The position numbers and the translations under genes are program-made. Source: Sinorhizobium terangae (GTDB lineage: Bacteria > Pseudomonadota > Alphaproteobacteria > Rhizobiales > Rhizobiaceae). From it: a stretch of DNA of 64,000 bases. Under the pieces are notes generated by a model, which was given only the letters and a program-made list of their open reading frames with translations, was not told the DNA's origin and searched no databases. Of this stretch, positions 1-64,000 are shown one piece after another. How positions within the stretch are numbered: the first letter of the stretch is position 1; every line of letters starts with the position of its first letter. The stretch lies in contig NZ_CP121661.1 in the NCBI RefSeq assembly GCF_029714365.1, forward strand, positions 502,093-566,092, given 5' to 3'.

Positions 1-1
1 T

Positions 2-736
2 ACCTCGGCCTGCTCGTCGTCAAACCACGCATTCATATCAGCGATCGACCAACTAAGGCTTGGCAGGGCTGACGTCATGCTGGCTGGCGGCACCGATGCA
101 CCGCTCGCCTGGGGTGTGTTGAAGGCTTGGGAAGCGCTGCGCGCTGTCGCCCGCGAGACTTGTCGGCCGTTCTCGGCCGACCGGAACGGCCTGGTGCTCG
201 GCGAAGGCGCGGGCATGGCGGTCCTCGAGACCTATGAGCACGCTGTGGCGCGCGGCGCCCCGATCCTCGCCGAGCTTGCCGGCACGGGAATGTCCGCAGA
301 CGCATCCGATATTGTCGCTCCGACCGTCGAAGGCCCGATCGCCGCAATGAAGGCCTGCCTTGCCGATGCCGGTCTCCTCCCTGAGGACATTGACTATGTC
401 AACGCGCACGGCACAGGCACCAAATACAACGACCGGCTCGAGACGCAGGCAATTCGCCGCGTCTTCGGCAATCACGCCGATGCCCTGTCGGTGTCCTCGA
501 CCAAGTCGATGCATGCCCACTGTATGGGGGCATCCGGCGCCCTCGAGCTGATTGCCTGTGTCATGGCGCTCCGCGACGGGATCATCCCACCGACTGCGAA
601 CTACCGGGAGAAGGATCCCGAGTGCGACCTCGACGTGACACCCAACACTCCGCGCGAGCGCAAGGTGCGGGCAGCGATCAGCAATGCCTTTGCCTTCGGC
701 GGCACCAACGCCGTGGTGGCGATTACGGCAACCTGA
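2..736 (+). CDS. nodE: NodE beta-ketoacyl synthase, 3' part (5' end outside window)
   Basis: NodE is a cytoplasmic ketosynthase that works with the acyl carrier protein NodF to make the polyunsaturated fatty acid put on some Nod factors. The reading frame is open from the first bases, before the internal ATG at 77, and the first visible codons read [10 protein letters not shown], which holds the active-site cysteine. Further on come the ketosynthase histidine motifs [11 protein letters not shown] (about 130 residues in) and the C-terminal [11 protein letters not shown]. About 244 residues of a protein of roughly 400 are visible and I see no frameshift. An initiation site at 77 is unlikely because it would remove the active site. 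No nodG-like gene follows; the next nod sequence is a nodA remnant on the other strand. FabF is the closest housekeeping alternative, but the nodulation context favours NodE. Confidence 0.88.
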
Positions 737-801
737 GGCTCCGGCGAAATAGGCGAACTGAAGCCAGAGAACATTCTGCCGCAAATGTGAGCGCGCCCAA
801 G

Positions 802-1125
802 CTATTTTCTGAGCTCACGCAGGCCCCGGCCTGACAGGAAGAAAGGCACAGCGATCGTCGCGAGCGCAATCATGACATAGGCGCCACGCAACAGACGCTC
901 CGCGTTACCAGAGGGCCAATCGGAGATCGACCGTCCAACTGGTAGAACGATGACAAGTGCATCTTCAGTGCGCGTGGGCGGTTTGTCGAGACCCGCGTCT
1001 GGCAGCGTGGACCGCACGCGAAGCCTCGACAAAACGGTCACCGGACTATGTCGGCGGAACCTCTCAAGATGCCGCTGCAGCGCGTGGCTGACCGTGCCGA
1101 AAGCTGAGTTCGCAGAATCCTTCAT
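802..1125 (-). pseudogene. nodA C-terminal remnant
   Basis: The frame reads FGTVSHALQRHLERFRRH, then VRSTLPDAGLDKPPTRTED and VLPVGRSISDWPSGN. This matches the C-terminal third of NodA and can be aligned directly with the full-length nodA at 7848-8438. The N-terminal two thirds, including the conserved KLCWENELQ start, are missing. After SDWPSG the frame runs into about 30 unrelated hydrophobic residues instead of the usual IDRNGPEL end. The fragment lies downstream of the nod box at 1249-1295 in the right orientation. This is what is left of a divergent nodD-nodA pair. It is unlikely to make an active acyltransferase. Confidence 0.8.
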
Positions 1126-1248
1126 GGGACCATGTCCAGAGCTGATGGCTATCTAACCACTTTCACTGTCTTCCTGCGCCACTCGCAATTTGCCGTCGAT
1201 GCCCTTGATTTCCATCGATTGATATCCTTCTAATGCAGAAAGCCGATA

Positions 1249-1295
1249 AATCGGTAAAATCGATTGTTTGGATGGCGCGCATTCACGCCACAGAT
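1249..1295 (-). promoter_or_regulatory. nod box reading left from nodD1
   Basis: Read on the minus strand, the site contains AATG, six bases, then ATCCAAACAATCGATTTTAC. This fits the nod-box consensus GATG-N6-ATC-N-AAACAATCRATTTTACC, with only small changes. The distal 5' part (ATCTGT in place of ATCCAY) is weaker. It starts 11 bp upstream of the nodD1 ATG and points away from it, the standard nodD/nodA geometry. The first open frame it could drive is a 20-codon frame near 1218, followed by the nodA remnant. Confidence 0.8.
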
Positions 1296-1305
1296 AGATG
1301 AAGAC

Positions 1306-2232
1306 ATGCGGTTCAAGGGCCTTGATCTAAATCTCCTGGTTGCGCTCGACGCTCTGATGGCCGAGCGGAACCTTACGGCAGCCGCACGCAGCATCAATCT
1401 GAGCCAGCCGGCGATGAGCGCGGCCGTCGCCCGATTGCGCACCTATTTCGACGATGAGCTCTTTACGATGAGTGGCCGCGAACTGATCCCAACACCGCGT
1501 GCGGAGCAGCTCGCCCCCGCGGTGCGCGAGACCCTGCTGCGCGTTCAGCTTTCGATCATTTCCTGGGAGCCGTTTAACCCGGCCCAATCGGATCGTCGTT
1601 TCAGGATCATCCTTTCCGATTACGTCACACTCGTGTTTTTTGAAAGGATCGTGGAGCGTGCGGCGCGGGAAGCTCCCGGAGTCAGCTTCGAATTTCTGCC
1701 TCTTGCCGACGACTATGCGGACCTTCTCCGGCGCGGCGACATCGATCTTCTGATTCTGCCGGAAATGTTCATGTCAAACGCTCATCCTCAAGCGAAACTG
1801 TTCGACGAGGTGCACGTGTGTGTCGGCTGCCACTCGAACGAGCAGCTGTCAGAGCCACTTACATTCGAGAGATACATGTCGATGGGGCACGTTGCCGTCA
1901 AGTTCGGGAATACCCGACAACCCACCATCGAAGGGTGGTATTTGCGCGAGCACGGTCTCAAGAGACGTGTCGAGGTTGTCGTACAGGGCTTCAGCATGAT
2001 TCCCCCCATGCTAGTGGGGACCAAGCGTATAGGGACCATGCCCCTGCGGCTGGCGCAGCATTTCGCAAAAACAATTCCCCTGCGAATCGTCGAGCTCCCG
2101 CTGCCACTTCCCCCATTCGCCGAGGCCGTCCAATGGCCTGCCCTTCACAATAGTGATCCGGCAAGCCTCTGGATGCGCGAGATGTTAGTACAGGAGGCGT
2201 CCCATATGGGTTTACCTCATGAGTTCCCGTGA
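1306..2232 (+). CDS. nodD: NodD, LysR-family nodulation activator (copy 1)
   Basis: LysR-type regulator that binds nod boxes and activates nod genes when it senses plant flavonoids. The protein has 308 residues, the normal NodD length. The N-terminal winged helix-turn-helix (residues 1-65) contains [20 protein letters not shown], and the rest is the inducer-binding domain with the NodD-typical [21 protein letters not shown] chose the ATG at 1306, because [12 protein letters not shown] is the universal NodD start; an upstream in-frame start at 1264 would overlap the nod box. It is a close relative of the second nodD at 6631-7644 but differs in inducer-domain residues, so the two may answer different flavonoids. 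Confidence 0.95.
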
Positions 2233-2285
2233 CGCTATGCGGCACTCTCGAATAGTCGGAGCTTGGAAGTTGGCGGATTTCGCCG

Positions 2286-3314
2286 TTAGCCCACTGGATC
2301 CATAATTTCGGATCGAATGGTTGTTGCGGTGTAGAGCGAAGCCTCTAATGGCAGATTTCCAAATGCGAGTTGACACAGAAGATAGTTGGCGCCTGCCGCT
2401 TCGAGCTGACCAAGAAGAGCTTGTCGCACAGAAGTCGCCGTTCCTGCTACGCACAATTCACTTTCAATCGCCGCATCGAAGGTCAAGGGCAGGTTTGGCG
2501 GTGTCGGGATTTCATTGAGGTCGTAGAGGAATTTGAAGCTCTTGAGCCATTGTTCGTAAGCAGGCACCGCGAGCGAACGCGCTTCTTTCTCAGAGCGTCC
2601 AACGACGACCATGCGGAGCAAACCGAGAAACGGTGCTTGATCGTCTACGCCAATGTTGCACTCTCGATGGGCTCGGTAGGCGTCAGTTATCTTGCGGACT
2701 GTCCAGGACGGCCCAACGCACGCGATATTTGCGCCGTTCGCAGCCGCCCAGCTTGCGGACTCGGGTCGGTTGGTGGCGATCCATGTCGGGGGATGCGGAC
2801 GCTGATGAGGCCTGAGCGTCAACGGAACGCTGTTCAGCTCAAAATACTGACCTTGATAGGATAGCGTTCCGCCTCTCATCGCATTCATAAGGATTTTGCT
2901 GGCTTCCGCATAGCGTTCCGGTGCCGCGTCGGCACCAATTCCGAAGTAACCCAATTCGATCGGGAGGGAGCCGCACCCTAGGCCCAGTTCGAGCCTGCCG
3001 CCGCTCAATTGGTCCAACATGCAGATCTCTTCAAACGCGCGCAGCGGATGGCAAAGGCTAAGCAGCATTACGAGCGGGCCGACACGAAGATTGTGGGTTC
3101 GCTGTGCAACGCTCGACAGGAACAGATTTGGCGCCGGGCTTCTCCCATGAGGGGTAAAGTGGTGCTCTGCGAGATGATACGCGTAGAAACCGAGGCGATC
3201 ACACGTCTCAGCTAACGTCAGGCGATCCGCGTATTGTCGGGCGATATCGCTGCCATTTTCGTCCAAGTGGTCGAAGATGCCGATGGCGAGTTTTGAAGAA
3301 GAGCTGTTTTTCAT
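2286..3314 (-). CDS. luciferase-like flavin monooxygenase
   Basis: A 342-residue protein of the bacterial luciferase-like (LLM) flavin-dependent monooxygenase superfamily, which uses reduced FMN and oxygen. Seen in the sequence: an N-terminal LAIGIFDHLDENG strand, AYHLAEHHFTPHGRSPAPN, VGPLVMLLSLCHPLRAFEE and RLELGLGCGS, all typical of the TIM-barrel core. Length is normal for the family. It is downstream of, and on the same strand as, the HisC-like gene with a gap of 260 bp, so co-transcription is possible. It converges on nodD1. The substrate cannot be told from sequence. Confidence 0.8.
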   Translation of the reverse strand: MKNSSSSKLAIGIFDHLDENGSDIARQYADRLTLAETCDRLGFYAYHLAEHHFTPHGRSPAPNLFLSSVAQRTHNLRVGPLVMLLSLCHPLRAFEEICMLDQLSGGRLELGLGCGSLPIELGYFGIGADAAPERYAEASKILMNAMRGGTLSYQGQYFELNSVPLTLRPHQRPHPPTWIATNRPESASWAAANGANIACVGPSWTVRKITDAYRAHRECNIGVDDQAPFLGLLRMVVVGRSEKEARSLAVPAYEQWLKSFKFLYDLNEIPTPPNLPLTFDAAIESELCVAGTATSVRQALLGQLEAAGANYLLCQLAFGNLPLEASLYTATTIRSEIMDPVG

Positions 3315-3574
3315 TCAATTATCTCCAACTCTGGCGCGGAAGTTTCGGCCGCTGCCCCCAAGCGACCACTGGCATTGATGCCTTTCTGGTTCGAGAATGG
3401 TCTTGTTCCTCAAGTAGATATTGTCCTTCCAAGTTCGCCGCCGGCGGCGCGGTCTTGAAGCGGTCGCCGTCAACTCGCACCGCTTATACCCCCAGGAGTT
3501 TTCCTGAGCGGCTCCAGCGACAGGTGACGCCCGTTCTTCGTTCGCAGCTTTACAAAGCGAGGATGTGGGCTTGC

Positions 3575-4708
3575 CTAAGTTTGAAGATCAGTGGAAGTGC
3601 GATGCACACCGGAGTCGTTTCGAAGCCAGTGAGAAATGTCGCTGACGGCTGCGAGAAATGCATCCATTTGGGGTTTGGTACCGATGCTCACGCGGATGCA
3701 GTTTTCCAGACCATCTTCAGGGAAGACGGCAACGAGTATCTTTCGCCTTTTCAGGGATGCTTGCCACCAGGTTCCGTCTTGTCCCGAAGGCACTTGGGCC
3801 AGCAAGAAATTGGCGTGGGAGGCTGTTACAGAGAAACCAAGCTGTGACAGGGCGACGCTTACTCTCTGTCTTTCACCTTTGATATGTCTGTGGTTCTCTT
3901 CATAGGCAACGCGATGGGAAAGGATGCTGATGCCAACCGCGTGGCCGATCACGTTCATGTTGAAGACGTTCTGAAGGTTGCGCAGCCTTCCAATAATCTC
4001 GGGATGACCAAAACCGAAACCAACGCGAATGCCGGCGGCGGCATAGCTTTTCGAGAATGTTCTCAAGACCAGAAGGTTCGAATAGCGATCGAGAAGGCGT
4101 AGCGCATTGTCCGGTGCAAAGTCGACGTAGGCCTCATCCAGGACGATCAACCGGTTCGATTGGGCTACGAGGCCTTCGATATCGGCCACCGGCACAAATG
4201 TTCCGGTAGGGTTGTTCGGATTGGCTACTAGAATGAACTTCGCATCTTTGGCGGCGCCGGAAAGCAATTGCTCTGTCGGCAGCGAATAAGCTTCGCTCAA
4301 CGGGACCTCAAGAAATTGTGCACCCTGCAACGTGGCGAGTTTGCGGTTAAACGAAAAACCTGGCGAAACCATCGCCACGGCGTCGCCCGGACCAAGGAAA
4401 GCCCTATAAATGAGCCCTAGCAGTTCAGACGATCCGTTGCCGGCAATCACCTGATCCCTGCAGAGGCCATAAGCTTTGGCGGCTGCTTCCCTCAAGCTGA
4501 TGTTATCATCCTGCGGGTAGAGATACTGGCGTTCGAGCGCCGCAACGGCGCTTTGCATCACGGGTGGCGGTAGCGCAAATGGATTCTCATTCGTGTCAAG
4601 TTTGACACAGCGAGCATCAGGCACCGGCCAAGTGGACGGCAGAGCATTTAACTCACTCGCCTGCTGCGAAAGAGATGAAAGCACGCTCTGCAATTTTGCG
4701 TCAGGCAT
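3575..4708 (-). CDS. histidinol-phosphate aminotransferase-like enzyme
   Basis: A 377-residue fold-type I PLP aminotransferase of the HisC class. Visible signatures: the substrate loop DTNENPFALPPPV near residue 38, ILVANPNNPTGTFVP, IVLDEAYVDFA, and the PLP-lysine motif RTFSKSYAAAGIRVGF. No other his genes are nearby, so it is probably not the main histidine-synthesis copy. HisC-like paralogues commonly serve as phenylalanine, tyrosine or amino-sugar aminotransferases. It lies between a LacI-type regulator and the LLM monooxygenase, all leftward, which suggests a small regulated pathway of unknown product. A symbol is not given because the substrate is uncertain. Confidence 0.82.
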   Translation of the reverse strand: MPDAKLQSVLSSLSQQASELNALPSTWPVPDARCVKLDTNENPFALPPPVMQSAVAALERQYLYPQDDNISLREAAAKAYGLCRDQVIAGNGSSELLGLIYRAFLGPGDAVAMVSPGFSFNRKLATLQGAQFLEVPLSEAYSLPTEQLLSGAAKDAKFILVANPNNPTGTFVPVADIEGLVAQSNRLIVLDEAYVDFAPDNALRLLDRYSNLLVLRTFSKSYAAAGIRVGFGFGHPEIIGRLRNLQNVFNMNVIGHAVGISILSHRVAYEENHRHIKGERQRVSVALSQLGFSVTASHANFLLAQVPSGQDGTWWQASLKRRKILVAVFPEDGLENCIRVSIGTKPQMDAFLAAVSDISHWLRNDSGVHRTSTDLQT

Positions 4709-4906
4709 ATATTTCTCCGTTTCAGTCTACCCGTGCGAAGCACCGCCGGTAGTTGAGTGTTAAGCGGAGCGGGTGACGCCTAGCTTGGGCGTTCCTCTCT
4801 GGAGCGCGGCCGAATCTTCTGCGTCAGACCGCCGTGCCGCAGAAACACGCTCACGAGATCAGACTGATGGAGAGTGGTCAACGAATTCACTGAGACAATG
4901 ATGGGA

Positions 4907-4937
4907 TTCTATCTTTATTCTATCATGGTGATAGAAT
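4907..4937. promoter_or_regulatory. inverted-repeat operator candidate upstream of hisC-like gene
   Basis: ATTCTATC occurs at 4907 and again at 4917, and its inverted form GATAGAAT at 4930. The second and third make a perfect palindrome with 9-bp arms and a 3-bp centre (4917-4937). It lies between the LacI-type gene stop and the hisC-like ATG, about 210 bp upstream of the latter. There is no T-tract, so an operator fits better than a terminator. Confidence 0.45.
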
Positions 4938-4939
4938 TC

Positions 4940-5998
4940 TCAGCGCTTGCGGATCTCGGTCGGGTATGAAGTATTTTCTGGCAAGTAGATATCGAACGGC
5001 AGGTCGATTTGCCCTGAAGGATCTGCAGTTCCGGTTTCGATTACCCGTGCCATCAACGTCGTCAGCTCGCGGCAAAGCCGCCCTAGCGGCGTGGCGATCG
5101 CCATCGTGATAATGCCATCTACGAGCGCCGCCCGTGAGTCCGGCGTAATCTCATTGACGATCGCGACAAGATTTCGGCTTTCGCGCCTCTCGCGTAGAGC
5201 CGCGATGGCTCCCTCCATAGCGCCACCAGGCACATAAAATCCGACGAGCTCGGGTTCATGGTGAATGAGATCGAGAGTGGCCTCATAGGTGAGCTGCCGT
5301 GTCTCAGGGCTTACGAGCGTATCGAGCACCTCGAAGGTCCGCGCGTTCTCACGGAAATACGAACGAAATCCGATTTCGCGAAGCTCCTGCCCCTGGGAAC
5401 GGTGACTTGCAACGAAGACCGCCACTTTGCCCGGCCGTTTTGCGGCCTTGGCCACCATCCAGGCCGCCGTCCGCCCAACCTGCCGGTTGTTGAGCCCAAT
5501 ATAGCCCGCGCGTGCGCCCGCAGCGAAATCGGAAAGCAGAGAGAAGACCGGGATGCCTTTTACCTTCAAATCTTCGACTGCTTCCGTGATCGTCGGGTGG
5601 TCCGGAGCGACCATGGCAATCGCATCGCAGCGTGCGCCCAAATTTTTGAGTAGCACGACCAGGTCGCCGGGTGCATTCGACGTAACGAACTCGATGGACG
5701 GAATGCCATGAAAAGATGGTGCGGCATTCACTGCCGCCTCGACTTCGCGTGCAAAGGCGGCAAAGAAGGGGTGTGCGGGCTTTCTAAGAATAAAACCCAG
5801 CCGATAGTGAGGCAGATGGCGCGGCCCCGGCTGCTCCATGAGGCGAGCCGTAGGATAACCGAGCGCGCGGGCCGCCTCGTAGACGCGCCGCGCGGTCTCT
5901 TCCCGTACCGGATGGCGGGCGTTCAAAACCCGATCGACCGTCGCAACGCTGACTCTGGATTCGCGTGCGAGATCGCCAATTGTGGGACGCTTGGTCAT
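4940..5998 (-). CDS. LacI-family transcriptional regulator
   Basis: A 352-residue LacI/GalR-type repressor. The DNA-binding helix-turn-helix is at the N-terminus (MTKRPTIGDLARESRVSVAT then VDRVLNARHPVREETARRV), followed by a periplasmic-binding-protein-like sensor domain. Open sequence continues upstream of this ATG, but it translates transposase and other debris; the LacI homology starts exactly at 5998, which I take as the start. It is the first of three leftward genes and probably controls the HisC-like and LLM genes, perhaps through the inverted repeats at 4907-4937 and 6050-6067. Its sensor domain lacks features that would name a ligand. Confidence 0.88.
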   Translation of the reverse strand: MTKRPTIGDLARESRVSVATVDRVLNARHPVREETARRVYEAARALGYPTARLMEQPGPRHLPHYRLGFILRKPAHPFFAAFAREVEAAVNAAPSFHGIPSIEFVTSNAPGDLVVLLKNLGARCDAIAMVAPDHPTITEAVEDLKVKGIPVFSLLSDFAAGARAGYIGLNNRQVGRTAAWMVAKAAKRPGKVAVFVASHRSQGQELREIGFRSYFRENARTFEVLDTLVSPETRQLTYEATLDLIHHEPELVGFYVPGGAMEGAIAALRERRESRNLVAIVNEITPDSRAALVDGIITMAIATPLGRLCRELTTLMARVIETGTADPSGQIDLPFDIYLPENTSYPTEIRKR

Positions 5999-6049
5999 GG
6001 CTCTATCTGATAAATTGTCATCGAGAAAGATGCAAAGACATGATGTATT

Positions 6050-6067
6050 TTGATGGATATCTATCAA
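6050..6067. promoter_or_regulatory. 18-bp near-palindrome upstream of lacI-type gene
   Basis: TTGATGGATATCTATCAA is an 18-bp near-palindrome with only one mismatched pair, 52 bp upstream of the LacI-type start. Its position suggests an autoregulatory operator. It shares TATCA/TGAT half-sites with the repeat at 4917-4937, although in a different spacing. Confidence 0.35.
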
Positions 6068-6221
6068 CCCATCCACGGCTTTGATGCTGATTTCCGATGC
6101 ACCGCGGCAGAAAGGCGCCCGAGGGCAGAGACGCAAGAAGTGGAGTAAATGAGCAAAGGCGATTTCAATCCGTCGTTGTGCATCACCGTTCCCCTGAAAG
6201 GCCAAGCCGGACCGCGCAACT

Positions 6222-6298
6222 CCCTCAGCAAGATCTGGACGATCACCTTGTGCAACGGAATCGCGGCGGCGAAACAGAGCCGCGCTATCGCGTTCCGG
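6222..6298 (-). pseudogene. DUF2867 gene fragment
   Basis: The minus strand encodes ARLCFAAAIPLHKVIVQILL, which aligns with GRLCFAAAIPLHMAIVPALL, the C-terminal part of the intact DUF2867 protein at 9328-9822. The DNA similarity is also visible on the plus strand. Only about 75 bp are left, joined directly to IS66 transposase sequence. Confidence 0.6.
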
Positions 6299-6480
6299 CG
6301 GGCGGCCGAGCATGGTCAACCGGATCGCCCGCTCGGCGACGTTGTCGTCGGTCTCGATCTCCCGTCGTCGAGGACGCGGCAAAGCGACGCACAGCAGGTA
6401 ATCGCATAACGGATCGCCTCTGCCGCGCTGCTCGAGCGTGGTAGTTTCGTAAGCATCTTGTCCCACCACCGCAGACAAGC
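6299..6480 (-). pseudogene. IS66-family TnpC transposase remnant
   Basis: One minus frame reads WDKMLTKLPRSSSAAEAIRY then AITCCASLCRVLDDG; after a frameshift near 6370 the next frame reads REIETDDNVAERAIRLTMLG. Both match the C-terminal region of IS66-type transposases, where DDNxAERAIR is highly characteristic. The rest of the transposase and the ends of the IS are missing. Confidence 0.7.
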
Positions 6481-6630
6481 TCGTTGGCCCCAAGCCGAAT
6501 GTAGCCGACACCACCAACAAGCATCGCCATCAGCGCCAGTGTAGGCGCCACGGGTGAGATGGGCACGCCGCGAGGGGCTCCCTTGATCCGCGACCGCTCT
6601 CGCGCATTATGCCGGTCAGACAATGACGGA

Positions 6631-7644
6631 TCACGCCCGCGAACTCTCCGCAGCGTTCGTCTTCGCGGGGCGACCCGGACAAACATCCCTTCGCGATCCA
6701 GGCTCGATGGGGGACTCGGCCGTGGCAAGCGGCGAAACCATACTGGACGCCTCCTGTACTAACATCTCGCGCATCCACAGGCTTGCCGGGTCACTATCGT
6801 GAAGGGCAGGCCATTGAACGGCCTCGGTGAACGGAAGGTGTTGTGGCAGCGGGAGCTCGACGATCCGCAGCGGCATTGTTTTTGCGAAATGCTGCGCCAG
6901 CCGCAAAGGCATGGTTCCTATACGCTCGGTCCCCACCAGCATGGGCGGAATCATGCTGTAGCCCTGTACCACGACGTCGATACGTCTCTTCAGGCCGTGC
7001 TCGACCAAATACCGTTCCTCGATACCCAGTCTCAGGCTATCCCCGAATCTGACCACAACGTGCCCCATCGACATGTATCTCTCGAATGTAAGTGGCTCTG
7101 ACAGCTGCTCGTTCGTGCGACAACCGACGCACACGTGTACATCGTCGAACAATCTCGTTCGAGGACGAGCGTTCGACATGAAGATTTCCGGCAGAATTAG
7201 TAGATCGACGTCGCCGCGCCGAAGAAGGTCCTCGTTGTCGTCGGATGGGGGAAGAAATTCGAAGCTAACGGCGGGCGCTTCACGCGCCGCACGCTCGACG
7301 ATCCTTTCAAAAAAGACGAATGTGACGTAATCGGAAACGATGACCCTGAAGCGACGATCCGACTGGGCCGGGTTAAACGGCTCCCAGGAAATGATCGAGA
7401 GCTGAATGCGCAGTAGAGCCTCGCGTGCCGCGGGCGCGAGCCGTTCCGCACGCGGCGTAGGGGTAAATTCGCGGCCAGCCATCGTAAACAGCTCATCACG
7501 GAAATAGGTACGTAACCGGGCGACGGCCGCGCTCATCGCTGGCTGACTGAGATTGATGCTGCGGGCCGCCGCCGTGAGGTTACGCTCGGTCATCAGGGCG
7601 TCGAGCACAACCAGGAGATTTAGATCAAGGCCCTTGAACCGCAT
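6631..7644 (-). CDS. nodD: NodD, LysR-family nodulation activator (copy 2)
   Basis: A second NodD with 337 residues. The HTH is the same as in copy 1 apart from a few changes, and the [20 protein letters not shown] block is conserved. It begins with [20 protein letters not shown]. The C-terminus is about 29 residues longer than copy 1, running past MLVQEASSM into a low-complexity tail ([16 protein letters not shown]), most likely because the original stop was lost at a rearrangement next to the IS66 debris. The divergent nod box expected upstream is only half conserved (7653-7699). nodA lies upstream on the same strand, not divergently, which is an unusual order. Confidence 0.94.
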
Positions 7645-7652
7645 GTCTCTTT

Positions 7653-7699
7653 ATCCACCGTGTGGATGTATGCCAGCCGAACCATCGATCGGCTGCTTC
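7653..7699 (+). promoter_or_regulatory. degenerate nod box
   Basis: The 5' half ATCCACCGTGTGGATG fits the consensus ATCCAYNNYRYRGATG completely. The 3' half, where AAACAATCRATTTTACC is expected, reads GAACCATCGATCGGCTG and is poorly conserved. It starts 8 bp upstream of the nodD2 ATG and points away from it, toward the 3' end of nodA. Confidence 0.55.
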
Positions 7700-7847
7700 A
7701 TTAGAAGAATACACTTGTCAGAACTCACCGCCTGTATTCGCCGACCGGTGCGCTGTCGGTCCGACCGACCGCCGGTGTTGAATTGCGGGCGTGGCTGCGT
7801 GAGATCGCAAATAAGCGTCTGCGCTTCGGACCAGCAATAGAGATAGC

Positions 7848-8438
7848 TCATAGCTCTGGTCCATTCCGGTCAATTATCCTGGCGGCGGGCCAGTCGGAGA
7901 TCGGCCGTCCAACAGGCAGGACGATGACAAGTGGATCCTCGACGCGCGTGGGCGGCAGGTCGGTACGCGCGTGTGGCAGCGTGGAGCGTACGGTGATCCC
8001 GGTCATAACGGTCACCAGACCGTGTCGGCCGAACCTCTCGATGTGCTTCCGCATCTCGGGCCGAACGGTACCGAAAGCGAATGGAATTTGAAACACCTGC
8101 AGTGTTGGAAGCATGACATGGATCGAATGGGCGATCCCGAGTCCCTCAAGATCCGGACGCACCCCATACAAGCCTAATTCAGCCACCAGCAGGTCGACTC
8201 CGTCAACCTTGATGAAACGGCGCAGTAAGCCCATGTGGGCCGCTACACCGCTCGAGTCGTAGGCGATTGCACGAAGCTCAGGTCTTGCTCCGGCCCAGCT
8301 TTGACTGCCTTCGAACGGCTTTGCATTATAGGCCCCGGTCGGTCCATAGGTCTTCCGAAAGAAGTCTGTGAGTTCAACGTGGTCGGACAGTTGCAACTCA
8401 TTTTCCCAGCACAATTTCCATCGCACGTCAGCGCGCAT
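7848..8438 (-). CDS. nodA: NodA acyltransferase
   Basis: NodA transfers the fatty acyl chain to the de-N-acetylated end of the chitooligosaccharide during Nod factor synthesis. The 196-residue protein is the standard NodA length, from [20 protein letters not shown] to RNGPEL. The start is the ATG at 8438 with AGAGG 9 bases upstream; a longer frame to 8546 has no NodA homology. It is not followed by nodBC; instead nodD2 follows on the same strand 203 bp downstream. NodA separated from nodBC is known in Rhizobium etli. I find no nod box in the 250 bp upstream. Confidence 0.96.
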
Positions 8439-8586
8439 GCAAAGAACCTCTTTTTTTCTGTTCAGTGGAGTTGGGAGGTATCGACCTTGCGTCCAAGTTA
8501 TCGCTCGCTTCCGCAAGAAGCAGTCGGACCACCGCGTAGGCGCCACCCAATTGACAGGCCCTCATGACCGCCGATGACATGGGGGA

Positions 8587-8970
8587 TCAGAGCCTGCGAT
8601 GATCGGAGCATAACGCATCGCTAATTTGCCGTCTTTCGATGAACTGACAATCTGTGTAGAATATCTGCCAACCCGTTCTCAAGGCAGGGGTCACAGTACG
8701 CGACCAGCGAAGGGGGCGCGTTCGAGAAAGTGCGCGCCGTACCGGGGTTGGGATCACGCCTTCGGTAGGGCCGACACGGCGTCGAAACGCGCCGTATAGG
8801 CTAAGCGCCGCGCCCGCATTGAGCGCGATCAGCACCCCGAGGGCCTCGGCAATCTCGTTATGTAATGCACCGAGTTCGACCGCCTTCTTCGCGTGAACGG
8901 CAATGCAGTCGTCGCATCGCGTGGTCACCGGAAAGCCAAGTGCGATAAGGTCATGCGTCTTCCGATTCCA
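8587..8970 (-). pseudogene. AhpD/carboxymuconolactone decarboxylase-like fragment
   Basis: The frame contains NRKTHDLIAL and then CDDCIAVHAKKAVELGALHN and EIAEALGVLIALNAGAAL. This is the AhpD core with its CxxC redox pair and the downstream histidine. The frame upstream runs into a stop near 9031 without a good start, and the C-terminal 50 residues are not AhpD-like, so the gene appears truncated at both ends. It might be started by the GTG at 8928, but that would lack the first helices. The intact family members reduce peroxiredoxin partners or decarboxylate small lactones. Confidence 0.6.
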
Positions 8971-9327
8971 GAGTACCGATCTTGGCCCCGCTGACTTCGA
9001 TCGTGTGAAGGTCGCGCAGCACTTCCCGGCTCAAGCTTGGCGAAGTCCCGCAGACCGCCCCCAGCGCGTCGCGACAGAATCGTGCCGATCATCCAGGAGG
9101 CCTCTTCGGATCAGAGAAACAGCATCGCCTCCCAAAATCGCGTTCCGTATCAGGTTCGTTTCCGTGACACAGCTGGACGGCCTCCGCAACGCACTTCCTG
9201 GACTTGCCCGCATCCGTGATGCCCCAGCTTCCGGCCCACTACATCCCCCGTTGGGTGGGGAGCACATCGCCAGCGACTTCCTGTGGGATAGTGCCGCAGG
9301 GCAACTGTGTTCAATCTTGCTTCTACT
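8971..9327. other. no recognisable gene
   Basis: About 350 bp without a convincing reading frame or repeat. It lies between the AhpD-like fragment and the DUF2867 gene and is probably rearranged DNA. Confidence 0.5.
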
Positions 9328-9822
9328 TCACCGTTCCCGCGAAGCACCATGTCCGGGTCGCTTAACTCCCGTCAGCAAGGCTGGGACGATCGCCATATGC
9401 AAAGGTATGGCGGCGGCAAAACAAAGCCGCCCGAACGCATTCCTGCGGCGCACCAAGGTGGTCATGCCGATGACCTGGCCGTCAGCAGGGCCTTCACGAA
9501 CATCCACGACAATACGAAAATGCAAGTGCCGGGCATCATAGCCGACGACGGCTTCGCGATCGTCGCTGTGCAGGAGCGGAAAGGTACCGATCAGGCCTGA
9601 ATGCGCAGGGTGCGCGGTTTCGCTCAGCCCGATTATGGGCGCGAGGCGGTTGTGCCATGTCACAAGACTTTGCACCCACCCGGATGCGCTCCCAAGTGCT
9701 CGCCGCGCCGCCTCCGCCGCAGTCACCCGCTCGGTGAAGAAAAGAAGCTCGTGACGGTCGGCCCAGTCTGCTCCGGGAAGCCAAGGATTCGGCAGGCTGA
9801 TGGCCACCCTTCGTGGTCTCAT
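9328..9822 (-). CDS. DUF2867 domain protein
   Basis: A 164-residue protein of the DUF2867 family, whose biochemical role is unknown. Visible family features: DWADRHEL near the N-terminus, AARRALGSASGWVQSLVTWH, IGTFPLL, VVGYDARHLHFRIVVDV, and the end VRRRNAFGRLCFAAAIPLHM. Start is the ATG at 9822 with AAAGGAAG six bases upstream. Length fits the family. A 75-bp fragment of a related gene is at 6222-6298, so the family was once present twice here. Confidence 0.7.
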   Translation of the reverse strand: MRPRRVAISLPNPWLPGADWADRHELLFFTERVTAAEAARRALGSASGWVQSLVTWHNRLAPIIGLSETAHPAHSGLIGTFPLLHSDDREAVVGYDARHLHFRIVVDVREGPADGQVIGMTTLVRRRNAFGRLCFAAAIPLHMAIVPALLTGVKRPGHGASRER

Positions 9823-10260
9823 GAACGCTTCCTTTCGCCTTTGCTATCGGTTCGCCGGGGCGGTCACAGCAGCGCTGAATGGCTCATGATTGCGCCGGAA
9901 GCCGGCATGAGGTAGGTGGCCGCTTGTCGCAGCCGCACGCCAATCGTCGCACGGTGCGTTCACTCAAGGAGCCGCAGAGCCTTTAGGGACGACGACATTT
10001 CATCAAATCGCATGGCGTGTCGCATAAGCCCATAGAGGCGCAACCGCTTGAGCGCAAAGATAGCATCGGAGCCAGACAGCGCGGCTCAAATGCAAATCTG
10101 GTGGCAGCTCGCGTCCCTGCATAGCGAGGCCGGCAGCACATGGCCTTGCGGCGACTAGAGTCGCTCTATCAGCGGCGCTGCACGATTGTTGCGCCAAAAA
10201 GATCATTCGGTTTATGGTCGCGCAACATTACGCAGGGGTCATTTCGATTCCGAGTAATGT
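9823..10260. other. intergenic, no gene seen
   Basis: No frame with coding features on either strand. It separates the symbiosis region from the repC locus. Confidence 0.4.
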
Positions 10261-10279
10261 ATTCCAATCTTGCAACGGA

Positions 10280-10456
10280 GAAAAACCGACCGGACCAGAA
10301 AAGAAAAACCGCCCCCGAAACAAATCTCGGAAACGGTTTGCTAATAATCAATTTCGCCAAAATTTGAGTAGCAAACCTCACTTCCTCTGTCAACTTAAAA
10401 AACACCGTTTCGGTGAACGGAGTTGCTTTGTCTGGTCTCCAACACAGGAGACGACT
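10280..10456. ncRNA. possible inc/countertranscribed-RNA region of repC
   Basis: In repABC-type replicons a small antisense RNA is encoded just upstream of repC. Here the leader is AT-richer than its surroundings and has foldable segments: AAACCG (10298) with CGGTTT (10333), and a hairpin CACCG-TTT-CGGTG at 10403-10415, about 40 bp before the repC start. I cannot place promoter or ends of an RNA. Confidence 0.35.
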
Positions 10457-11734
10457 GTGCGAGAACCGATGCCACCAAAACGGTCGATCGGCCGTAGACA
10501 GACGCCCAAACGTGCCGAATTCCGACGCCTGGCACTATCGGCTGAGATCGGGACTGTGACACGCGGACAGCTCGCCGTGCTTGCGCAAAATCTGCCCTGC
10601 ACGGGGATGGTCAATGCGACCGAGGCGTACCTATTGACCACACTGATCAACACGGCACCTGCGGACGCTTTCGAAAAGGGCGGCCGGCCAATCATCTTCA
10701 AGTCGAACCAGCAGCTTGCTTTCGAAATCAATCGTTCGGCCGGACGTGTCAGCCGGCTGCTGTCGAACCTCTTCGACGCCGGTCTGATCACCATGCAGGA
10801 CAGCGGCAACTATAAGCGCTATCCTACCCGAAACATCGAAGGCACGGTTGTAGACGGTTGCGGGATCGACATGCGAATACTCATCGCTCGTTACCGCGAG
10901 CTTGATGAACTCGTAAGGCAAGCCAGAGTCGAAAAGGCCGCCGCAAATGCAGCGCTGCGGCGGTATCGTGGGGCGTTGCGTAATCTCCGTCGTGCGCTCG
11001 CGTTTGCTAACTGCATTCCGCAAGGCACGCGGGCCCGGCTCGAGGTGCGTGTTGAAAAAGTCATCACTTTGGTCGGTATCGCGACGAGGGCACCGAGCGT
11101 GCTTTTGCGTCGCGCGACCGCGCTTTTAGAGTGGTTTGTGGAGCGCGCTATGCAACTCCCACGACGGCCTGAACTTGCGTTCGCACCGCAGGATTCGGCA
11201 TGCAGGTGTGCCGGAAGCGACACGCACAAACAGACTACAAGCCCTAATTCACATGAAGAGAGTAATGATGACCGGCCTTCGGCTACCCCCGAACTGACAT
11301 CAGTTAGCGCTGGCTCCGCCAGCGAATGTGCTTTTGAAGCAAGCCTGAGGCGGCGCAGGAGCGGAATCAAACAACCACGTCATTCGCGGCAGGAATTGGT
11401 TGCGCTGCAGGACCTATTGCGAGCCATACCGGCACTAAGCACTTACGGTTTCGCGCCGCCCAGCAGTTGGGCCGATCTGGCCCGAATCGCTCCGCAAATG
11501 TGCCGAATTGCCGGTATTTCGGACGATGCGCGGCGCCGCGCCGTCGATCAAATGGGCGAGCAGCAGGCCGCCGTTGCCATCGCCATAACCCTGCAGAAGC
11601 TCGATCGGCAGGAAATCTCTTCGCCAGACGGTTATTTGCGGGCAATGACCGGGCGTGCGGTCGCCGGCGAACTTCACCTTTCCCGTTCGATCTTTGGGCT
11701 CGCGGCGCGCTACACCATAGAACGGCTGGAGTAA
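10457..11734 (+). CDS. repC: RepC-type plasmid replication initiator, orphan
   Basis: RepC initiates replication of alphaproteobacterial plasmids and binds an origin usually located inside its own gene. The protein is about 425 residues, the normal size. Family features are an N-terminal winged-helix domain (RPIIFKSNQQLAFEINRSAG then RVSRLLSNLFDAGLIT), a middle helical arginine-rich part (RRYRGALRNLRRAL) and a C-terminal domain ending in SSPDGYLRAMTGRAVAGELH. I chose the GTG at 10457, because GGAG is 6 bases upstream; an ATG at 10469 is the alternative, and longer starts read through the leader. No repA or repB precedes it. It may be active as a repC-only replicon or be a relic of a cointegrate. 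Confidence 0.85.
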   Translation: MREPMPPKRSIGRRQTPKRAEFRRLALSAEIGTVTRGQLAVLAQNLPCTGMVNATEAYLLTTLINTAPADAFEKGGRPIIFKSNQQLAFEINRSAGRVSRLLSNLFDAGLITMQDSGNYKRYPTRNIEGTVVDGCGIDMRILIARYRELDELVRQARVEKAAANAALRRYRGALRNLRRALAFANCIPQGTRARLEVRVEKVITLVGIATRAPSVLLRRATALLEWFVERAMQLPRRPELAFAPQDSACRCAGSDTHKQTTSPNSHEESNDDRPSATPELTSVSAGSASECAFEASLRRRRSGIKQPRHSRQELVALQDLLRAIPALSTYGFAPPSSWADLARIAPQMCRIAGISDDARRRAVDQMGEQQAAVAIAITLQKLDRQEISSPDGYLRAMTGRAVAGELHLSRSIFGLAARYTIERLE

Positions 11735-12434
11735 GTTCTCAGTTACATCGCTGCAGAGCCGCGAGGATCTGCCGCTGTCGATGAGTATCTCGACGCGGCA
11801 CCTCTTTTTCGCGCGCTTGATCCTGCGAAAACTCATCCAGGGAAGATTGCAATTTCGGCGGCCGGGCACGGGAGCCTTCGCCGCGGAACGGAATGCAAGC
11901 GTCGTTCAAGCGCGCTCCTGCGTTGTCGTATGCCCGACAATGTCGGACAAACATAGCGTCGGAACTAACCTAGCACGGTATTTCCAAACGACTTTCTCCT
12001 TTGGCACGCTACATGCAATGCCGTCTCCAGCCGCATCACAGGCTAGGGAGAAAGGCTTTGTTGCACACTGATTGGCAACGGCACGAGTGCTCGTCGTTTT
12101 CACGCGCTGTTGGCGTGAACGCGCCATTGCGCATTACCGTCGCCGCCCCGAAGGGTCCATTGCTGCAACAGATGCTGGTGCGCAAACTGCGGATGTTGGT
12201 GGCGGACCTCGCAGGCCTCTTCGGTCAAAGTTGGGTATGGCAGAACTTTCGGCAAGACTTGATCGGACGAACCAAGGCCCTCCATCGTGCCAGCGAGCAC
12301 GCTCAGGCAGAAGTGGATCCGGTCCGAATCCCATACGGGGCCGCAGCCCAGGCGCTGCACCAAGAGGCCGGACAGATGGCAGCATCCGCCAACGTGCAAA
12401 CGGTCCAAGAAAACTGCTTGCGTCTTACGGGGCA
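11735..12434. other. intergenic, no gene recognised
   Basis: No frame has recognisable homology. Overlapping open frames exist on both strands between 12,000 and 12,480, but none shows a start with a ribosome binding site or a known motif. Confidence 0.4.
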
Positions 12435-12541
12435 CCCACAGTTTCCCGATCGACGGTCAATACGGCGTTCTCCCCTCCTATGAGATCGACGACGACGATC
12501 TCGCCATCGTGCGCGAACATTTCCCCTGGCCGGCTCATTGA
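12435..12541 (+). pseudogene. 3' end of a lost gene of unknown function
   Basis: The frame ending FPIDGQYGVLPSYEIDDDDL AIVREHFPWPAH stops at 12541 inside the arm of a strong terminator hairpin, as genuine genes often do. Upstream the same frame becomes arginine- and cysteine-rich nonsense. I read it as the acidic C-terminus of a gene whose 5' part has been deleted. The family is not recognised. Confidence 0.35.
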
Positions 12542-12559
12542 GCCGGCCTCGGCTTTTTT
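12528..12559 (+). terminator. rho-independent terminator
   Basis: Perfect 10-bp arms GGCCGGCTCA and TGAGCCGGCC around a single T, then TCGGC and six T. Confidence 0.8.
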
Positions 12560-12743
12560 GTGCCGCTTGCGTGCGGCAGGCCGCAAGGGAAGCTGCGCCG
12601 CGGCCGACGTCAGCATTGCATAGTCCGACAATTGCCACCCGCGCTCTTGCGGCCTTTGCTCTTCGCGGCCTGCCGAAAGGCGCCCACCAAACAACGGGCA
12701 ATGAAGGGTCATGGAGGGCGGTCGCTGCGCGATCGGAAGCAAA

Positions 12744-13769
12744 ATGAAAAGAAGAGAGATAGAGGCGTTACGCAGCAAAGTGAGCTGCGCGATCGTGCTC
12801 GAACAGGCGAACTTCGCAATCGATATCAAGGAAAGCACACGGCGCGCGGTCAAGTTTCGCCGCGGCGGTGAGATTATCATCGTCACGCATGAAGGACGCG
12901 GTTGGTTCGATCCGCTCAGCGACGCGAAAGGCGATGTGTTCGGGCTTGTCGAGCATCTCGACCATGTCGGTTTTCTCGAAGGCGCCGAAAAGGTTGCAGA
13001 TCTCGTCGGTCTTAAGATCACTAAGCCAGAGTGGCGGAATCCAACGTGCAATGGAAGGCACGAGCTCTCCCTTCATGCTCGTTGGCATGCACGCCGCCGC
13101 CCGTGGCCCGGCTCGTCGACATGGCGTTACCTCCAAGACGAGCGCTGCCTTCCGGCGGCTTTGCTCCGGGCGGCATTAAAATGCGACCTTCTTCGGGAAG
13201 GCCCTTATGGCAGCATGTGGGCAGCGCACAAGGACCATGCCGGCGTTGTGACCGGATGGGAGGCGCGAGGCCCGCAATACCGGGGCTTCGCCTCCGGAGG
13301 AACGAAGGTTCTCTTCCGCCTTGGATCTGGAACCGCGTTTCGCCTGGCCGTCACGGAAGCCGCGATCGACGCTTTGAGTCTTGCGGCGATCGAAGGATTG
13401 CGTGAGGGCACGCTCTATCTCAGCACCGGCGGCGGATGGTCTCCGACCACGAAAGGGGCGTTGCGGGAATTGGCCTTCCGGACTGACGTCCAGTTGGTCG
13501 CAGCAACAGACGCCAATTCACAAGGTGACATGTTTGCCGAGCGACTGCGGTCACTTGCCAACGACGCCGGCTGCGATTGGATGCGGCTTCGCCCGCCCGA
13601 GGAGGATTGGAATGAGACCCTGAAGGTCAGGGAGAAGGAAATAGACACAAGACGGAAAGAGGAAGAGGCGTGCCGCATTCGCGCCGCCCACGTCAAGGAA
13701 GGCTTCGCCCGGCTTAAGCCGGTCCTTGACCCGGCCGGTCGCGATGTCGGCGGCTCGAAAGGGTCATGA
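12744..13769 (+). CDS. toprim/DUF3991-like protein
   Basis: A 341-residue protein resembling the DUF3991 plus toprim proteins common on rhizobial plasmids. The N-terminal half has RRGGEIIIVTHEGRGWFDPL and GDVFGLVEHLD, a primase-zinc-domain-like segment. The C-terminal toprim part has LAVTEAAIDALSLAAIEG (conserved glutamate) and QLVAATDANSQGDMFAERL (the D-x-N/D motif). Toprim domains make or join phosphodiester bonds in primases and topoisomerases; the role of this family is not known. Start is the ATG at 12744. The C-terminus carries a charged stretch (RKEEEACR). It begins a rightward series of backbone genes extending to 20084. Confidence 0.72.
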   Translation: MKRREIEALRSKVSCAIVLEQANFAIDIKESTRRAVKFRRGGEIIIVTHEGRGWFDPLSDAKGDVFGLVEHLDHVGFLEGAEKVADLVGLKITKPEWRNPTCNGRHELSLHARWHARRRPWPGSSTWRYLQDERCLPAALLRAALKCDLLREGPYGSMWAAHKDHAGVVTGWEARGPQYRGFASGGTKVLFRLGSGTAFRLAVTEAAIDALSLAAIEGLREGTLYLSTGGGWSPTTKGALRELAFRTDVQLVAATDANSQGDMFAERLRSLANDAGCDWMRLRPPEEDWNETLKVREKEIDTRRKEEEACRIRAAHVKEGFARLKPVLDPAGRDVGGSKGS

Positions 13770-13843
13770 AGGACCGAAGAGGATGGCAAGGTCGAGAGGA
13801 CTGTGCCGCGCCTTCGGTCCGGTAAACGCGCAAGGAGCCGCAG

Positions 13844-14446
13844 ATGACCTCTTCTCCCGCAATCCGTAAGGTGTTTCAGGGCGTCGCAAGCCGCCAGCAG
13901 ATGTTCCGCATGTTCGATCGCCACGCGCAGCGACCCAACCGTTGGGAAGGAGACTCAACCCGGCTCCATGCCGGCGAATGGTTCGAGATCGCCGAGGCCG
14001 AACACGACTACATGTTCGAAGTCCTTCCGCCGCTCTGGATCCGCGGCTCGATGTTCGCCATGTGTGAGCTGCTGACTGGATCGGTGGCAAGCGTGTTCTT
14101 CGCGCTCCGGATCGACGAGGCGATCCGATATTTTCACGGCTATTGCGACCTTTCAGATAAGGCATTCGTTGAGGCGATGCGCGTTGCGATTGTCGATCGC
14201 GAGAGCCGTCCGGTGCTCGCCATGACACGGAAGGAGCGCCTCGAGCATATCTGGAGCAGCACGGCGGATGACTATCGCGGCTATGCCGGTGAGCGCTGGC
14301 CGGCGGCCTCTCGCGGCAAACGCACCGTGATGCTCTATGGCGGGAAAGAGGGGACCTTTCTGAAGCTGTTGGAAGACCTGACCGACGACGAGATCGCCGC
14401 CAAGCTGCCGGTGCATCTGCGCTATCTCTCGCCGATCGCGGCATGA
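13844..14446 (+). CDS. DUF1419 domain protein
   Basis: A 200-residue protein matching the DUF1419 family as I recall it: QQMFRMFDRHAQRPNRWEG, then YMFEVLPPLWIRGSMFAMCE, LTGSVASVFFALRID and YFHGYCDLSD. The family is nearly confined to rhizobial and agrobacterial replicons and has no assigned function. AAGGAG lies 8 bases before the ATG. No signal peptide or membrane segment is visible. The gene is 74 bp after the toprim gene and 12 bp before the next one, so an operon is likely. Confidence 0.75.
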   Translation: MTSSPAIRKVFQGVASRQQMFRMFDRHAQRPNRWEGDSTRLHAGEWFEIAEAEHDYMFEVLPPLWIRGSMFAMCELLTGSVASVFFALRIDEAIRYFHGYCDLSDKAFVEAMRVAIVDRESRPVLAMTRKERLEHIWSSTADDYRGYAGERWPAASRGKRTVMLYGGKEGTFLKLLEDLTDDEIAAKLPVHLRYLSPIAA

Positions 14447-14458
14447 GGAGGTGCTGTC

Positions 14459-14860
14459 ATGCTCACGTTCCCGATCGCATCCGTGCGCGAGGTGATCGCG
14501 CGCGGCCGCGCCGATGCCGAAGCCAATGGCGGCTTTCGCAATCCCTATTACGGACTCCTGCCCGGCAAGGATGAACAGCCGGGCCTCTGGCTGGTCGGAG
14601 ATCATGGGGTTTACATTTTGTCGAACGGTAAGCTTGCCGACGGCGCGAAAGCCCTTGTCGTCTTTGCCGAAGAGCGCAATCCGACCAGTAACGACGACTG
14701 GCTTGACGCCAAGCGTCGGACATTCGGCGGCGACGATGGTGTCGACTTTATCGATGCCGAGCGGCTGGAGGCGATGATCGCGGCGAGCCCCAATGCCACG
14801 CATCTTCGCGTCGTGTTCTTGGCCGACACCATGCAGATTTCGGTAGTCGAGCGCGCCTAG
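14459..14860 (+). CDS. DUF3085-like small protein
   Basis: A 133-residue cytoplasmic protein, starting MLTFPIASVREVIARGRADA, with PGLWLVGDHGVYILSNGKLA in the middle. I believe this is the DUF3085 family, of unknown role, found on rhizobial plasmids. GGAGG precedes the ATG by 7 bases. It is 12 bp after the DUF1419 gene and probably translated from the same message. Confidence 0.62.
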   Translation: MLTFPIASVREVIARGRADAEANGGFRNPYYGLLPGKDEQPGLWLVGDHGVYILSNGKLADGAKALVVFAEERNPTSNDDWLDAKRRTFGGDDGVDFIDAERLEAMIAASPNATHLRVVFLADTMQISVVERA

Positions 14861-14984
14861 CGCTTTGCCGGCCATGGCCGCACAGCCAGCCATAAACGGC
14901 TGCCCTTTCCACCCCCTCCGCGTCCGATCGGCTGTCCCTTGCGACAGGACGAAGACGCTCGCCCTCTGACCAAGGAGCTATTCG

Positions 14985-17900
14985 ATGAGCAATGATCCCT
15001 TCACCCTTGATATGTTCGCCGGCAGCGCGCTGTCGTCGGGTCTCGGGTTCGGCGTCACCGCATTTGGCGGCTTCGCTGCCAACGACGACGATCCCGATCC
15101 GACGCCGCCCTCCCCCTCCCCCGCGCTCCCTCTGCCGGCGGCCAAGCAGCCGGCGTCAAACAAACAGGCCCATCGCGCCAATTTCTATCTCGACGATGGC
15201 GACCGTGGCTTGGCCGCCACGTGGAAGGAACGCGCGCGAATAAATGTCGCCGCCATCCTGACTGCCAGCGAAATCGACAAGCAGGATCGGTCTGCCACAC
15301 ATGACGAGCAAGCGAGATTGATCCGGTTTACCGGTTTTGGCAGCTCGGATCTGGCGAATGGAATGTTCCGTCGCCCTGGTGAACCGGATTTCCGGGCGGC
15401 CTGGGAAGATCTCGGTAGTTCTCTGGAGTCGGCGGTCAGCGAGGCGGATTATGCTTCGCTGGCGCGCTGCACCCAATATGCCCACTTCACGCCCGAATTC
15501 GTAATACGGGCGATCTGGGCAGGCCTGCGGCGGCTCGGATGGCGCGGCGGCCGCGTGCTGGAACCCGGGATCGGGACGGGCCTGTTTCCGGCGCTGATGC
15601 CAAAGCTCTATCGCGACGTGAGCTACGTCACCGGCATCGAACTCGATCCGGTCACGGCGCGTATCGTCCGGCTGCTTCAGCCGAAAGCGCGAATCATCAA
15701 CGCGGACTTCGCGCGCACCGACCTCAATCCAATCTACGATCTGGCCATCGGCAATCCGCCCTTCTCCGATCGGACGGTTCGCTCCGACGGGCACTATCGC
15801 TCGCTCGGTCTCAGGCTGCACGATTACTTCATCGCGCGGTCGATTGATATTTTAAAACCTGGCGCATTGGCTGCCTTCGTCACCAGCGCCGGTACACTGG
15901 ACAAGGCCGACAGCAGGTGCCGAGAGCGTATTGCCAAATCCGCCGACCTAATCGCCGCCATCCGTCTACCCGAAGGCAGTTTCCGGCAAGATGCCGGTAC
16001 CGACGTTGTGGTCGACATCCTGTTCTTCCGCAAGCGCAAGGCCGGCGAACCGACATGCGATCTCGCCTGGCTCGATCTGGAGGAAGCCCGCGCTGCGACC
16101 GAGGGGGAGGGGCCGATCCGCGTGAACCGCTGGTTTGCACGCCATCCGGATTTCGTGCTCGGTACCCATGCGCTCACTGTCGGGCAGTTCGGTGAAGGCT
16201 ACACGTGCCTGCCGCGCGCCGGCGAGGACCTCACGGTGGTCTTGAATGCCGCCATTCAATTGCTTCCCGAGGGTATCTATGACGGCGAGCCCGGCGAAAT
16301 TGACGTCGATCTCGAAGACGAGCTGGCCGAAATCGTCGACCTGAAACTCGACAGCACTCGGGTCCGCGAAGGCAGCTTCTTCATCGACAACAGGCACGGT
16401 CTCATGCAGATCGTCGACGGGGCGCCTGCGGCGATAACGGTGCGCAAGGGCCGCGGCACCGACGGCATCCCGGAAAAACATGTTCGCATCATCAAGAAAC
16501 TGATCCCAATCCGCGACTCCGTGCGCGAGGTGCTGAAAGCGCAGGAGATGGACCGGCCCTGGCGCGACCTGCAGGTGCGGTTGCGTATCGCCTGGTCGAG
16601 TTTCGTGCGCGACTTCGGAGCGATCAATCATACGACGGTGTCGATCAGCGAAACCGAGGAGACTGGCGAGATCCGCGAGATCCATCGTCGCCCAAACCTT
16701 GCACCCTTTCTTGACGATCCGGATTGCTGGCTGGTCGCCTCGATCGAGGACTATGACATCGAAACCGATACGGCCAGGCCAGGCCCGATCTTCTCCGAGC
16801 GCGTCATTGCGCCCCCTGCCCCGCCTGTGATCAGCAACGCCGCCGATGCGTTGGCCGTCGTGCTCAACGATCGCGGCCATGTCGATCTTGAGCATATCGC
16901 CGAGCTCCTGCATTGCGAAAGCGATGCGGTCGTCGATGAGCTCGGTGATGCGATCTTTCGCGATCCGGCCGACGGCTCCTGGCAAACCTCGGACGCCTAT
17001 CTCTCCGGCGCCGTGCGCACGAAACTCGCCGTCGCGGAAGCCGCGACCGGGCTCGATCCCGCTTATGAGCGCAATGTCCGTGCGCTTCAGGCCGTGCAGC
17101 CCGCCGATCTACGCCCGTCGGATATCACCGCACGGCTTGGCGCGCCCTGGATACCCGCGACCGATATCGTGCAATTCGTGTACGAAACGATGGGTGCCGA
17201 GATCAGGATCCATCACATGCCGGAACTCGGCTCATGGACCGTCGCGGCGCGGCAACTCGGATGGACGGCAGCCGGCACATCCGAATGGGGCACCGATCGC
17301 CGGCACGCCGGCGAGCTGCTCGCCGATGCGCTGAACAGCCGGGTGCCGCAGATCTTCGACGTGTTCAAGGATGCCGACGGCGAGCGGCGGGTCCTGAACG
17401 TCGTCGACACCGAAGCGGCGCGCGACAGGCTGCAGAAGATCAAGCAAGCGTTCCAGAACTGGGTCTGGACCGACCCCTATCGCACCGACCGGCTCGCGCG
17501 GGTCTATAACGATCGCTTCAACAATATCGCGCCCAGGCGTTTCGACGGCTCGCACCTGAAACTGCCCGGCGCCTCTGGCGCCTTTGTTCTTTATGAGCAT
17601 CAGAAACGCGGCATCTGGCGCATCATTTCGTCCGGCTCGACCTATCTGGCGCACGCCGTCGGCGCCGGCAAGACGATGACGATGGCGGCAGCCATCATGG
17701 AACAGCGCCGGCTGGGGCTGATCGCCAAGGCGATGCTGGTGGTGCCCGGCCATTGCCTGGCACAGGCCGCCCGCGAATTTCTGGCGCTTTATCCGAATGC
17801 CCGCATTCTCGTCGCCGATGAGACCAACTTCACCAAAGACAAGCGGGCCCGGTTCCTGTCGCGCGCGGCAACGGCGAGCTGGGATGCGATCATCATCACC

Positions 17901-20084
17901 CATTCAGCGTTCCGGTTTATCGCCGTACCGTCGACCTTTGAACAACAGATGATCCAGGACGAGCTGCAGCTCTACGAGGATCTTCTCACCAAGGTCGACA
18001 GTGAGGATCGCGTTTCCCGCAAGCGGCTCGAACGGCTGAAGGAAGGCCTCAAGGAACGACTAGAGGCGCTGTCGACTCGCAAGGACGATCTGTTGACGAT
18101 TTCCGAGATCGGCGTCGACCAGATCGTCGTCGATGAGGCGCAGGAGTTCCGCAAGCTTTCCTTCGCCACCAACATGTCGACCTTGAAAGGCATCGATCCG
18201 AATGGCTCGCAGCGCGCCTGGGACCTTTACGTCAAGTCACGCTTCATCGAGACGAAGAACCCCGGCCGCGCCCTGGTTCTTGCCTCGGGTACGCCGATCA
18301 CCAACACGCTAGGAGAGATGTTCTCGGTCCAGCGCCTGCTCGGCCAAGCGGCGCTGGCCGAACGTGGCCTGCACGAGTTCGACGCCTGGGCTTCAACCTT
18401 CGGCGACACCACGACCGAGCTGGAGATCCAGCCGTCCGGCAAATACAAGCCGGTTAGCCGTTTTGCCTCCTTCGTCAATGTTCCCGAGTTGATCGCCATG
18501 TTCCGCAGCTTCGCGGACGTGGTGATGCCTGGGGATCTCCGAGAATATGTTAAAGTACCTGTTATCTCGACGGGCCGGCGGCAGATCCTGACGGCCAAGC
18601 CGACGCAGGCCTTCAAGAACTACCAGACGATCCTCGACGCCCGCATCAAGGCGATCGAGATGCGTGAGGGACCTGCGCATCCCGGCGACGACATCCTGCT
18701 CTCCGTCATCACCGACGGGCGCCATGCCGCCATCGACCTGCGCCTGGTCGATCCAGCCAATGACAATGAGCCGGACAACAAGCTCAACCTGTTGGTCCAG
18801 AACGCACATCGTATCTGGCGGGAAACCGCGCAAAGTACCTATCTGCGACCGGACGGCAAACCGTTCGATCTGCCCGGTGCGGCGCAAATGATCTTTTCCG
18901 ATCTCGGCACCATCAATGTAGAGAAGACCAGAGGTTTTTCGGCCTACCGCTGGATCCGCGACGAGCTCGTCCGCATGGGCGTTCCGGCACCCGAAATCGC
19001 CTTCATGCAGGACTACAAGAAGACCGAGGCCAAGCAACGCCTGTTCGCAGACGTGCGCGCCGGCAAAATCCGCTTCCTGATCGGCTCGTCAGACACGATG
19101 GGAACCGGTGTGAACGCGCAGCTTCGCCTCAAGGCGCTGCATCATCTCGACGTCCCATGGCTGCCTTCGCAGATCGAACAACGGGAGGGCCGGATCGTGC
19201 GGCAGGGCAACCAGCATGATGAGGTCGACATCTTCGCATATGCCACGCAGGGTTCGCTCGACGCCAGCATGTGGCAGAACAACGAGCGCAAGGCCCGCTT
19301 CATCGCCGCGGCCTTGTCCGGTGACACGTCGATCCGCCGGCTCGAAGATCTTGGCGAGGGTGCTGCCAACCAGTTCGCCATGGCCAAGGCGATCGCGAGC
19401 GGCGACGAACGTCTGATGCAGAAGGCGGGGCTAGAGGCCGATATTGCCCGTCTCGAACGGCTGCGCGCCGCCCATGACGACGACCAGTATGCGGTGCGTC
19501 GGCAGATCCGCGATGCCCAACGCGCCATAGAGATTTCGATCCGGCGCATCGCCGAGATCGGCAGGGACATCGAGCGTCTCATTCCGACGGCTGGCGATGC
19601 CTTCGTCATGACGATCAAGGACAAGGCTTACGACGAGCGGAAGCTTGCCGGACGCGCGCTTATGAAGGAAATTCTCACCCTCGTCCAACTCCAGCAGGAG
19701 AAGGAAGTCGTCATCGCCTCGATCGGCGGCTTCGATCTGGTCCATTCCGGCGAATGTTTCGGTAAGGGAGATGGATATCGCTATACGACCCTGCTTCAGC
19801 GCACTGATGCGGACTACGAGATCGATTTGCCGGTAACTGTGACGCCGCTCGGCGCCGTCTCCCGCCTCGAGCATGCGCTTGACGGGTTTGAAGACGAGCA
19901 GAACCACTATCAACGCCGCCTGGAGGAAGCGCAGCGGCGCCTTGCCTCCTATCGCTCGCGTCAGGGCGGCGCGTTCGCCTTTGCGGACGAACTGGCCGAG
20001 AAGCGCAGGCGGCTTCGGGGCGTCGATGAGGCATTGGCGGCCGCTGCACGCGATGAAACGGCAGAGGCATCAGACGCGGCTTAA
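14985..20084 (+). CDS. giant N6-adenine methyltransferase / DEAD-type helicase fusion
   Basis: A 1699-residue two-enzyme protein. The methyltransferase part has the AdoMet motif LEPGIGTGLFPAL (about residue 193) and the catalytic motif GNPPF (about 254). The helicase part, superfamily 2/SNF2-like, has the Walker A AVGAGKTMTMAAA (about 893), a DEAQ box in VVDEAQEFRKL (about 1050) and the C-terminal QREGRIVRQGNQHDEVDIF (about 1400). Charged coiled-coil-like sequence fills the last 250 residues. Similar proteins are found on many rhizobial plasmids and resemble the phage P1 DarB antirestriction protein in layout, so protection of incoming DNA is a reasonable inference. It starts after AAGGAG and is followed by a terminator. 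No methyltransferase specificity subunit or cognate nuclease is next to it. Confidence 0.85.
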   Translation: MSNDPFTLDMFAGSALSSGLGFGVTAFGGFAANDDDPDPTPPSPSPALPLPAAKQPASNKQAHRANFYLDDGDRGLAATWKERARINVAAILTASEIDKQDRSATHDEQARLIRFTGFGSSDLANGMFRRPGEPDFRAAWEDLGSSLESAVSEADYASLARCTQYAHFTPEFVIRAIWAGLRRLGWRGGRVLEPGIGTGLFPALMPKLYRDVSYVTGIELDPVTARIVRLLQPKARIINADFARTDLNPIYDLAIGNPPFSDRTVRSDGHYRSLGLRLHDYFIARSIDILKPGALAAFVTSAGTLDKADSRCRERIAKSADLIAAIRLPEGSFRQDAGTDVVVDILFFRKRKAGEPTCDLAWLDLEEARAATEGEGPIRVNRWFARHPDFVLGTHALTVGQFGEGYTCLPRAGEDLTVVLNAAIQLLPEGIYDGEPGEIDVDLEDELAEIVDLKLDSTRVREGSFFIDNRHGLMQIVDGAPAAITVRKGRGTDGIPEKHVRIIKKLIPIRDSVREVLKAQEMDRPWRDLQVRLRIAWSSFVRDFGAINHTTVSISETEETGEIREIHRRPNLAPFLDDPDCWLVASIEDYDIETDTARPGPIFSERVIAPPAPPVISNAADALAVVLNDRGHVDLEHIAELLHCESDAVVDELGDAIFRDPADGSWQTSDAYLSGAVRTKLAVAEAATGLDPAYERNVRALQAVQPADLRPSDITARLGAPWIPATDIVQFVYETMGAEIRIHHMPELGSWTVAARQLGWTAAGTSEWGTDRRHAGELLADALNSRVPQIFDVFKDADGERRVLNVVDTEAARDRLQKIKQAFQNWVWTDPYRTDRLARVYNDRFNNIAPRRFDGSHLKLPGASGAFVLYEHQKRGIWRIISSGSTYLAHAVGAGKTMTMAAAIMEQRRLGLIAKAMLVVPGHCLAQAAREFLALYPNARILVADETNFTKDKRARFLSRAATASWDAIIITHSAFRFIAVPSTFEQQMIQDELQLYEDLLTKVDSEDRVSRKRLERLKEGLKERLEALSTRKDDLLTISEIGVDQIVVDEAQEFRKLSFATNMSTLKGIDPNGSQRAWDLYVKSRFIETKNPGRALVLASGTPITNTLGEMFSVQRLLGQAALAERGLHEFDAWASTFGDTTTELEIQPSGKYKPVSRFASFVNVPELIAMFRSFADVVMPGDLREYVKVPVISTGRRQILTAKPTQAFKNYQTILDARIKAIEMREGPAHPGDDILLSVITDGRHAAIDLRLVDPANDNEPDNKLNLLVQNAHRIWRETAQSTYLRPDGKPFDLPGAAQMIFSDLGTINVEKTRGFSAYRWIRDELVRMGVPAPEIAFMQDYKKTEAKQRLFADVRAGKIRFLIGSSDTMGTGVNAQLRLKALHHLDVPWLPSQIEQREGRIVRQGNQHDEVDIFAYATQGSLDASMWQNNERKARFIAAALSGDTSIRRLEDLGEGAANQFAMAKAIASGDERLMQKAGLEADIARLERLRAAHDDDQYAVRRQIRDAQRAIEISIRRIAEIGRDIERLIPTAGDAFVMTIKDKAYDERKLAGRALMKEILTLVQLQQEKEVVIASIGGFDLVHSGECFGKGDGYRYTTLLQRTDADYEIDLPVTVTPLGAVSRLEHALDGFEDEQNHYQRRLEEAQRRLASYRSRQGGAFAFADELAEKRRRLRGVDEALAAAARDETAEASDAA

Positions 20085-20260
20085 GGCACCGCCAATTGCT
20101 GACATGCGTTCGCGCACATGGTTTTAGAAGCAGCAGCGCAGCAAGTGCATAGCTGCATTGCACAATAAATGTTTTCCATCCGATCAAAAAATGAGCATTG
20201 GTGCCACAGCTGATGCACATGGCGGCTTCCTCCCAGTTCCGCCGTATCAGCTGTTCCCTC

Positions 20261-20280
20261 TGGAGGTTAATTGACCTCCA
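20261..20280. repeat. 20-bp near-palindrome
   Basis: TGGAGGTTAATTGACCTCCA is a near-perfect 20-bp dyad just before the terminator at 20289. It may be an operator or a pre-terminator hairpin. Confidence 0.45.
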
Positions 20281-20288
20281 CACTTCAT

Positions 20289-20317
20289 GGGCCGCGGTTT
20301 CCGCTGGCCCATTTTTT
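20289..20317 (+). terminator. rho-independent terminator after the helicase gene
   Basis: Stem GGGCC-GCGG with loop TTT and arm CCGC-TGGCCC, followed by A and seven T. Confidence 0.8.
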
Positions 20318-20335
20318 TCTGCAGATCACGCAGCC

Positions 20336-22039
20336 TCAGGCTTCGGGGCGCCAGAATGCCAGCATCCGCTTGGTTTCACCGGTTGTGCGCCGGCGCTGCC
20401 ACTTGGGATCGCGCGACAGATATTGAAACGGATCCCTGTCGTCCCGCTCGGCTTCTTCCAGATAAGCCCGCCAACGATAGTGGTTGTAGGTCTGCACCGC
20501 ATTGATGGCGTAGTGCATGGCGATCTCCCTGTGACCGCGGATTACGATGAAGTTCTCATCGTTGTCCCGACTGGCCGCCTTCGAGAAGTTGTGCGAACCG
20601 GTAACGACAATGGGGTCATCGCTGAACGGGTCGATCACCAGGACCTTCGAGTGCGTGATTGCGTGGCCGATGCTGTTCCTGAATTCGTTCGCGGTTCCTT
20701 CGACCGCCCATCGGCCGACGGACATATCCACGCCGGTTGCCTGGGCCGTATCGAGGAAGAACTGCTCGGGAACCTGCTTCAGCAACTTGAAATCTTCAAG
20801 CCCGTTGCTCGTCAATTGCGTCGCGACCCCGCGAACATAGAGGTCCTTCTCGCTCTGCATCCGAAGGAGGGTCCGCACCGGTTCATTCCCCGGCTGGAAC
20901 ATGACGAAGAAAATGCCTTGGCGCGCGCCCTTCACGAGTTCGACCAGCTCCTTGATATCGATCTCGCGGCTGACCTTGGAGAACCAGCTGTCGACCTTGG
21001 CGGCTCCAAGGGCAATATCCCGCCTTGGCTTGTTGTTCGATTCTAACAGTTCGTCCGAGAAGGCGTGGCCGGCGCCTTTGAGGAGCTCGAATTGCGCCTC
21101 GAAACGCGTGGCCAGCCCGGCATTTTCGATCAGGATGCCGTTGTTGAGCTGCGTGCAAAGGCCGGTGGGCGTCCAGTTGAGACTACCGGTCCAGACTTTT
21201 GCGGGACGAAACAGATCACCGTCCCGCTCACCGATGACGACGAACTTGTTATGCGCAAGACCGTCCGGCGCCAGGAACCTGTCGTATATGACGCAGCCCG
21301 CGTCGTTCAGGCGGGCGCGGGCCTTGGCGTTCTCATCGTCACCCTCGTGTTTGACGCTCCCGTTCGCAAGTACGATATGTGCACGCTCGCCGATGGCCGC
21401 GAGGCCATCGAGCAGTTCCTCATCGCTGAGTTCGTAAAGTGCCGCGTGAAGCTCGAGTTGAGGCGTGCGCTCCACCTCGCTCATCATGGCAAGAACGGTT
21501 TCGCGGAGCGTTCCGCCGAGAAAATTGCGAACGCTACGGTCCACTTCCTCGCTGATGATGACGGCCTTTTCCTTGAGCTCCTGTAGGGTGATTCCTTTCT
21601 CCTTCATGTACCGTGCCATGAACTGGGACAGGACAAAGCCCCGGTTGAAATGGACGCTGACCCCGTCGCCGCAATCAGCCGTCAGGCGCCATGTCGATGA
21701 CCAGTCGCTCGCCGGCCCGTCCGTCAGTTTTCCATCAGCTCCGACGACCCGCGCGATGACGCGATAGGATATGACGTCGCCGAGATCAGCGGCATGATCG
21801 GTCCAGTCGTAGCGTTGAAACGGCCACATGTCGGACGGGCGCGACCTGTAGCGTTCGCCATGGGGATCGAGTTCGACGTCGTCCTTGAACCCGACGCGAT
21901 TGGACAGGAACTTTGGCTCTGCATCGCCTCGCTTGCACTGGATTGCGAAGCCCAGGCATCCGGCGATGTCTTCCTGATGCGACCACACCAGGTGAACATC
22001 GTCCGCGTTCGAAAATACCTTCAACGCGATTTCAGACAT
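20336..22039 (-). CDS. phospholipase D-like (HKD) protein
   Basis: A 567-residue protein with two PLD-type motifs. The first (about residue 260) is AHNKFVVIGERDG followed by TGSLNWT; it keeps H and K, but G stands where the motif's D is expected. The second (about residue 460) is THSKVLVIDP followed by VTGSHNFSKAA and is complete. The N-terminal 150 residues are a separate domain (LKVFSNADDVHLVWSHQED), perhaps for substrate or protein binding. No signal peptide is visible, so it acts in the cytoplasm, more likely as a nuclease than as a lipase. The ATG at 22039 has GGGAGGG 5 bases upstream. It is a single gene on the opposite strand between backbone genes, which suggests a later arrival, possibly a defence gene. 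Confidence 0.75.
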   Translation of the reverse strand: MSEIALKVFSNADDVHLVWSHQEDIAGCLGFAIQCKRGDAEPKFLSNRVGFKDDVELDPHGERYRSRPSDMWPFQRYDWTDHAADLGDVISYRVIARVVGADGKLTDGPASDWSSTWRLTADCGDGVSVHFNRGFVLSQFMARYMKEKGITLQELKEKAVIISEEVDRSVRNFLGGTLRETVLAMMSEVERTPQLELHAALYELSDEELLDGLAAIGERAHIVLANGSVKHEGDDENAKARARLNDAGCVIYDRFLAPDGLAHNKFVVIGERDGDLFRPAKVWTGSLNWTPTGLCTQLNNGILIENAGLATRFEAQFELLKGAGHAFSDELLESNNKPRRDIALGAAKVDSWFSKVSREIDIKELVELVKGARQGIFFVMFQPGNEPVRTLLRMQSEKDLYVRGVATQLTSNGLEDFKLLKQVPEQFFLDTAQATGVDMSVGRWAVEGTANEFRNSIGHAITHSKVLVIDPFSDDPIVVTGSHNFSKAASRDNDENFIVIRGHREIAMHYAINAVQTYNHYRWRAYLEEAERDDRDPFQYLSRDPKWQRRRTTGETKRMLAFWRPEA

Positions 22040-22433
22040 CAAACCCTCCCCTTGTTCGATCTCACCGGATCGCCAGCTACGTTGACTGGATCATGTATAG
22101 GCAAGGAATAGTTGTGCGCGTGTGACAGTGGATCACTTCGAAGTGGGTTTGAAGCAGGAGTAATCGTCCAAGGAAGAAAAAAGAGCGGAGAAAAGGTGAA
22201 ACCCGTCGCAGATCGGTCCGCCGGCTGCCGCTGGCGCTCAACCGCGCCTCTCGCCATCCCGGCCACTCGTCCTTCGCAGGGCTGTCAGCCCCGCTCGTCC
22301 GTCGCGGCAGCGATGCTCGGCCGCAGTTGCACCCGGCCGGCCGCTCCGCGCTCCGGGTCGTGTCTTCGGGAAGAAAGAAGACGCGAGAAGGACCGGTAGA
22401 GGGCCGTGTCCAAATCCCGAGAAGGAGCATCCC
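22040..22433. other. upstream region of the ParB-like gene
   Basis: No gene seen. The divergent promoters of the PLD-like and ParB-like genes must lie here. GC-rich and rich in short inverted repeats, with a purine-rich run near 22372 before the ribosome binding site. Confidence 0.4.
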
Positions 22434-24173
22434 ATGCAACTGATGAAGCTCGATCCGCGTGCGCTGAAGGACAACCCCGACAACACGCGCCAGTCGAAGT
22501 CGACGCCGCAGGCGGACGCCCTGCTACTGGCGACGATCAAGGCCGTCGGCGTGATCCAGCCGCCCGTCATTTTCCCGGAAGCTGGCGGCAATGGTTACAT
22601 CATCGAAGCCGGTCACCGCCGCACCCGCATGGCGATCGCCGCCGGCATCGAGGAAATCGACGTGATTGTCGTCGAGGCGGCCAACGACAACGGCGCAATG
22701 CGCTCGATGATCGAGAACATCGCCCGCGAACCGCTCAATCCCGTCGATCAATGGCGTGGCATCGAACGCCTGGTCGCGCTCGGCTGGACCGAGGAGGCGA
22801 TTGCCGTGGCGCTCGCGCTTCCCATCCGCCAGATCCGCAAGCTCCGTTTGCTTGCCAACGTCCTGCCCGCCATGCTCGACCAGATGGTCAAGGGCGACAT
22901 GCCGAACGAACAGCATCTCAGGACGATCGCGGCCGCCTCGCCCGACGAGCAGAAGGAGGTCTGGAAAGCCCACAAGCCGAAGAAGGGCGACGCTGCGGCC
23001 TGGTGGCAGATCGCCAACGGCCTCTCTAAAACCCGCATGTATGCCCGCGATGCGCGTTTTGGCGACGATCTCCGGCAGGCATACGGCATCGAGTGGGCGG
23101 AAGACCTGTTCGGCCCGGCCGACGAGGACAATCGGTACACTACCAACGTCGAAGCCTTTCTCGGCGCCCAGCAGGAATGGATGAGCAGCAATCTCCCAAA
23201 GAAGGGCGCAATCGTCGAAGTCAACAATTGGGGCCAGCCGGAACTGCCGAAGAAGGCAAGCCAAGTCTACGGCAAGCCGGCCAAAGGCGACTGCACCGCG
23301 ATGTACCTCGATCGCGACGGAAAGGTGCAGACGGCGCACTACCGGATGCCCGAGACCAGGCCCGCCAAGGGCAAGGACGACGCGGACGTCATCGATGCAC
23401 CCAAAACACGGGCGGATGTCACGCGCGCAGGTTTCGACATGATCGGCGACTTCCGTACCGACGCCCTGCACGAAGCGCTTGCCCGGGCGCCGATCGAGGA
23501 CGAGACGCTGATGGCGATGCTTGTTCTCGCCTTTGCCGGGCAGAACGTCTCAGTCGACTCCGGCTCGGAAACGTCGCAGCATCTCTACGGCTCCAGGCGC
23601 TTCGCGCGTCACGCCGTCCGGCTTATCGGCGAAACCGGCAAGCTCGAGGTTGACAGGGATACGCTTCGCGCGGTCGCGAGGCTGACCCTGATCGATGCGC
23701 TTTCGGCGCGCACGAACCGAACGGACAGCGGCATCGTCGCTCGCATCGCCGGCGATGCCGTCGGAGCCGACAGCTATCTCCCGAACATGGGCACGGACGA
23801 GTTTCTGTCATGCCTGTCGCGGGCGTCGCTCGAAGCGTCAGGCGCGGCGGTAAATGTTCCGCCCCGGCCTCGGGTGAAGGACACACGGGCGGCCCTGATC
23901 GAGCATTTCAGGGAAGTGCGCTTTGTGCACCCCTCCGCACTTTTCACTCCAGACGATACGAAGCTGGCCGAATGGCTCGCCAAGAACATAGAGCATGGCG
24001 GCGAGGACGACGATGCACCTGCTGAAGAGCCGGTGCACGGCATTGAGGGTGTGGGCGGCCTTGAGCCGGAAGATCCGGCTGACGATGAAACGGTGGTCGA
24101 ACCTGATCTGCAGACCGACGCCGATGGGTGCAACGACGATCTCGACATCCCATACGCGAGCGCAGCCGAGTAG
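22434..24173 (+). CDS. ParB/RepB/Spo0J-family protein
   Basis: A 579-residue protein with a ParB-type N-terminus: LDPRALKDNPDNTRQS, then GVIQPPVIFP and the phosphate-binding motif EAGHRRTRMAIAAG, followed by an HTH-like segment (WTEEAIAVALALPIRQIRKL). It is much longer than partition ParB (about 330) and has no parA beside it, so it is more likely an accessory ParB-like nuclease or regulator typical of these plasmids than the plasmid's partition protein. The tail is acidic (EDDDAPAEEP). AAGGAG is 7 bases before the ATG. A hairpin follows the stop. Confidence 0.78.
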   Translation: MQLMKLDPRALKDNPDNTRQSKSTPQADALLLATIKAVGVIQPPVIFPEAGGNGYIIEAGHRRTRMAIAAGIEEIDVIVVEAANDNGAMRSMIENIAREPLNPVDQWRGIERLVALGWTEEAIAVALALPIRQIRKLRLLANVLPAMLDQMVKGDMPNEQHLRTIAAASPDEQKEVWKAHKPKKGDAAAWWQIANGLSKTRMYARDARFGDDLRQAYGIEWAEDLFGPADEDNRYTTNVEAFLGAQQEWMSSNLPKKGAIVEVNNWGQPELPKKASQVYGKPAKGDCTAMYLDRDGKVQTAHYRMPETRPAKGKDDADVIDAPKTRADVTRAGFDMIGDFRTDALHEALARAPIEDETLMAMLVLAFAGQNVSVDSGSETSQHLYGSRRFARHAVRLIGETGKLEVDRDTLRAVARLTLIDALSARTNRTDSGIVARIAGDAVGADSYLPNMGTDEFLSCLSRASLEASGAAVNVPPRPRVKDTRAALIEHFREVRFVHPSALFTPDDTKLAEWLAKNIEHGGEDDDAPAEEPVHGIEGVGGLEPEDPADDETVVEPDLQTDADGCNDDLDIPYASAAE

Positions 24174-24205
24174 CCGCCCCTCCCTATTCCCTCCGATCTA
24201 TCTCT

Positions 24206-24227
24206 GCCGCCGGCCATCACCGGCGGC
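24206..24227 (+). terminator. GC-rich hairpin after the ParB-like gene
   Basis: Arms GCCGCCGG and CCGGCGGC around a 6-base loop, followed by a broken T-rich stretch. It may be a weak terminator. Confidence 0.5.
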
Positions 24228-24268
24228 GGTTTGGTTTCCAGCAATTGCCAACTTCACGGAGAGCATGC

Positions 24269-24739
24269 ATGTCCGCATCCCTAATCTATGATCTCGCCCC
24301 GATCGGTTCCATCGTCAGCTGGTCCGACGGCACCCCGCGCCCGCAGGAACGCTTCAAAAAGAAGCTCGCCGCCTGGCAGACCCGCAACAGCCGAGGCCGG
24401 CTGATCCACAAGGAAGGTCCGCGTCAGCTCGGCAACTACGCTTCGTCGGGTTATTTAACGCTCCATGAGGCGGACTTCGGCGGCAGGAACGTCGCCATGC
24501 GCGTTCACCGAACCTTCGCACTCGAATCCGACTTGGTGTTTAAGGTCATCGAACGTCCGCCGATCGGGTCGGTCCGCGTTTTCGATCGGGCCGGCTCGTC
24601 GCGGGAGCTGGTTCACCTCGCCGAGAACCATGAAGGCGCAAAAGCGTGGCTGCGCGAGCACGGCTATCCCAACGCAGTGCTCGAACCCGTGACGGCCGAT
24701 GAAATCGCCGCCGATCACATCGAAGGGAGGGCAGTATGA
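24269..24739 (+). CDS. hypothetical plasmid backbone protein
   Basis: A 156-residue protein of no recognised family. It starts MSASLIYDLAPIGSIVSWSD with GGAGAG upstream, has a basic segment (RFKKKLAAWQTRNSRGR), and ends in AADHIEGRAV. The open frame extends further upstream, but that part is coded by the hairpin region and is not credible. It overlaps the next gene by 4 bases (ATGA), indicating translational coupling. No membrane segment or catalytic motif is visible. Confidence 0.65.
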   Translation: MSASLIYDLAPIGSIVSWSDGTPRPQERFKKKLAAWQTRNSRGRLIHKEGPRQLGNYASSGYLTLHEADFGGRNVAMRVHRTFALESDLVFKVIERPPIGSVRVFDRAGSSRELVHLAENHEGAKAWLREHGYPNAVLEPVTADEIAADHIEGRAV

Positions 24740-25620
24740 ATACGCCAGCTCTTCAATGGTCAGAAGCCGCCACCACCGACGAACCGGAGGTGGAGTTTGA
24801 ACGAAGTGCCGACGGTTTGCCGGTCGCCCGTGTGGGCGACCTCGTCTTCGCGATGGTACCCGGACGCGACGGCCGGCACTTCCTTACGAGCGCCTGGCGT
24901 GTCAGCCGGCCGCTTGCCGACCTCAAGCGCGGTGATTTCTACTCGCATCATGGCTCTGTCGCGGATGAAGCAGCGTTCCAAGCGCGCATGATCGAACAGG
25001 CGGAACACAGCCGCGAGCTGCGGTTGCTTGCGCGACAGACAGTCCGGATGACTTTGAGCACGCCGTGGGGGCCATCGCAGGACGCCACCGTATACGCCAG
25101 TGGCATTGTATCCCACACGACGGCCGGGCATGGCGGCTTCAAGCTTTCCGCCGCGCGTAATGCCAACGTCCATCCGACCTTGCGGGGGGATGGCGGTTGG
25201 TATGAAGAGGACGCCGCATGGGCAATCATCGCGCTGACGTTTCCGGACTTGTTCACGACCTATGAGCGGAAGGAGGCTGACAAAACGGTCCGCGACAACT
25301 GGCCGGAGGCCTGGGAGGCGATCTACGGTCGCTCTCTCGAGCCCGGCGAGTCTCACGAGAAGGATCGGCAGGCGTTCGGGAGGGTGCATGCCGGCGAGTG
25401 GATCGTCATCGCCGCGCTGCGTTCGGATCATCATCCAGGCATGACCGAGGTGATCGCCACCATCGGCGGCAGCCGCAAGGAGCTGGCCGAGGAGCGCCGG
25501 TTCCTCATCCCGAGCGACGAATATGAGGTCGGCCGGTTCGGCTTCATCATCGATGAGGCGCGACATGCCGCCTATGACGGCCTTTCCAGTTTCGCCGGTC
25601 GGCGTGGGAGGGGCGCGTGA
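24736..25620 (+). CDS. hypothetical protein, DUF7007-like
   Basis: A 294-residue cytoplasmic protein coupled to the gene before it. The middle has STPWGPSQDATVYASGIVSH and GHGGFKLSAARNANVHPTLR, then GGWYEEDAAWAIIALTFPDL, which I recall from the rhizobial family DUF7007. The C-terminal 90 residues (HAGEWIVIAALRSDHHPGM) look like a separate small domain. Function unknown. It stops 33 bp before the converging PhnA-like gene. Confidence 0.65.
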   Translation: MNTPALQWSEAATTDEPEVEFERSADGLPVARVGDLVFAMVPGRDGRHFLTSAWRVSRPLADLKRGDFYSHHGSVADEAAFQARMIEQAEHSRELRLLARQTVRMTLSTPWGPSQDATVYASGIVSHTTAGHGGFKLSAARNANVHPTLRGDGGWYEEDAAWAIIALTFPDLFTTYERKEADKTVRDNWPEAWEAIYGRSLEPGESHEKDRQAFGRVHAGEWIVIAALRSDHHPGMTEVIATIGGSRKELAEERRFLIPSDEYEVGRFGFIIDEARHAAYDGLSSFAGRRGRGA

Positions 25621-25652
25621 TGTCCGCTTCCATAATCCGATGGCGCAGTTGC

Positions 25653-25955
25653 TCAGCGCTTGCGGACGAACTCCGTGCGCAGGACCAGTCCCTTAATCGT
25701 GTCGTGCCGGCAGTCGATCTCTTCGGGGTTGTCGGTGAGTCGGATCGACCGGATGACCGTGCCCTGCTTGAGCGTTTGGCCGGCGCCTTTCACCTTGAGG
25801 TCCTTGATCAGGACCACGGAGTCTCCATCGGCAAGAACATTGCCGGATGCGTCATGGACCTCCGCAGCTTTCGCGGCCTCCGCGGCGATCTCCGAAGCCG
25901 GCCGCCATTCGCCGGTCACCTCGTCGTAGACGTACTCATCGTTCTGGTTGCTCAT
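25653..25955 (-). CDS. PhnA/YjdM-family protein
   Basis: A 100-residue protein with the PhnA (YjdM) C-terminal domain: VHDASGNVLADGDSVVLIKD, LKVKGAGQTLKQGTVIRSIR and LVLRTEFVRKR. The family's N-terminal zinc ribbon with CxxC pairs is missing and replaced by a glutamate- and alanine-rich leader. Despite the name, members are not needed for phosphonate breakdown and their role is unclear. It is on the strand opposite to its neighbours. The ribosome binding site is weak. Confidence 0.75.
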   Translation of the reverse strand: MSNQNDEYVYDEVTGEWRPASEIAAEAAKAAEVHDASGNVLADGDSVVLIKDLKVKGAGQTLKQGTVIRSIRLTDNPEEIDCRHDTIKGLVLRTEFVRKR

Positions 25956-26139
25956 GTCTGCCCTGCCGTCGTGCCGTGTTCACTTGATGCCGTCGTGCTC
26001 TCGGCAACGGCGGCTAAACCCGAGTGAGCCTTTATCCCGGACGTGCCGCGAAATCAAATCGCAGCCAGAATCGGCGGAAGATATCGCAGCGGCTGCGGGA
26101 TCCCCTCCATTCAACGGCCTCTGTGTGTCGAACCAGCTT

Positions 26140-26383
26140 CTTGCCGGCTTGCCCTTCGGTTTCGTTGCGGTCTGAACCGGCGGCCGATCGTTTCAAGGCC
26201 GCGTTCCGCGCCGCGGGGCGGCCGGACCACACCGTTCTCGCAAAGCAGGTCGGCGCGCTTCGCGAGGGCAGGCTACCCTGCTTGCGCGCTTCCCGGCTTC
26301 GCTCGTCCTGGCGGGCCCGGACCCTGAAACGCCCGTCTTCCGCCGGCTCCTTTCGACCGCACCGAAGGGCAAACCGGCAAGAG
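26140..26383. repeat. long imperfect inverted repeat upstream of 26422
   Basis: The left arm from 26140 starts TTGCCGGCTTGCCCTTCGGT and the right arm ending at 26383 is its near-complement (ACCGAAGGGCAAACCGGCAA). Inside these, a second pair lines up (CCGGCGG...GTTTCA with TGAAAC...CCGCCGG), and the centre has GCAGG/CCTGC arms. The whole 244-bp region could fold into one long interrupted hairpin. No gene is seen. Confidence 0.65.
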
Positions 26384-26421
26384 CCGGAACCGCTTCGGGG
26401 AAACCGTGAAAGGAACAACCT

Positions 26422-27009
26422 ATGGCCAAGGCCGCAACCCAATCCCGCCCGTCCGCTCGCGCTATGCAAATTCGAAAGGGCGCCACCATCGAGATGGTTA
26501 GGCTCACTTGCCCGGACGCCGCCCAGGCGCTGGCGATCGCCGAGAGCTTCGGAACGGCCGTGATCGACGGTGACGGGATCCGAGACCTGCATGAGCGCCT
26601 AATCATCGAGACGGCCGAGAGCCTTTCCGACGGGCTCGGCGAACGGGCCATGCAGATCCATCTCCAACGCATCGTCGGCGCCTATGTCGGGTCCGCTCAC
26701 GGCGCCGGCCAGTTTTACAGCCGTGCAGTGTCCGAAGCACGTGACGCCACGGCGAAAGCGGCCAGTGACGCCCGCGACGAGGATCTCGACGGTCCCGTCG
26801 GTTACGACAGCGCCGCTCAGCGCAAGCGCGAATTTGCCGCCGACATGGGCGTTCAGTCCCATTCTCTCCGCATGGCTGCCGAAGGCGCCGTCGCCGCTTA
26901 CGAGCAGGTGGTCGGCGAGGTCTGGAAGCCGTTCGACCGCCCGGTCGACAACCCCGGCGCATCACTCGACCGCAAGGCGGCCGAAGCGCAGATGGCGGCA
27001 CTTGGCTGA
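26422..27009 (+). CDS. hypothetical protein
   Basis: A 195-residue alanine-rich, probably all-helical protein without a recognised domain. It starts with a basic stretch (MAKAATQSRPSARAMQIRKG) and contains GAGQFYSRAVSEARDATAKA. AAAGGA is 7 bases before the ATG. It follows the long inverted repeat at 26140-26383, is not closely linked to another gene, and ends 10 bp before a hairpin and 50 bp before a strong terminator. No signal peptide. Confidence 0.65.
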   Translation: MAKAATQSRPSARAMQIRKGATIEMVRLTCPDAAQALAIAESFGTAVIDGDGIRDLHERLIIETAESLSDGLGERAMQIHLQRIVGAYVGSAHGAGQFYSRAVSEARDATAKAASDARDEDLDGPVGYDSAAQRKREFAADMGVQSHSLRMAAEGAVAAYEQVVGEVWKPFDRPVDNPGASLDRKAAEAQMAALG

Positions 27010-27018
27010 TCTGCTTCC

Positions 27019-27038
27019 GGCGGGGCTTCGGTCCCGCC
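27019..27038 (+). terminator. hairpin after 27009 gene
   Basis: GGCGGG and CCCGCC arms around an 8-base loop with a pyrimidine-rich tail. Confidence 0.5.
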
Positions 27039-27058
27039 TTCTCTTCTCTTTGACCGAC

Positions 27059-27085
27059 GGCTGGCTCCTTTTGAGCCAGCCTTTT
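27059..27085 (+). terminator. rho-independent terminator
   Basis: Perfect 9-bp arms GGCTGGCTC and GAGCCAGCC around CTTTT, followed by four T. Confidence 0.8.
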
Positions 27086-27311
27086 CGTATGTCGAAGGCA
27101 AAGCAAAGGGGGAAGACGATCAGCTTGGGCGCCATCGCTTACCCGTCCGGCTCTGGTCCTGCCGGGGCCGGGAATTAAGCCGCAAGGGCTTCGCCCTCCT
27201 CCACATGCGTTCCGGCGCTTGTCCAGCATGCGCCCTCCCCTTTACCCCGGCCTTTGGACCGCCGTGACGGGTCGCGATCGGCCCGGCTTGGAAATTGGAG
27301 GTATCGGAAAA

Positions 27312-28238
27312 ATGAGCAGGAAGCATGAAACGCAGCGTGCGGACATCTATAGCCGTATCGCAGATCGGATCATCGAGGACCTGGCCCGCGGCGTGAAACC
27401 ATGGATGAAGCCCTGGCATGACCGCAACCTGCATGGCCGGATCACACGCCCGCTCCGGCACAACGGACAACCCTATTCCGGAATGAACGTTCTGCTGCTT
27501 TGGTCAGAAGGCATCGCCCGAGGCTTCGCTTCGCCGACGTGGATGACGTTCAAGCAGGCGTTGGAATTGGGCGCGACGGTCCGCAAGGGTGAAACCGGCT
27601 CCACGGTCGTCTTTGCCAGCCGCTTCACAAAAACGGAAGGCGACGGCAACGGCGGTGAGGTCGATCGCGAGATCCCCTTCTTGAAGGCCTACACCGTATT
27701 CAATGTCGAGCAGATCGACGGGCTGCCGGAACACTATTATCACCGGCCGACACCGGTTTGCGATCCTGTTGCACGGATCCAGATCGCCGATCGCTTCTTC
27801 CGCAACACCGGCGCGGTGATCCGCCATGGCGGAAACCAGGCTTTCTTTGCGCCTGCCAGCGACCTCATTCAGATGCCGATGTTCGAGAGCTTCAGGGACG
27901 CGGCAAGCTACTATGCGACGCTTAGCCATGAGGCTACGCATTGGACGGCGCCGGCGGATCGTGTCGGCCGTGATCTCAGCCGCTATGCCAAGGACAAGAC
28001 GGAGCGCGCGCGAGAGGAATTGATTGCGGAACTCGGCAGTTGTTTCCTGTGCGCGGACCTTGGCATCGCACCGGAGCTGGAGCCTCGGCCGGACCATGCG
28101 TCTTACCTCGCCTCGTGGCTCAACGTTCTGGCCGACGATAAGCGGGCGATCTTCCAGGCTGCGGCCCATGCCCAGCGTGCGGTAAGCTTCTTGCACGGTC
28201 TCCAGTCCGGTCAGGCCGAGGAGAGAGCGGCTGCGTAG
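27312..28238 (+). CDS. ardC: ArdC-type antirestriction protein
   Basis: A 308-residue ArdC-family protein. ArdC proteins bind single-stranded DNA and protect an entering plasmid from host restriction enzymes. The N-terminal ssDNA-binding domain has YSRIADRIIEDLARGVKPWM, NGQPYSGMNVLLLW and WMTFKQALELGATVRKGE. The C-terminal metallopeptidase-like domain has ATLSHEATHWT (HExxH) and a glutamate-rich helix REELIAELGSCFLCADL. I use the ATG at 27312, with GGAGG 11 bases upstream. It probably acts early in the recipient after conjugation, together with the methyltransferase-helicase. Confidence 0.85.
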   Translation: MSRKHETQRADIYSRIADRIIEDLARGVKPWMKPWHDRNLHGRITRPLRHNGQPYSGMNVLLLWSEGIARGFASPTWMTFKQALELGATVRKGETGSTVVFASRFTKTEGDGNGGEVDREIPFLKAYTVFNVEQIDGLPEHYYHRPTPVCDPVARIQIADRFFRNTGAVIRHGGNQAFFAPASDLIQMPMFESFRDAASYYATLSHEATHWTAPADRVGRDLSRYAKDKTERAREELIAELGSCFLCADLGIAPELEPRPDHASYLASWLNVLADDKRAIFQAAAHAQRAVSFLHGLQSGQAEERAAA

Positions 28239-28852
28239 CACCGCTCGGGGTCGGTCGTTGTCCCGCCAACGGCAGAAGCTCTTTCTGCTCTCTTTAGGTG
28301 AGGATGTCCTGTTCGGGCGTGAGGTCCAGCCTTCCCCAGATCGAAGTTTTCCGGTCGCTTGATTTCGGCGATAACCGGCTTTGCCTGCTGACGCATAGAT
28401 CCTCCAGGCGACGAATCGCGAGCACGACGGTATCGCCTTGGTTCCAGGAGGCAATGGCCGGTCGGGACGGGGTTGTCGCCTGCGAAGTCGACCCCGTGAA
28501 ATGGAGGCCAGGCAACGGAATTGCCCCTGCAAATGCTCCGTCACGGCGACACGCGGCGGGGTCGCCATCACCATATTCCTTCGATCTGCCGTGTTAGGCC
28601 ACACCCCCGCGGGCTCGATGAGGCATGTCTGATCGGCGAGCGGCTGCGCCTCGATCGTCCTCCCGCAACCGCCGTCGAAAACTTTCTTCCCCTGAGCGCT
28701 CAGGCGCTCATTCCGCGCGGAGCAACAAAGCTTCTCCCGGCGGCCCTTCACGCTGTTTCGGCCCTTCGGGTGCGGTCCGATCGCCCCCGATCCCTGCGAC
28801 AGCCATCGAGGCCGCGGTGGGCGCGGCCCGATACAACGAAAGGAACATGACA
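28239..28852. other. intergenic region with a repeat shared with 30.3 kb
   Basis: No convincing gene. The segment 28604-28680 is repeated at 30303-30380. Further similarity (CAACAAAG, TCCCGGC, CTGTT) extends to about 28785. The last 50 bp are the leader of the DUF736 gene. Confidence 0.5.
28604..28680 (+). repeat. direct repeat, copy 1
   Basis: Contains ATGAGGCATGTCTGATCGG and CGTCCTCCCGCAAC, shared with copy 2 at 30303-30380 with about one base in ten changed. Confidence 0.7.
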
Positions 28853-29164
28853 ATGGCTACCATCGGCACCTTTACCGCAAACGAAAACGGCTTCACCGGC
28901 TCGATCCGCACCCTCGCCCTCAACGTCAAAGCTCGCATCGCCCGCATCGAAAACCCCTCCGACAAGGGCCCGCACTTCCGCATCTACGCGGGTGCCGTCG
29001 AACTCGGCGCAGCCTGGCAGAAGCGCTCCAGCGAGAGCGATCGCGACTATCTTTCGGTCAAGCTCGACGACCCGAGCTTCCCGGCTCCGATCTACGCGAC
29101 GCTGACGGAGGTCGAGGGCGAAGGTGGCTTCCAGCTCATCTGGTCGCGCCCGAACCGGGACTGA
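28853..29164 (+). CDS. DUF736 family protein
   Basis: A 103-residue protein of the DUF736 family, abundant on rhizobial replicons and of unknown function. Features: the start [20 protein letters not shown], the middle [20 protein letters not shown] and [15 protein letters not shown], and the end WSRPNRD. The family start favours the ATG at 28853, with AGGA 8 bases upstream; another ATG 6 bases earlier is possible. A terminator-like hairpin (GGCCTCGCC with GGCGGGGCC) follows near 29175. Confidence 0.82.
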
Positions 29165-29302
29165 TATTCTCGGTTGGCCTCGCCGCCCAGGCGGGGCCTT
29201 AATCGCGGAAATACACAGCATTTACAACAATACTGTAAATGCTGGATTTGCGTCGGTTCTGATGCTATGGTGCCCGTCGGCAAAGACATCTGGAGAATCA
29301 AC

Positions 29303-29569
29303 ATGCCTCGCACCGATGGTTCCTACTCAACAAGCGATCTTTCCCGAAAGTCCGGCGATATCATCGCCGAGGCGTTGCGCCATCCGGTCACGATCACCCA
29401 ACGCAACAAGCCGCGCCTCGTCCTTCTTAATATCGATGACTACGAACGGCTGATCCGGCAATCCGATGCCCGTTCAGTCGGCACACTCGAAACAATGCCG
29501 AGCGAGCTGCTCAAAGAATTCGAGGCGGCGGTGGACGCCTATGCGGGGACCGACGAGACCAACCGATGA
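29303..29569 (+). CDS. Phd/YefM-type antitoxin
   Basis: An 88-residue antitoxin-like protein: SDLSRKSGDIIAEALRHPVT then ITQRNKPRLVLLNIDDYERL. This is the Phd/YefM DNA-binding domain, which also represses its own operon. The C-terminal part (LLKEFEAAVDAYAGTDET) would neutralise the toxin. GGAG is 7 bases before the ATG. It overlaps the next gene by 4 bases, the usual antitoxin-first order. It should stabilise the plasmid by addiction. Confidence 0.78.
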   Translation: MPRTDGSYSTSDLSRKSGDIIAEALRHPVTITQRNKPRLVLLNIDDYERLIRQSDARSVGTLETMPSELLKEFEAAVDAYAGTDETNR

Positions 29570-29982
29570 GCAGCTATGATGACATGCAGACCGCGACGGT
29601 CATCCGTTATCCCTATTTATGGGCGCGACAAGCCCGAAAGGGGGAGACAGAGGGGCGAAAGGATCGGCCAGTCGCCGTCGGTGTGAGGCTTGCCCGACCT
29701 GACGGCGACTTGGTTCTGTTTTTCCCGATCACCACCAAGCAGCCCGAGCAGACTCGCTTCGCGGCTGAAATTCCGGCCATGGAGAAGCGGCGGGCGGGAC
29801 TCGATGCAGACCTGCGCCTCTGGATCATCCTCGATGAATTCAACACCGATATCGTTGGCCGCTCCTTCTACATCGAGCCCGAGCCTCCGATCGGGCGGTT
29901 CAGCAAAGCGTTCTTCCTTCCCGTCCTCCGCGAGTTCATCGCGCGCCGCAAATCGCTAGCCGAGATTAGCCGGATCAGATAG
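29566..29982 (+). CDS. MazF/PemK-like toxin
   Basis: A 138-residue protein resembling plasmid-maintenance toxins of the MazF/PemK fold: KDRPVAVGVRL, then VLFFPITTKQPEQTRFAAEI, KRRAGLDADLRLWIILDEFN and KAFFLPVLREFIAR. MazF-type toxins are ribonucleases that cut mRNA. Family membership is inferred from the order of strands and conserved R-P-V, P-I-T and E-x-N positions; similarity is modest. Translationally coupled to the Phd-type gene. A Phd antitoxin with a MazF-like toxin is a mixed pairing, which is not rare. Confidence 0.65.
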   Translation: MSSYDDMQTATVIRYPYLWARQARKGETEGRKDRPVAVGVRLARPDGDLVLFFPITTKQPEQTRFAAEIPAMEKRRAGLDADLRLWIILDEFNTDIVGRSFYIEPEPPIGRFSKAFFLPVLREFIARRKSLAEISRIR

Positions 29983-30587
29983 CACACTCGGAGATTCGTA
30001 CTCGGACGAGTGGGCCGGACGTGCCCTCCGGCCGGCAGGAGGCCATAAGAAGTGGTGGCGCGTCATTCCGATGTCTTCGATGAGGTTGTGGCGATCGTTG
30101 CGGATTGGTGTTGGATCGCCGGCTGCTCGGTTCTGTCGGGCCGACAAGTCATCGAGGCAGGCACTGAGGCATATGTGCCAGTGCTATCCGCTCGGTCTGG
30201 TGCGCCTTGGAACGGCCATGACGGTGGCCGGAGGATAGCGGGTCGCCCCGGTGCCGGGGCGGTCTATCGCGTGGCTGCTCCCACCGCTGTCAATGACGCG
30301 CCCTCCGCGGGCCTATGAGGCATGTCTGATCGGAGAACGGCTCCGCCTCGAGCGTCCTCCCGCAACGGCGAAACAACAAAGTTCCTCCCGGCCCCCAGGC
30401 TGTTCCGGCCTTGTGGGATGCGGCCCGAGCCAGGACTGAGCAGCTACCGGCCCCGATCGCCAAGCGGGGCCAACGCTCGTCGCAGAAGCCCGGGAAACAG
30501 GCATCGAGCCGGTTTCCGGCTTTTCGGTGCCAAACGAGAGGTAGGGTCTGCTCAGACCGTGCCATTTTGCCGTGGTGAAAGAGCAGC
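29983..30587. other. intergenic region, repeat copy 2
   Basis: No gene recognised in 600 bp. Holds the second copy of the direct repeat at 30303-30380; the similarity to copy 1 continues weakly to about 30445. Confidence 0.45.
30303..30380 (+). repeat. direct repeat, copy 2
   Basis: Counterpart of 28604-28680. Both copies stand in long non-coding stretches, one before the DUF736 gene and one before leader A. Confidence 0.7.
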
Positions 30588-30730
30588 CTCAAGGACGAGC
30601 GGTTCCCCCAAAATGCTGGCGCATTTCGGCTCCCCCACCCGCCGCGGTGCGGTCGCGTCGCGCTCCTTGACCCCGCCCTCTCGCCACGCCCGCGGTCGTC
30701 ATCTTTCTCAAACATCAGGAGATGACGCGA
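30588..30730 (+). repeat. structured leader family, copy A
   Basis: Outer arms TCAAGGA (30591) and TCCTTGA (30666); C-run, then inner hairpin AAATGC-TGGC-GCATTT (30613-30628), then a second C-run. The start codon of a small gene follows 58 bp after the outer arm. Compare copies B and C. Confidence 0.65.
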
Positions 30731-30765
30731 TGACAATCGAACAGCATATCGAAGAACTGCGCGCC
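30731..30765 (+). pseudogene. 5' fragment of a small gene split by the recombinase element
   Basis: The frame reads MTIEQHIEELRA and then enters the element and stops at 30775. The ribosome binding site AGGAG is 9 bases upstream. Its missing 3' part lies at 36830-36958. A homologous intact gene inside the element is at 36568-36741. Confidence 0.7.
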
Positions 30766-30779
30766 TTATCTTGACAGTC
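30766..30779 (+). repeat. left terminal inverted repeat
   Basis: TTATCTTGACAGTC, matches the right end with one mismatch. Confidence 0.75.
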
Positions 30780-30959
30780 TGCACCGACTCTAGCGGTCTT
30801 CCAAACGTCGATGCACATGCTGAGGGAGGCGCTTTCCAGGCCGGCCGCAGCGCTCCCACATAGCTGGCGGAGGCCGGCCTGGAGAGTGCCGGGCAGCTCT
30901 AGCACCTCCCGTTGACGCGGGCTCCCCGGGTGGGGGTCCGGGGGAGGGTTGAACAAGCT

Positions 30960-31604
30960 GTGGATACTGTCGTTGCGTCATCAAGCATCACGATCGAGGA
31001 GCGGAGGGCTGCTGACGGCCTCGACGCCTATGTTCCGCGAATCCTGCGAGGCGGTGCGCTCTACGATCCCAATGTTGATCGCTTCTTCCTCAATCTGCCC
31101 CTCAATGGCGTCCGCTCACGTCATTCCCTTCGCGCCTACGGCTACGACATCGCTGTTTGGCTACGCTTCCTTGCCGATGCCCGCGACAAGATGGTCTGGG
31201 AAGCCGATCGGGAAGACGTCGAGGCCTTCCATCGCATCCGCAGAAGGGGCGAGCCCGGAAGCCGGATCTCGGCGGCATCATGGAACCGGTCGGTCGCGGC
31301 AATAGACAAGCTTTATGAGTGGGGCGTGCGTGAGGGACTTCTGTCTTCCAGCCCATTTTCGCATCGGGAGGTCTGGCGTCGTAATCGCACGCGGGGCCAA
31401 GGCCAGATTGTCGCGCGCAACGATGCATTCGAACGGCGCGTAAAGCGAACGGACATCCGTTTCGTCACGCTTGAGGATTTCCGAAGATTTCGGGATGTAG
31501 GACTGCGTGGCCTTACTCCGGATGGAGCGGAACGGCCTGGAGCTCGCGACAGGAACGGGCTTCGCAACGCGCTGTTTGCGGACATGCTGGTGGTACCGGC
31601 TTGA
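30960..31604 (+). CDS. tyrosine recombinase A, N-terminal part
   Basis: A 214-residue N-terminal half of a tyrosine recombinase: core-binding domain with SRHSLRAYGYDIAVWLRFLA then SAASWNRSVAAIDKLYEWGV and REGLL. The frame stops at 31604 just where the catalytic domain would begin. The continuation, in another frame, starts with the catalytic arginine at 31601. Start is uncertain: the GTG at 30960 has GGAGGG 11 bases upstream, and a TTG at 30912 is also open. Either a one-base-type frameshift has broken recombinase A, or the two parts are coupled through the TTGA overlap. Confidence 0.65.
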   Translation: MDTVVASSSITIEERRAADGLDAYVPRILRGGALYDPNVDRFFLNLPLNGVRSRHSLRAYGYDIAVWLRFLADARDKMVWEADREDVEAFHRIRRRGEPGSRISAASWNRSVAAIDKLYEWGVREGLLSSSPFSHREVWRRNRTRGQGQIVARNDAFERRVKRTDIRFVTLEDFRRFRDVGLRGLTPDGAERPGARDRNGLRNALFADMLVVPA

Positions 31605-32368
31605 GGCTCGAAGAGGCATCGTTTCTCTTGGCCTTCGAAGTCGACGCTTTGCCGGCGTCCGGTTCCTCGATCCGTCAGACATGGTTCAATCTGCCCGCAG
31701 GTCTCACCAAAGGCGAGCGAGGGCGGGCGGTCCTTGTTCCTGACGGGTTGCTTCAGCGGCTCCGGACCTACATTCGTGTGGAACGCGCGCATGCCTTGGC
31801 AAAGTTCAAGGCCCGTCAAGGTTGGAGTTTGATAGAGCGGCCGATCTTTATCCGCCGGCCGGTCGCCGGCCCGGCCAGCCTTGTGCTAGCCGACGGACGA
31901 ACTGTTCCGCTGGAGGTCTTCTCGCCGGACGAACGGGAGCGTCTCGTCATCTGTGATCCGGACAATGCACCCGCCGAGCCGGCAGTGCTATGGCTGACCG
32001 AGGTTGGTCAGCCGGTGCGCCCAAACTCCTGGGAGGTGGCGTTCGCCCGTGCCTGCCGTCGCTGCCAGGCGAACGGATCTCCGATCGACATCAGCCCACA
32101 TCAACTTCGGCACACCTTTGCGGTCCATATGCTGGCGATGCTGATCCAGCGCCAGCTCGAAGGCAGATCCTCGGCGATCTCCGCCGGACCCGCGGAAGGT
32201 TACCGCAGACTGCTCGGAGATCCTCTTCAGCAGGTGCAGCGGCTTCTCGGGCATGCGAGCCTTGAGACCACTTCCCTCTACCTCGACCATATCGCCACGC
32301 GCGCAGACACCGTCGATACCGCCGTCGCCGAACTGCTCGCGCTGCTGCCAAGCGGAGGCCGGCTATGA
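31601..32368 (+). CDS. tyrosine recombinase A, catalytic part
   Basis: A 255-residue catalytic domain. The frame reads TGLRLEEASFLLAFEVDALP around its first codons, giving the first catalytic arginine; further on are ISPHQLRHTFAVHMLA (H-x-x-R) and VQRLLGHASLETTSLYLDHI (histidine and the nucleophilic tyrosine). So all catalytic residues R, H-x-x-R, H, Y are present in this part. Its only starts are a TTG overlapping the stop of the N-terminal part by 4 bases. It overlaps recombinase B by ATGA. Confidence 0.7.
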   Translation: MRLEEASFLLAFEVDALPASGSSIRQTWFNLPAGLTKGERGRAVLVPDGLLQRLRTYIRVERAHALAKFKARQGWSLIERPIFIRRPVAGPASLVLADGRTVPLEVFSPDERERLVICDPDNAPAEPAVLWLTEVGQPVRPNSWEVAFARACRRCQANGSPIDISPHQLRHTFAVHMLAMLIQRQLEGRSSAISAGPAEGYRRLLGDPLQQVQRLLGHASLETTSLYLDHIATRADTVDTAVAELLALLPSGGRL

Positions 32369-34167
32369 GCACCCGTCCTCGCAAGGGTCAGCCCGTCGCG
32401 TTCAGTCGCGAACTCGCCGTCCCTCCACCGGTGGCGGCAGAGGCGATATCGGGTCTGCGATTTAACATTCAGACGCAAGATGGCGGCGAGGTTCTGGTTG
32501 ACTACGCTCATCTGACGCCGCGCTGGCTCGCACTTGCGTTCGCCGGTGCGCTGCGGCGACTTGCCGGTCTCGGCGGGCGCCTGTCCGTCAGATCGACTGT
32601 GGCGGCCTACGCCCGCATCCTGCCGCTGTTTTTCGCCTATATGACAGAGACGGAGGACGTGCCCAATGCTCCGGAACTCCTTCAGGCGCGCCACATCGAT
32701 GGCTTCGAAGCCTGGTTGGCGGTAAAGGGCAAGTCGCCCATCCACCTGCTGACGATCCTGACGAAGGTCATCGTGGCTTTGCGAGAGGTTGCCTCTGAAG
32801 GAACGATCACCTTTTCCGACGCGCTGCGCGACCGGCTGGCCTATACGACGTTGAGGCCAATACCCTCGTCGCGTCCCCGCGATGCATACAGCCCCTACAT
32901 TGCGAGTCAGCTTCGCGATGCAGCTCGTGCGGATATCGGGCGTATCTTCCAACGGTTTCGCGAGCCCAGGCCGGTTGCCACAGACTCCGATCTAAAGGTC
33001 CTGGAAGACAGCGTACATACGCACATCGATGCGAGAGGCATTCTCCTTCATACCGATCGCAAATATAAAGCTCTTCTGCACGCCCGAAGGGTTCGAGGTC
33101 TCTCGTCGGAGAACTTCTGTCATCAGCTTCACGAATGGCACTATCTAACCTCGCACGACGTCATTCCGCTGACGGTGTTTCTGGCGCTCGAGACCGGTCT
33201 GGAGATCGAGTGCTGCAAAACCTTGACCGTCGATTGTCTCCAGAACTCGGCAAACGGAACGGTGGAGATTGCCTATATCAAACGCCGAGCCCGTGGCGCT
33301 GAGTACAAGACGCTTCGGGTGCGCGACGGCAGTCCACGCACGCCAGGTGGCCTCATCCGCCAAATCGTCGCCATGACGGCAACTGCCCGTCGACACCGGC
33401 CAAGCGACTGCCTTTGGCTGCATTACGGATCCGGTGGACTAAAATCCGGGCTAAAGCATCCGCAGCATCTCATCGATGGGTGGACGACAAAGCACAATAT
33501 TCTCGATGACGATGGGCACCCGCTCCATCTGGCGCTTTCACACCTTCGCAAGACGCACAAGGCGCTCTGGTATTTGAAGACCGAAGGGCACATGACGCGC
33601 TTTGCCGTCGGTCATACGCGGGAGGTGGCTGCGCGGCACTACGCTGATGTTCCGGCACTGCGCCCCCTACACGAGACCGTCATCGCCGATGCCTTCACCG
33701 AGGCGGTCGCATCGGCCTTGTCGCCGATCATTCTGACACCAGAGAAGGAGGATGCCTGGCGGAGCGATCCGGTCACTGCCTCAGCCGCCGCTCCGGCGGG
33801 AAGTGACCCGATTTCTCTGCTCGATGGAGAACAGGATATCTGGCTGGCCAGCTGCGGCGGTTTCTTTTCCAGCCCCCATGGCGAACCCGGATCGCCTTGC
33901 TCTCTGCCGTTCTGGGGCTGCCTCGAGTGTCCGAACGCGGTCATCACCGCCCGCAAGCTCCCCGCCATCCTATCCTTCCTTGGGTTCCTCGAAGATCAGC
34001 GCCGTTCGCTTTCCGCCAATCACTGGGCGATGAAGTTCGCGGCCGCGCATGCCCGCATCACCAGGCAGATCTTGCCGGCCTTTTCTGCGGTGACGGTTGC
34101 CGAAGCTCGTAGTCTGCTCGCGCACGAGCCGGTTTCAGTCTACCTGCCGCCGGAGGCGTTACTTTGA
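32365..34167 (+). CDS. tyrosine recombinase B (degenerate catalytic site)
   Basis: A 600-residue protein of the tyrosine-recombinase superfamily. The C-terminal block has LALSHLRKTHKALW and RFAVGHTREVAARHYADV, so the second arginine, the histidine and the tyrosine can be assigned. At the place of the first catalytic arginine it reads LETGLEIECCKTL, with glutamate instead of arginine. A cysteine-rich tail (CGGFFSSPHGEPGSPC and WGCLECPNAVIT) follows and is echoed in recombinase C. It overlaps its neighbours on both sides by 4 bases. It may be a structural or targeting subunit, as in multi-recombinase transposons, not an independent enzyme. Confidence 0.72.
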   Translation: MSTRPRKGQPVAFSRELAVPPPVAAEAISGLRFNIQTQDGGEVLVDYAHLTPRWLALAFAGALRRLAGLGGRLSVRSTVAAYARILPLFFAYMTETEDVPNAPELLQARHIDGFEAWLAVKGKSPIHLLTILTKVIVALREVASEGTITFSDALRDRLAYTTLRPIPSSRPRDAYSPYIASQLRDAARADIGRIFQRFREPRPVATDSDLKVLEDSVHTHIDARGILLHTDRKYKALLHARRVRGLSSENFCHQLHEWHYLTSHDVIPLTVFLALETGLEIECCKTLTVDCLQNSANGTVEIAYIKRRARGAEYKTLRVRDGSPRTPGGLIRQIVAMTATARRHRPSDCLWLHYGSGGLKSGLKHPQHLIDGWTTKHNILDDDGHPLHLALSHLRKTHKALWYLKTEGHMTRFAVGHTREVAARHYADVPALRPLHETVIADAFTEAVASALSPIILTPEKEDAWRSDPVTASAAAPAGSDPISLLDGEQDIWLASCGGFFSSPHGEPGSPCSLPFWGCLECPNAVITARKLPAILSFLGFLEDQRRSLSANHWAMKFAAAHARITRQILPAFSAVTVAEARSLLAHEPVSVYLPPEALL

Positions 34168-36317
34168 AGACCGCACGTTCCCCTTACGCCGCCACCGCGG
34201 TCGCGGACGATCGCCCGGTGCTGGCAACAGCGCCGCTGCATGCTGGCTTCGACAGGTCCTCTCTGTCGCGATATAGCGATGCTCGATGGGATTTGGGACC
34301 TGCGGTTTTTCGGGAGAATGCGCGCCGCTCCGATACCAGGGTGGACTTTGATTCCATTGACGACCCAGACATTGCGGCGGCCATTCGCGACTATCTCTAC
34401 GTGCGTCTGAACACGGACCTGCCTGGCTACAAAATGCGTGCGCCTCCGGTGAGCGTGCGCCGCCTCTTTCGTTTCGCTCTGAACTTTTTCAATTTCGTCA
34501 AGGACGATCGCGGAGTCTGTGATCTGCGCCATGTTGATCAGGCGTTGCTCGACCGCTTCGCCAAATCTCTCCGCGACGGACGGCGGCCGATCATCGTCAC
34601 GCAGTGGTTGGGGATCGTTTTCGACCTCTATGCCTTCCGTAACCACCTATCCGTGGCGAAGCTGTCCTTCGAGCCATGGCACGGTCGCAGGCCCGCCGAG
34701 GTTGCGGGTTATCGTTTCTCCGTCGAGGAGAACCGGACGCCCCGTATCCCCGAGGACATCATCCGGCCCCTTCTTGCCTGGTCGCTCAAATACGTCACAG
34801 TGTTCGCACCCGACATTCTCGCCGCGCGCAACGAACTGCGAATGCTCGAAGAGCATCACGCGATGTTGATCGCCGAAGACGCGCTGGCACATCGCAATGA
34901 ACGGCGGGCCCGCCGCAAAGCCCGCCTGATTGCCTACCTCGACGAACGCCGCAAGCAGGGCCGTGGTGTCCCCGCCTGGCCGGTCAGGATCGGCGGACGA
35001 TTTTCATCAGCCGGATCGGAGCCGCCCTTGAACTGGCAGCTCATCTATCTGCATGCCGGCGCCGATGCCAACCTTCGGCGACCTCTCGATGAACGCCCCG
35101 GCGATGGTGCCCGCCAGATCGTCGAAGCTGCGGTCCACGAGCTCGGGACCGAGGTCGGCGGAATGGATACGCCGATTTCTATCGATCCCGACACCGGCAA
35201 TCCCTGGCGGGCCCGGTTCGACGCAAGAGCACTCGCGGTGGAGGAGCGGATGCTGCAGGCCGCCTGTTATATCGTCTGCTCCTATCTGACCGGCATGCGC
35301 GACAGCGAGGTCCAGGCCATGCGGCCCGGCTGCCTCTCTGTCACCCGCACCGAGGACGGCCTGATCGACAGGCATCGAGTAAGGTCAGTTGCCTATAAGG
35401 GGAAGGAAACGCGTGGCGACGAGGCCGAGTGGATTACCATTGCGCCCGTCGCGGCCGCGATCGCGGTGCTCGAACAGCTCATCATGCGATCCGTCGAACG
35501 CCGCGGTACTGAGACGCTCTGGCCGGTTCTCTTTATTGCACGGGCACGCAAGCATACTCTCTCGACAGACATCGTGACCCGACTGAACCAGTTTCGCGAT
35601 CATCTGAATGAACGCTTCGGAACCGCAGGCGAGCCGGTCGTTCCGGCCGGCCCCAATGGGCGCCCGTGGCAACTGACGACACGTCAGTTTCGCCGGACGA
35701 TTGCCTGGCACATCGCCAATCGGCCCTTCGGAACGATTGCCGGCATGATCCAATACAAACACGTCTCCGTCGCGGCCTTTGAAGGTTATGCGGGTTCGAG
35801 CCGCTCAGGCTTCCGTGCCGAAGTCGAGACGGAACGTCGTCTCGGGCAGATGGACGACATACTCACCTATTTCGATGAACGGCAACTCGGAGCAGGTCTC
35901 TTCGGCCCTGCTGCAGGGCGGATCGGCAGATCGCTGGACGCCGCAGCGGCCGAGCTTCAACCGCTTCCAGGCATCATCGCCGACCGTGGTCGCCTCCGCG
36001 TCCTGCTGGCGGACACGGCACGAACACTCCACGTCGGCGTGCTGGCCGACTGCTTCTTCGACCCTGCCACCGCTGTCTGTCTCCGCCACGCCGCCTCAGG
36101 CGACCAGATCGCTCCGATGATCTCGTTGTGCGAACCGTCCCGATGCCCGAACGCCTGCATCACAACGCGCCATCGTCCCGCATGGGCGGATGCCGCGGAG
36201 AACGCCAGGGCAATCCTCAAGGAAAAGAGGCTGTCGGAACTGCAGCGGCTTGCCGTGGGCAAAGACCTGCAACGGATCGAGAAGATCTTATCCGATATCG
36301 AGGTAATGTGCGGCTGA
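34164..36317 (+). CDS. tyrosine recombinase C
   Basis: A 717-residue recombinase. Catalytic candidates: CSYLTGMRDSEVQAMRPGCL (first arginine), LTTRQFRRTIAWHI (R-x-x-R in place of H-x-x-R), MIQYKHVSVAAFEGYAGSSR (histidine and tyrosine). The tail has the cysteine motif LCEPSRCPNACITTRHRP, close to the WGCLECPNAVIT of recombinase B, probably a zinc-binding or contact region. The start ATG lies 4 bases inside recombinase B. Last of the three; a leader repeat and a small gene follow within the element. Confidence 0.75.
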   Translation: MKTARSPYAATAVADDRPVLATAPLHAGFDRSSLSRYSDARWDLGPAVFRENARRSDTRVDFDSIDDPDIAAAIRDYLYVRLNTDLPGYKMRAPPVSVRRLFRFALNFFNFVKDDRGVCDLRHVDQALLDRFAKSLRDGRRPIIVTQWLGIVFDLYAFRNHLSVAKLSFEPWHGRRPAEVAGYRFSVEENRTPRIPEDIIRPLLAWSLKYVTVFAPDILAARNELRMLEEHHAMLIAEDALAHRNERRARRKARLIAYLDERRKQGRGVPAWPVRIGGRFSSAGSEPPLNWQLIYLHAGADANLRRPLDERPGDGARQIVEAAVHELGTEVGGMDTPISIDPDTGNPWRARFDARALAVEERMLQAACYIVCSYLTGMRDSEVQAMRPGCLSVTRTEDGLIDRHRVRSVAYKGKETRGDEAEWITIAPVAAAIAVLEQLIMRSVERRGTETLWPVLFIARARKHTLSTDIVTRLNQFRDHLNERFGTAGEPVVPAGPNGRPWQLTTRQFRRTIAWHIANRPFGTIAGMIQYKHVSVAAFEGYAGSSRSGFRAEVETERRLGQMDDILTYFDERQLGAGLFGPAAGRIGRSLDAAAAELQPLPGIIADRGRLRVLLADTARTLHVGVLADCFFDPATAVCLRHAASGDQIAPMISLCEPSRCPNACITTRHRPAWADAAENARAILKEKRLSELQRLAVGKDLQRIEKILSDIEVMCG

Positions 36318-36394
36318 CCTCCTAGAAATACGGTCGCGCCCCCTGGTCGGGGTCGCGGGTTCTCTTCTTTCTGCCGTCCCATTCTACGGCTGCT

Positions 36395-36567
36395 CAGCCC
36401 GCGTCAAGGACGAGCGTGGGCCCCCGGTTTTATCTCCGCTCCGGTTCCCTTCGCTCCGACAAAACCGGCACCCCACTCGCCGGCGCTGCCGGTCGCGTTC
36501 CGCGATCCCTGACACACGCTTCGTGCGCACGTGGCCTCGTTGACGTCATCAAAAGGAGACGATCAAC
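36395..36567 (+). repeat. structured leader family, copy B (inside element)
   Basis: Outer arms GTCAAGGA (36403) and TCCCTGAC (36506); inner arms CCGGTTTT (36424) and AAAACCGG (36461) after a C-run. Shares GTCGCGTTCCGCGATCC with copy C. Start codon 54 bp downstream. Confidence 0.7.
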
Positions 36568-36741
36568 ATGACCACTATCGATCAAATCAACGAATTACGC
36601 GCCGAGCTTCGGAGCTGCTATTTCACCAAGGAAGAACGCGCCGCGGCCGAAGCCGAACTGGCGGCCTTGATTGCGCAGGAGCAAGCTGCGGCCGAGCAGT
36701 TCGCGCGTGACATCCAAGCCTTCGCCGCTGACCTCGAATGA
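36568..36741 (+). CDS. small helical protein, cargo of the element
   Basis: A 57-residue protein (MTTIDQINELRAELRSCYFT then KEERAAAEAELAALIAQEQA), almost certainly one or two alpha helices, possibly a coiled coil. AAGGAG lies 9 bases upstream. It is homologous to the gene split by the element: MTIEQHIEELRA at 30731 and the fragment at 36830-36958. Its leader also belongs to the same repeat family. Function unknown. Confidence 0.7.
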   Translation: MTTIDQINELRAELRSCYFTKEERAAAEAELAALIAQEQAAAEQFARDIQAFAADLE

Positions 36742-36809
36742 GGTCGGCGACGAAACGAGAGGACTTACCCCTCTCGATTTTTCCGCCACTGAGATTCAAC
36801 TTTTCATTT

Positions 36810-36823
36810 GACTGTCAGGATAA
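36810..36823 (-). repeat. right terminal inverted repeat
   Basis: On the minus strand TTATCCTGACAGTC, the partner of 30766-30779. Confidence 0.75.
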
Positions 36824-36829
36824 CGGCTG

Positions 36830-36958
36830 GAGCTGCGTAACGCCGTCGACGCTGACGCGCGTCGGCAGATCGAGGCCGAACTTGAACTCGCCCGGGCTGA
36901 ACGCGAGGTGATCTCGGCCGAGCAGGACGGCCGTGTCAGCGCCGAGCCTCCGTTCTGA
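36830..36958 (+). pseudogene. 3' fragment of the split small gene
   Basis: The frame reads ELRNAVDADARRQIEAELEL then ARAEREVISAEQDGRVSAEP and stops at 36958. Joined after MTIEQHIEELRA at 30765 it gives a continuous protein of about 54 residues, close in length and sequence character to the intact relative at 36568. Confidence 0.7.
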
Positions 36959-37129
36959 CGGAGGCTTATCTCCATGTCCGTGCGCCTGGCCAGCCGGATC
37001 GAGCGGCCCCCCGCCTGTCAGGGGTTTCACCTCTCGACACTCCCCGCCGGCTCGCGCCGGGAAGCGGTCGCGTCCCCTTCAAGTTCGCGGGGCTCTTTCT
37101 CTGACCTCCTATTTTACTCCAGCAAATCC

Positions 37130-37290
37130 GGCGTCAAGGACGGCGCGGTCTCCCCCAGTTTTTCTGCCGCCGCGTTGCACTGTGCTTCAGAAAAGTAGGT
37201 TCCCCCGCTTGCAAGTCGCGTTCCGCGATCCTTGACCCCTCTTTGCCACGGAGTGGCCGATCTCGGTCATCAAGATGAAGGAGATCACAT
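37130..37290 (+). repeat. structured leader family, copy C
   Basis: Outer arms GTCAAGGA (37133) and TCCTTGAC (37229) pair perfectly; inner arms TTTTCTG (37160) and CAGAAAA (37188) lie between C-runs. Start codon 54 bp after the outer arm. Confidence 0.7.
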
Positions 37291-37782
37291 ATGACAACGG
37301 ATCAGGACCTTACCATCCTCGCCAGGCTTTCCGGTTTCCGGCTCCTCGTTCTCGCAAACCGCTTCGGCTGCGATACCGACGTCTCGCGAGAGCTCCATGA
37401 CCGACTGATCGAAGGGCTTCAGGCGGCAACTGCTCGCGTCCGGACTATCATGGCATTGGAGCGGAACGTTCTCACCGGAGAGGACGAGTTCGCCAAATAT
37501 CAGTTGGAAGGCGAAACCGAGATTTTCGGGCGTTTTGCCATCAATCTCATGGACGATCTCGAGATCGATTTCCACACCCATGAGTACCGCATCAATGGCG
37601 GCAGCTGGATAAACGCTCTGACGGCAGACTATAGCGGTACCGACCTCGACTACCCGGAGCTGGTCACGCTTACCGAGGAAGAGCTCGGCTCATTGGCACC
37701 GATCATCAAGGATATTACGCGGGAAACCGGGATTGTCGTACATGCGGCGCGCGCCGTCGGCGCTCGATGGGCGGGATCCTGA
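37291..37782 (+). CDS. hypothetical protein downstream of leader C
   Basis: A 163-residue acidic cytoplasmic protein of no recognised family (MTTDQDLTILARLSGFRLLV, then NRFGCDTDVSRELHDRLIEG, HTHEYRINGGSWINALTADY). AAGGAG is 7 bases before the ATG. Its first residues MTTDQ resemble MTTIDQ of the gene at 36568, which may reflect a shared leader-start unit, not shared function. No close gene follows. Confidence 0.6.
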   Translation: MTTDQDLTILARLSGFRLLVLANRFGCDTDVSRELHDRLIEGLQAATARVRTIMALERNVLTGEDEFAKYQLEGETEIFGRFAINLMDDLEIDFHTHEYRINGGSWINALTADYSGTDLDYPELVTLTEEELGSLAPIIKDITRETGIVVHAARAVGARWAGS

Positions 37783-37969
37783 TCGGGGTCCTCGCGGTGC
37801 GGTCTCGGTCGCGGATTACACACGCACTCTCGGGCCAACACACTCGCCCATACACCTGGGGTCGATGGCGCCGAGCATTGACGTATCCGATTACAATGCC
37901 AAGTCGAGTAGCCGCGGTCGCAGTGATAGCGATCGGTTGCGCCTCTCCTTTTGACGCTGCTGTCATCTG

Positions 37970-38161
37970 CATCGGGGATGTTTCAGCCCTTTCGTCACGA
38001 CGCAACCTGCCACCGCCAGAATTTTCCCCGCCGCGTTGCGGCTCCTCGCGGAGCCAGAATTCAGGCAGCGCCAGGTCCTTCACGTCATCTCGGCCTTTCG
38101 GGTGCATCCCTCCTCCGGTGTGCAGCCAATCCCTCGATGACCGCATTTCGAAAGGAGATCC
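37970..38161 (+). repeat. possible degenerate leader, copy D
   Basis: Shares GCCGCCGCGTTGC with copy C and has CCAGAATT on both sides of it, but the outer arms are poor. It is followed by AAAGGAG and a frame starting ATC ACG CAA CAG. Confidence 0.35.
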
Positions 38162-38338
38162 ATCACGCAACAGCTCGCTCAATTCCTCGCTGCCACCGGG
38201 CGCCGGCTTCACGTCCTCGGCAAGGTGATCAGCCACTTGTTCCGCAGGGGAAAGCTCGGCCTAGACGTGCCCATCAAGATCCCGCTGTTTGTCGAGATCG
38301 AAGTGTCCTTCGAGACCGACTGGAGGCGGCGCCGATGA
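38162..38338 (+). CDS. small open frame without a standard start codon
   Basis: A 58-codon frame preceded by AAAGGAG at the right distance, but with ATC where ATG is expected. The second to fourth codons give TQQ, as in the MTIEQ and MTTIDQ starts of the neighbouring leader genes. The rest is a basic and then hydrophobic peptide (RLHVLGKVISHLFRRGKLGL, DVPIKIPLFVEIEVSFETDW) and ends in arginines. A terminator hairpin follows 12 bp after the stop. Either ATC is used as a rare start or the gene lost its start codon. Confidence 0.45.
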   Translation: MTQQLAQFLAATGRRLHVLGKVISHLFRRGKLGLDVPIKIPLFVEIEVSFETDWRRRR

Positions 38339-38349
38339 TGCGCTTTCGC

Positions 38350-38367
38350 GGCCCGCTTCGGCGGGCC
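38350..38367 (+). terminator. TTCG-loop terminator hairpin
   Basis: Arms GGCCCGC and GCGGGCC around the stable loop TTCG, followed by an A/T-rich stretch. It may serve both the small frame at 38162 and the converging WGR gene. Confidence 0.6.
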
Positions 38368-38372
38368 ATTAA

Positions 38373-38630
38373 TTATTTCGGCACGGAAGCTCGCGGACGA
38401 TAGCCGCGTTTTCGTTTCTGCCTGAGTAGATGGAGAAACAGCTGCACCGCATCTTCTTCCCGGTCGAAATGATGGATCATTTGCTGACCCGAGGCACCGA
38501 TGCGCCCCCACCGCCGCGTCAAACAGGCATCGCCGAACAAAGTCGGCTCAATCGACATGGCATAATAACGGGCCATGTTCTTCGAGGTGTCCGTTCGTTC
38601 GACGTAGAGCTGATAGGGCTGCGCGATCAT
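38373..38630 (-). CDS. WGR domain protein
   Basis: An 85-residue protein that is essentially one WGR domain: YQLYVERTDTSKNMARYYAM, ACLTRRWGRIGASGQQM, and a helix REEDAVQLFLHLLRQKRKRG. WGR domains are thought to bind nucleic acid ends and occur in PARPs and in bacterial stand-alone proteins. I prefer the ATG at 38630, where homology begins; a GTG at 38672 is possible and neither has a strong ribosome binding site. Confidence 0.75.
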   Translation of the reverse strand: MIAQPYQLYVERTDTSKNMARYYAMSIEPTLFGDACLTRRWGRIGASGQQMIHHFDREEDAVQLFLHLLRQKRKRGYRPRASVPK

Positions 38631-38787
38631 ACCGACAGAATCGGAGATTTTCCCGCCGGCGTCCAACGACACTTATGAATCGGTCGTCAGTGATCGATTC
38701 ACAACGGTGATGAGTTGGCGCCTGAACAGTTGGGCCTAGATCAAGTTCTGGCCGCCATCTATGCGGATCGTCTGGCCGGTCGTGAAG

Positions 38788-39477
38788 TCACTTCCCATGA
38801 CGTCCCGTTGCTGAATCTCCTGGTTTATCGCCCAGTCCCAGGAGACACAGCGCGTCATCAAGAGAGTCGACCTGATGGTGAGCGAGCCGTTCCCGGCTCG
38901 GCGTCATGTCAGGCACCTGGATGACCGTCGATATTCCCGCGGCGATCGCTGAGCGTACGCCAAGATCACTGTCATCAAGCGCGACACAAAGCTCGGGGGA
39001 AAGGCCCAGCCGGTGGGCGCCCTCGATATATACATGGGGCGCCGGCTTTCCTCGGCTGACCTGATCGACCCCAACCACAGCATTGACCCGATCGAAGAGA
39101 CCCGCTCGCCTGAGCTTCCACTCCGCTTTCGCCGTCACACTGTTCGTCGCAATCGAGCGAGGAAGGCCATGGGCGTCGAGGGCATCGAAGAACCTGTGAA
39201 CGCCTGGTCGAAGCGGCATCTCGTCCTGCATGTGGCGATCGATGATCCCGTTCCACGCCTCCTCCAACGCAACACTGTCGAGATACGCACCGAGTTCATG
39301 GTTGATAAGGCGGGTGGCTTCATCATGGTCAAGCCCGACAAGCCGATGAAAGAAACCCTGCTCAACAGCGTAGCCGAATTCTCGCAGGACCTCGGGACCT
39401 GTTTGCGCCTGCAGGCGCTCGGTGTCCAAAAGCAGCCCGTCCAGGTCGAGAACAACGCCTGCAAATGTCAAAGCCAT
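38788..39477 (-). CDS. HAD-superfamily phosphatase
   Basis: A 229-residue HAD subfamily IA hydrolase. Motif I is VVLDLDGLLLDTE with the nucleophilic aspartate, motif II IATNS, motif III the lysine in RGKPAPHVYIEGAHRLG, and motif IV CVALDDSDLGVRSAIAAG. Such enzymes dephosphorylate small phosphates, for example sugar phosphates or phosphoglycolate. A four-helix cap lies between motifs I and II. Its neighbours give no pathway. Length is normal and no lesion is seen. Confidence 0.85.
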   Translation of the reverse strand: MALTFAGVVLDLDGLLLDTERLQAQTGPEVLREFGYAVEQGFFHRLVGLDHDEATRLINHELGAYLDSVALEEAWNGIIDRHMQDEMPLRPGVHRFFDALDAHGLPRSIATNSVTAKAEWKLRRAGLFDRVNAVVGVDQVSRGKPAPHVYIEGAHRLGLSPELCVALDDSDLGVRSAIAAGISTVIQVPDMTPSRERLAHHQVDSLDDALCLLGLGDKPGDSATGRHGK

Positions 39478-39702
39478 TGTATGCTCTTTCGATAGCGGCG
39501 GTCGGATCAGTGATCAACAACTGACCCCAGGTCGCTCACGAGCTTCCTCGTCGGCCTCAGAGACGTTCGCCAGGCCTGAGGTGAGACCTTTACCAGATAC
39601 TCTAGTCGGTAACGATTCCCGACCGATGTCGGCCGCCTCCTCGCGCTCCGGAGACGACCCGGTTTATTGGTAGAGCCGTGCCTTTTCTCTCACAGACGCG
39701 GA
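39478..39702. other. intergenic, nothing recognised
   Basis: No gene or repeat seen between the HAD and HU-type genes. Confidence 0.4.
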
Positions 39703-39981
39703 TTACTTGTTCATCGCGTCCTTGAGCGCCTTTGCCGGCTGAAAGGTCAACTTCTTCGCGGCAGCCACCTTGATCGTCGCGCCGGTTGCGGGATTACGCG
39801 CATCGCGCTCCGGCGTTTCCTTGACCTTGAACTTCCCAAACTGGGGGATTGAAGTCTCGGCGCCCGACGTTGCTGCAGCAGCAACAGCCGCGAAAACAGC
39901 CTCGACTATGGTCTTGCTCTGCGCCTTCGTCAGACCGTAGTCGGTTGCGATCTTGTCGGCGATTTCATTGGTGGTGGTCAT
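39703..39981 (-). CDS. HU-family DNA-binding protein
   Basis: A 92-residue histone-like protein that bends DNA. Features: helical N-terminus (NEIADKIATDYGLTKAQSKT), FGKFKVKETPERDARNPATG and ATIKVAAAKKLTFQPAKALK. The proline of the DNA-contacting arm is in RDARNPATG. The homology starts at the ATG at 39981, with GAGGG upstream; the longer open frame is not credible. A plasmid-coded HU may help compact the plasmid or assist at recombination sites. Confidence 0.88.
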   Translation of the reverse strand: MTTTNEIADKIATDYGLTKAQSKTIVEAVFAAVAAAATSGAETSIPQFGKFKVKETPERDARNPATGATIKVAAAKKLTFQPAKALKDAMNK

Positions 39982-40223
39982 GATAGAACCCTCATTATGT
40001 CCGCGGAAACATTTCCACCGGATCGCTCCATTGTCACGGCTCGGCGGGTGCGCGATCCAGACAATCATATTCATTTTCCACAGCTTGCTGACCGGCGACG
40101 GATCTTTCCGGCAGCTGGCGCCACCCCACACGCTTTTTGGAGCTCCTTGAAACAGCGGCACGAGGCTGTATTCAGCCCCTGCGGCAACGCTTATGCACTG
40201 GCATTTATCTCTGCAAGGATGTA

Positions 40224-40481
40224 ATGGCGCATGAAAGACATTCGAAGGTCATGATGGAAGAGACGGTCCAAATCGGAAGCCGTGGCGACTTTGGGCTCTG
40301 GGCGATTGAAGTTGCCAAGCAGATTGTCGGCGAGCAAGGCTTCGACCTTGCCAAGGCGGCACGTGACGGCACGGAGGATGATGTCCGTGCTGCCGGCAAC
40401 GCTTTGGGCCAGGCGATCACAAATGCGCTGCTCGAAGTCTATGACGGGCTGCTGCAGGAAGCTCCCGCGGACGCGACGTAA
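40224..40481 (+). CDS. small hypothetical protein next to traG
   Basis: An 85-residue mainly helical protein (SRGDFGLWAIEVAKQIVGEQ, GNALGQAITNALLEVYDGLL). AAGG lies about 6 bases before the ATG. It ends 4 bp before the converging traG stop. No family recognised. Confidence 0.5.
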   Translation: MAHERHSKVMMEETVQIGSRGDFGLWAIEVAKQIVGEQGFDLAKAARDGTEDDVRAAGNALGQAITNALLEVYDGLLQEAPADAT

Positions 40482-40485
40482 GACT

Positions 40486-42408
40486 TCACCGCTTCTCGGC
40501 GCTGGCCCGGAATAACACATTCAGCTTTACGCACGCCTTCATGTCCTCACGCCGAAACCAGATCGCGCGCCCGCATCTGAGCGGTGCATTTCCGGCGGTG
40601 AACACGATCTGCTCGTCAGCCCGCATACGAAGAACTTCATGTGGCTGGATCAATGGTCGCGCGGCCAACTGCTTCGAGCGTGTGCGCGAAGAACCCTTGG
40701 ACTGGAAACTGCGGCTGACCTGATCGATCTCGACCGTGGTCATGCCGCAGCGTCGGGAAATATAATCGGCCGTTTCCGGATCGTTGATCGCGGCGAAGGA
40801 AATCCAGCTCGCGCTCTCGAACCACTTGCTGGCTGCGTCCCGCCCGCCATAGGTCTCGCGCATCTGCCCGATCGACTGATAGATCATGGTGAGCATGATC
40901 CCGTACTTGCGGCCGGCATCTCGGGCGGTCTCGAGGATCCGCATGTAACCGAGGCGCGCCACCTCATCGAGGAGGAAGAGCGCCCTGCCCTCCATCTCGC
41001 CATTGCGGTTGTAGATTGCGTTCAGGAACGAGCCGATGATGACGCGTGCCAGGCCGGCATGGGTCTCCAATGTCTTGAGATCGATGTTGATGAAGACGTC
41101 TGTGTTTCCTTCAGCAATATCGCTTGTCGTGAACGTCGTTCCAGAAACCAGCGCCGCGTAGTTCAGGTAGGAAAGCCAGTGCGTTTCCTTCACCGCATTG
41201 GCGTAGACGCCCGAGAAGGTTTCGGGGGTCATGTTCACGAAGGCCGCAACGTTTTCCTTCACGAAGTCCGAGTTCGAATTGTGGTAGATCGACTGGAGGC
41301 GTTCGCGCAGCTTGGGTTCCGGCTCGGAGAGGTTCTTGCGCACCTGGCGCAGCGTCTGCTCGGGCTCCCTGGTGTGACCGGAGAGGCAAACGTCGGCGAT
41401 GAGTGCCGTCAGCAACTGCAGAGCCGAGGCGCGGAAGAAGTCGTCGCGCACGCCACGCGCGCCGCCGCTGTCGCTCATGATCCACGAGGCAACCGAAGCA
41501 ATATCCTCCTCCTTGGTTCCGCCGAAACGCCCGATCCAGTCGAGCGCGTTGAAGCCGATTTCCGAGTTCTTCGGGTCGAGGACGAAGACGTCGCGGTTGG
41601 CACCGCCTCGGTGTTTTGAGACCATAGGCGCGACCTCGTTCGAAGGATCGAGGACGACAAGGGCGCCGCCCCATTTGAGCGCGGTCGGGATCGTGACAGA
41701 CGTCGTCTTGAAGCCGCCGGAGCCTGCGAAGACGATGCCGTGCGACGGGCCGAACGAGCCGTCGAAACATAGAAGCGGCGCCTTGCCGCCGGCGCCCCAC
41801 GTCTCGGCGCTGTCGGCGCGAAACGACTGTGCCGCCACGCTATCCTTGTCGACGCAGTAGCGCTCGCCGATCACGATGCCGCCACGCTCCGGAAACAGCT
41901 TTTCCGCTTCCGGTAGTTTCATCCACTCAGCCTCGCCGTACAGTGCCCGCTTTCCATAGATACGCTTCGGTTCGGCTTTGGCGAAGGCCGCGTTGCCGGC
42001 GATCACCACCCGCAAGCCGAAGAGCGCCGACATCAGCGCCGCGCAGACGCCGATCGTCGTCGCCGGATCGACATAGGAGAAGATGGACTTTCCCCCCGGA
42101 ACCTGTCCAGCGAATGCGGACAACCTGACGAATTCGCGCATTGCAGCGATCAGGATCGTCGCTGTCGCTCCGGCGAGGACGCCCCATCCTGCCGTTCTGA
42201 TCCTCGCCGAGCCGGCGCTGGCGAACATGAAGACGATGCCGAGCAGTGCCGCGACGAGATAGGGCAGAGCGATGCCGGCGCGGCCGAGTGTCTGCTGCGC
42301 GGCCTCCGATTTTCCGAAAACGGGCAGCCAGTTTTCGGTCCCCGTCATACCGATGATGACAAGAAGCATCAGAGCGCAGGGCGCGAGGAACAGCACGATC
42401 CTAGTCAT
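40486..42408 (-). CDS. traG: TraG conjugative coupling protein
   Basis: TraG (VirD4-like type IV coupling protein) is the inner-membrane ATPase that links the relaxase-DNA complex to the mating channel. The 640-residue protein has N-terminal membrane segments ([34 protein letters not shown]; further ones up to about residue 140), a Walker A-like [20 protein letters not shown], and a Walker B in [15 protein letters not shown]. Length equals the Ti-plasmid TraG. It starts 8 bases inside traD, so traC-traD-traG form one leftward operon from oriT. Confidence 0.95.
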
Positions 42409-42616
42409 CGGTCTCACCAAAAGCCTCTGCACCGATCGCGCTGAGCCGCGAGCGCTCGTGCTCGTCTCCCTTCAGCCGTCGGTTTGCATCGATGAGGAGC
42501 CCGAGTAGCAGCGCCCGCTTCTCATAGCGCAGCCCCGCCTTGACGATCAGACCGCCGAGCTCAATTTTCTCCCGCGTGTCCTTCTTGCGGGCGTCGGATG
42601 TCGTGGTTCTTCGCAT
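42401..42616 (-). CDS. traD: TraD conjugation protein
   Basis: A 71-residue protein of the Ti/rhizobial TraD type: [40 protein letters not shown]. It takes part in DNA processing at oriT with TraC and TraG, though its exact role is not known. Located between traC (4-bp gap) and traG (8-base overlap). The homology begins at the ATG at 42616; the open frame upstream is antisense noise. Confidence 0.9.
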
Positions 42617-42620
42617 CCGC

Positions 42621-42917
42621 TCAAGCCTCGCGAGTCCCGCCCTGAGCCGCGCCAGACGCGTCCTGCGTGGCGGGCGGATTGCTCTCGCCGTCGCCGCCTC
42701 CCCTTTTTCCTCCGGTCGATGGGGCCTCGCCTCCGCGAAACCGCTTCGCCAGATCCTCGAACGCCCCCTGGAGCTTCGTCTCCTCGACTTCGATCTCGCC
42801 AAGTCCGGCCTTCAGTGCGATCCGGCCGATGCGCTCGGCCTCGCGGGTCTCGGCCAGCTTGAGCTGCTCCTGGAGCTTGGCGATTTCGTCGCGGATCTTC
42901 GAGGAGGGTTTCTTCAT
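42621..42917 (-). CDS. traC: TraC conjugation protein
   Basis: A 98-residue protein, first gene of the leftward traCDG operon. It starts [20 protein letters not shown] with GGAG upstream; the first half is helical and coiled-coil-like ([20 protein letters not shown]), the second half glycine-rich and disordered ([20 protein letters not shown]). TraC of Ti plasmids is an oriT-binding relaxosome accessory. Divergent from traA across oriT. Confidence 0.9.
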
Positions 42918-42976
42918 TCCGACCGTCTCCTTTGGGTGCGAAAGCTTGTCTTTCGGATCCAATCTTCCGGAGGGTG

Positions 42977-43100
42977 AGTGCGGAACGCACTACTGTGAAT
43001 CCTACAATCGCCAAGGGCGATGCTTTGGTGAATGATCCCGGCCGCTCGATGAGAGCGGCATCCAAGGGCGCAATTATACGTCGCTGGCGCGACGTTCTTC
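42977..43100. other. oriT: origin of conjugative transfer (oriT)
   Basis: The core CCAAGGGCGCAATTATACG (43062-43080) is the RSF1010/Ti-type oriT sequence; the nick is expected in the complementary TAATTG^CGCCCT. Hairpins surround it: AGTGCG-GAA-CGCACT (42977-42991), ATCGCC-AAG-GGCGAT (near 43010), CCGCTC-GATGA-GAGCGG (43042-43058) and CGTCGC-TGGC-GCGACG (43079-43094). The region is the divergent traC/traA promoter region, where TraR control sites are also expected. Confidence 0.9.
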
Positions 43101-43170
43101 TTGAAAGCGCCTGGCGGGGCCGATGTCGCGGTCGAACCGATTTCGCTCACAACCGGGAAAGAATTCCGCC

Positions 43171-46100
43171 GTGGCCGTCCCTCATTTTTCCGTCAGCATC
43201 GTTGCCCGCGGCTCCGGCCGCAGCGCCGTGCTGTCTGCGGCCTATCGGCACTGCGCGAAGATGGACTACGAGCGGGAAGCGCGGACGATCGACTATCGCG
43301 CCAAGCAGGGCCTGCTTCACGAGGAGTTCGTCATCCCGGCCGATGCGCCGCAATGGCTGCGGGCGATGATTGCCGATCACTCGGTCTCAGGCGCATCCGA
43401 AGCGTTCTGGAACAAAGTCGAGGTTTTCGAGAAACGGTCCGACGCGCAGCTTGCCAAGGACATCACCATCGCTCTGCCGATCGAACTCTCGACCGAGCAG
43501 AGCATCGCGCTGATGCGGGATTTCGTCGAGCGGCACATCACCTCGAACGGCATGGTTGCCGACTGGGTCTACCACGACGCGCCCGACAATCCACATGTGC
43601 ATCTGATGACGACGCTCAGGCCGCTGACTGAAGATGGATTCGGCGCCAAGAAGGTTGCCGTCGTCGGGCCGGACGGCAATCCGATCCGCAACGATGCCGG
43701 CAAGATTGTCTATGAGCTTTGGGCCGGCAGCGCCGATGACTTCAACGCCTTTCGCGACGGCTGGTTCGCCTGCCAGAACAAGCATCTCGCGCTCGCCGGT
43801 CTCGACATCCGCGTCGACGGCCGTTCCTTCGAAAGGCAGGGTATCGAGCTCGCGCCGACCATTCATCTCGGCGTCGGCGCCAAGGCGATCGAACGGAAGT
43901 CAGCGGAAGAGGACCGGGACATTTCGCTGGAACGGCTGGAGCTGCAGGAGGAGCGTCGAGCCGAAAACGCCCGCCGCATCCAGCGCCGCCCGGAGATCGT
44001 GCTCGACCTGATCACCCGCGAGAAGAGCGTCTTCGACGAACGCGACGTCGCCAAGATCCTGCACCGCTATATCGGCGATGCCGGCCTGTTCCAGAGCCTG
44101 ATGGCAAGGATCCTGCAGAGCCCAGAAACGCTCCGTCTCGAGCGCGAGCGGATCGAATTTTCGAGCGGAACCCGAGCGCCGGCCAAGTACACGACGCGGG
44201 AGCTTATCCGGCTCGAAGCGCGGATGGCTAATCGGGCGTTATGGCTGTCTCAACGATCGTCCCACGATGTTCGGGACGCGGTGTTGGATGCGACGTTCGC
44301 GTGCCATTCCCGCCTCTCGGAGGAGCAGACGAGTGCAATCGCGCACGTTACCGGCGGCGAGCGCATTGCCGCAGTGATTGGCCGTGCCGGCGCCGGCAAG
44401 ACGACGATGATGAAGGCGGCTCGCGAAACATGGGAGGCCGCCGGATACCGCGTCTTGGGTGGCGCCCTCGCCGGCAAAGCCGCTGAGGGTCTGCAGAGGG
44501 AAGCCGGCATACTGTCCCGCACGCTGTCGTCCTGGGAGCTTCGCTGGAAGGAGGGCCGGAACCAGCTCGATGACAGGACCGTCTTCGTACTCGATGAAGC
44601 CGGCATGGTCTCGTCAAGGCAGATGGCGCTATTCGTCGAAGCGGCGGTCAACGCCGGCGCCAAACTCGTGCTGATCGGCGATCCGGAACAGTTGCAGCCG
44701 ATCGAAGCGGGTGCGGCCTTCCGCGGCATTGCCGATCGCATCGGTTATGCCGAGCTCGAAACCATCTATCGCCAACGCCAGCAGTGGATGCGCGACGCTT
44801 CCCTTGATCTTGCACGCGGGAATGTCCGCAATGCGGTCGAGGCCTATCATGCGCAGGGCCACGTCAACGGATCGGAGCTGAAGGCCGATGCGGTGCGGGC
44901 GCTGATCGCCGATTGGAACCGCGACTACGATCCAAGCAAATCTTCGCTGATCCTCGCCCATCTGCGTCGCGACGTGCGGATGCTCAACGAAATGGCGCGC
45001 GCAAAGCTCGTCGAGCGCGGCATCGTCGCCGATGGTTTTGCCTTCGGGACCGAAGACGGTGACCGGAAATTCGCCGCCGGCGACCAAATCGTATTCCTGA
45101 AGAATGAGGGTTCGCTCGGTGTCAAGAACGGCATGTTGGCGAAGGTCGTGAACGCAGCGCCCGGGCGTATCGTTGCAGAAGTCGGAGAAGGCGAACACCG
45201 CCGCCAGGTCACGGTCGAACAACGGTTCTACAGTCACGTCGATCACGGCTATGCCACCACGATCCACAAAAGCCAGGGTGCCACCGTCGACCGGGTGAAG
45301 GTGCTGGCGTCCTTGTCGCTCGATCGCCATCTCAGCTACGTCGCCATGACCCGTCACCGCGACGACCTTGGTCTCTATTACGGCCGTCTATCCGTCGCCA
45401 AGGCAGGGGGCCTCATTCCGATCCTGTCGCGGAAGAATGCCAAGGAAACGACGCTCGATTATGTGCACGGCAGCTTTTACCGGCAGGCGCTTCGCTTCGC
45501 CGAGGCCCGTGGCCTTCACCTCGTCAACGTCGCGCGCACGGTCGTACGCGATCGGCTCGACTGGACCGTCCGGCAGAAATCGAAGCTCATCGAACTCGGC
45601 GCACGTCTGGCGATGATCGCCGGCAAGCTTGGTTTGTCTGCCGCCACGGTCAGGACCTTTCAGTCGCACACCATCAAGGAGTCAAAACCGATGGTATCAG
45701 GCATTACCACGTTCCCAAATTCCCTGGAGCAGGATGTCGAAGACCGGCTTGCCGCCGACCCCGGCTTGAAGAAGCAATGGGAGGAGGTCTCGGCGCGATT
45801 CCATCTCGTTTATGCTGAGCCGCAAGCGGCTTTCAAGACAGTCAATGTCGATGCGATACTCAAGGACGAAGCCGCGGCGAAATCCACCATCGCCAGGATC
45901 GCTTCCGAGCCGGAAAGTTTTGGCGCGCTGAACGGCAAGACCGGGATTCTTGCCAGCCGCGCCGACAAGCAGAGCCGAGAAACGGCCGTCACCAATGCGC
46001 CTGCGCTCTCCCGAAACCTGGAGCGCTATCTGCGTCAGCGGACGGAGGCCGAACGCAAATATGAAGCTGAGGAGCGCACCGTCCGTCTGAAGCTCTCCCT

Positions 46101-46482
46101 CGACATCCCAGCGCTGTCGTCGGCGGCAAAGCAGACACTCGAACACGTCCGTGACGCCATCGATCGCAACGATCTTCCGGCAGGTCTCGAATACGCGCTC
46201 TCGGACAAAATGGTGAAAGCGGAACTCGAAGGGTTTGCGAGAGCCGTGTCGGAGCGTTTCGGCGAACGCATCTTCCTGCCACTTGCCGCCAAGGACACGA
46301 ACGGTCAGGCGTTCCAGTTCGTGACATCAGGCATGTCGGCGGGGCAGAAGGCGGAAGTGCAATCTGCCTGGAACTCGATGCGGACGGTCCAGCAACTTTC
46401 CGCACATCAGCGCACAACCGAGGCATTGAAGCAGGCGGAAACGCTGCGGCAAACGAAGAGCCAGGGGCTCTCGCTCAAATGA
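43171..46482 (+). CDS. traA: TraA relaxase-helicase
   Basis: TraA nicks oriT, stays bound to the DNA end and unwinds the plasmid during conjugation. About 1103 residues from the GTG at 43171, where the usual VPHFSVSIVARGSGRSAVLS start begins; an ATG at 43123 is also open but precedes the homology. MobA/L-type relaxase at the N-terminus with the metal-binding histidines in DNPHVHLMTTLRPL. The helicase part has Walker A AVIGRAGAGKTTMMKAARET (about residue 404), FVLDEAGMVSSRQMALFVEA, VLIGDPEQLQPIEAG and the C-terminal VAMTRHRDDLGLYY. It overlaps traF by 4 bases. Confidence 0.95.
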   Translation: MAVPHFSVSIVARGSGRSAVLSAAYRHCAKMDYEREARTIDYRAKQGLLHEEFVIPADAPQWLRAMIADHSVSGASEAFWNKVEVFEKRSDAQLAKDITIALPIELSTEQSIALMRDFVERHITSNGMVADWVYHDAPDNPHVHLMTTLRPLTEDGFGAKKVAVVGPDGNPIRNDAGKIVYELWAGSADDFNAFRDGWFACQNKHLALAGLDIRVDGRSFERQGIELAPTIHLGVGAKAIERKSAEEDRDISLERLELQEERRAENARRIQRRPEIVLDLITREKSVFDERDVAKILHRYIGDAGLFQSLMARILQSPETLRLERERIEFSSGTRAPAKYTTRELIRLEARMANRALWLSQRSSHDVRDAVLDATFACHSRLSEEQTSAIAHVTGGERIAAVIGRAGAGKTTMMKAARETWEAAGYRVLGGALAGKAAEGLQREAGILSRTLSSWELRWKEGRNQLDDRTVFVLDEAGMVSSRQMALFVEAAVNAGAKLVLIGDPEQLQPIEAGAAFRGIADRIGYAELETIYRQRQQWMRDASLDLARGNVRNAVEAYHAQGHVNGSELKADAVRALIADWNRDYDPSKSSLILAHLRRDVRMLNEMARAKLVERGIVADGFAFGTEDGDRKFAAGDQIVFLKNEGSLGVKNGMLAKVVNAAPGRIVAEVGEGEHRRQVTVEQRFYSHVDHGYATTIHKSQGATVDRVKVLASLSLDRHLSYVAMTRHRDDLGLYYGRLSVAKAGGLIPILSRKNAKETTLDYVHGSFYRQALRFAEARGLHLVNVARTVVRDRLDWTVRQKSKLIELGARLAMIAGKLGLSAATVRTFQSHTIKESKPMVSGITTFPNSLEQDVEDRLAADPGLKKQWEEVSARFHLVYAEPQAAFKTVNVDAILKDEAAAKSTIARIASEPESFGALNGKTGILASRADKQSRETAVTNAPALSRNLERYLRQRTEAERKYEAEERTVRLKLSLDIPALSSAAKQTLEHVRDAIDRNDLPAGLEYALSDKMVKAELEGFARAVSERFGERIFLPLAAKDTNGQAFQFVTSGMSAGQKAEVQSAWNSMRTVQQLSAHQRTTEALKQAETLRQTKSQGLSLK

Positions 46483-47045
46483 CGGCTGCAACTCGAACAG
46501 GACCGCGGGCGTTCGTACGGCGAAGGCAATCCGCCATCACTCTATCGATTTCTGCCGCTTCCATCGCACTGGTCTCACTGACTGGCTTCCCGGGCGGCTA
46601 TCGGATCAATCTGACGCCGAGCGAGCCGCTCGGTCTCTGGCGCATTGTTCCGCTCGACCGTCCGGCTGATGTCGGCGACCTGGTGTTCATCTGCCCGCCG
46701 GACACAGCCAGCATGAGGGAGGCGAGAGCGCGGGGATATCTCCGCTCCGGTCTTTGCCGGGGCGGTGTCGCGCCGCTCATCAAGACGGTGCTTGCTGTTG
46801 CCGGACAGCATGTTGAAATCGGCGCCAGCATAAGCGTAGACGAGCGAAAAATTCCTTCTTCCGGCCTCGCCCAGCGAGACGGAAAAGATCGGCGGCTGAC
46901 GCCCTTCCCAAGCGGTGTCGTCCCGCGCGGACAGGTCTTCCTGCATTCGGCTTTCGCCGGCTCGTTCGACTCCCGCTACTTCGGGCCAGTGCCTGCTTCC
47001 GGCATTCTCGGCCTGGCGCAGGAGGTACTGACCTATGCACCGTGA
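46479..47045 (+). CDS. traF: TraF signal-peptidase-like pilin maturation protein
   Basis: A 188-residue S26-family peptidase-like protein. RP4 TraF, its model, cyclises the TrbC pilin in the periplasm. An N-terminal signal anchor (SAITLSISAASIALVSLTGF) is followed by INLTPSEPLGLWR with the catalytic serine and LIKTVLAVAGQHVEIG with the lysine. The C-terminal signature is VFLHSAFAGSFDSRYFGPVP. It overlaps traA by ATGA and traB by 11 bases, so the traAFB message is tightly coupled. The substrate is TrbC coded at 61637-62023. Confidence 0.92.
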   Translation: MTAATRTGPRAFVRRRQSAITLSISAASIALVSLTGFPGGYRINLTPSEPLGLWRIVPLDRPADVGDLVFICPPDTASMREARARGYLRSGLCRGGVAPLIKTVLAVAGQHVEIGASISVDERKIPSSGLAQRDGKDRRLTPFPSGVVPRGQVFLHSAFAGSFDSRYFGPVPASGILGLAQEVLTYAP

Positions 47046-48198
47046 TTGCCTCGGACCGACTTTGCTCATAATCGCATCGGTCATCGCCGGCACGGTGGCA
47101 TGGAGCGGCCACATACTGCTGCTGCCGGTGGCGCTCGGGTTTCCCGTCCTCTGGTCGCTGGCGCGAACGAGGCACACGGCAACGCTCGTGTCTGCCGCAT
47201 ACTTCCTGTCAGCGTCGCGCGGCCTGCCGCAAGGCGTGGCAGCCTTCTATGCGTCCGATCTCTGGCCCGGTCTGCTACTGTGGTTGGCCGCCTCCGCCAG
47301 CTTTGTTACGGTGCATGCACTGTTGTGGACGAAGGATACCGGCCATCGCCCGGCTCGCTATGTTCTGGCGGCCGTCCTGATGGCAATTCCCCCTTTCGGC
47401 ATTACCGGCTGGGGGCATCCCGTCACGGCCGCCGGCGTGCTGTTTCCAGCATGGGGATGCTGGGGACTGGCTGTGGCGACAGCCGGCCTCGCGGGCCTCG
47501 TTTCCCGCCTATGGCCGGCTGTCGCCATTGCCCTCACAGGCTTTTGGCTCTGGTCCGCCGCATTCTGGACCGAGCCGAAGCTACCGGAAGCATGGCGGGG
47601 CGTCGATCTCGAACTAGGTGCTTCGCTCGGACGGAACACCAGCATGCTGCGCCACCGTGATCTGATTGCAACGGTGACCGAACGAGCCTCGGACGGTGCT
47701 CGATACATTGTCCTTCCCGAGAGCGCTTTGGGCTTTTGGACGCCGACAATTGAGCGCCTCTGGACCCGTTCGCTGGCGGGACAAGATGCAACGGTTCTCG
47801 CGGGTGCCGTAATCGTCGACGCGGACGGATACGACAATGTCATCGTCGCGATTTCCTTTGAGGGCAGTCAGATTGTCTACCGGGAACGGATGCCGGTTCC
47901 AGGCTCTATGTGGCAGCCCTGGAGGCTGCTCTTCGGCGACAGCGCCGGCGCAAACGCGCATTTCTTTGCAAATCCGGTGGTGGCTCTCGCCCCCGGCCGC
48001 GCCGCGCTGCTGATCTGCTACGAGCAACTGATCATCTGGCCGGTACTGCAATCGATGCTCGGCGATCCCGACTTGATCGTCGCGGTCGGCAACGGCTGGT
48101 GGACCAAAGGAACATCAATCGTCGCCATCCAGCGCGCCAGCACCGCGGCGTGGGCGAAGCTGTTCGGCAAGCCGCTCGTTTTTTCTTTCAACAGTTGA
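47035..48198 (+). CDS. traB: TraB conjugation protein
   Basis: A 387-residue protein with several hydrophobic segments in the first 180 residues (for example GHILLLPVALGFPVLWSLAR and LFPAWGCWGLAVATAGLAGL), followed by a nitrilase/apolipoprotein-acyltransferase-like domain with YIVLPESALGFW (glutamate), ALLICYEQLI (cysteine) and VGNGWW. Ti TraB is not strictly essential but raises transfer frequency. The gene follows traF with an 11-base overlap. It ends 16 bp before the broken traH. Confidence 0.9.
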   Translation: MHRDCLGPTLLIIASVIAGTVAWSGHILLLPVALGFPVLWSLARTRHTATLVSAAYFLSASRGLPQGVAAFYASDLWPGLLLWLAASASFVTVHALLWTKDTGHRPARYVLAAVLMAIPPFGITGWGHPVTAAGVLFPAWGCWGLAVATAGLAGLVSRLWPAVAIALTGFWLWSAAFWTEPKLPEAWRGVDLELGASLGRNTSMLRHRDLIATVTERASDGARYIVLPESALGFWTPTIERLWTRSLAGQDATVLAGAVIVDADGYDNVIVAISFEGSQIVYRERMPVPGSMWQPWRLLFGDSAGANAHFFANPVVALAPGRAALLICYEQLIIWPVLQSMLGDPDLIVAVGNGWWTKGTSIVAIQRASTAAWAKLFGKPLVFSFNS

Positions 48199-48214
48199 TA
48201 CCGAGGAGTCCCCC

Positions 48215-48828
48215 ATGCGCGATGCTACCCTGATCAAAGATTGTGCCGACCCCTCTCTCAAGCCGGCGATCGTAGAGCAGTTCGTCACGGCGGGGGGCTA
48301 GGCCGACCCACTCGCCGTGACCGTCCGATCGGGAGGCCGGCTGATCCTTGTGCCGGGGGCCAAGTCGGCCGATGAAGCGATAGCTATCGTGCGGTGCGGC
48401 AATATGCCGGAAAGGCTGTCGTCCGTGTCGGTCTGACGCAGTTTCCGGCTGGTGTGGGCGTCGGGGATCCGGCCGACCTGAAGCCGGATTTGGTCGAGCC
48501 TTGCGAGAACCTGCGCAAAGGCACGGCGATGTTCGCCAAGATCCTCAGGATCGTTGGCAAGTGGTATGGCAATCCGCCGAACGACGACGTCTTCCCGCAG
48601 ATCTTTAAGGATGCTGTCTACGCATGGAAAACCGGCGAGTTCGAGGGTGTGGGGGTGTTTCACGCTCCTGATCCGGGAGGGAACATCAGGACGGGAAATG
48701 TGTCGCCTTCGGGCAAGGACGACGGCAGCGACAGCCACCCAGGAGATCCCACCGCCGAAACGCCCGACGTCAGCAAATTTGGTTCGGCTGAGATGCGGAT
48801 CGACCTGTCGAGGATCGGAGGCAAATGA
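48215..48828 (+). pseudogene. traH: traH, broken by a stop codon and a 5-bp duplication
   Basis: Starts MRDATLIKDCADPSLKPAIV with GAGGAG upstream. Codon 29 is TAG (48299-48301), where the surrounding sequence suggests TCG for serine. The frame continues ADPLAVTVRSGGRLILVPGA and is then shifted by a tandem GTGCG GTGCG (48389-48398); in the new frame it reads QYAGKAVVRVGLTQFPAGVG to the normal end SAEMRIDLSRIGGK. TraH is the last gene of the traAFBH operon on Ti-like plasmids and has an unclear, non-essential role. Confidence 0.85.
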
Positions 48829-48934
48829 CGATGCCCGCGCTACAGCCGGGAATGTCCCCCGATTGGAAATCAGATCTGCTTGGCTCGCGCGCAAGCCAGC
48901 CGGATTTTGTCACGAGCGCGGCTGGTTCAATCGC

Positions 48935-49040
48935 TCCGATAGCGCGCTCAACCCCGAGAGGTCTGCCAATTCTTCCTGCGTGAGGTGTTTGGCATGACGT
49001 ATCGACGCAGGTTGATCGCCATGACCTCTTTGAGATCCAT
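48935..49040 (-). pseudogene. XRE-family regulator remnant
   Basis: From the ATG at 49040 the minus strand reads MDLKEVMAINLRR, then after a one-base deletion RHAKHLTQEELADLSGLSA, a typical XRE helix-turn-helix, and ends abruptly. It corresponds in position and direction to the intact XRE gene at 51890-52096. Confidence 0.65.
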
Positions 49041-49077
49041 AACGTTTCCGCAATCCTCGAACATTGGCGTCTTGCCG

Positions 49078-49238
49078 ATGAAGAATGACTTCGCGCCAGC
49101 GCTCGATCCCTCCGTCTTGAGCGCAGTTCTTCAAAGCCGGTGGGACGAACATTTCGCCCCGGCAGAACCCAGCAGGAAGAGCTCGCTGAAATCGTCGAGG
49201 CGCTGGGGTATGTCCCTGCTGTTGCCCAGAGGATGAAG
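49078..49238 (+). pseudogene. traM remnant
   Basis: One frame has DPSVLSAVLQS, and after a shift near 49150 another has TQQEELAEIVEALGYVPAV, matching SVSTAVLKS and AQQEELSEIIDALGYIPDVP of the intact TraM at 52297-52617. The N-terminal half is gone. As in the intact cassette it converges on traR. Confidence 0.7.
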
Positions 49239-49246
49239 ACTGATGC

Positions 49247-50314
<1,068 letters not shown>

Positions 50315-51568
50315 ATGGTAGACACCGTGCTTCGTAAACCACTGATCGGTCGTAAAGCTCGTCCAGTAATCGAGACGGCGCTTGCCGATACTCGTGTTGT
50401 CCTGATAGCGGGCCCGCGGCAAGCTGGAAAGACCACTCTCGCCCGCCAGTTCTCAGGCGCCGATCGCGCTTATGTCACCCTTGACGACGCCGGCGCCCTG
50501 AATGCCGCCAAAACGGATCCGGTCGGATTTATCCGGGGTCTTAACAGAGCCGTAATCGATGAGGTTCAGCGCGCTCCCGAACTGATATTGGCCATCAAGG
50601 AAAGCGTCGACCGTGAGGACGCTCCCGGCAGATTTCTGCTCACTGGTTCTGCCAATCTGGCGACTGTCCCTGCGATTGCCGATTCGCTTGCAGGACGCAT
50701 GGCCGTGGTTCCCCTGCTGCCCTTCGCCCAGTCCGAACTCCGTTCCACTCCAGGTCAATTGCTGGATCGGCTATTCGCTGGCGAGGAACCTGAGACCGGT
50801 GATGGGACTGTATTTGGTGACGACCTCCTGGAGACCGTACTGCGCGGTGGCTATCCGGAAGTCTTGCGCAGGGCGACTCCTGCCCGCCGCGTTGCCTGGT
50901 TGGAGGACTATGTCGCGCTGATTCTCGATCGGGACGTTCGAGACATCGCCAACATCGACCAGCTCGATCGGCTGCCACGATTGTTGGATGTCCTTGCGGA
51001 ACATGCCGGCCAACTGGTGAACCACAGCAGTTTCGGTGCCGCACTGGGGCTGTCCAGTGTGACCGCTCAGAAATATGTCGCCATACTCGAGCGGCTTTTT
51101 CTGGTCAGGACGCTGACGCCGTGGTCGAACAATCGCTTGAGCCGGTTGATAAAGACACCCAAATTGCACTTTCTCGATACAGGACTGCTGGCGAGCCTGC
51201 GGGAGGAAGAAGCCGATGTCTTGCGCGAAAACAGAACTCGCTTTGGAGCATTGCTCGAGAGCTTTGTCGTTTCCGAGCTTTTGAAATTGGCGTCGTGGTC
51301 GGAGCGTCGTCTGTCATTCTCGCACTATAGGACGAAGGATAAGGACGAGGTCGATGTCGTAATCGAGGACCGGCGCGGTCGCATCGTCGGCATTGAGGTC
51401 AAGGCATCAGCGACAGTGAAGGCTGAGGATTTTAGGGGATTGCGACAGTTGCAAGAAGCCGTTGGCAATCGTTTTGTCAGAGGACTGGTCTTGCACGATC
51501 ATGACCGTGTAACGCCTTTCGGAGAGAAATTACATGCAGCACCGCTGTCCATTCTGTGGACCATGTAA
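50315..51568 (+). CDS. AAA ATPase of the DUF4143 type
   Basis: A 417-residue protein with an N-terminal AAA_14 ATPase and a C-terminal DUF4143 nuclease-like domain. Walker A is VVLIAGPRQAGKTTLARQF, Walker B RAVIDEVQRAPELI, sensor LLTGSANL. The C-terminal part has FLDTGLLASL, FGALLESFVVSELLK, and FSHYRTKDKDEVDVVIEDRR to EVKAS, a PD-(D/E)xK-like pattern (D-x-D and E-x-K). These proteins are widespread in bacteria with no settled role. It lies between the two traR cassettes and is apparently intact. Confidence 0.85.
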   Translation: MVDTVLRKPLIGRKARPVIETALADTRVVLIAGPRQAGKTTLARQFSGADRAYVTLDDAGALNAAKTDPVGFIRGLNRAVIDEVQRAPELILAIKESVDREDAPGRFLLTGSANLATVPAIADSLAGRMAVVPLLPFAQSELRSTPGQLLDRLFAGEEPETGDGTVFGDDLLETVLRGGYPEVLRRATPARRVAWLEDYVALILDRDVRDIANIDQLDRLPRLLDVLAEHAGQLVNHSSFGAALGLSSVTAQKYVAILERLFLVRTLTPWSNNRLSRLIKTPKLHFLDTGLLASLREEEADVLRENRTRFGALLESFVVSELLKLASWSERRLSFSHYRTKDKDEVDVVIEDRRGRIVGIEVKASATVKAEDFRGLRQLQEAVGNRFVRGLVLHDHDRVTPFGEKLHAAPLSILWTM

Positions 51569-51889
51569 TTGCAAGGGCATCGAGGATTTTCCAAACCGGT
51601 GAGCACGGATCCAATGTGAAGTTCGGTGAGACTCACGCCGAGAGCTTGCGCCAGCTCATAGGGTAAGGATTGTCGGTTTACGCCGCCGACGCTCCAGGCC
51701 AGTGCTATACTGTCGGCTAAAACCCCGAACGGGCTTCTACGTCCTTCTAAGTAAGTCTCTGTTGCGACAAAACGAGCGAAATTTCTCCCCACGGGTTTGC
51801 GTATATTCATGTGCGGAAGATCGCGGCTTTTAAGCCTGTTCGCTATTCTATCTGTCAAGCTCGATGGTCGACTTGGCATGTTCGTCCGG

Positions 51890-52096
51890 TCACCGCTTCA
51901 GCAATTCTGACGCTTCCATGCCCAAGACTGTCGCCAACCGGTCCACGACGTCGATGCTGGGATTGTAAACCCTGCGCTCAAGTGAGCTGATGTATGTGCG
52001 ATCGACATGCGCGCGATGGGCAAGCTCTTCCTGTGACAGGCCGTTGGCCTGCCGGGCTGCTCGCAGGTTTCGCGCAAACACCTCTCGAATCTCCAT
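51890..52096 (-). CDS. XRE-family HTH regulator
   Basis: A 68-residue protein that is one HTH domain: MEIREVFARNLRAARQANGL, SQEELAHRAHVDRTYISSLE, NPSIDVVDRLATVLGMEASE. I use the ATG at 52096, where the family starts, although the ribosome binding site is poor. It is divergent from traM, 200 bp away, and could repress itself or the traM promoter. Confidence 0.8.
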   Translation of the reverse strand: MEIREVFARNLRAARQANGLSQEELAHRAHVDRTYISSLERRVYNPSIDVVDRLATVLGMEASELLKR

Positions 52097-52296
52097 GTTC
52101 GAGAGAACAGCGACTTGATGAGTATTCGACCACGGAGTATCTTCTACAAACGTTGTGGTAACAGAGTACCTGTGGGTGACCGAGCAAGAAAGTCCCGTTT
52201 GGGTTCGAGCTTTTCTTCGTGGTCCAAACGGCAGCGCAGCGAAATGAGCCAATATATTGCGCGCGAAGCCGGGTTCACCGGCGAGAGGAGAAGCGG

Positions 52297-52617
52297 ATGA
52301 ACGATATTGTCCCATCCGAGGCGAACGACGAGAGAAAGGAGAAAGGAGCCCTCTACAGTTCGATGCAAACGTCAGAACTGGAGGCGTTGGCGGTCTCTGC
52401 GATCCTCGAACACCGCCGGCTTCTCGCCGCCGACGAAGTTGTCTATGAGGACTGGACGCGCGCGACTGACGACGGGTCAGTCTCCACTGCCGTACTCAAA
52501 AGTCTGCAAGACCAGTACTTGGAGCGTCAGAAGAAATCCGAAGCTCAGCAGGAAGAGCTTTCGGAAATCATCGACGCGCTTGGCTATATCCCTGATGTCC
52601 CCTTGTGCGATGAGTGA
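52297..52617 (+). CDS. traM: TraM antiactivator of TraR
   Basis: TraM binds TraR and blocks its DNA binding, so transfer genes stay off at low cell density. The 106-residue protein has the TraM features LYSSMQTSELEALAVSAILE, HRRLLAADEVVYEDW and the C-terminal AQQEELSEIIDALGYIPDVP. GAGGAG lies 6 bases before the ATG. It converges on traR copy 2 with a 3-bp gap. As the only intact traM in the window it must restrain both TraR proteins, unless another copy is elsewhere. Confidence 0.92.
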   Translation: MNDIVPSEANDERKEKGALYSSMQTSELEALAVSAILEHRRLLAADEVVYEDWTRATDDGSVSTAVLKSLQDQYLERQKKSEAQQEELSEIIDALGYIPDVPLCDE

Positions 52618-52620
52618 CGG

Positions 52621-53653
<1,033 letters not shown>

Positions 53654-54955
53654 TTAGCGCGACGGAAAAGATGCGGGAAAAATGATATCTTGATCGACGA
53701 GAACGTTGAATTTGTAGCCTGGCCGAATGCGGATCGTCGGCTGGACGTTCAGGTTTTTCGAGATGGTCTGTTCTGCCACACGGCCGAAACTCTCCGCGAA
53801 ACTCCGCCTTGCCGCGTCCGACGCCGTATCCTGCGTCGCAAGCGTCGAGCTTTCCGGCATGGACACATCGATTCCGGTCCCGATAAGGGCGATCAATGCA
53901 GCCGAACCGAATGTCCGCCAGAGGTGGCGATCCACCTTGTCCTTGAGCCCGCCGTAGCCTTCAGCGTCGGTGCCAGTCATGCCGCCGATCTGCAGTGTCG
54001 ATCCGTTCGGAAAGATGAGATCAGTCCAGACGACGAGAACCCGCTTCTGGCCGAATGAGATCTTCGAATCGTAGCGGCCGAAGAGCTTGGCGCCCTGCGG
54101 GATCAGCAGGCGATAGCCCGTGGCGCTGTCATAGACGTTTTGGCTGACCTGTGCGCCAATGCGCCCCGGCAGGTCGGAATTGAGGCCGGTGACGAGGGTT
54201 GCCGGAATGACTGAGCCTCGCTTCAGCTCATAGGGCGATATTTGCGGTACGACCTGGTTCGGCAGATAACCGAGGTCCTTGATATCCTGGTTGAAGAAGT
54301 CCTCCTTCGGGGTCTGGCCGTTTGGATCGACATTCTGTCCGATCAACCCTGAATTCATGGCAGCGGCGTAAAGATCGGATGCGCTGTTCGTGGCTATGTC
54401 TGTGTTCCGGCGAGCGGTGTCGTTGGTGTTTGCTGGAGCCTTCTCAGCATCGGAGATATCCACCTTCAGCGGCGAGTTGAGCGCGGTTGCGCGCGCCTGG
54501 AGCCGAGACATTCGCTGGCGCTGCCCTTCACGGATATATTGCTCATCCTGCTCTCGTTTCAGACGCGCCGTCCATTCCTCCTCGGACTCCATCCGCGGCC
54601 GACGGTCTTGGTGCTCGACTGGCCGGCGCTCGGCGACGAGCTCTTCCTTCTCGACCTTCTGTTCGATGACAGGCGTCGGCTGAAACGCCCCGCGATCAAC
54701 CGGCTCGCCGATGATGCCGTCGGTCACGCCGCGTTTGAGCTGGTCACCGAAGTTCGTCGCCGGCGTGCTCGAAGCGCTGTCGATATCGTTGCCACGGTTG
54801 AATGAAAGCCCTCGCCATGACAGGCCGATCACGACGATCCCGCAGACCAGTACGATGAGGACGATCGCGAGCATGATCGGCAGGCGATTGAGGCGGCGCA
54901 TGCCGTTCTGATCCTCGGCTGGACGCGACGCGCCGAGCTGGAGCGATTGCACCAT
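53654..54955 (-). CDS. trbI: TrbI mating-pair formation protein (VirB10-like)
   Basis: VirB10-type protein spanning from the inner membrane to the outer-membrane core of the conjugation channel. The 433 residues equal Ti TrbI. One N-terminal membrane segment (LPIMLAIVLIVLVCGIVVIG), then a charged, Q/R-rich periplasmic linker (about residues 80-170), then the conserved VirB10 core with RGSVIPATLVTGLNSDLPGR, LLIPQGAKLFGRYDSKISFG and NVQPTIRIRPGYKFNVLVDQ. Homology begins at the ATG at 54955. Last gene of the trb operon. Confidence 0.95.
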   Translation of the reverse strand: MVQSLQLGASRPAEDQNGMRRLNRLPIMLAIVLIVLVCGIVVIGLSWRGLSFNRGNDIDSASSTPATNFGDQLKRGVTDGIIGEPVDRGAFQPTPVIEQKVEKEELVAERRPVEHQDRRPRMESEEEWTARLKREQDEQYIREGQRQRMSRLQARATALNSPLKVDISDAEKAPANTNDTARRNTDIATNSASDLYAAAMNSGLIGQNVDPNGQTPKEDFFNQDIKDLGYLPNQVVPQISPYELKRGSVIPATLVTGLNSDLPGRIGAQVSQNVYDSATGYRLLIPQGAKLFGRYDSKISFGQKRVLVVWTDLIFPNGSTLQIGGMTGTDAEGYGGLKDKVDRHLWRTFGSAALIALIGTGIDVSMPESSTLATQDTASDAARRSFAESFGRVAEQTISKNLNVQPTIRIRPGYKFNVLVDQDIIFPASFPSR

Positions 54956-54966
54956 GGTCCCTCTTC

Positions 54967-55404
54967 CTAATCGCGCTGCATGATCGAAAGCGGGCTTGCC
55001 GGTGTGGCACCGGACCCAGTCAGCGTATATGCGCGGCCGATTGCGATGGAAGGAGTTGTCAGGCGAGCGAGAACCTGCCCGTCGATGCCGTCCATCGCAT
55101 AGGCAAGCTCCACCGGCTTGCCGTCCTTTCCAGCCTTTCCGCCCGTAATGACCGTGTAGCCCCAACCCTTCAGGGCAGCCTCGAGCGCGGTCGCAAACTC
55201 TGAATTGTCATTCTCCATCTTGATCGTTGCCGTTCCGGCAGGGCCGATCTGCTCGGCAAGCCGGCTCGCTATGTCCCCGGCGATGGCGCTCGCGGCTGGT
55301 CCAGAAACAACGGGCGGCGTGGTGTCGGTCGTCAGTGCGTCACTGGCCGTCTGGCAGCCGGAAAGAAGCGTGGCACCGATGAAGGCCATTAGCAGCGTGC
55401 GCAT
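54967..55404 (-). CDS. trbH: TrbH lipoprotein
   Basis: A 145-residue outer-membrane lipoprotein of the mating apparatus. The signal has the lipobox LLSGC (MRTLLMAFIGATLLSGCQTA). Later features are GWGYTVITGGKAGKDGKPVE and AYAMDGIDGQVLARLTTPSI. Two ATGs are possible; AGGAGG is 6 bases before the one at 55404, while the one at 55410 overlaps the trbG stop. Confidence 0.9.
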   Translation of the reverse strand: MRTLLMAFIGATLLSGCQTASDALTTDTTPPVVSGPAASAIAGDIASRLAEQIGPAGTATIKMENDNSEFATALEAALKGWGYTVITGGKAGKDGKPVELAYAMDGIDGQVLARLTTPSIAIGRAYTLTGSGATPASPLSIMQRD

Positions 55405-55406
55405 GG

Positions 55407-56219
55407 TCATCCTCCTCGCCGCATGGTCACTTTTTGCTGGCGCCAGCCGACGCCGGAAACGAGGATCGCCTTGTCGATCGCGTAGTCGACGATCATCATG
55501 TCGTTCTTCATCCGATAGTTGACGATGCGGTTCTGCCCGCCGGAGACGACGAAAAGAACTGGCGCATCCTGGCCGGAAATCGACCTCGGGAACTGGATGT
55601 AGGTCTTGACGCCATCCGAATAGACTCGTTTCGGCCGCCATGGCGCACTGCCGCTCACCGAATAAGAGAAGTTCAGCTTGTCGGGCGCTGTGCCGGGAAT
55701 GCCGCCAATGTCCAGACGGGCGTTGATGTCAGCGAGCTTGGTCGAGGCATCCTCGGGATATTCAAAACCGATGCGAGCCATGTACTGGCTAGGATGAGAC
55801 TTGAGCTGAATATGGTAGGTTCGCCGTGAGGTCGTGACGACCATCGAGGTGACAAGACCGGATTCGGAGGGTTTCACGATCAGGTGGATTGCCTGTCCGC
55901 CGGTGGCGCCCGAGGTCGCAGGCTCCACCTTCCAGCGAACCGTATCGCCCACGAGGACGTCGCGAACGATCTCGCCGCCTTGCAATTCGATATCGCAGAC
56001 CTGCAGCGGTGAGCAGATGACGGAGGGCTGGGTTTCCCCGAAGAGGAATATGATCTTTCCATCAGGGCCAATGGTGACGACGCCCGGCGTGTCCCGCCAT
56101 TTGCGGGAAATGTTCGTTCCCTTCACCTCATTCGTCGTCATGTTTTGCGCGTAAGCGATGCTCACAAAGGCGAGTCCGGCCATGCAGGCGGCGGCCGCGA
56201 TCAATCCTGTTCTGTGCAT
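55407..56219 (-). CDS. trbG: TrbG (VirB9-like) channel protein
   Basis: VirB9-type periplasmic/outer-membrane channel component, 270 residues. A cleavable signal ([20 protein letters not shown]) precedes the mature part. Family features: [40 protein letters not shown] and the C-terminal [19 protein letters not shown]. Its stop overlaps an ATG in front of trbH. Confidence 0.94.
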
Positions 56220-56234
56220 AAAAAACCCTTGCTC

Positions 56235-56897
56235 TTAAAGCTGTGCCGTCCAGTCGAAATCCCGGACATAAAGACCGATCGGATTGAGGCGGATCGTCGC
56301 CTCGTCCTGCGGCGCCGTCAGCGTGACCGTCGCGATGCCCCGAAATCGGCGCGTGCCGGTTTCCTTGCCCTTGCGGTCGCGCTCGTATTCGGTCCAGTCG
56401 ATCTGGTAGGTCTGGTTGGAGAGCGCCACGATATTGTTGACCTCTATGGCGACCGTCGAGGTTTTCGCCTTCTCGAACGGCGAGTTGCCGCGGAACCAGG
56501 CGTTGATCTTCTCAGTGGACGGGTCAGACGTGCGTAGCAGCGCGTAGGTCCGGTCGATGTACTGCTTTTGCACCACGGCGTCCGGCGTGATCGAGCGGAA
56601 GCTACTTACGAAGTTTCCGAGTGTTGCGCGCACCACGCGGGCGTCTGCATATTCGATCTGCTCTGGGAAACCGGCTGTCACCGACGTTCCGAGTTTGTCG
56701 ATCTCGATGATGTAGGGCACGAGCTTGACCTGCGTGCTGAGGTACATCGCGTAACTGAAGCCAATTACGGCCATGAACAGGCCGAGCACCCCGACAAGAC
56801 GCCAGGCTGCCGCGGCTTTGACGTAGGAGCCGTATCGCTCCGACCATTCCTGGCGGGCGGCTAGATACGGATTCTCGGGAGCGCTGTTCGCTGCCAT
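56235..56897 (-). CDS. trbF: TrbF (VirB8-like) protein
   Basis: VirB8-type inner-membrane assembly factor, 220 residues. One N-terminal membrane segment ([20 protein letters not shown]) after a short cytoplasmic part, then the periplasmic domain with [20 protein letters not shown] and [20 protein letters not shown]. 24 bp after trbL and 15 bp before trbG. Confidence 0.94.
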
Positions 56898-56921
56898 CGG
56901 TCCATGCCTTTCCCTATGCTG

Positions 56922-58100
56922 TTAGTCGTTGCGTTCGGGAGGCCGCTTTGGAGCGCTGTGCCCACTGCGGCTCTTCTCGAGCTTGGCGTTCGCGAGCCCG
57001 AGGAGCGAGCCGGCATAGGCGCCGGGAGAGCCGATGGCCTTCTCCTTCGCCGCAGATCCGGCAGCCTTGCCGGCTGAGCCGAGGCCGGCGCCGACGCCGC
57101 TGAAGGCGGATCCGATGACCGAGGCACCGGCGGCCCGGGAGGCTTGACCCGCCGCGAACCCCGCCCCAGCGGCAGCCGCTGCAAGGAACCCGGCGCCAGC
57201 GGCAAAGGACGCCGCTTGACCACCATGGCGGATTGCTTCCATTCCTCCGGAGACCGACGCGCCTTGCACCACACCCTGCATTATGTTCGGCACGTAGACC
57301 GCGATGATGAATACGACGACGGCAATGCCGGCGATCGCAAGGGCGGTCTGAAACTGGTCGCCTATGTCAGATTGGTTCGCGAGTCCGATCAGGACCTCCG
57401 ATCCGATCCGCGAGATCATGACAAGCGCCATGAGCTTCATTCCGACCGAGAACGCGTAGACCAGATAGCGGGTGGCGAAGTCCTTGGTGTAGGACGAACC
57501 ACCAAGCCCGAGCATGATCATCCCAGCAAGCAGACCGATATACATCTCGACCATCACGCTCACGAAAATCGCTGCGACGAGTGAGAAGGAGATGACCACG
57601 ACCACCATTGCGAACGCGGCCGAGATCGCGAGCGCGTTGTCCTCGAAGAGGCCAAACTGGATCTTTTCCGACATTTTGGTTGCCACAGCGAGGCCCGCGT
57701 TGAAGACATCGCCAGGCGAAGCTGTCCCACCTCCGGCGCCAATCTGGAAGAGGCTGTCGACGACTGCCTTGGCAAAGGTCGGACCTTGCGTCAGTACGAA
57801 GGCAAAGAAGCCGACGAACATGATCCGCCTGACCAATTCTGCAAACCAGTTGTCGAGAGAAGCTGCCTGCAGCGCAAGCCAGACGCCGGCGATGCCGATC
57901 TCGATTGTAGCAAGAACCCAGAACAACGATTTTGCGGCATCCATGACGGTGGTTTCCCATCCTTTGGCAGCAGTCGTGATCTGGTTCTGAAGCGAAGTCA
58001 GCACCGAGCCCTCTTGGGCAAGTGCGGGCTGCGCCGCGAACGCCGCGAAAGCAGTAACAATCAGTGCCATCCGGAGCGGAGGAAGTTCGTTTGGCCTCAT
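56922..58100 (-). CDS. trbL: TrbL (VirB6-like) membrane protein
   Basis: Polytopic inner-membrane channel protein, 392 residues, with a signal-like start (MRPNELPPLRMALIVTAFAA) and six or so hydrophobic segments, for example MFVGFFAFVLTQG, AFAMVVVVISFSLVAAIFVS and IAGIAVVVFIIAVYVPNIMQ. The tail is alanine- and glycine-rich (AAAAAGAGFAAGQASRAAG). The ATG at 58100 is 5 bp after the trbJ stop; the extra upstream frame is antisense to nothing useful and overlaps trbJ. trbK, which lies at this place in the Ti operon, is missing. Confidence 0.93.
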   Translation of the reverse strand: MRPNELPPLRMALIVTAFAAFAAQPALAQEGSVLTSLQNQITTAAKGWETTVMDAAKSLFWVLATIEIGIAGVWLALQAASLDNWFAELVRRIMFVGFFAFVLTQGPTFAKAVVDSLFQIGAGGGTASPGDVFNAGLAVATKMSEKIQFGLFEDNALAISAAFAMVVVVISFSLVAAIFVSVMVEMYIGLLAGMIMLGLGGSSYTKDFATRYLVYAFSVGMKLMALVMISRIGSEVLIGLANQSDIGDQFQTALAIAGIAVVVFIIAVYVPNIMQGVVQGASVSGGMEAIRHGGQAASFAAGAGFLAAAAAGAGFAAGQASRAAGASVIGSAFSGVGAGLGSAGKAAGSAAKEKAIGSPGAYAGSLLGLANAKLEKSRSGHSAPKRPPERND

Positions 58101-58105
58101 GGTGT

Positions 58106-58912
58106 TCACCACTCGACTTTCATCCTTTCGCCACCGGACGTGGAAGGAGCCGTCGCGCTGAAGAACTTTTCCCGGCGCGCCTGCGCGAGGTCCTTGTCTG
58201 TCTGCTCGGTCTGAAGCCAAGTCCCCATCATGGTCATCTGCTGTGAAACGAGACCGCGCAATTTCTGCATCTGCGCGACTTGTTGGGCGGCAATCTGATG
58301 CCCGACCTGCAAGGCCTTCATCTGGCCGTCCGCTGTCTCGGACATCGATCGCAGCGACCACATCGTGTTTTCCTCGCTGTCGAACTGATCGGCCGTGAGG
58401 CTTGCCGTCTTCAGCGTGCTGGCGATCGTGTCGCGGTTAGTGTCCGACCAGGTTTGATACGCGGACGAGAAGCTCGCTGCATTCGGCAGATCGGTCTTGA
58501 GGTCGGCATAGCTCTGAAACCGCTGTTGAAGCACGTCGTCCGCATTGGCCATCGAAAACGAGATGCTCCTACCCTGGTCGACGATATCGCGGAGTTGGTT
58601 GAGATCACTCTCGACCTGCCCCCACATGTGCGTCGGCAGTGTGGCCGTGTTCTGCAGCAGGTTTTCGTAGATGTTCAGCTGCGTTTCGATCTGCTGCGTA
58701 AGCTGGCTGATCTGCGTCAACTGGTTTTGGATTTGCTCGCCCGATTGACCGACGAGCGACACCAGTTCGCCGTTATTGAGAACCTGCGTCCATTCAGTTG
58801 CCGCGCCGGTGGCGGTGCCAGCCTTCGCCGGCGCTACTGTGGCGATCCCAATGGCGACGACCGTCAGGCCTGTGAGCCATCTATTCGAAATTGAGCAGCG
58901 ATGCGGCATCAT
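58106..58912 (-). CDS. trbJ: TrbJ (VirB5-like) protein
   Basis: Periplasmic, probably pilus-associated protein, 268 residues. Signal peptide WLTGLTVVAIGIATVAPAKA, then long amphipathic helices with heptad-like glutamines (QNQLTQISQLTQQIETQLNI). The C-terminal part is rich in Q and M (QIAAQQVAQMQKLRGLVSQQ). It overlaps the end of trbE by 32 bases. Two tandem ATGs are possible starts. Confidence 0.93.
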   Translation of the reverse strand: MMPHRCSISNRWLTGLTVVAIGIATVAPAKAGTATGAATEWTQVLNNGELVSLVGQSGEQIQNQLTQISQLTQQIETQLNIYENLLQNTATLPTHMWGQVESDLNQLRDIVDQGRSISFSMANADDVLQQRFQSYADLKTDLPNAASFSSAYQTWSDTNRDTIASTLKTASLTADQFDSEENTMWSLRSMSETADGQMKALQVGHQIAAQQVAQMQKLRGLVSQQMTMMGTWLQTEQTDKDLAQARREKFFSATAPSTSGGERMKVEW

Positions 58913-61337
58913 GAACTCCTCTCGTATTCAGCCAGTGGATCGGCCAGTCGCGGCCGTGTTCGGATTTGAGCGCCCGAATGCGCTTCAGCTCGTCCTTGCC
59001 GGAGGCCCCGACAAAGCTCAGCGCGACGGGGCCTAGCGCCATGTCGAACAGGCGCCGGCCCTCCGGTGTTGTGGCGTAATATTCGCGTTTGGGCGTCGCG
59101 CTCGCGACAATATCGATCTGGCGCTCGTTGAGGCCGATGCGCTCATAGAATTCCCGCGTTCCCGGCTCTCGCGCAGCGCCGTTTGGAAGGCAGATTTTCG
59201 TTGGGCAGGATTCCTTCAGCACGTCGATGATCCCGGAGCGCTCCGCGTCCGAGATCGATTGTGTTGCGAGAACGACAGCGCAGTTCGCCTTGCGCAGCAC
59301 TTTCAGCCATTCGCGGATCTTGGCCCGAAAAACGGGGTGACCCAGCATCAGCCAGGCTTCATCCAGCACAATCAGGCTTGGCGACCCGTCGAGGCGCCTT
59401 TCGATGCGGCGGAACAGATAGGTCAGCACAGGCACGAGATTGCGCTCACCCATGTTCATGAGGTGCTCGATCTCGAAGGTCTGCAAGGCTCCGAGCGAAA
59501 GGCCATCCTGCTCTGCGTCCAGCAACTGGCCCATCGGTCCGTCGACTGTGTAATGGTGCAGCGCGTCCTTGATCTCGCGCATCTGGACACCAGACACGAA
59601 ATCCGAGAGCGATCGTCCTCGAGCGTTTGCCATAAGCTCGACCTGTCGGGAAATGGCGTTGCGATGATCGGGCGTGATGGTGACACCTTGTAGCGCGACC
59701 AGCATCTCGATCCATTCCGTTGCCCAGGCCCGGTCAGCGTCATTTCCGAGTGCGGAGAGCGGGCAGAAAGCAAGCGCCCTCCCCTCCCCTTCATTGTCCC
59801 CGCCAATCTCGTAGTGGTCGCCGTCGCCAGCCAGCGTCAACGGCAGCAGCGAGTTGCCCTTGTCGAAGGCGAAGATCTGGGCGTTTTCGTAGCGCCGAAA
59901 CTGCGCGGCGATCAACGCCAAAAGAGTCGACTTGCCAGAGCCCGTCGGACCGAAAACGAGGGTATGTCCGACGTCGTCGACATGCAGGTTGAGGCGAAAC
60001 GGCGTCGAGCCGCTCGCCACCTGCATGAGCGGCGGCGAATTCGGCGGATAGAACGGGCACGGCGCGGCCGGGTTTCCCGACCAGACGGCATTGAGAGGGA
60101 TAAGGTCTGCAAGATTGCTTGTGTTGATCAGCGGCTCGCGGATATTGGAATACCAATTGCCGGGCAGGCTGCCGAGATAAGCGTCGGTGGCGTTGAGCGT
60201 TTCGATCCGAGCGCCAAAGCCTTCCGCCTGGATCAGCCGGCGGATTGCCTCCGCCTTTTCCTGGAGCGCCTCGCGATCGTTATCGAAGAGGACAATGACC
60301 GGAGTATAGTAGCCGTAGGCGACCAATTGCGACGAGGCATGTGCAATTGCGTCCTCGGTCTCAGTCACCATGGTCATGGCGTCCTGATCGATCGACCGGC
60401 TTTGCGTCTGGAACAGCTGGTCGAAGAACGGCCGGACCTTCTGTAGCCACTTCTTGCGCGTGCGTTCGAGCTTCTGGCGCGCCTCTTCGGCATCGAGAAA
60501 TATGAATCTCGAAGACCACCGATAGGTGAGAGGCATCAGGTCGAGGCTGTTGAGGATTCCAGGCCAGCTTTCGGCTGGCAAACCGTCGATGGCGACGACG
60601 CCGAGAAAGCGGTTCTCGATCTTCGGCGTCAGGCCATGTTCGAGCTCGGCGGTCGCGATCCAATCGAGATACATGGGGACATCCGGAAGCCGGATCGGAT
60701 GGCTGTGCCCGGTGATGCAGAAGCGAACGAACTGCAGCAGCTCGTCGTATCTGGCAACTCGTGTCCCTTCCCTTTCGCTGACCTCATGCGTTTCCATGCG
60801 ACGGATCGAGAGCGAGTTCGCCATATACTGCTCGATCTCACGGACAGCGTTCTTGAACATGAACAGGACAGTGTCGGCATAGGATTTCTTCCGGCTTTCC
60901 TCGTCCGAATAGATGTATTTGCTGAGCGCTGTCCTCTTGGACTCGAGCGGCCGGTAGGTGAGGATCAGCGCGTGCTTGCTCTCGAAATGCCCCTGCTCGC
61001 GTTCAAAATGCGCGCGCCGCTCGGCGTCGATCGCACGTGTGACTGGATCGGGGAAATGGCATCGATCCTCGGAGGGATAATCGATTGTCGGAAAACGGAT
61101 GGCCTCGACCTGAATCATCCAGCCGCTCCCAAGCCGCGACAGGATCGCATTGATCTGCCGCGACAGCTCGTTGCGTTCGAGGGCGGTCGCACTTTCGGAG
61201 TCCGGGCCGGCGAAGTACCAGCCTGCCATGAGGCTTCCGTCCTTCAAGAGCAGTACCCCATTGCCGACAAGACCGGCGTAAGGGACGAGATCGGCGAAGG
61301 ACGGGCCTGTGGCTCGAAAGCGTCGCAAAGCTACCAC
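58881..61337 (-). CDS. trbE: TrbE (VirB4-like) ATPase
   Basis: The large ATPase that powers pilus assembly and substrate transport, 818 residues, normal for TrbE. Walker A is HTLVFGPTGSGKSTLLALIA (about residue 455), Walker B SLIVLDEAWLMLGHPVFRAK (about 650), followed by LATQSISDAERSG. The N-terminus has LVPYAGLVGNGVLLLKDGSL. GTG start at 61337 with GGAGG 6 bases upstream. Confidence 0.95.
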   Translation of the reverse strand: MVALRRFRATGPSFADLVPYAGLVGNGVLLLKDGSLMAGWYFAGPDSESATALERNELSRQINAILSRLGSGWMIQVEAIRFPTIDYPSEDRCHFPDPVTRAIDAERRAHFEREQGHFESKHALILTYRPLESKRTALSKYIYSDEESRKKSYADTVLFMFKNAVREIEQYMANSLSIRRMETHEVSEREGTRVARYDELLQFVRFCITGHSHPIRLPDVPMYLDWIATAELEHGLTPKIENRFLGVVAIDGLPAESWPGILNSLDLMPLTYRWSSRFIFLDAEEARQKLERTRKKWLQKVRPFFDQLFQTQSRSIDQDAMTMVTETEDAIAHASSQLVAYGYYTPVIVLFDNDREALQEKAEAIRRLIQAEGFGARIETLNATDAYLGSLPGNWYSNIREPLINTSNLADLIPLNAVWSGNPAAPCPFYPPNSPPLMQVASGSTPFRLNLHVDDVGHTLVFGPTGSGKSTLLALIAAQFRRYENAQIFAFDKGNSLLPLTLAGDGDHYEIGGDNEGEGRALAFCPLSALGNDADRAWATEWIEMLVALQGVTITPDHRNAISRQVELMANARGRSLSDFVSGVQMREIKDALHHYTVDGPMGQLLDAEQDGLSLGALQTFEIEHLMNMGERNLVPVLTYLFRRIERRLDGSPSLIVLDEAWLMLGHPVFRAKIREWLKVLRKANCAVVLATQSISDAERSGIIDVLKESCPTKICLPNGAAREPGTREFYERIGLNERQIDIVASATPKREYYATTPEGRRLFDMALGPVALSFVGASGKDELKRIRALKSEHGRDWPIHWLNTRGVHDAASLLNFE

Positions 61338-61347
61338 GACCGCCTCC

Positions 61348-61644
61348 TCAATACCGCCAAGGCGAACTGGTCGCCTTGTAGTACGGCTTATAGGAAATGT
61401 GCCTGATATAGACCTGCCGCATCAGCGGGTCGGACTTCGCCATCATCCGAAGCAACCCGATGATGACGATCCAGACGGCGATACCGAAGAGCGCCGAATA
61501 GATCGTCAGGACGACGAAGATCAGGATGACGGCGGCAAGCCCGGTGAGCAGCACCAGCTCCCGATCCGCACCCATCAGAAGGTTTGGGCGGGACAAAGCG
61601 CGATGAATGCGATTGCGCTGCAGGGCGGACAAGGACTCAGACAT
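61348..61644 (-). CDS. trbD: TrbD (VirB3-like) protein
   Basis: Small inner-membrane protein of the mating apparatus, 98 residues. After a basic N-terminus ([20 protein letters not shown]) come two hydrophobic segments ([20 protein letters not shown] and [18 protein letters not shown]). It overlaps trbC by 8 bases and is 10 bp before trbE. Confidence 0.93.
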
Positions 61645-62023
61645 AAGCCCCCTCCCCTTCTCCGTTGGGCACGATTGAGTGTGTCTGCTCGTCCGTCAGG
61701 CCGATCGACGCGCCGGTCGCCCCGAACAGGGCGACGATTTGGGTCGCACCGAGCAGGATGCCGGTGACGAGGACGACATAGACGAGCCGTCGCGCAAAAT
61801 CGTTGAGTTCTCCGCCGAAGATAAGCATGCCCCCGGCAATCGCCATCGCCGCAAGCGCAATGGCGCCCGCCACGGGACCGGTGATCGATTCCTGAATTTG
61901 TTGCAGCGGCCCTTCCCAGGGCAGACCTCCGCCTCCTGAGCTGGCGAGTGCGGGAGCAAACGACGCGAGCACAATGGGAGCAGCAAGGAGTGCGATAACG
62001 GTGACTGTGGCTTTACGCGACAC
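61637..62023 (-). CDS. trbC: TrbC prepilin (VirB2-like)
   Basis: Precursor of the conjugative pilus subunit, 128 residues. A long signal peptide ([20 protein letters not shown]), then two membrane segments typical of VirB2 pilins ([20 protein letters not shown] and [20 protein letters not shown]). TraF at 46479 is the expected processing enzyme. GTG start at 62023 with AGGAGG upstream; it overlaps the trbB stop by 11 bases. Confidence 0.93.
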
Positions 62024-62990
62024 GACTTGCCTCCTGCTCCTCGGTTAGTTGGTCGGACTCGACGTCGTATTGGCCGCCCGCGAATCGCTCGACCTGGATG
62101 ACGTCGCGAACGCGTCGTCCGCGCGGCGTTCGTTCGATGGATACGATGAGGTCGACCGCTTCGCCGATGACCTCTTGCATCGGCTGCTGGCTTGCCTCTG
62201 CAGTCAGTTGCTCGAGGCGTCGGAGCGCCGACATGGCGGTGTTCGAGTGAATGGTCGCGACACCTCCAGGATGGCCGGTATTCCACGCCTTGAGCAATGT
62301 CAGCGCAGCGCCGTCACGAACCTCGCCGACGACAATCCTGTCGGGACGAAGCCGCATCGTGCTCTTCAAGAGCCGCGCCATGTCTATAGTATCGCTGGTG
62401 CGCAGAACGACCGCGTTGTCGGCCGCGCATTGGATTTCCACCGTATCTTCGAGGATGACGAGACGGTCTTCGGGCGCGGACCTAACGATCTCGCCGATCA
62501 CCGCGTTCGCAAGCGTCGTTTTGCCCGAACCAGTCCCGCCGGAAATTACAACGTTCAGGCGCGATGAGATTGCACTGCGGATCGTCGACGCCTGATACTC
62601 CGTCATAACTCCGGAGTGCACATACTCGCCGAGCGGTATCAGCCGCGATGCGCGGCGGCGAATGGTGAATGCCGGTTTGCCGACGACAGGAGGCAAGAGA
62701 CCTTCAAACCGGTGGCCGCCGATCGGCAGCTCGCCGGAAATGATCGGCCGTTCCGTGTCGACCTCGGACTGCAACGCATGGGCGACCGTTCCGATCACCA
62801 TTTCTGCGGCCGCGCAAGACATTTCGCCGGCCGGCGCAACGCCATGACCGAGCCGTTCAATGAACAGTTTCCCGTCCGGATTGAGCATGATCTCGATGAC
62901 GTTCGCGTCATCCAGTGCCCCACAGAGCTGATCGCCGAGCGCCTCCTGAAGTTTGCGAACAAGTCTGGGGTGAGAGAGGAGCTGGCTCAC
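62013..62990 (-). CDS. trbB: TrbB (VirB11-like) ATPase
   Basis: Hexameric secretion ATPase of the VirB11 family, 325 residues. Walker [21 protein letters not shown], an Asp box region [17 protein letters not shown], Walker B-like [20 protein letters not shown], His box [23 protein letters not shown] start at 62990 with GGAG 6 bases upstream; an open frame upstream overlaps traI. It follows traI by 10 bp. Confidence 0.95.
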
Positions 62991-63000
62991 GGATTTCTCC

Positions 63001-63624
63001 TTACGCTGCCTGGCCGAGAGGGGTGAGTTCCGAACGGTAATTGGAAGGACGCAGCTTCTGAAATATGCTCGCATCGGCGGGCAATATGCCCGCTACAGCC
63101 ATCGTCACGCCTATCTTCCTGGGTTCTGCCAAGCGCTGCAGCGACCATCCAACGCGCGCAAGGATCCGCTCGAATCGTAGATCGGTTACCGTGACAATCT
63201 CGGTGTAGCCATTCGCCATGCACCATTCGGTGATGCCCGCGAACATGGTCAGGGTTGCCTCATGGATCGAGCCGGCTCCCCTTCCCTCCGCGAGGGTCGT
63301 GTCGACGCAAAAGCGGGAGCTCTCGATCATCAAAGGATGAGCGTTCAGCCCGCCGCCCGGGAGAAGCGAGGGAAAGACATCCGTCACCATGGTCGGGCCC
63401 AGGGCTGGCAGAAGCCTGGCGCATCCTGCCAACTGGCTGCTCTTCGAAACGGCGAGGATGTAGGTCGGTTGAAGACCATCAAAAGCGTCACATTCCTGGC
63501 CGTCTCGGACGCTGACCTCCCAACCTAGCCGATCAGAAAAGACTCGCGCTCGGAGTCTGTGATGCTGCGCGAGCAGTTGCTTCTCCCGAAAATCCGGGCG
63601 TGCAGAAATCGCAATCACCTGCAT
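63001..63624 (-). CDS. traI: TraI acyl-homoserine lactone synthase
   Basis: LuxI-type enzyme that makes the quorum signal for TraR from acyl-ACP and S-adenosylmethionine. 207 residues. Conserved features: HHRLRARVFSDRLGWEVSV, ECDAFDGLQPTYILAVS, GCARLLPALGPTMVTDVFP, ESSRFCVDTTLAEGRGAGSI and VTDLRFERILARVGWSLQRL. I use the ATG at 63624; another ATG 12 bases upstream is possible. First gene of the traI-trb operon, which normally is activated by TraR, giving positive feedback. Confidence 0.93.
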   Translation of the reverse strand: MQVIAISARPDFREKQLLAQHHRLRARVFSDRLGWEVSVRDGQECDAFDGLQPTYILAVSKSSQLAGCARLLPALGPTMVTDVFPSLLPGGGLNAHPLMIESSRFCVDTTLAEGRGAGSIHEATLTMFAGITEWCMANGYTEIVTVTDLRFERILARVGWSLQRLAEPRKIGVTMAVAGILPADASIFQKLRPSNYRSELTPLGQAA

Positions 63625-63683
63625 GCTTTTCTCCATCGTTGAAATTCTTCGCGGAGTTGAGCACGGATCAGAATCGCTGGGCA

Positions 63684-63701
63684 GTTGTAGAGTTCGACAA
63701 G
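63684..63701. promoter_or_regulatory. dyad upstream of traI, tra-box candidate
   Basis: An 18-bp imperfect dyad, GTTGTAGAGTTCGACAAG, 60 bp upstream of the traI start, about where a TraR site should be. It does not match the Ti tra-box consensus, so the call rests on position and symmetry only. Confidence 0.35.
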
Positions 63702-64000
63702 TTTTGCTTGAGGTGAGTCGGCACAAACCTGCGCGAAGAACCTCTTGGCGCGGTGCCCTGTGCTAGGTTTGATTGTAGGATTCACAGGAGAACAATCCGA
63801 GATCAGGAAGGTCGCAGTGTTGAGCTAACCCTCAGAGCAGGAAGACAAAAAGCCGAAAAACCGCTTGCTGGTTCGCTAGGAATCTTCGGCGGCGTTAACC
63901 TTTTGGTAACCCTAAACTTCTGGACGGGTTCGGGAGAATCGTGCTCTACCTTTGGCGGGCAAACGCGGGAAAACCGGCGGAGAGCCGCCAAGAGGGAAAG
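63702..64000. other. upstream region of traI, toward a probable repABC operon
   Basis: No gene. In related plasmids this interval is followed by repABC, read to the right. A dyad GTTAACCTTTTGGTAAC (63894-63910) is in a T/A-richer stretch and could belong to the rep promoter or a partition site, though it does not fit the usual 16-bp parS form. Confidence 0.4.

Follow-up and report, generated by a model that had tools for sequence, protein, structure and literature searches.

Single-stranded DNA (ssDNA) promoters have so far been described for F, ColIb-P9 and their sequence relatives. The promoters Frpo1 and Frpo2 of F and those of ColIb-P9 are reported to lie in the leading region, before the leading genes, and to use the transferred strand (T-strand) as template, with a stem that rebuilds the -35 and -10 boxes (PMC9849209, PMC11541004). 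We analyzed a window of 64,000 nucleotides from Sinorhizobium terangae (assembly GCF_029714365.1, contig NZ_CP121661.1, positions 502,093 to 566,092), in which three structured elements, E1, E2 and E3, stand before genes; all positions given below are those of the window. Comparative analysis of these elements and their relatives leads us to regard each as probably an Frpo-like ssDNA promoter of a conjugative leading region.

Results

The structured core of E1, formed by stems P1 to P4 on the T-strand, occupies positions 30587..30673 of the minus strand and scored 81.1 bits with covariance model R1, while the cores of E2 (36402..36515) and E3 (37132..37238), on the same strand, scored 105.6 and 72.2 bits, respectively. 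A preliminary description of this DNA had placed the beginnings of E2 and E3 8 and 3 bases too early, and had reported an outer pair shared by all three elements. Outer arms are present in all three but are not identical: E3 has the exact pair GTCAAGGA (37133) and TCCTTGAC (37229), E1 has CTCAAGGA (30588) and TCCTTGAC (30664), and E2 has GTCAAGGA (36403) and TCCCTGAC (36506), with an A·C mismatch when read on the plus strand. The inner arms that had been listed, AAATGC/GCATTT, CCGGTTTT/AAAACCGG and TTTTCTG/CAGAAAA, were all recovered, as were the partly identical right side (GTCGCGTTCCGCGATCC, in E2 and E3) and the short gap between the right arm and the ATG, which measures 58, 54 and 54 nt in E1, E2 and E3.

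The small gene behind E1 survives as a remnant of 14 codons (30730..30774, plus strand), 12 of them its own and the rest belonging to an insertion; an intact relative (L004) encodes 54 aa. The inserted element (30766..36823, plus strand) has inverted ends TTATC[CT]TGACAGTC and carries a tyrosine recombinase ORF, here split into two overlapping frames, two more long ORFs that matched no family, together with E2 and the gene behind it. The truncation of the E1 gene by this 6-kb insertion, and the location of E2 inside it, had previously been missed. The 386-nt stretch that holds E2 has an identical copy on contig C2 (C2:1533026-1533411). The gene behind E2 (36568..36741, plus strand) encodes 57 aa (MTTIDQINELRAEL...) and that behind E3 (37291..37782, plus strand) encodes 163 aa (MTTDQDLTILARLSGFRLLVLANRFGCD...). 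Searches of Pfam and NCBIfam at E 0.01 assigned no family to the proteins behind E1 (as its intact relative), E2 or E3, except for one match to the E2 protein that fell far under its cut-off (15.8 bits; cut-off 250). The window also contains an ArdC gene, matched by Pfam ArdcN and MPTase-PolyVal, as well as a DUF736 gene, which we count among the likenesses to the F and ColIb-P9 systems.

The recombinase ORFs, which E1 and E2 flank, could point to a recombination or relaxase site (att or oriT-like) serving the neighbouring recombinase or TraA, and hairpin P2 resembles what we take to be an oriT repeat, that of RSF1010. However, the insertion is bounded by inverted repeats of its own, 92 nt away from E1, and in three of four annotated plasmid stretches the elements occur without an annotated integrase, the fourth having one; we give this reading almost no credence.

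A search of rhizobial sequences with a covariance model, as the preliminary description had suggested, was positive. Matches were found in 108 of 394 genomes from the family and, less densely, in the class as a whole; many of them lie before short ORFs on rhizobial plasmids, some of which bear several copies, and E1, E2 and E3 are copies of one element. One 15-bit match was excluded, and the tallies retain the lowest-scoring matches at order and class level (G513, 42 bits; G840, 42 bits, on both strands). Three of the 138 elements (a 62-nt match in L094, a 31-bit match in L129 and a 42-bit match in L168) were dropped before the strand, fold, flank-pairing and promoter counts, leaving 135, and a further 13 without an exact TTGA or outer-arm anchor were left out of the flank-pairing, P0 and mirror-control counts, leaving 122. 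Like Rfam families, the elements are structured and conserved, but no Rfam family reaches its gathering score at them, and elsewhere in the window only ar15 and Atu_Ti1 do so.

The start codon lies 50-58 nt (5th-95th percentile) beyond the element in 134 of the 138 cases. After removal of 10 proteins shorter than 40 aa and 13 with a doubtful start or frame, 111 of the 134 proteins were usable and fell into 8 clusters under lenient linkage, two of which are probably remnants. The idea that at least eight unrelated protein families stand behind the elements was rejected, as 98 of the 111 proteins belong to a single cluster.

Selection on structure, with covarying arms, had been suggested from the three copies alone and is borne out by an alignment of 37 sequences. 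Pairing was found in 94.5% of 1214 cells and two-sided changes in 82 cells, compared to 26.3 in shuffles, and none of 500 shuffles reached either the pairing or the change figure, for a structure that was drawn after viewing the alignment, with P3 and lower P2 drawn by eye. Two-sided changes occurred in 12 of the 34 pairs, covariation was 0.229 against 0.103 in shuffled alignments, and the register was lost when the structure was slid. RNAalifold, applied to the T-strand alignment, recovered P1, P4 and upper P2, placed lower P2 in another register, and missed P3.

The fold suits the strand opposite the mRNA. On the T-strand, here the minus strand, 130 distinct elements gave 3739 Watson-Crick, 299 G·T and 51 A·C cells out of 4354, a G·T to A·C ratio of 5.9 compared to 3.0 in partner shuffles (338 G·T, 111 A·C), with 235 of the 299 G·T cells sitting in three positions and the remaining positions holding 64 G·T against 49 A·C. 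Sixteen elements from outside the family had 23 G·T and 11 A·C cells, and structures shifted by 1-3 columns gave ratios of 0.3 to 2.9. The DNA-fold z was -3.92 for the T-strand and -2.46 for the sense strand, the latter being the poorer in 42 of 45 elements; for E3 alone, the T-strand fold was no better (z -2.01, compared to -2.34 for the sense strand). Sliding-window folding revealed many structured places on both strands, so that structure alone is not distinctive. Plus-strand RNA folds of E1, E2 and E3 were weak and inconsistent against shuffles (z 0.18, -1.72 and -2.82), and were set aside.

These results bear on whether the elements are structured mRNA leaders (riboswitch, thermosensor or protein-binding) transcribed from an upstream promoter. 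A leader would suit the constant distance ahead of the ribosome binding site, which in many copies can pair, as judged by eye, with the bases just upstream. However, the conserved wobbles become A·C mismatches on the mRNA strand, where the pairs are not kept as G-U wobbles, the sense strand is the poorer folder, and a sense promoter upstream of the element was not enriched (8 of 135 elements, compared to 8.0 in shuffles). Neither the RNA switch nor the protein-binding leader offered in the preliminary description is supported at the mRNA level, the wobbles being mostly of a type that is wrong for the mRNA strand and an upstream promoter not being enriched, and we consider an mRNA leader very unlikely.

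Promoter boxes accompany the fold on the T-strand. In E1, the sequence and family statistics identify a -35 box TTGAGG (30587..30592, minus strand), whose TTGA lies within stem P1, with a -10 box CAAAAT (30564..30569, minus strand) at a spacer of 17; T-strand folding and class statistics indicate that this spacer (30570..30586, minus strand) forms stem P0 with the gene-side flank (about 30674-30690). E2 has TTGACG (36402..36407) and TAGAAT (36381..36386), and E3 has TTGACG (37132..37137) and TAAAAT (37111..37116), all on the minus strand and both at a spacer of 15. Full -35/-10 pairs occurred in 88 of 135 elements, compared to 1.5 in shuffles, and E1, E2 and E3 make up three of the six minus-strand promoters found at that stringency between 20 and 45 kb; a duplex-energy scan did not separate them from other promoter-like sites. 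The combination of A-11 and T-7 at a spacer of 15-17 was present in 116 of 122 elements and in 2 of 122 mirror controls, which are the fair comparison given that the choice of -10 in the flank-pairing analysis favours these two bases by design. Hexamers matching TATAAT in at least four of six positions at a spacer of 14-18 were found in 80 of 122 elements and in none of the 122 mirror controls.

In 110 of 122 elements the two flanks paired better as T-strand than as sense strand, and own flanks paired better than swapped flanks in 89 of 122. In the spacer-17 class, the largest with 45 distinct elements, pairing at positions 3-20 ranged from 67 to 100%, and most of these positions covaried; pairing falls at -11, no covariation was seen at -11 to -7, and the final two bases of the -35 hexamer are for the most part left unpaired. 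P0 contained 86 G·T and 9 A·C cells out of 810 on the T-strand. Gap-free pairing in the P0 register was 0.62 for spacer 17, compared to 0.30-0.45 in other registers, marginal for spacer 16 (0.41, compared to 0.34-0.39), and 0.36 for spacer 15, where another register was better; in the fold of E2, P0 appears as short pieces only. The T-strand stem thus rebuilds -35 and -10 in the manner of Frpo, with the duplex spacer in register for spacer 17 only. In ensemble folding, both strands became less paired from -11 to -7 (0.35 for the T-strand, 0.40 for the sense strand). The distance to the start codon was correlated with the spacer (rho 0.73 to 0.76, with distances of 40 nt or less dropped and, in one version, nine class-level elements added by hand); over seven protein clusters the correlation was not significant (rho 0.41, p 0.36), and descent may therefore explain it. 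A purine flanked by pyrimidine at the presumed start was seen for spacer 17 only.

By sequence, the same boxes constitute a leftward promoter in duplex DNA, as would be expected of an ordinary promoter directed away from the gene, or of one for an antisense RNA, with the hairpin incidental. Such a promoter would leave unexplained the covariation of the cloverleaf, the ending of P0 pairing at -12 and the constant spacing to a start codon that lies in the opposite direction, and promoters able to transcribe the structure as antisense were not enriched on the gene side (11 of 135 elements, compared to 16.9 in shuffles). We hold this to be less probable still than an mRNA leader.

To the right of the elements is a nic-like sequence, TAATTGCGCCCTTGG (43062..43076, minus strand), with an inverted repeat just before it, which makes the minus strand on its left the T-strand; the polarity of the nick is our assumption from likeness to the oriT of RSF1010 and Ti plasmids. 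A nic-like site with its inverted repeat was recognised in 35 of 97 loci, and in all 35 every element (51 of 51) is found on the leading side, the strand that folds being the T-strand, consistent with the Frpo arrangement of leading region and T-strand template; no nic was recognised in the stretches around the other 87 of the 138 elements. When the scan was loosened to omit the inverted repeat, 54 elements agreed and 14 disagreed; the repeat was made a requirement in view of this result. The preliminary description had also raised a DNA structure used in transfer, and this fits, but as a promoter on the transferred strand, a form that it had not proposed.

A folded T-strand in the leading region, in several copies on some plasmids, would also suit a priming site (ssi) for complementary-strand synthesis, at which primase or RNA polymerase is recruited in the recipient to lay down a primer, with genes expressed only from duplex DNA. 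The title of Masai and Arai 1997 is said to call Frpo of F both a promoter and a primer site. However, a primer site would need neither a -10 box nor a start codon at a fixed 50-58 nt, and we think it unlikely that priming is the whole function.

Discussion

Under the ssDNA promoter reading, the plasmid would enter the recipient as a single T-strand, here the minus strand, and the region before each small gene would fold into a cloverleaf core, in which stem P1 closes hairpins P2, P3 and P4, atop stem P0. P1 would supply the TTGA of the -35 box as duplex, and P0 a duplex spacer of 15-17 nt (in register for 17), beyond which pairing would drop and leave the -10 bases from -11 to -7 mostly open. 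Host sigma-70 RNA polymerase could then bind the rebuilt promoter and transcribe the gene-side part of the T-strand, and we infer an RNA start roughly 25-30 nt ahead of the start codon, immediately upstream of the ribosome binding site. Synthesis of the second strand would then remove the hairpin and leave the duplex boxes facing away from the gene, so that expression would stop. The small proteins expressed in this interval may help the plasmid to establish itself.

If this is correct, expression from the entering strand would be a wider strategy, represented here by a family that differs from F in sequence and whose fold, folded strand and open -10 are backed by comparative evidence. The family provides a search model for ssDNA promoters, and the small proteins become candidate first products of Ti-type and other rhizobial plasmids in a new host, with possible anti-defence or establishment functions. 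We consider the chances even for a broader proposal: that the promoter reverses with the form of the DNA, entry itself being the switch, and is a cassette of about 140-165 nt that precedes several kinds of small leading-region genes, travels as mobile-element cargo, and shows that Alphaproteobacteria have single-strand transcription at plasmid entry with its own architecture. The clustering of the proteins and the lack of a significant spacer correlation across clusters slightly lowered our confidence in both this proposal and the ssDNA promoter reading.

Similarity to the Frpo sequence family was not found in comparison with F. Model R1 had no match in 20 kb of F holding two repeats taken as Frpo1 and Frpo2, and blastn of F against positions 26-38 kb of the window gave no hit below E 0.16. 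In F, the repeat forms a single long hairpin, whereas the E1-E3 family forms a compact cloverleaf on a short stem, with about 140-165 nt from the -10 box to the presumed start. A simple -35/-10 scan found no boxes in either F repeat, indicating that those of F are arranged or matched differently. Among the matches listed in our literature search, most subscription journals lying outside it, there was no earlier report of such promoters in rhizobia or Alphaproteobacteria. Samuel et al. 2024 obtained Frpo-like candidates by BLAST and a box search in leading regions, their search for known Frpo using five sequences, and their main text contains no word beginning with Rhizob, Agrobacterium or Alphaproteobacteria (PMC11541004); the functional idea behind their candidates and the E1-E3 family is the same. 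EGeRS1 of the pLS20-family plasmids is likewise a repeated structured sequence before establishment genes, which its authors judged unlikely to be an ssDNA promoter since the strand transferred is not the template and they saw no promoter (PMC8708921); in the E1-E3 family, by contrast, it is the transferred strand that would serve as template, and the boxes can be seen. With Frpo1, Frpo2 and the ColIb-P9 promoters, the family has in common its place in the leading region, a T-strand template, and a stem that rebuilds the -35 and -10 boxes.

Transfer Region and Distribution of the Elements

The window lies on contig C3 of the assembly and contains the transfer region of a Ti-type conjugative plasmid, with a gene for a TraG-type coupling protein (40486-42432, minus strand; Pfam T4SS-DNA_transf) and, at 43.06 kb, an oriT-like sequence. 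The genes to its left (small ones, DUF736 and ArdC) are arranged much as in pRM41A and p42a, and the three small genes behind the structured elements E1 (30587..30673), E2 (36402..36515) and E3 (37132..37238) are all directed towards oriT. When the stretches of these elements, including neighbouring bases, were compared by blastn with 72,556 plasmid records, E1 had matches in 534 records (416 typed conjugative), E2 in 239 and E3 in 233. R1, a covariance model of the elements trained on 37 of them in minus-strand orientation, gave five matches at 72-106 bits in the genome itself, the following one reaching only 23 bits, and it matched 108 of 394 genomes of the taxonomic family. Matches were also found in 17/397 genomes of the order sample (8 of these from other families) and 9/385 of the class sample (8 from other orders), the weakest of which (42 bits) are doubtful. 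The element set (n=138) comprised 126 matches from 85 sources and 12 from loci of the order sample; some stretches hold several elements, with three to six at loci L085, L087, L101 and L108.

The Fold and the Strand That Forms It

In minus-strand orientation, the elements have in common an outer stem, P1 (GTCA[A/G]GGA / TCCTTGAC), which closes a long arm with two G-runs opposite one another (P2), a hairpin P3 that is absent from some elements (CCGGC..GCCGG or CCGCC..GGCGG) and a hairpin P4 (TCGCG..CGCGA). In alignment A2 (MAFFT), 94.5% of 1214 cells were paired and 12 of 34 pairs had two-sided changes, and the observed values on all five measures were reached by 0/500 shuffles. P1 itself covaries, from GTCAAGGA/TCCTTGAC to GTCAATGA/TCATTGAC in L019 and L021.

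Stems tolerate G·U(T) wobble and not A·C, and the complementary strand swaps the two. Minus-strand counts were 94 G·T versus 15 A·C cells in the 37 elements and 299 versus 51 in 130 distinct elements, a ratio of 5.9 compared with 3.0 when partners were re-dealt within columns (338 and 111); slid structures gave ratios of 0.3 to 2.9. This excess stems from three positions (pairs 7-117, 41-108 and 52-95), which switch between G·T and Watson-Crick through one-sided changes; with these excluded, 64 G·T stand against 49 A·C, 31 of the latter at two badly formed pairs. A fold of the mRNA strand would demand A·C at the three positions in 53, 68 and 114 of 130 elements. Measured against shuffles, the minus strand was also the stabler one in 42 of 45 elements under DNA parameters and in 38 of the 45 under RNA parameters; E3 had no such minus-strand advantage in folding energy.

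Of 97 loci, 35 had a nic-like sequence accompanied by an inverted repeat (5 bp or longer), and in all 35, which have gene order in common and are therefore less than independent, the elements (51/51) lay on the leading side, the side of nic entering the recipient first, with the folded strand being the T-strand, the single strand transferred in conjugation. In a looser first scan, allowing three mismatches and not requiring the repeat, 54 elements agreed and 14 disagreed. The presumed nick polarity follows from the resemblance of the oriT here to the IncQ type, to which PMC6341043 refers the oriT of Ti, Ri and opine-catabolic plasmids. The exact nick position was taken to be that of RSF1010.

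A Proposed Promoter on the Transferred Strand

On the T-strand, P1 terminates in TTGA, usually followed by [C/G]G, and a hexamer Y-A-N-N-N-T lies 15, 16 or 17 nt beyond it in 116/122 elements. Base counts in 114 distinct elements, with the hexamer picked by a score favouring A-11 and T-7, were 100 for G at -13, 111 for C or T at -12, 113 for A at -11, 114 for T at -7 and 94 for G at -5. The opposite P1 arm also has an outward-pointing TTGA and provides a built-in control: in the same scan, any A-11/T-7 hexamer was found in 116/122 on the promoter side versus 2/122 at the control arm, and one with at least a 4/6 match in 80/122 versus 0/122. Full -35/-10 pairs occurred in 88 of 135 elements, compared with 1.5 in shuffles. 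Neither sense promoters up to 150 nt upstream (8 of 135; shuffled 8.0) nor antisense promoters on the gene side over the same distance (11 of 135; shuffled 16.9) were enriched.

In the spacer-17 class (45 distinct elements), positions 3-20 after TTGA, which cover -12 as well as the spacer, form stem P0 with the gene-side flank (603 Watson-Crick, 86 G·T and 9 A·C of 810 cells), leaving unpaired the two bases that separate TTGA from the spacer. Positions -11 to -7 of this class did not covary, with 47 Watson-Crick and 19 G·T cells out of 225. Sigma-70 uses a duplex spacer, with melting beginning at A-11, and the P0 duplex with mostly unpaired -11 to -7 comes close to this pattern. E1's own fold displays the arrangement; spacers 15 and 16 would require bulges, and the register was seen for spacer 17 only. 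Own flanks gave -13.8 kcal/mol versus -9.9 for swapped ones and were better in 89/122 elements, and in 110/122 the T-strand gave stronger flank binding than the sense strand. Ensemble folding of the 122 elements gave T-strand pairing of 0.73 across the -35 and spacer and of 0.35 from -11 to -7; the sense-strand values were 0.64-0.66 and 0.40, a small gap.

Genes behind the Elements

In 134/138, a ribosome-binding-like site and a start codon follow the element, the start codon at a distance of 50-58 nt (5th to 95th percentile); for some of these elements the reading frame chosen is doubtful. Median distances were 52, 51, 56 and 64 nt for spacers 15, 16, 17 and 19 (rho 0.76; 0.73 after removing hand-added elements); because this link was not significant across seven protein clusters, it may reflect descent. 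Polymerase starting 6-7 nt beyond the -10 would place the RNA 5' end roughly 25-30 nt ahead of the ATG. At the presumed start, sense bases of the spacer-17 class are pyrimidine-purine-pyrimidine, with G or A in 37/45, a pattern not seen in the other spacer classes. Many leaders (36540-36570 and homologues) have, by eye, bases immediately upstream of the ribosome binding site that could pair with it (e.g., CGTCATC..GATGACG), a possible extra mRNA hairpin.

With lenient linkage, the 111 usable proteins behind elements fell into 8 clusters, 98 of them in one that joins 54-57-aa EQHIEELRAEL-like and about 160-aa LANR-GC-like proteins; the smaller clusters hold 125-aa, 88-aa cysteine-rich and 120-aa proteins and singletons. 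A small cysteine-rich family (CPKCSG...CTEC), which may bind zinc, lies behind the same promoter at L135:8866 and L143:5195. Sixteen elements from other families, 7 of them already among the 138, had 430 Watson-Crick, 23 G·T, 11 A·C and 55 other of 519 cells, and 15/16 had an A-11/T-7 hexamer at spacer 14-19, by a permissive test with no control.

An Insertion between E1 and E2, and Neighbouring Folds

E1's gene is broken after codon 12 by an inserted mobile element of 6058 bp (30766-36823; inverted ends TTATC[CT]TGACAGTC). A phage integrase family match (tyrosine recombinase) was obtained for its first ORF, which is split over two overlapping frames in the window and whole in pTiBo542 (L005); the following two ORFs had no match in Pfam or NCBIfam and look recombinase-like by eye only. 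The left end lies at the same codon of that gene in four loci (the window, L005, L080 and L126, the last of these on this genome's contig C2), among which the outer end pairs are 6 to 13 kb apart, and the cargo therefore varies. E2 and the gene behind it lie within the insertion, so the proposed promoter cassette is also transported as cargo. On contig C2, the E2 stretch recurs in identical form at C2:1533026-1533411, and a further E1-like element with the same insertion at C2:1539099-1539211 (L126).

Long T-strand hairpins also precede the DUF736 and ArdC genes (28560-28860 and 26980-27330) and may be further leading-region promoters; R1 had no match at either, and the 26980-27330 fold lacks strand specificity (z -4.5 and -5.2). 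A 55-nt repeat occurs in two copies (91% identical), one upstream of the DUF736 gene (28618-28672) and one upstream of E1 (30315-30369). The top folding signal within the scanned 20-60 kb is at 53400-53600, with z -7.8 and -6.1 for the two strands.

Comparison with Known Systems

According to excerpts of PMC9849209 and PMC11541004, the leading-region single strand of F folds at Frpo, restoring a -35 and -10, and expression is early and transient, ceasing when the DNA becomes duplex. The mechanism proposed for our elements would be the one these excerpts describe, although they have no sequence likeness to F and differ in shape, the F repeat being one long hairpin. For pLS20, PMC8708921 argues against a Frpo-type mechanism since the transferred strand is the non-template strand, whereas here the transferred strand would be the template. 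Because the mechanism appears to be shared and sequence and shape are not, we place the elements outside the Frpo sequence family and call them a family that would work as Frpo does.
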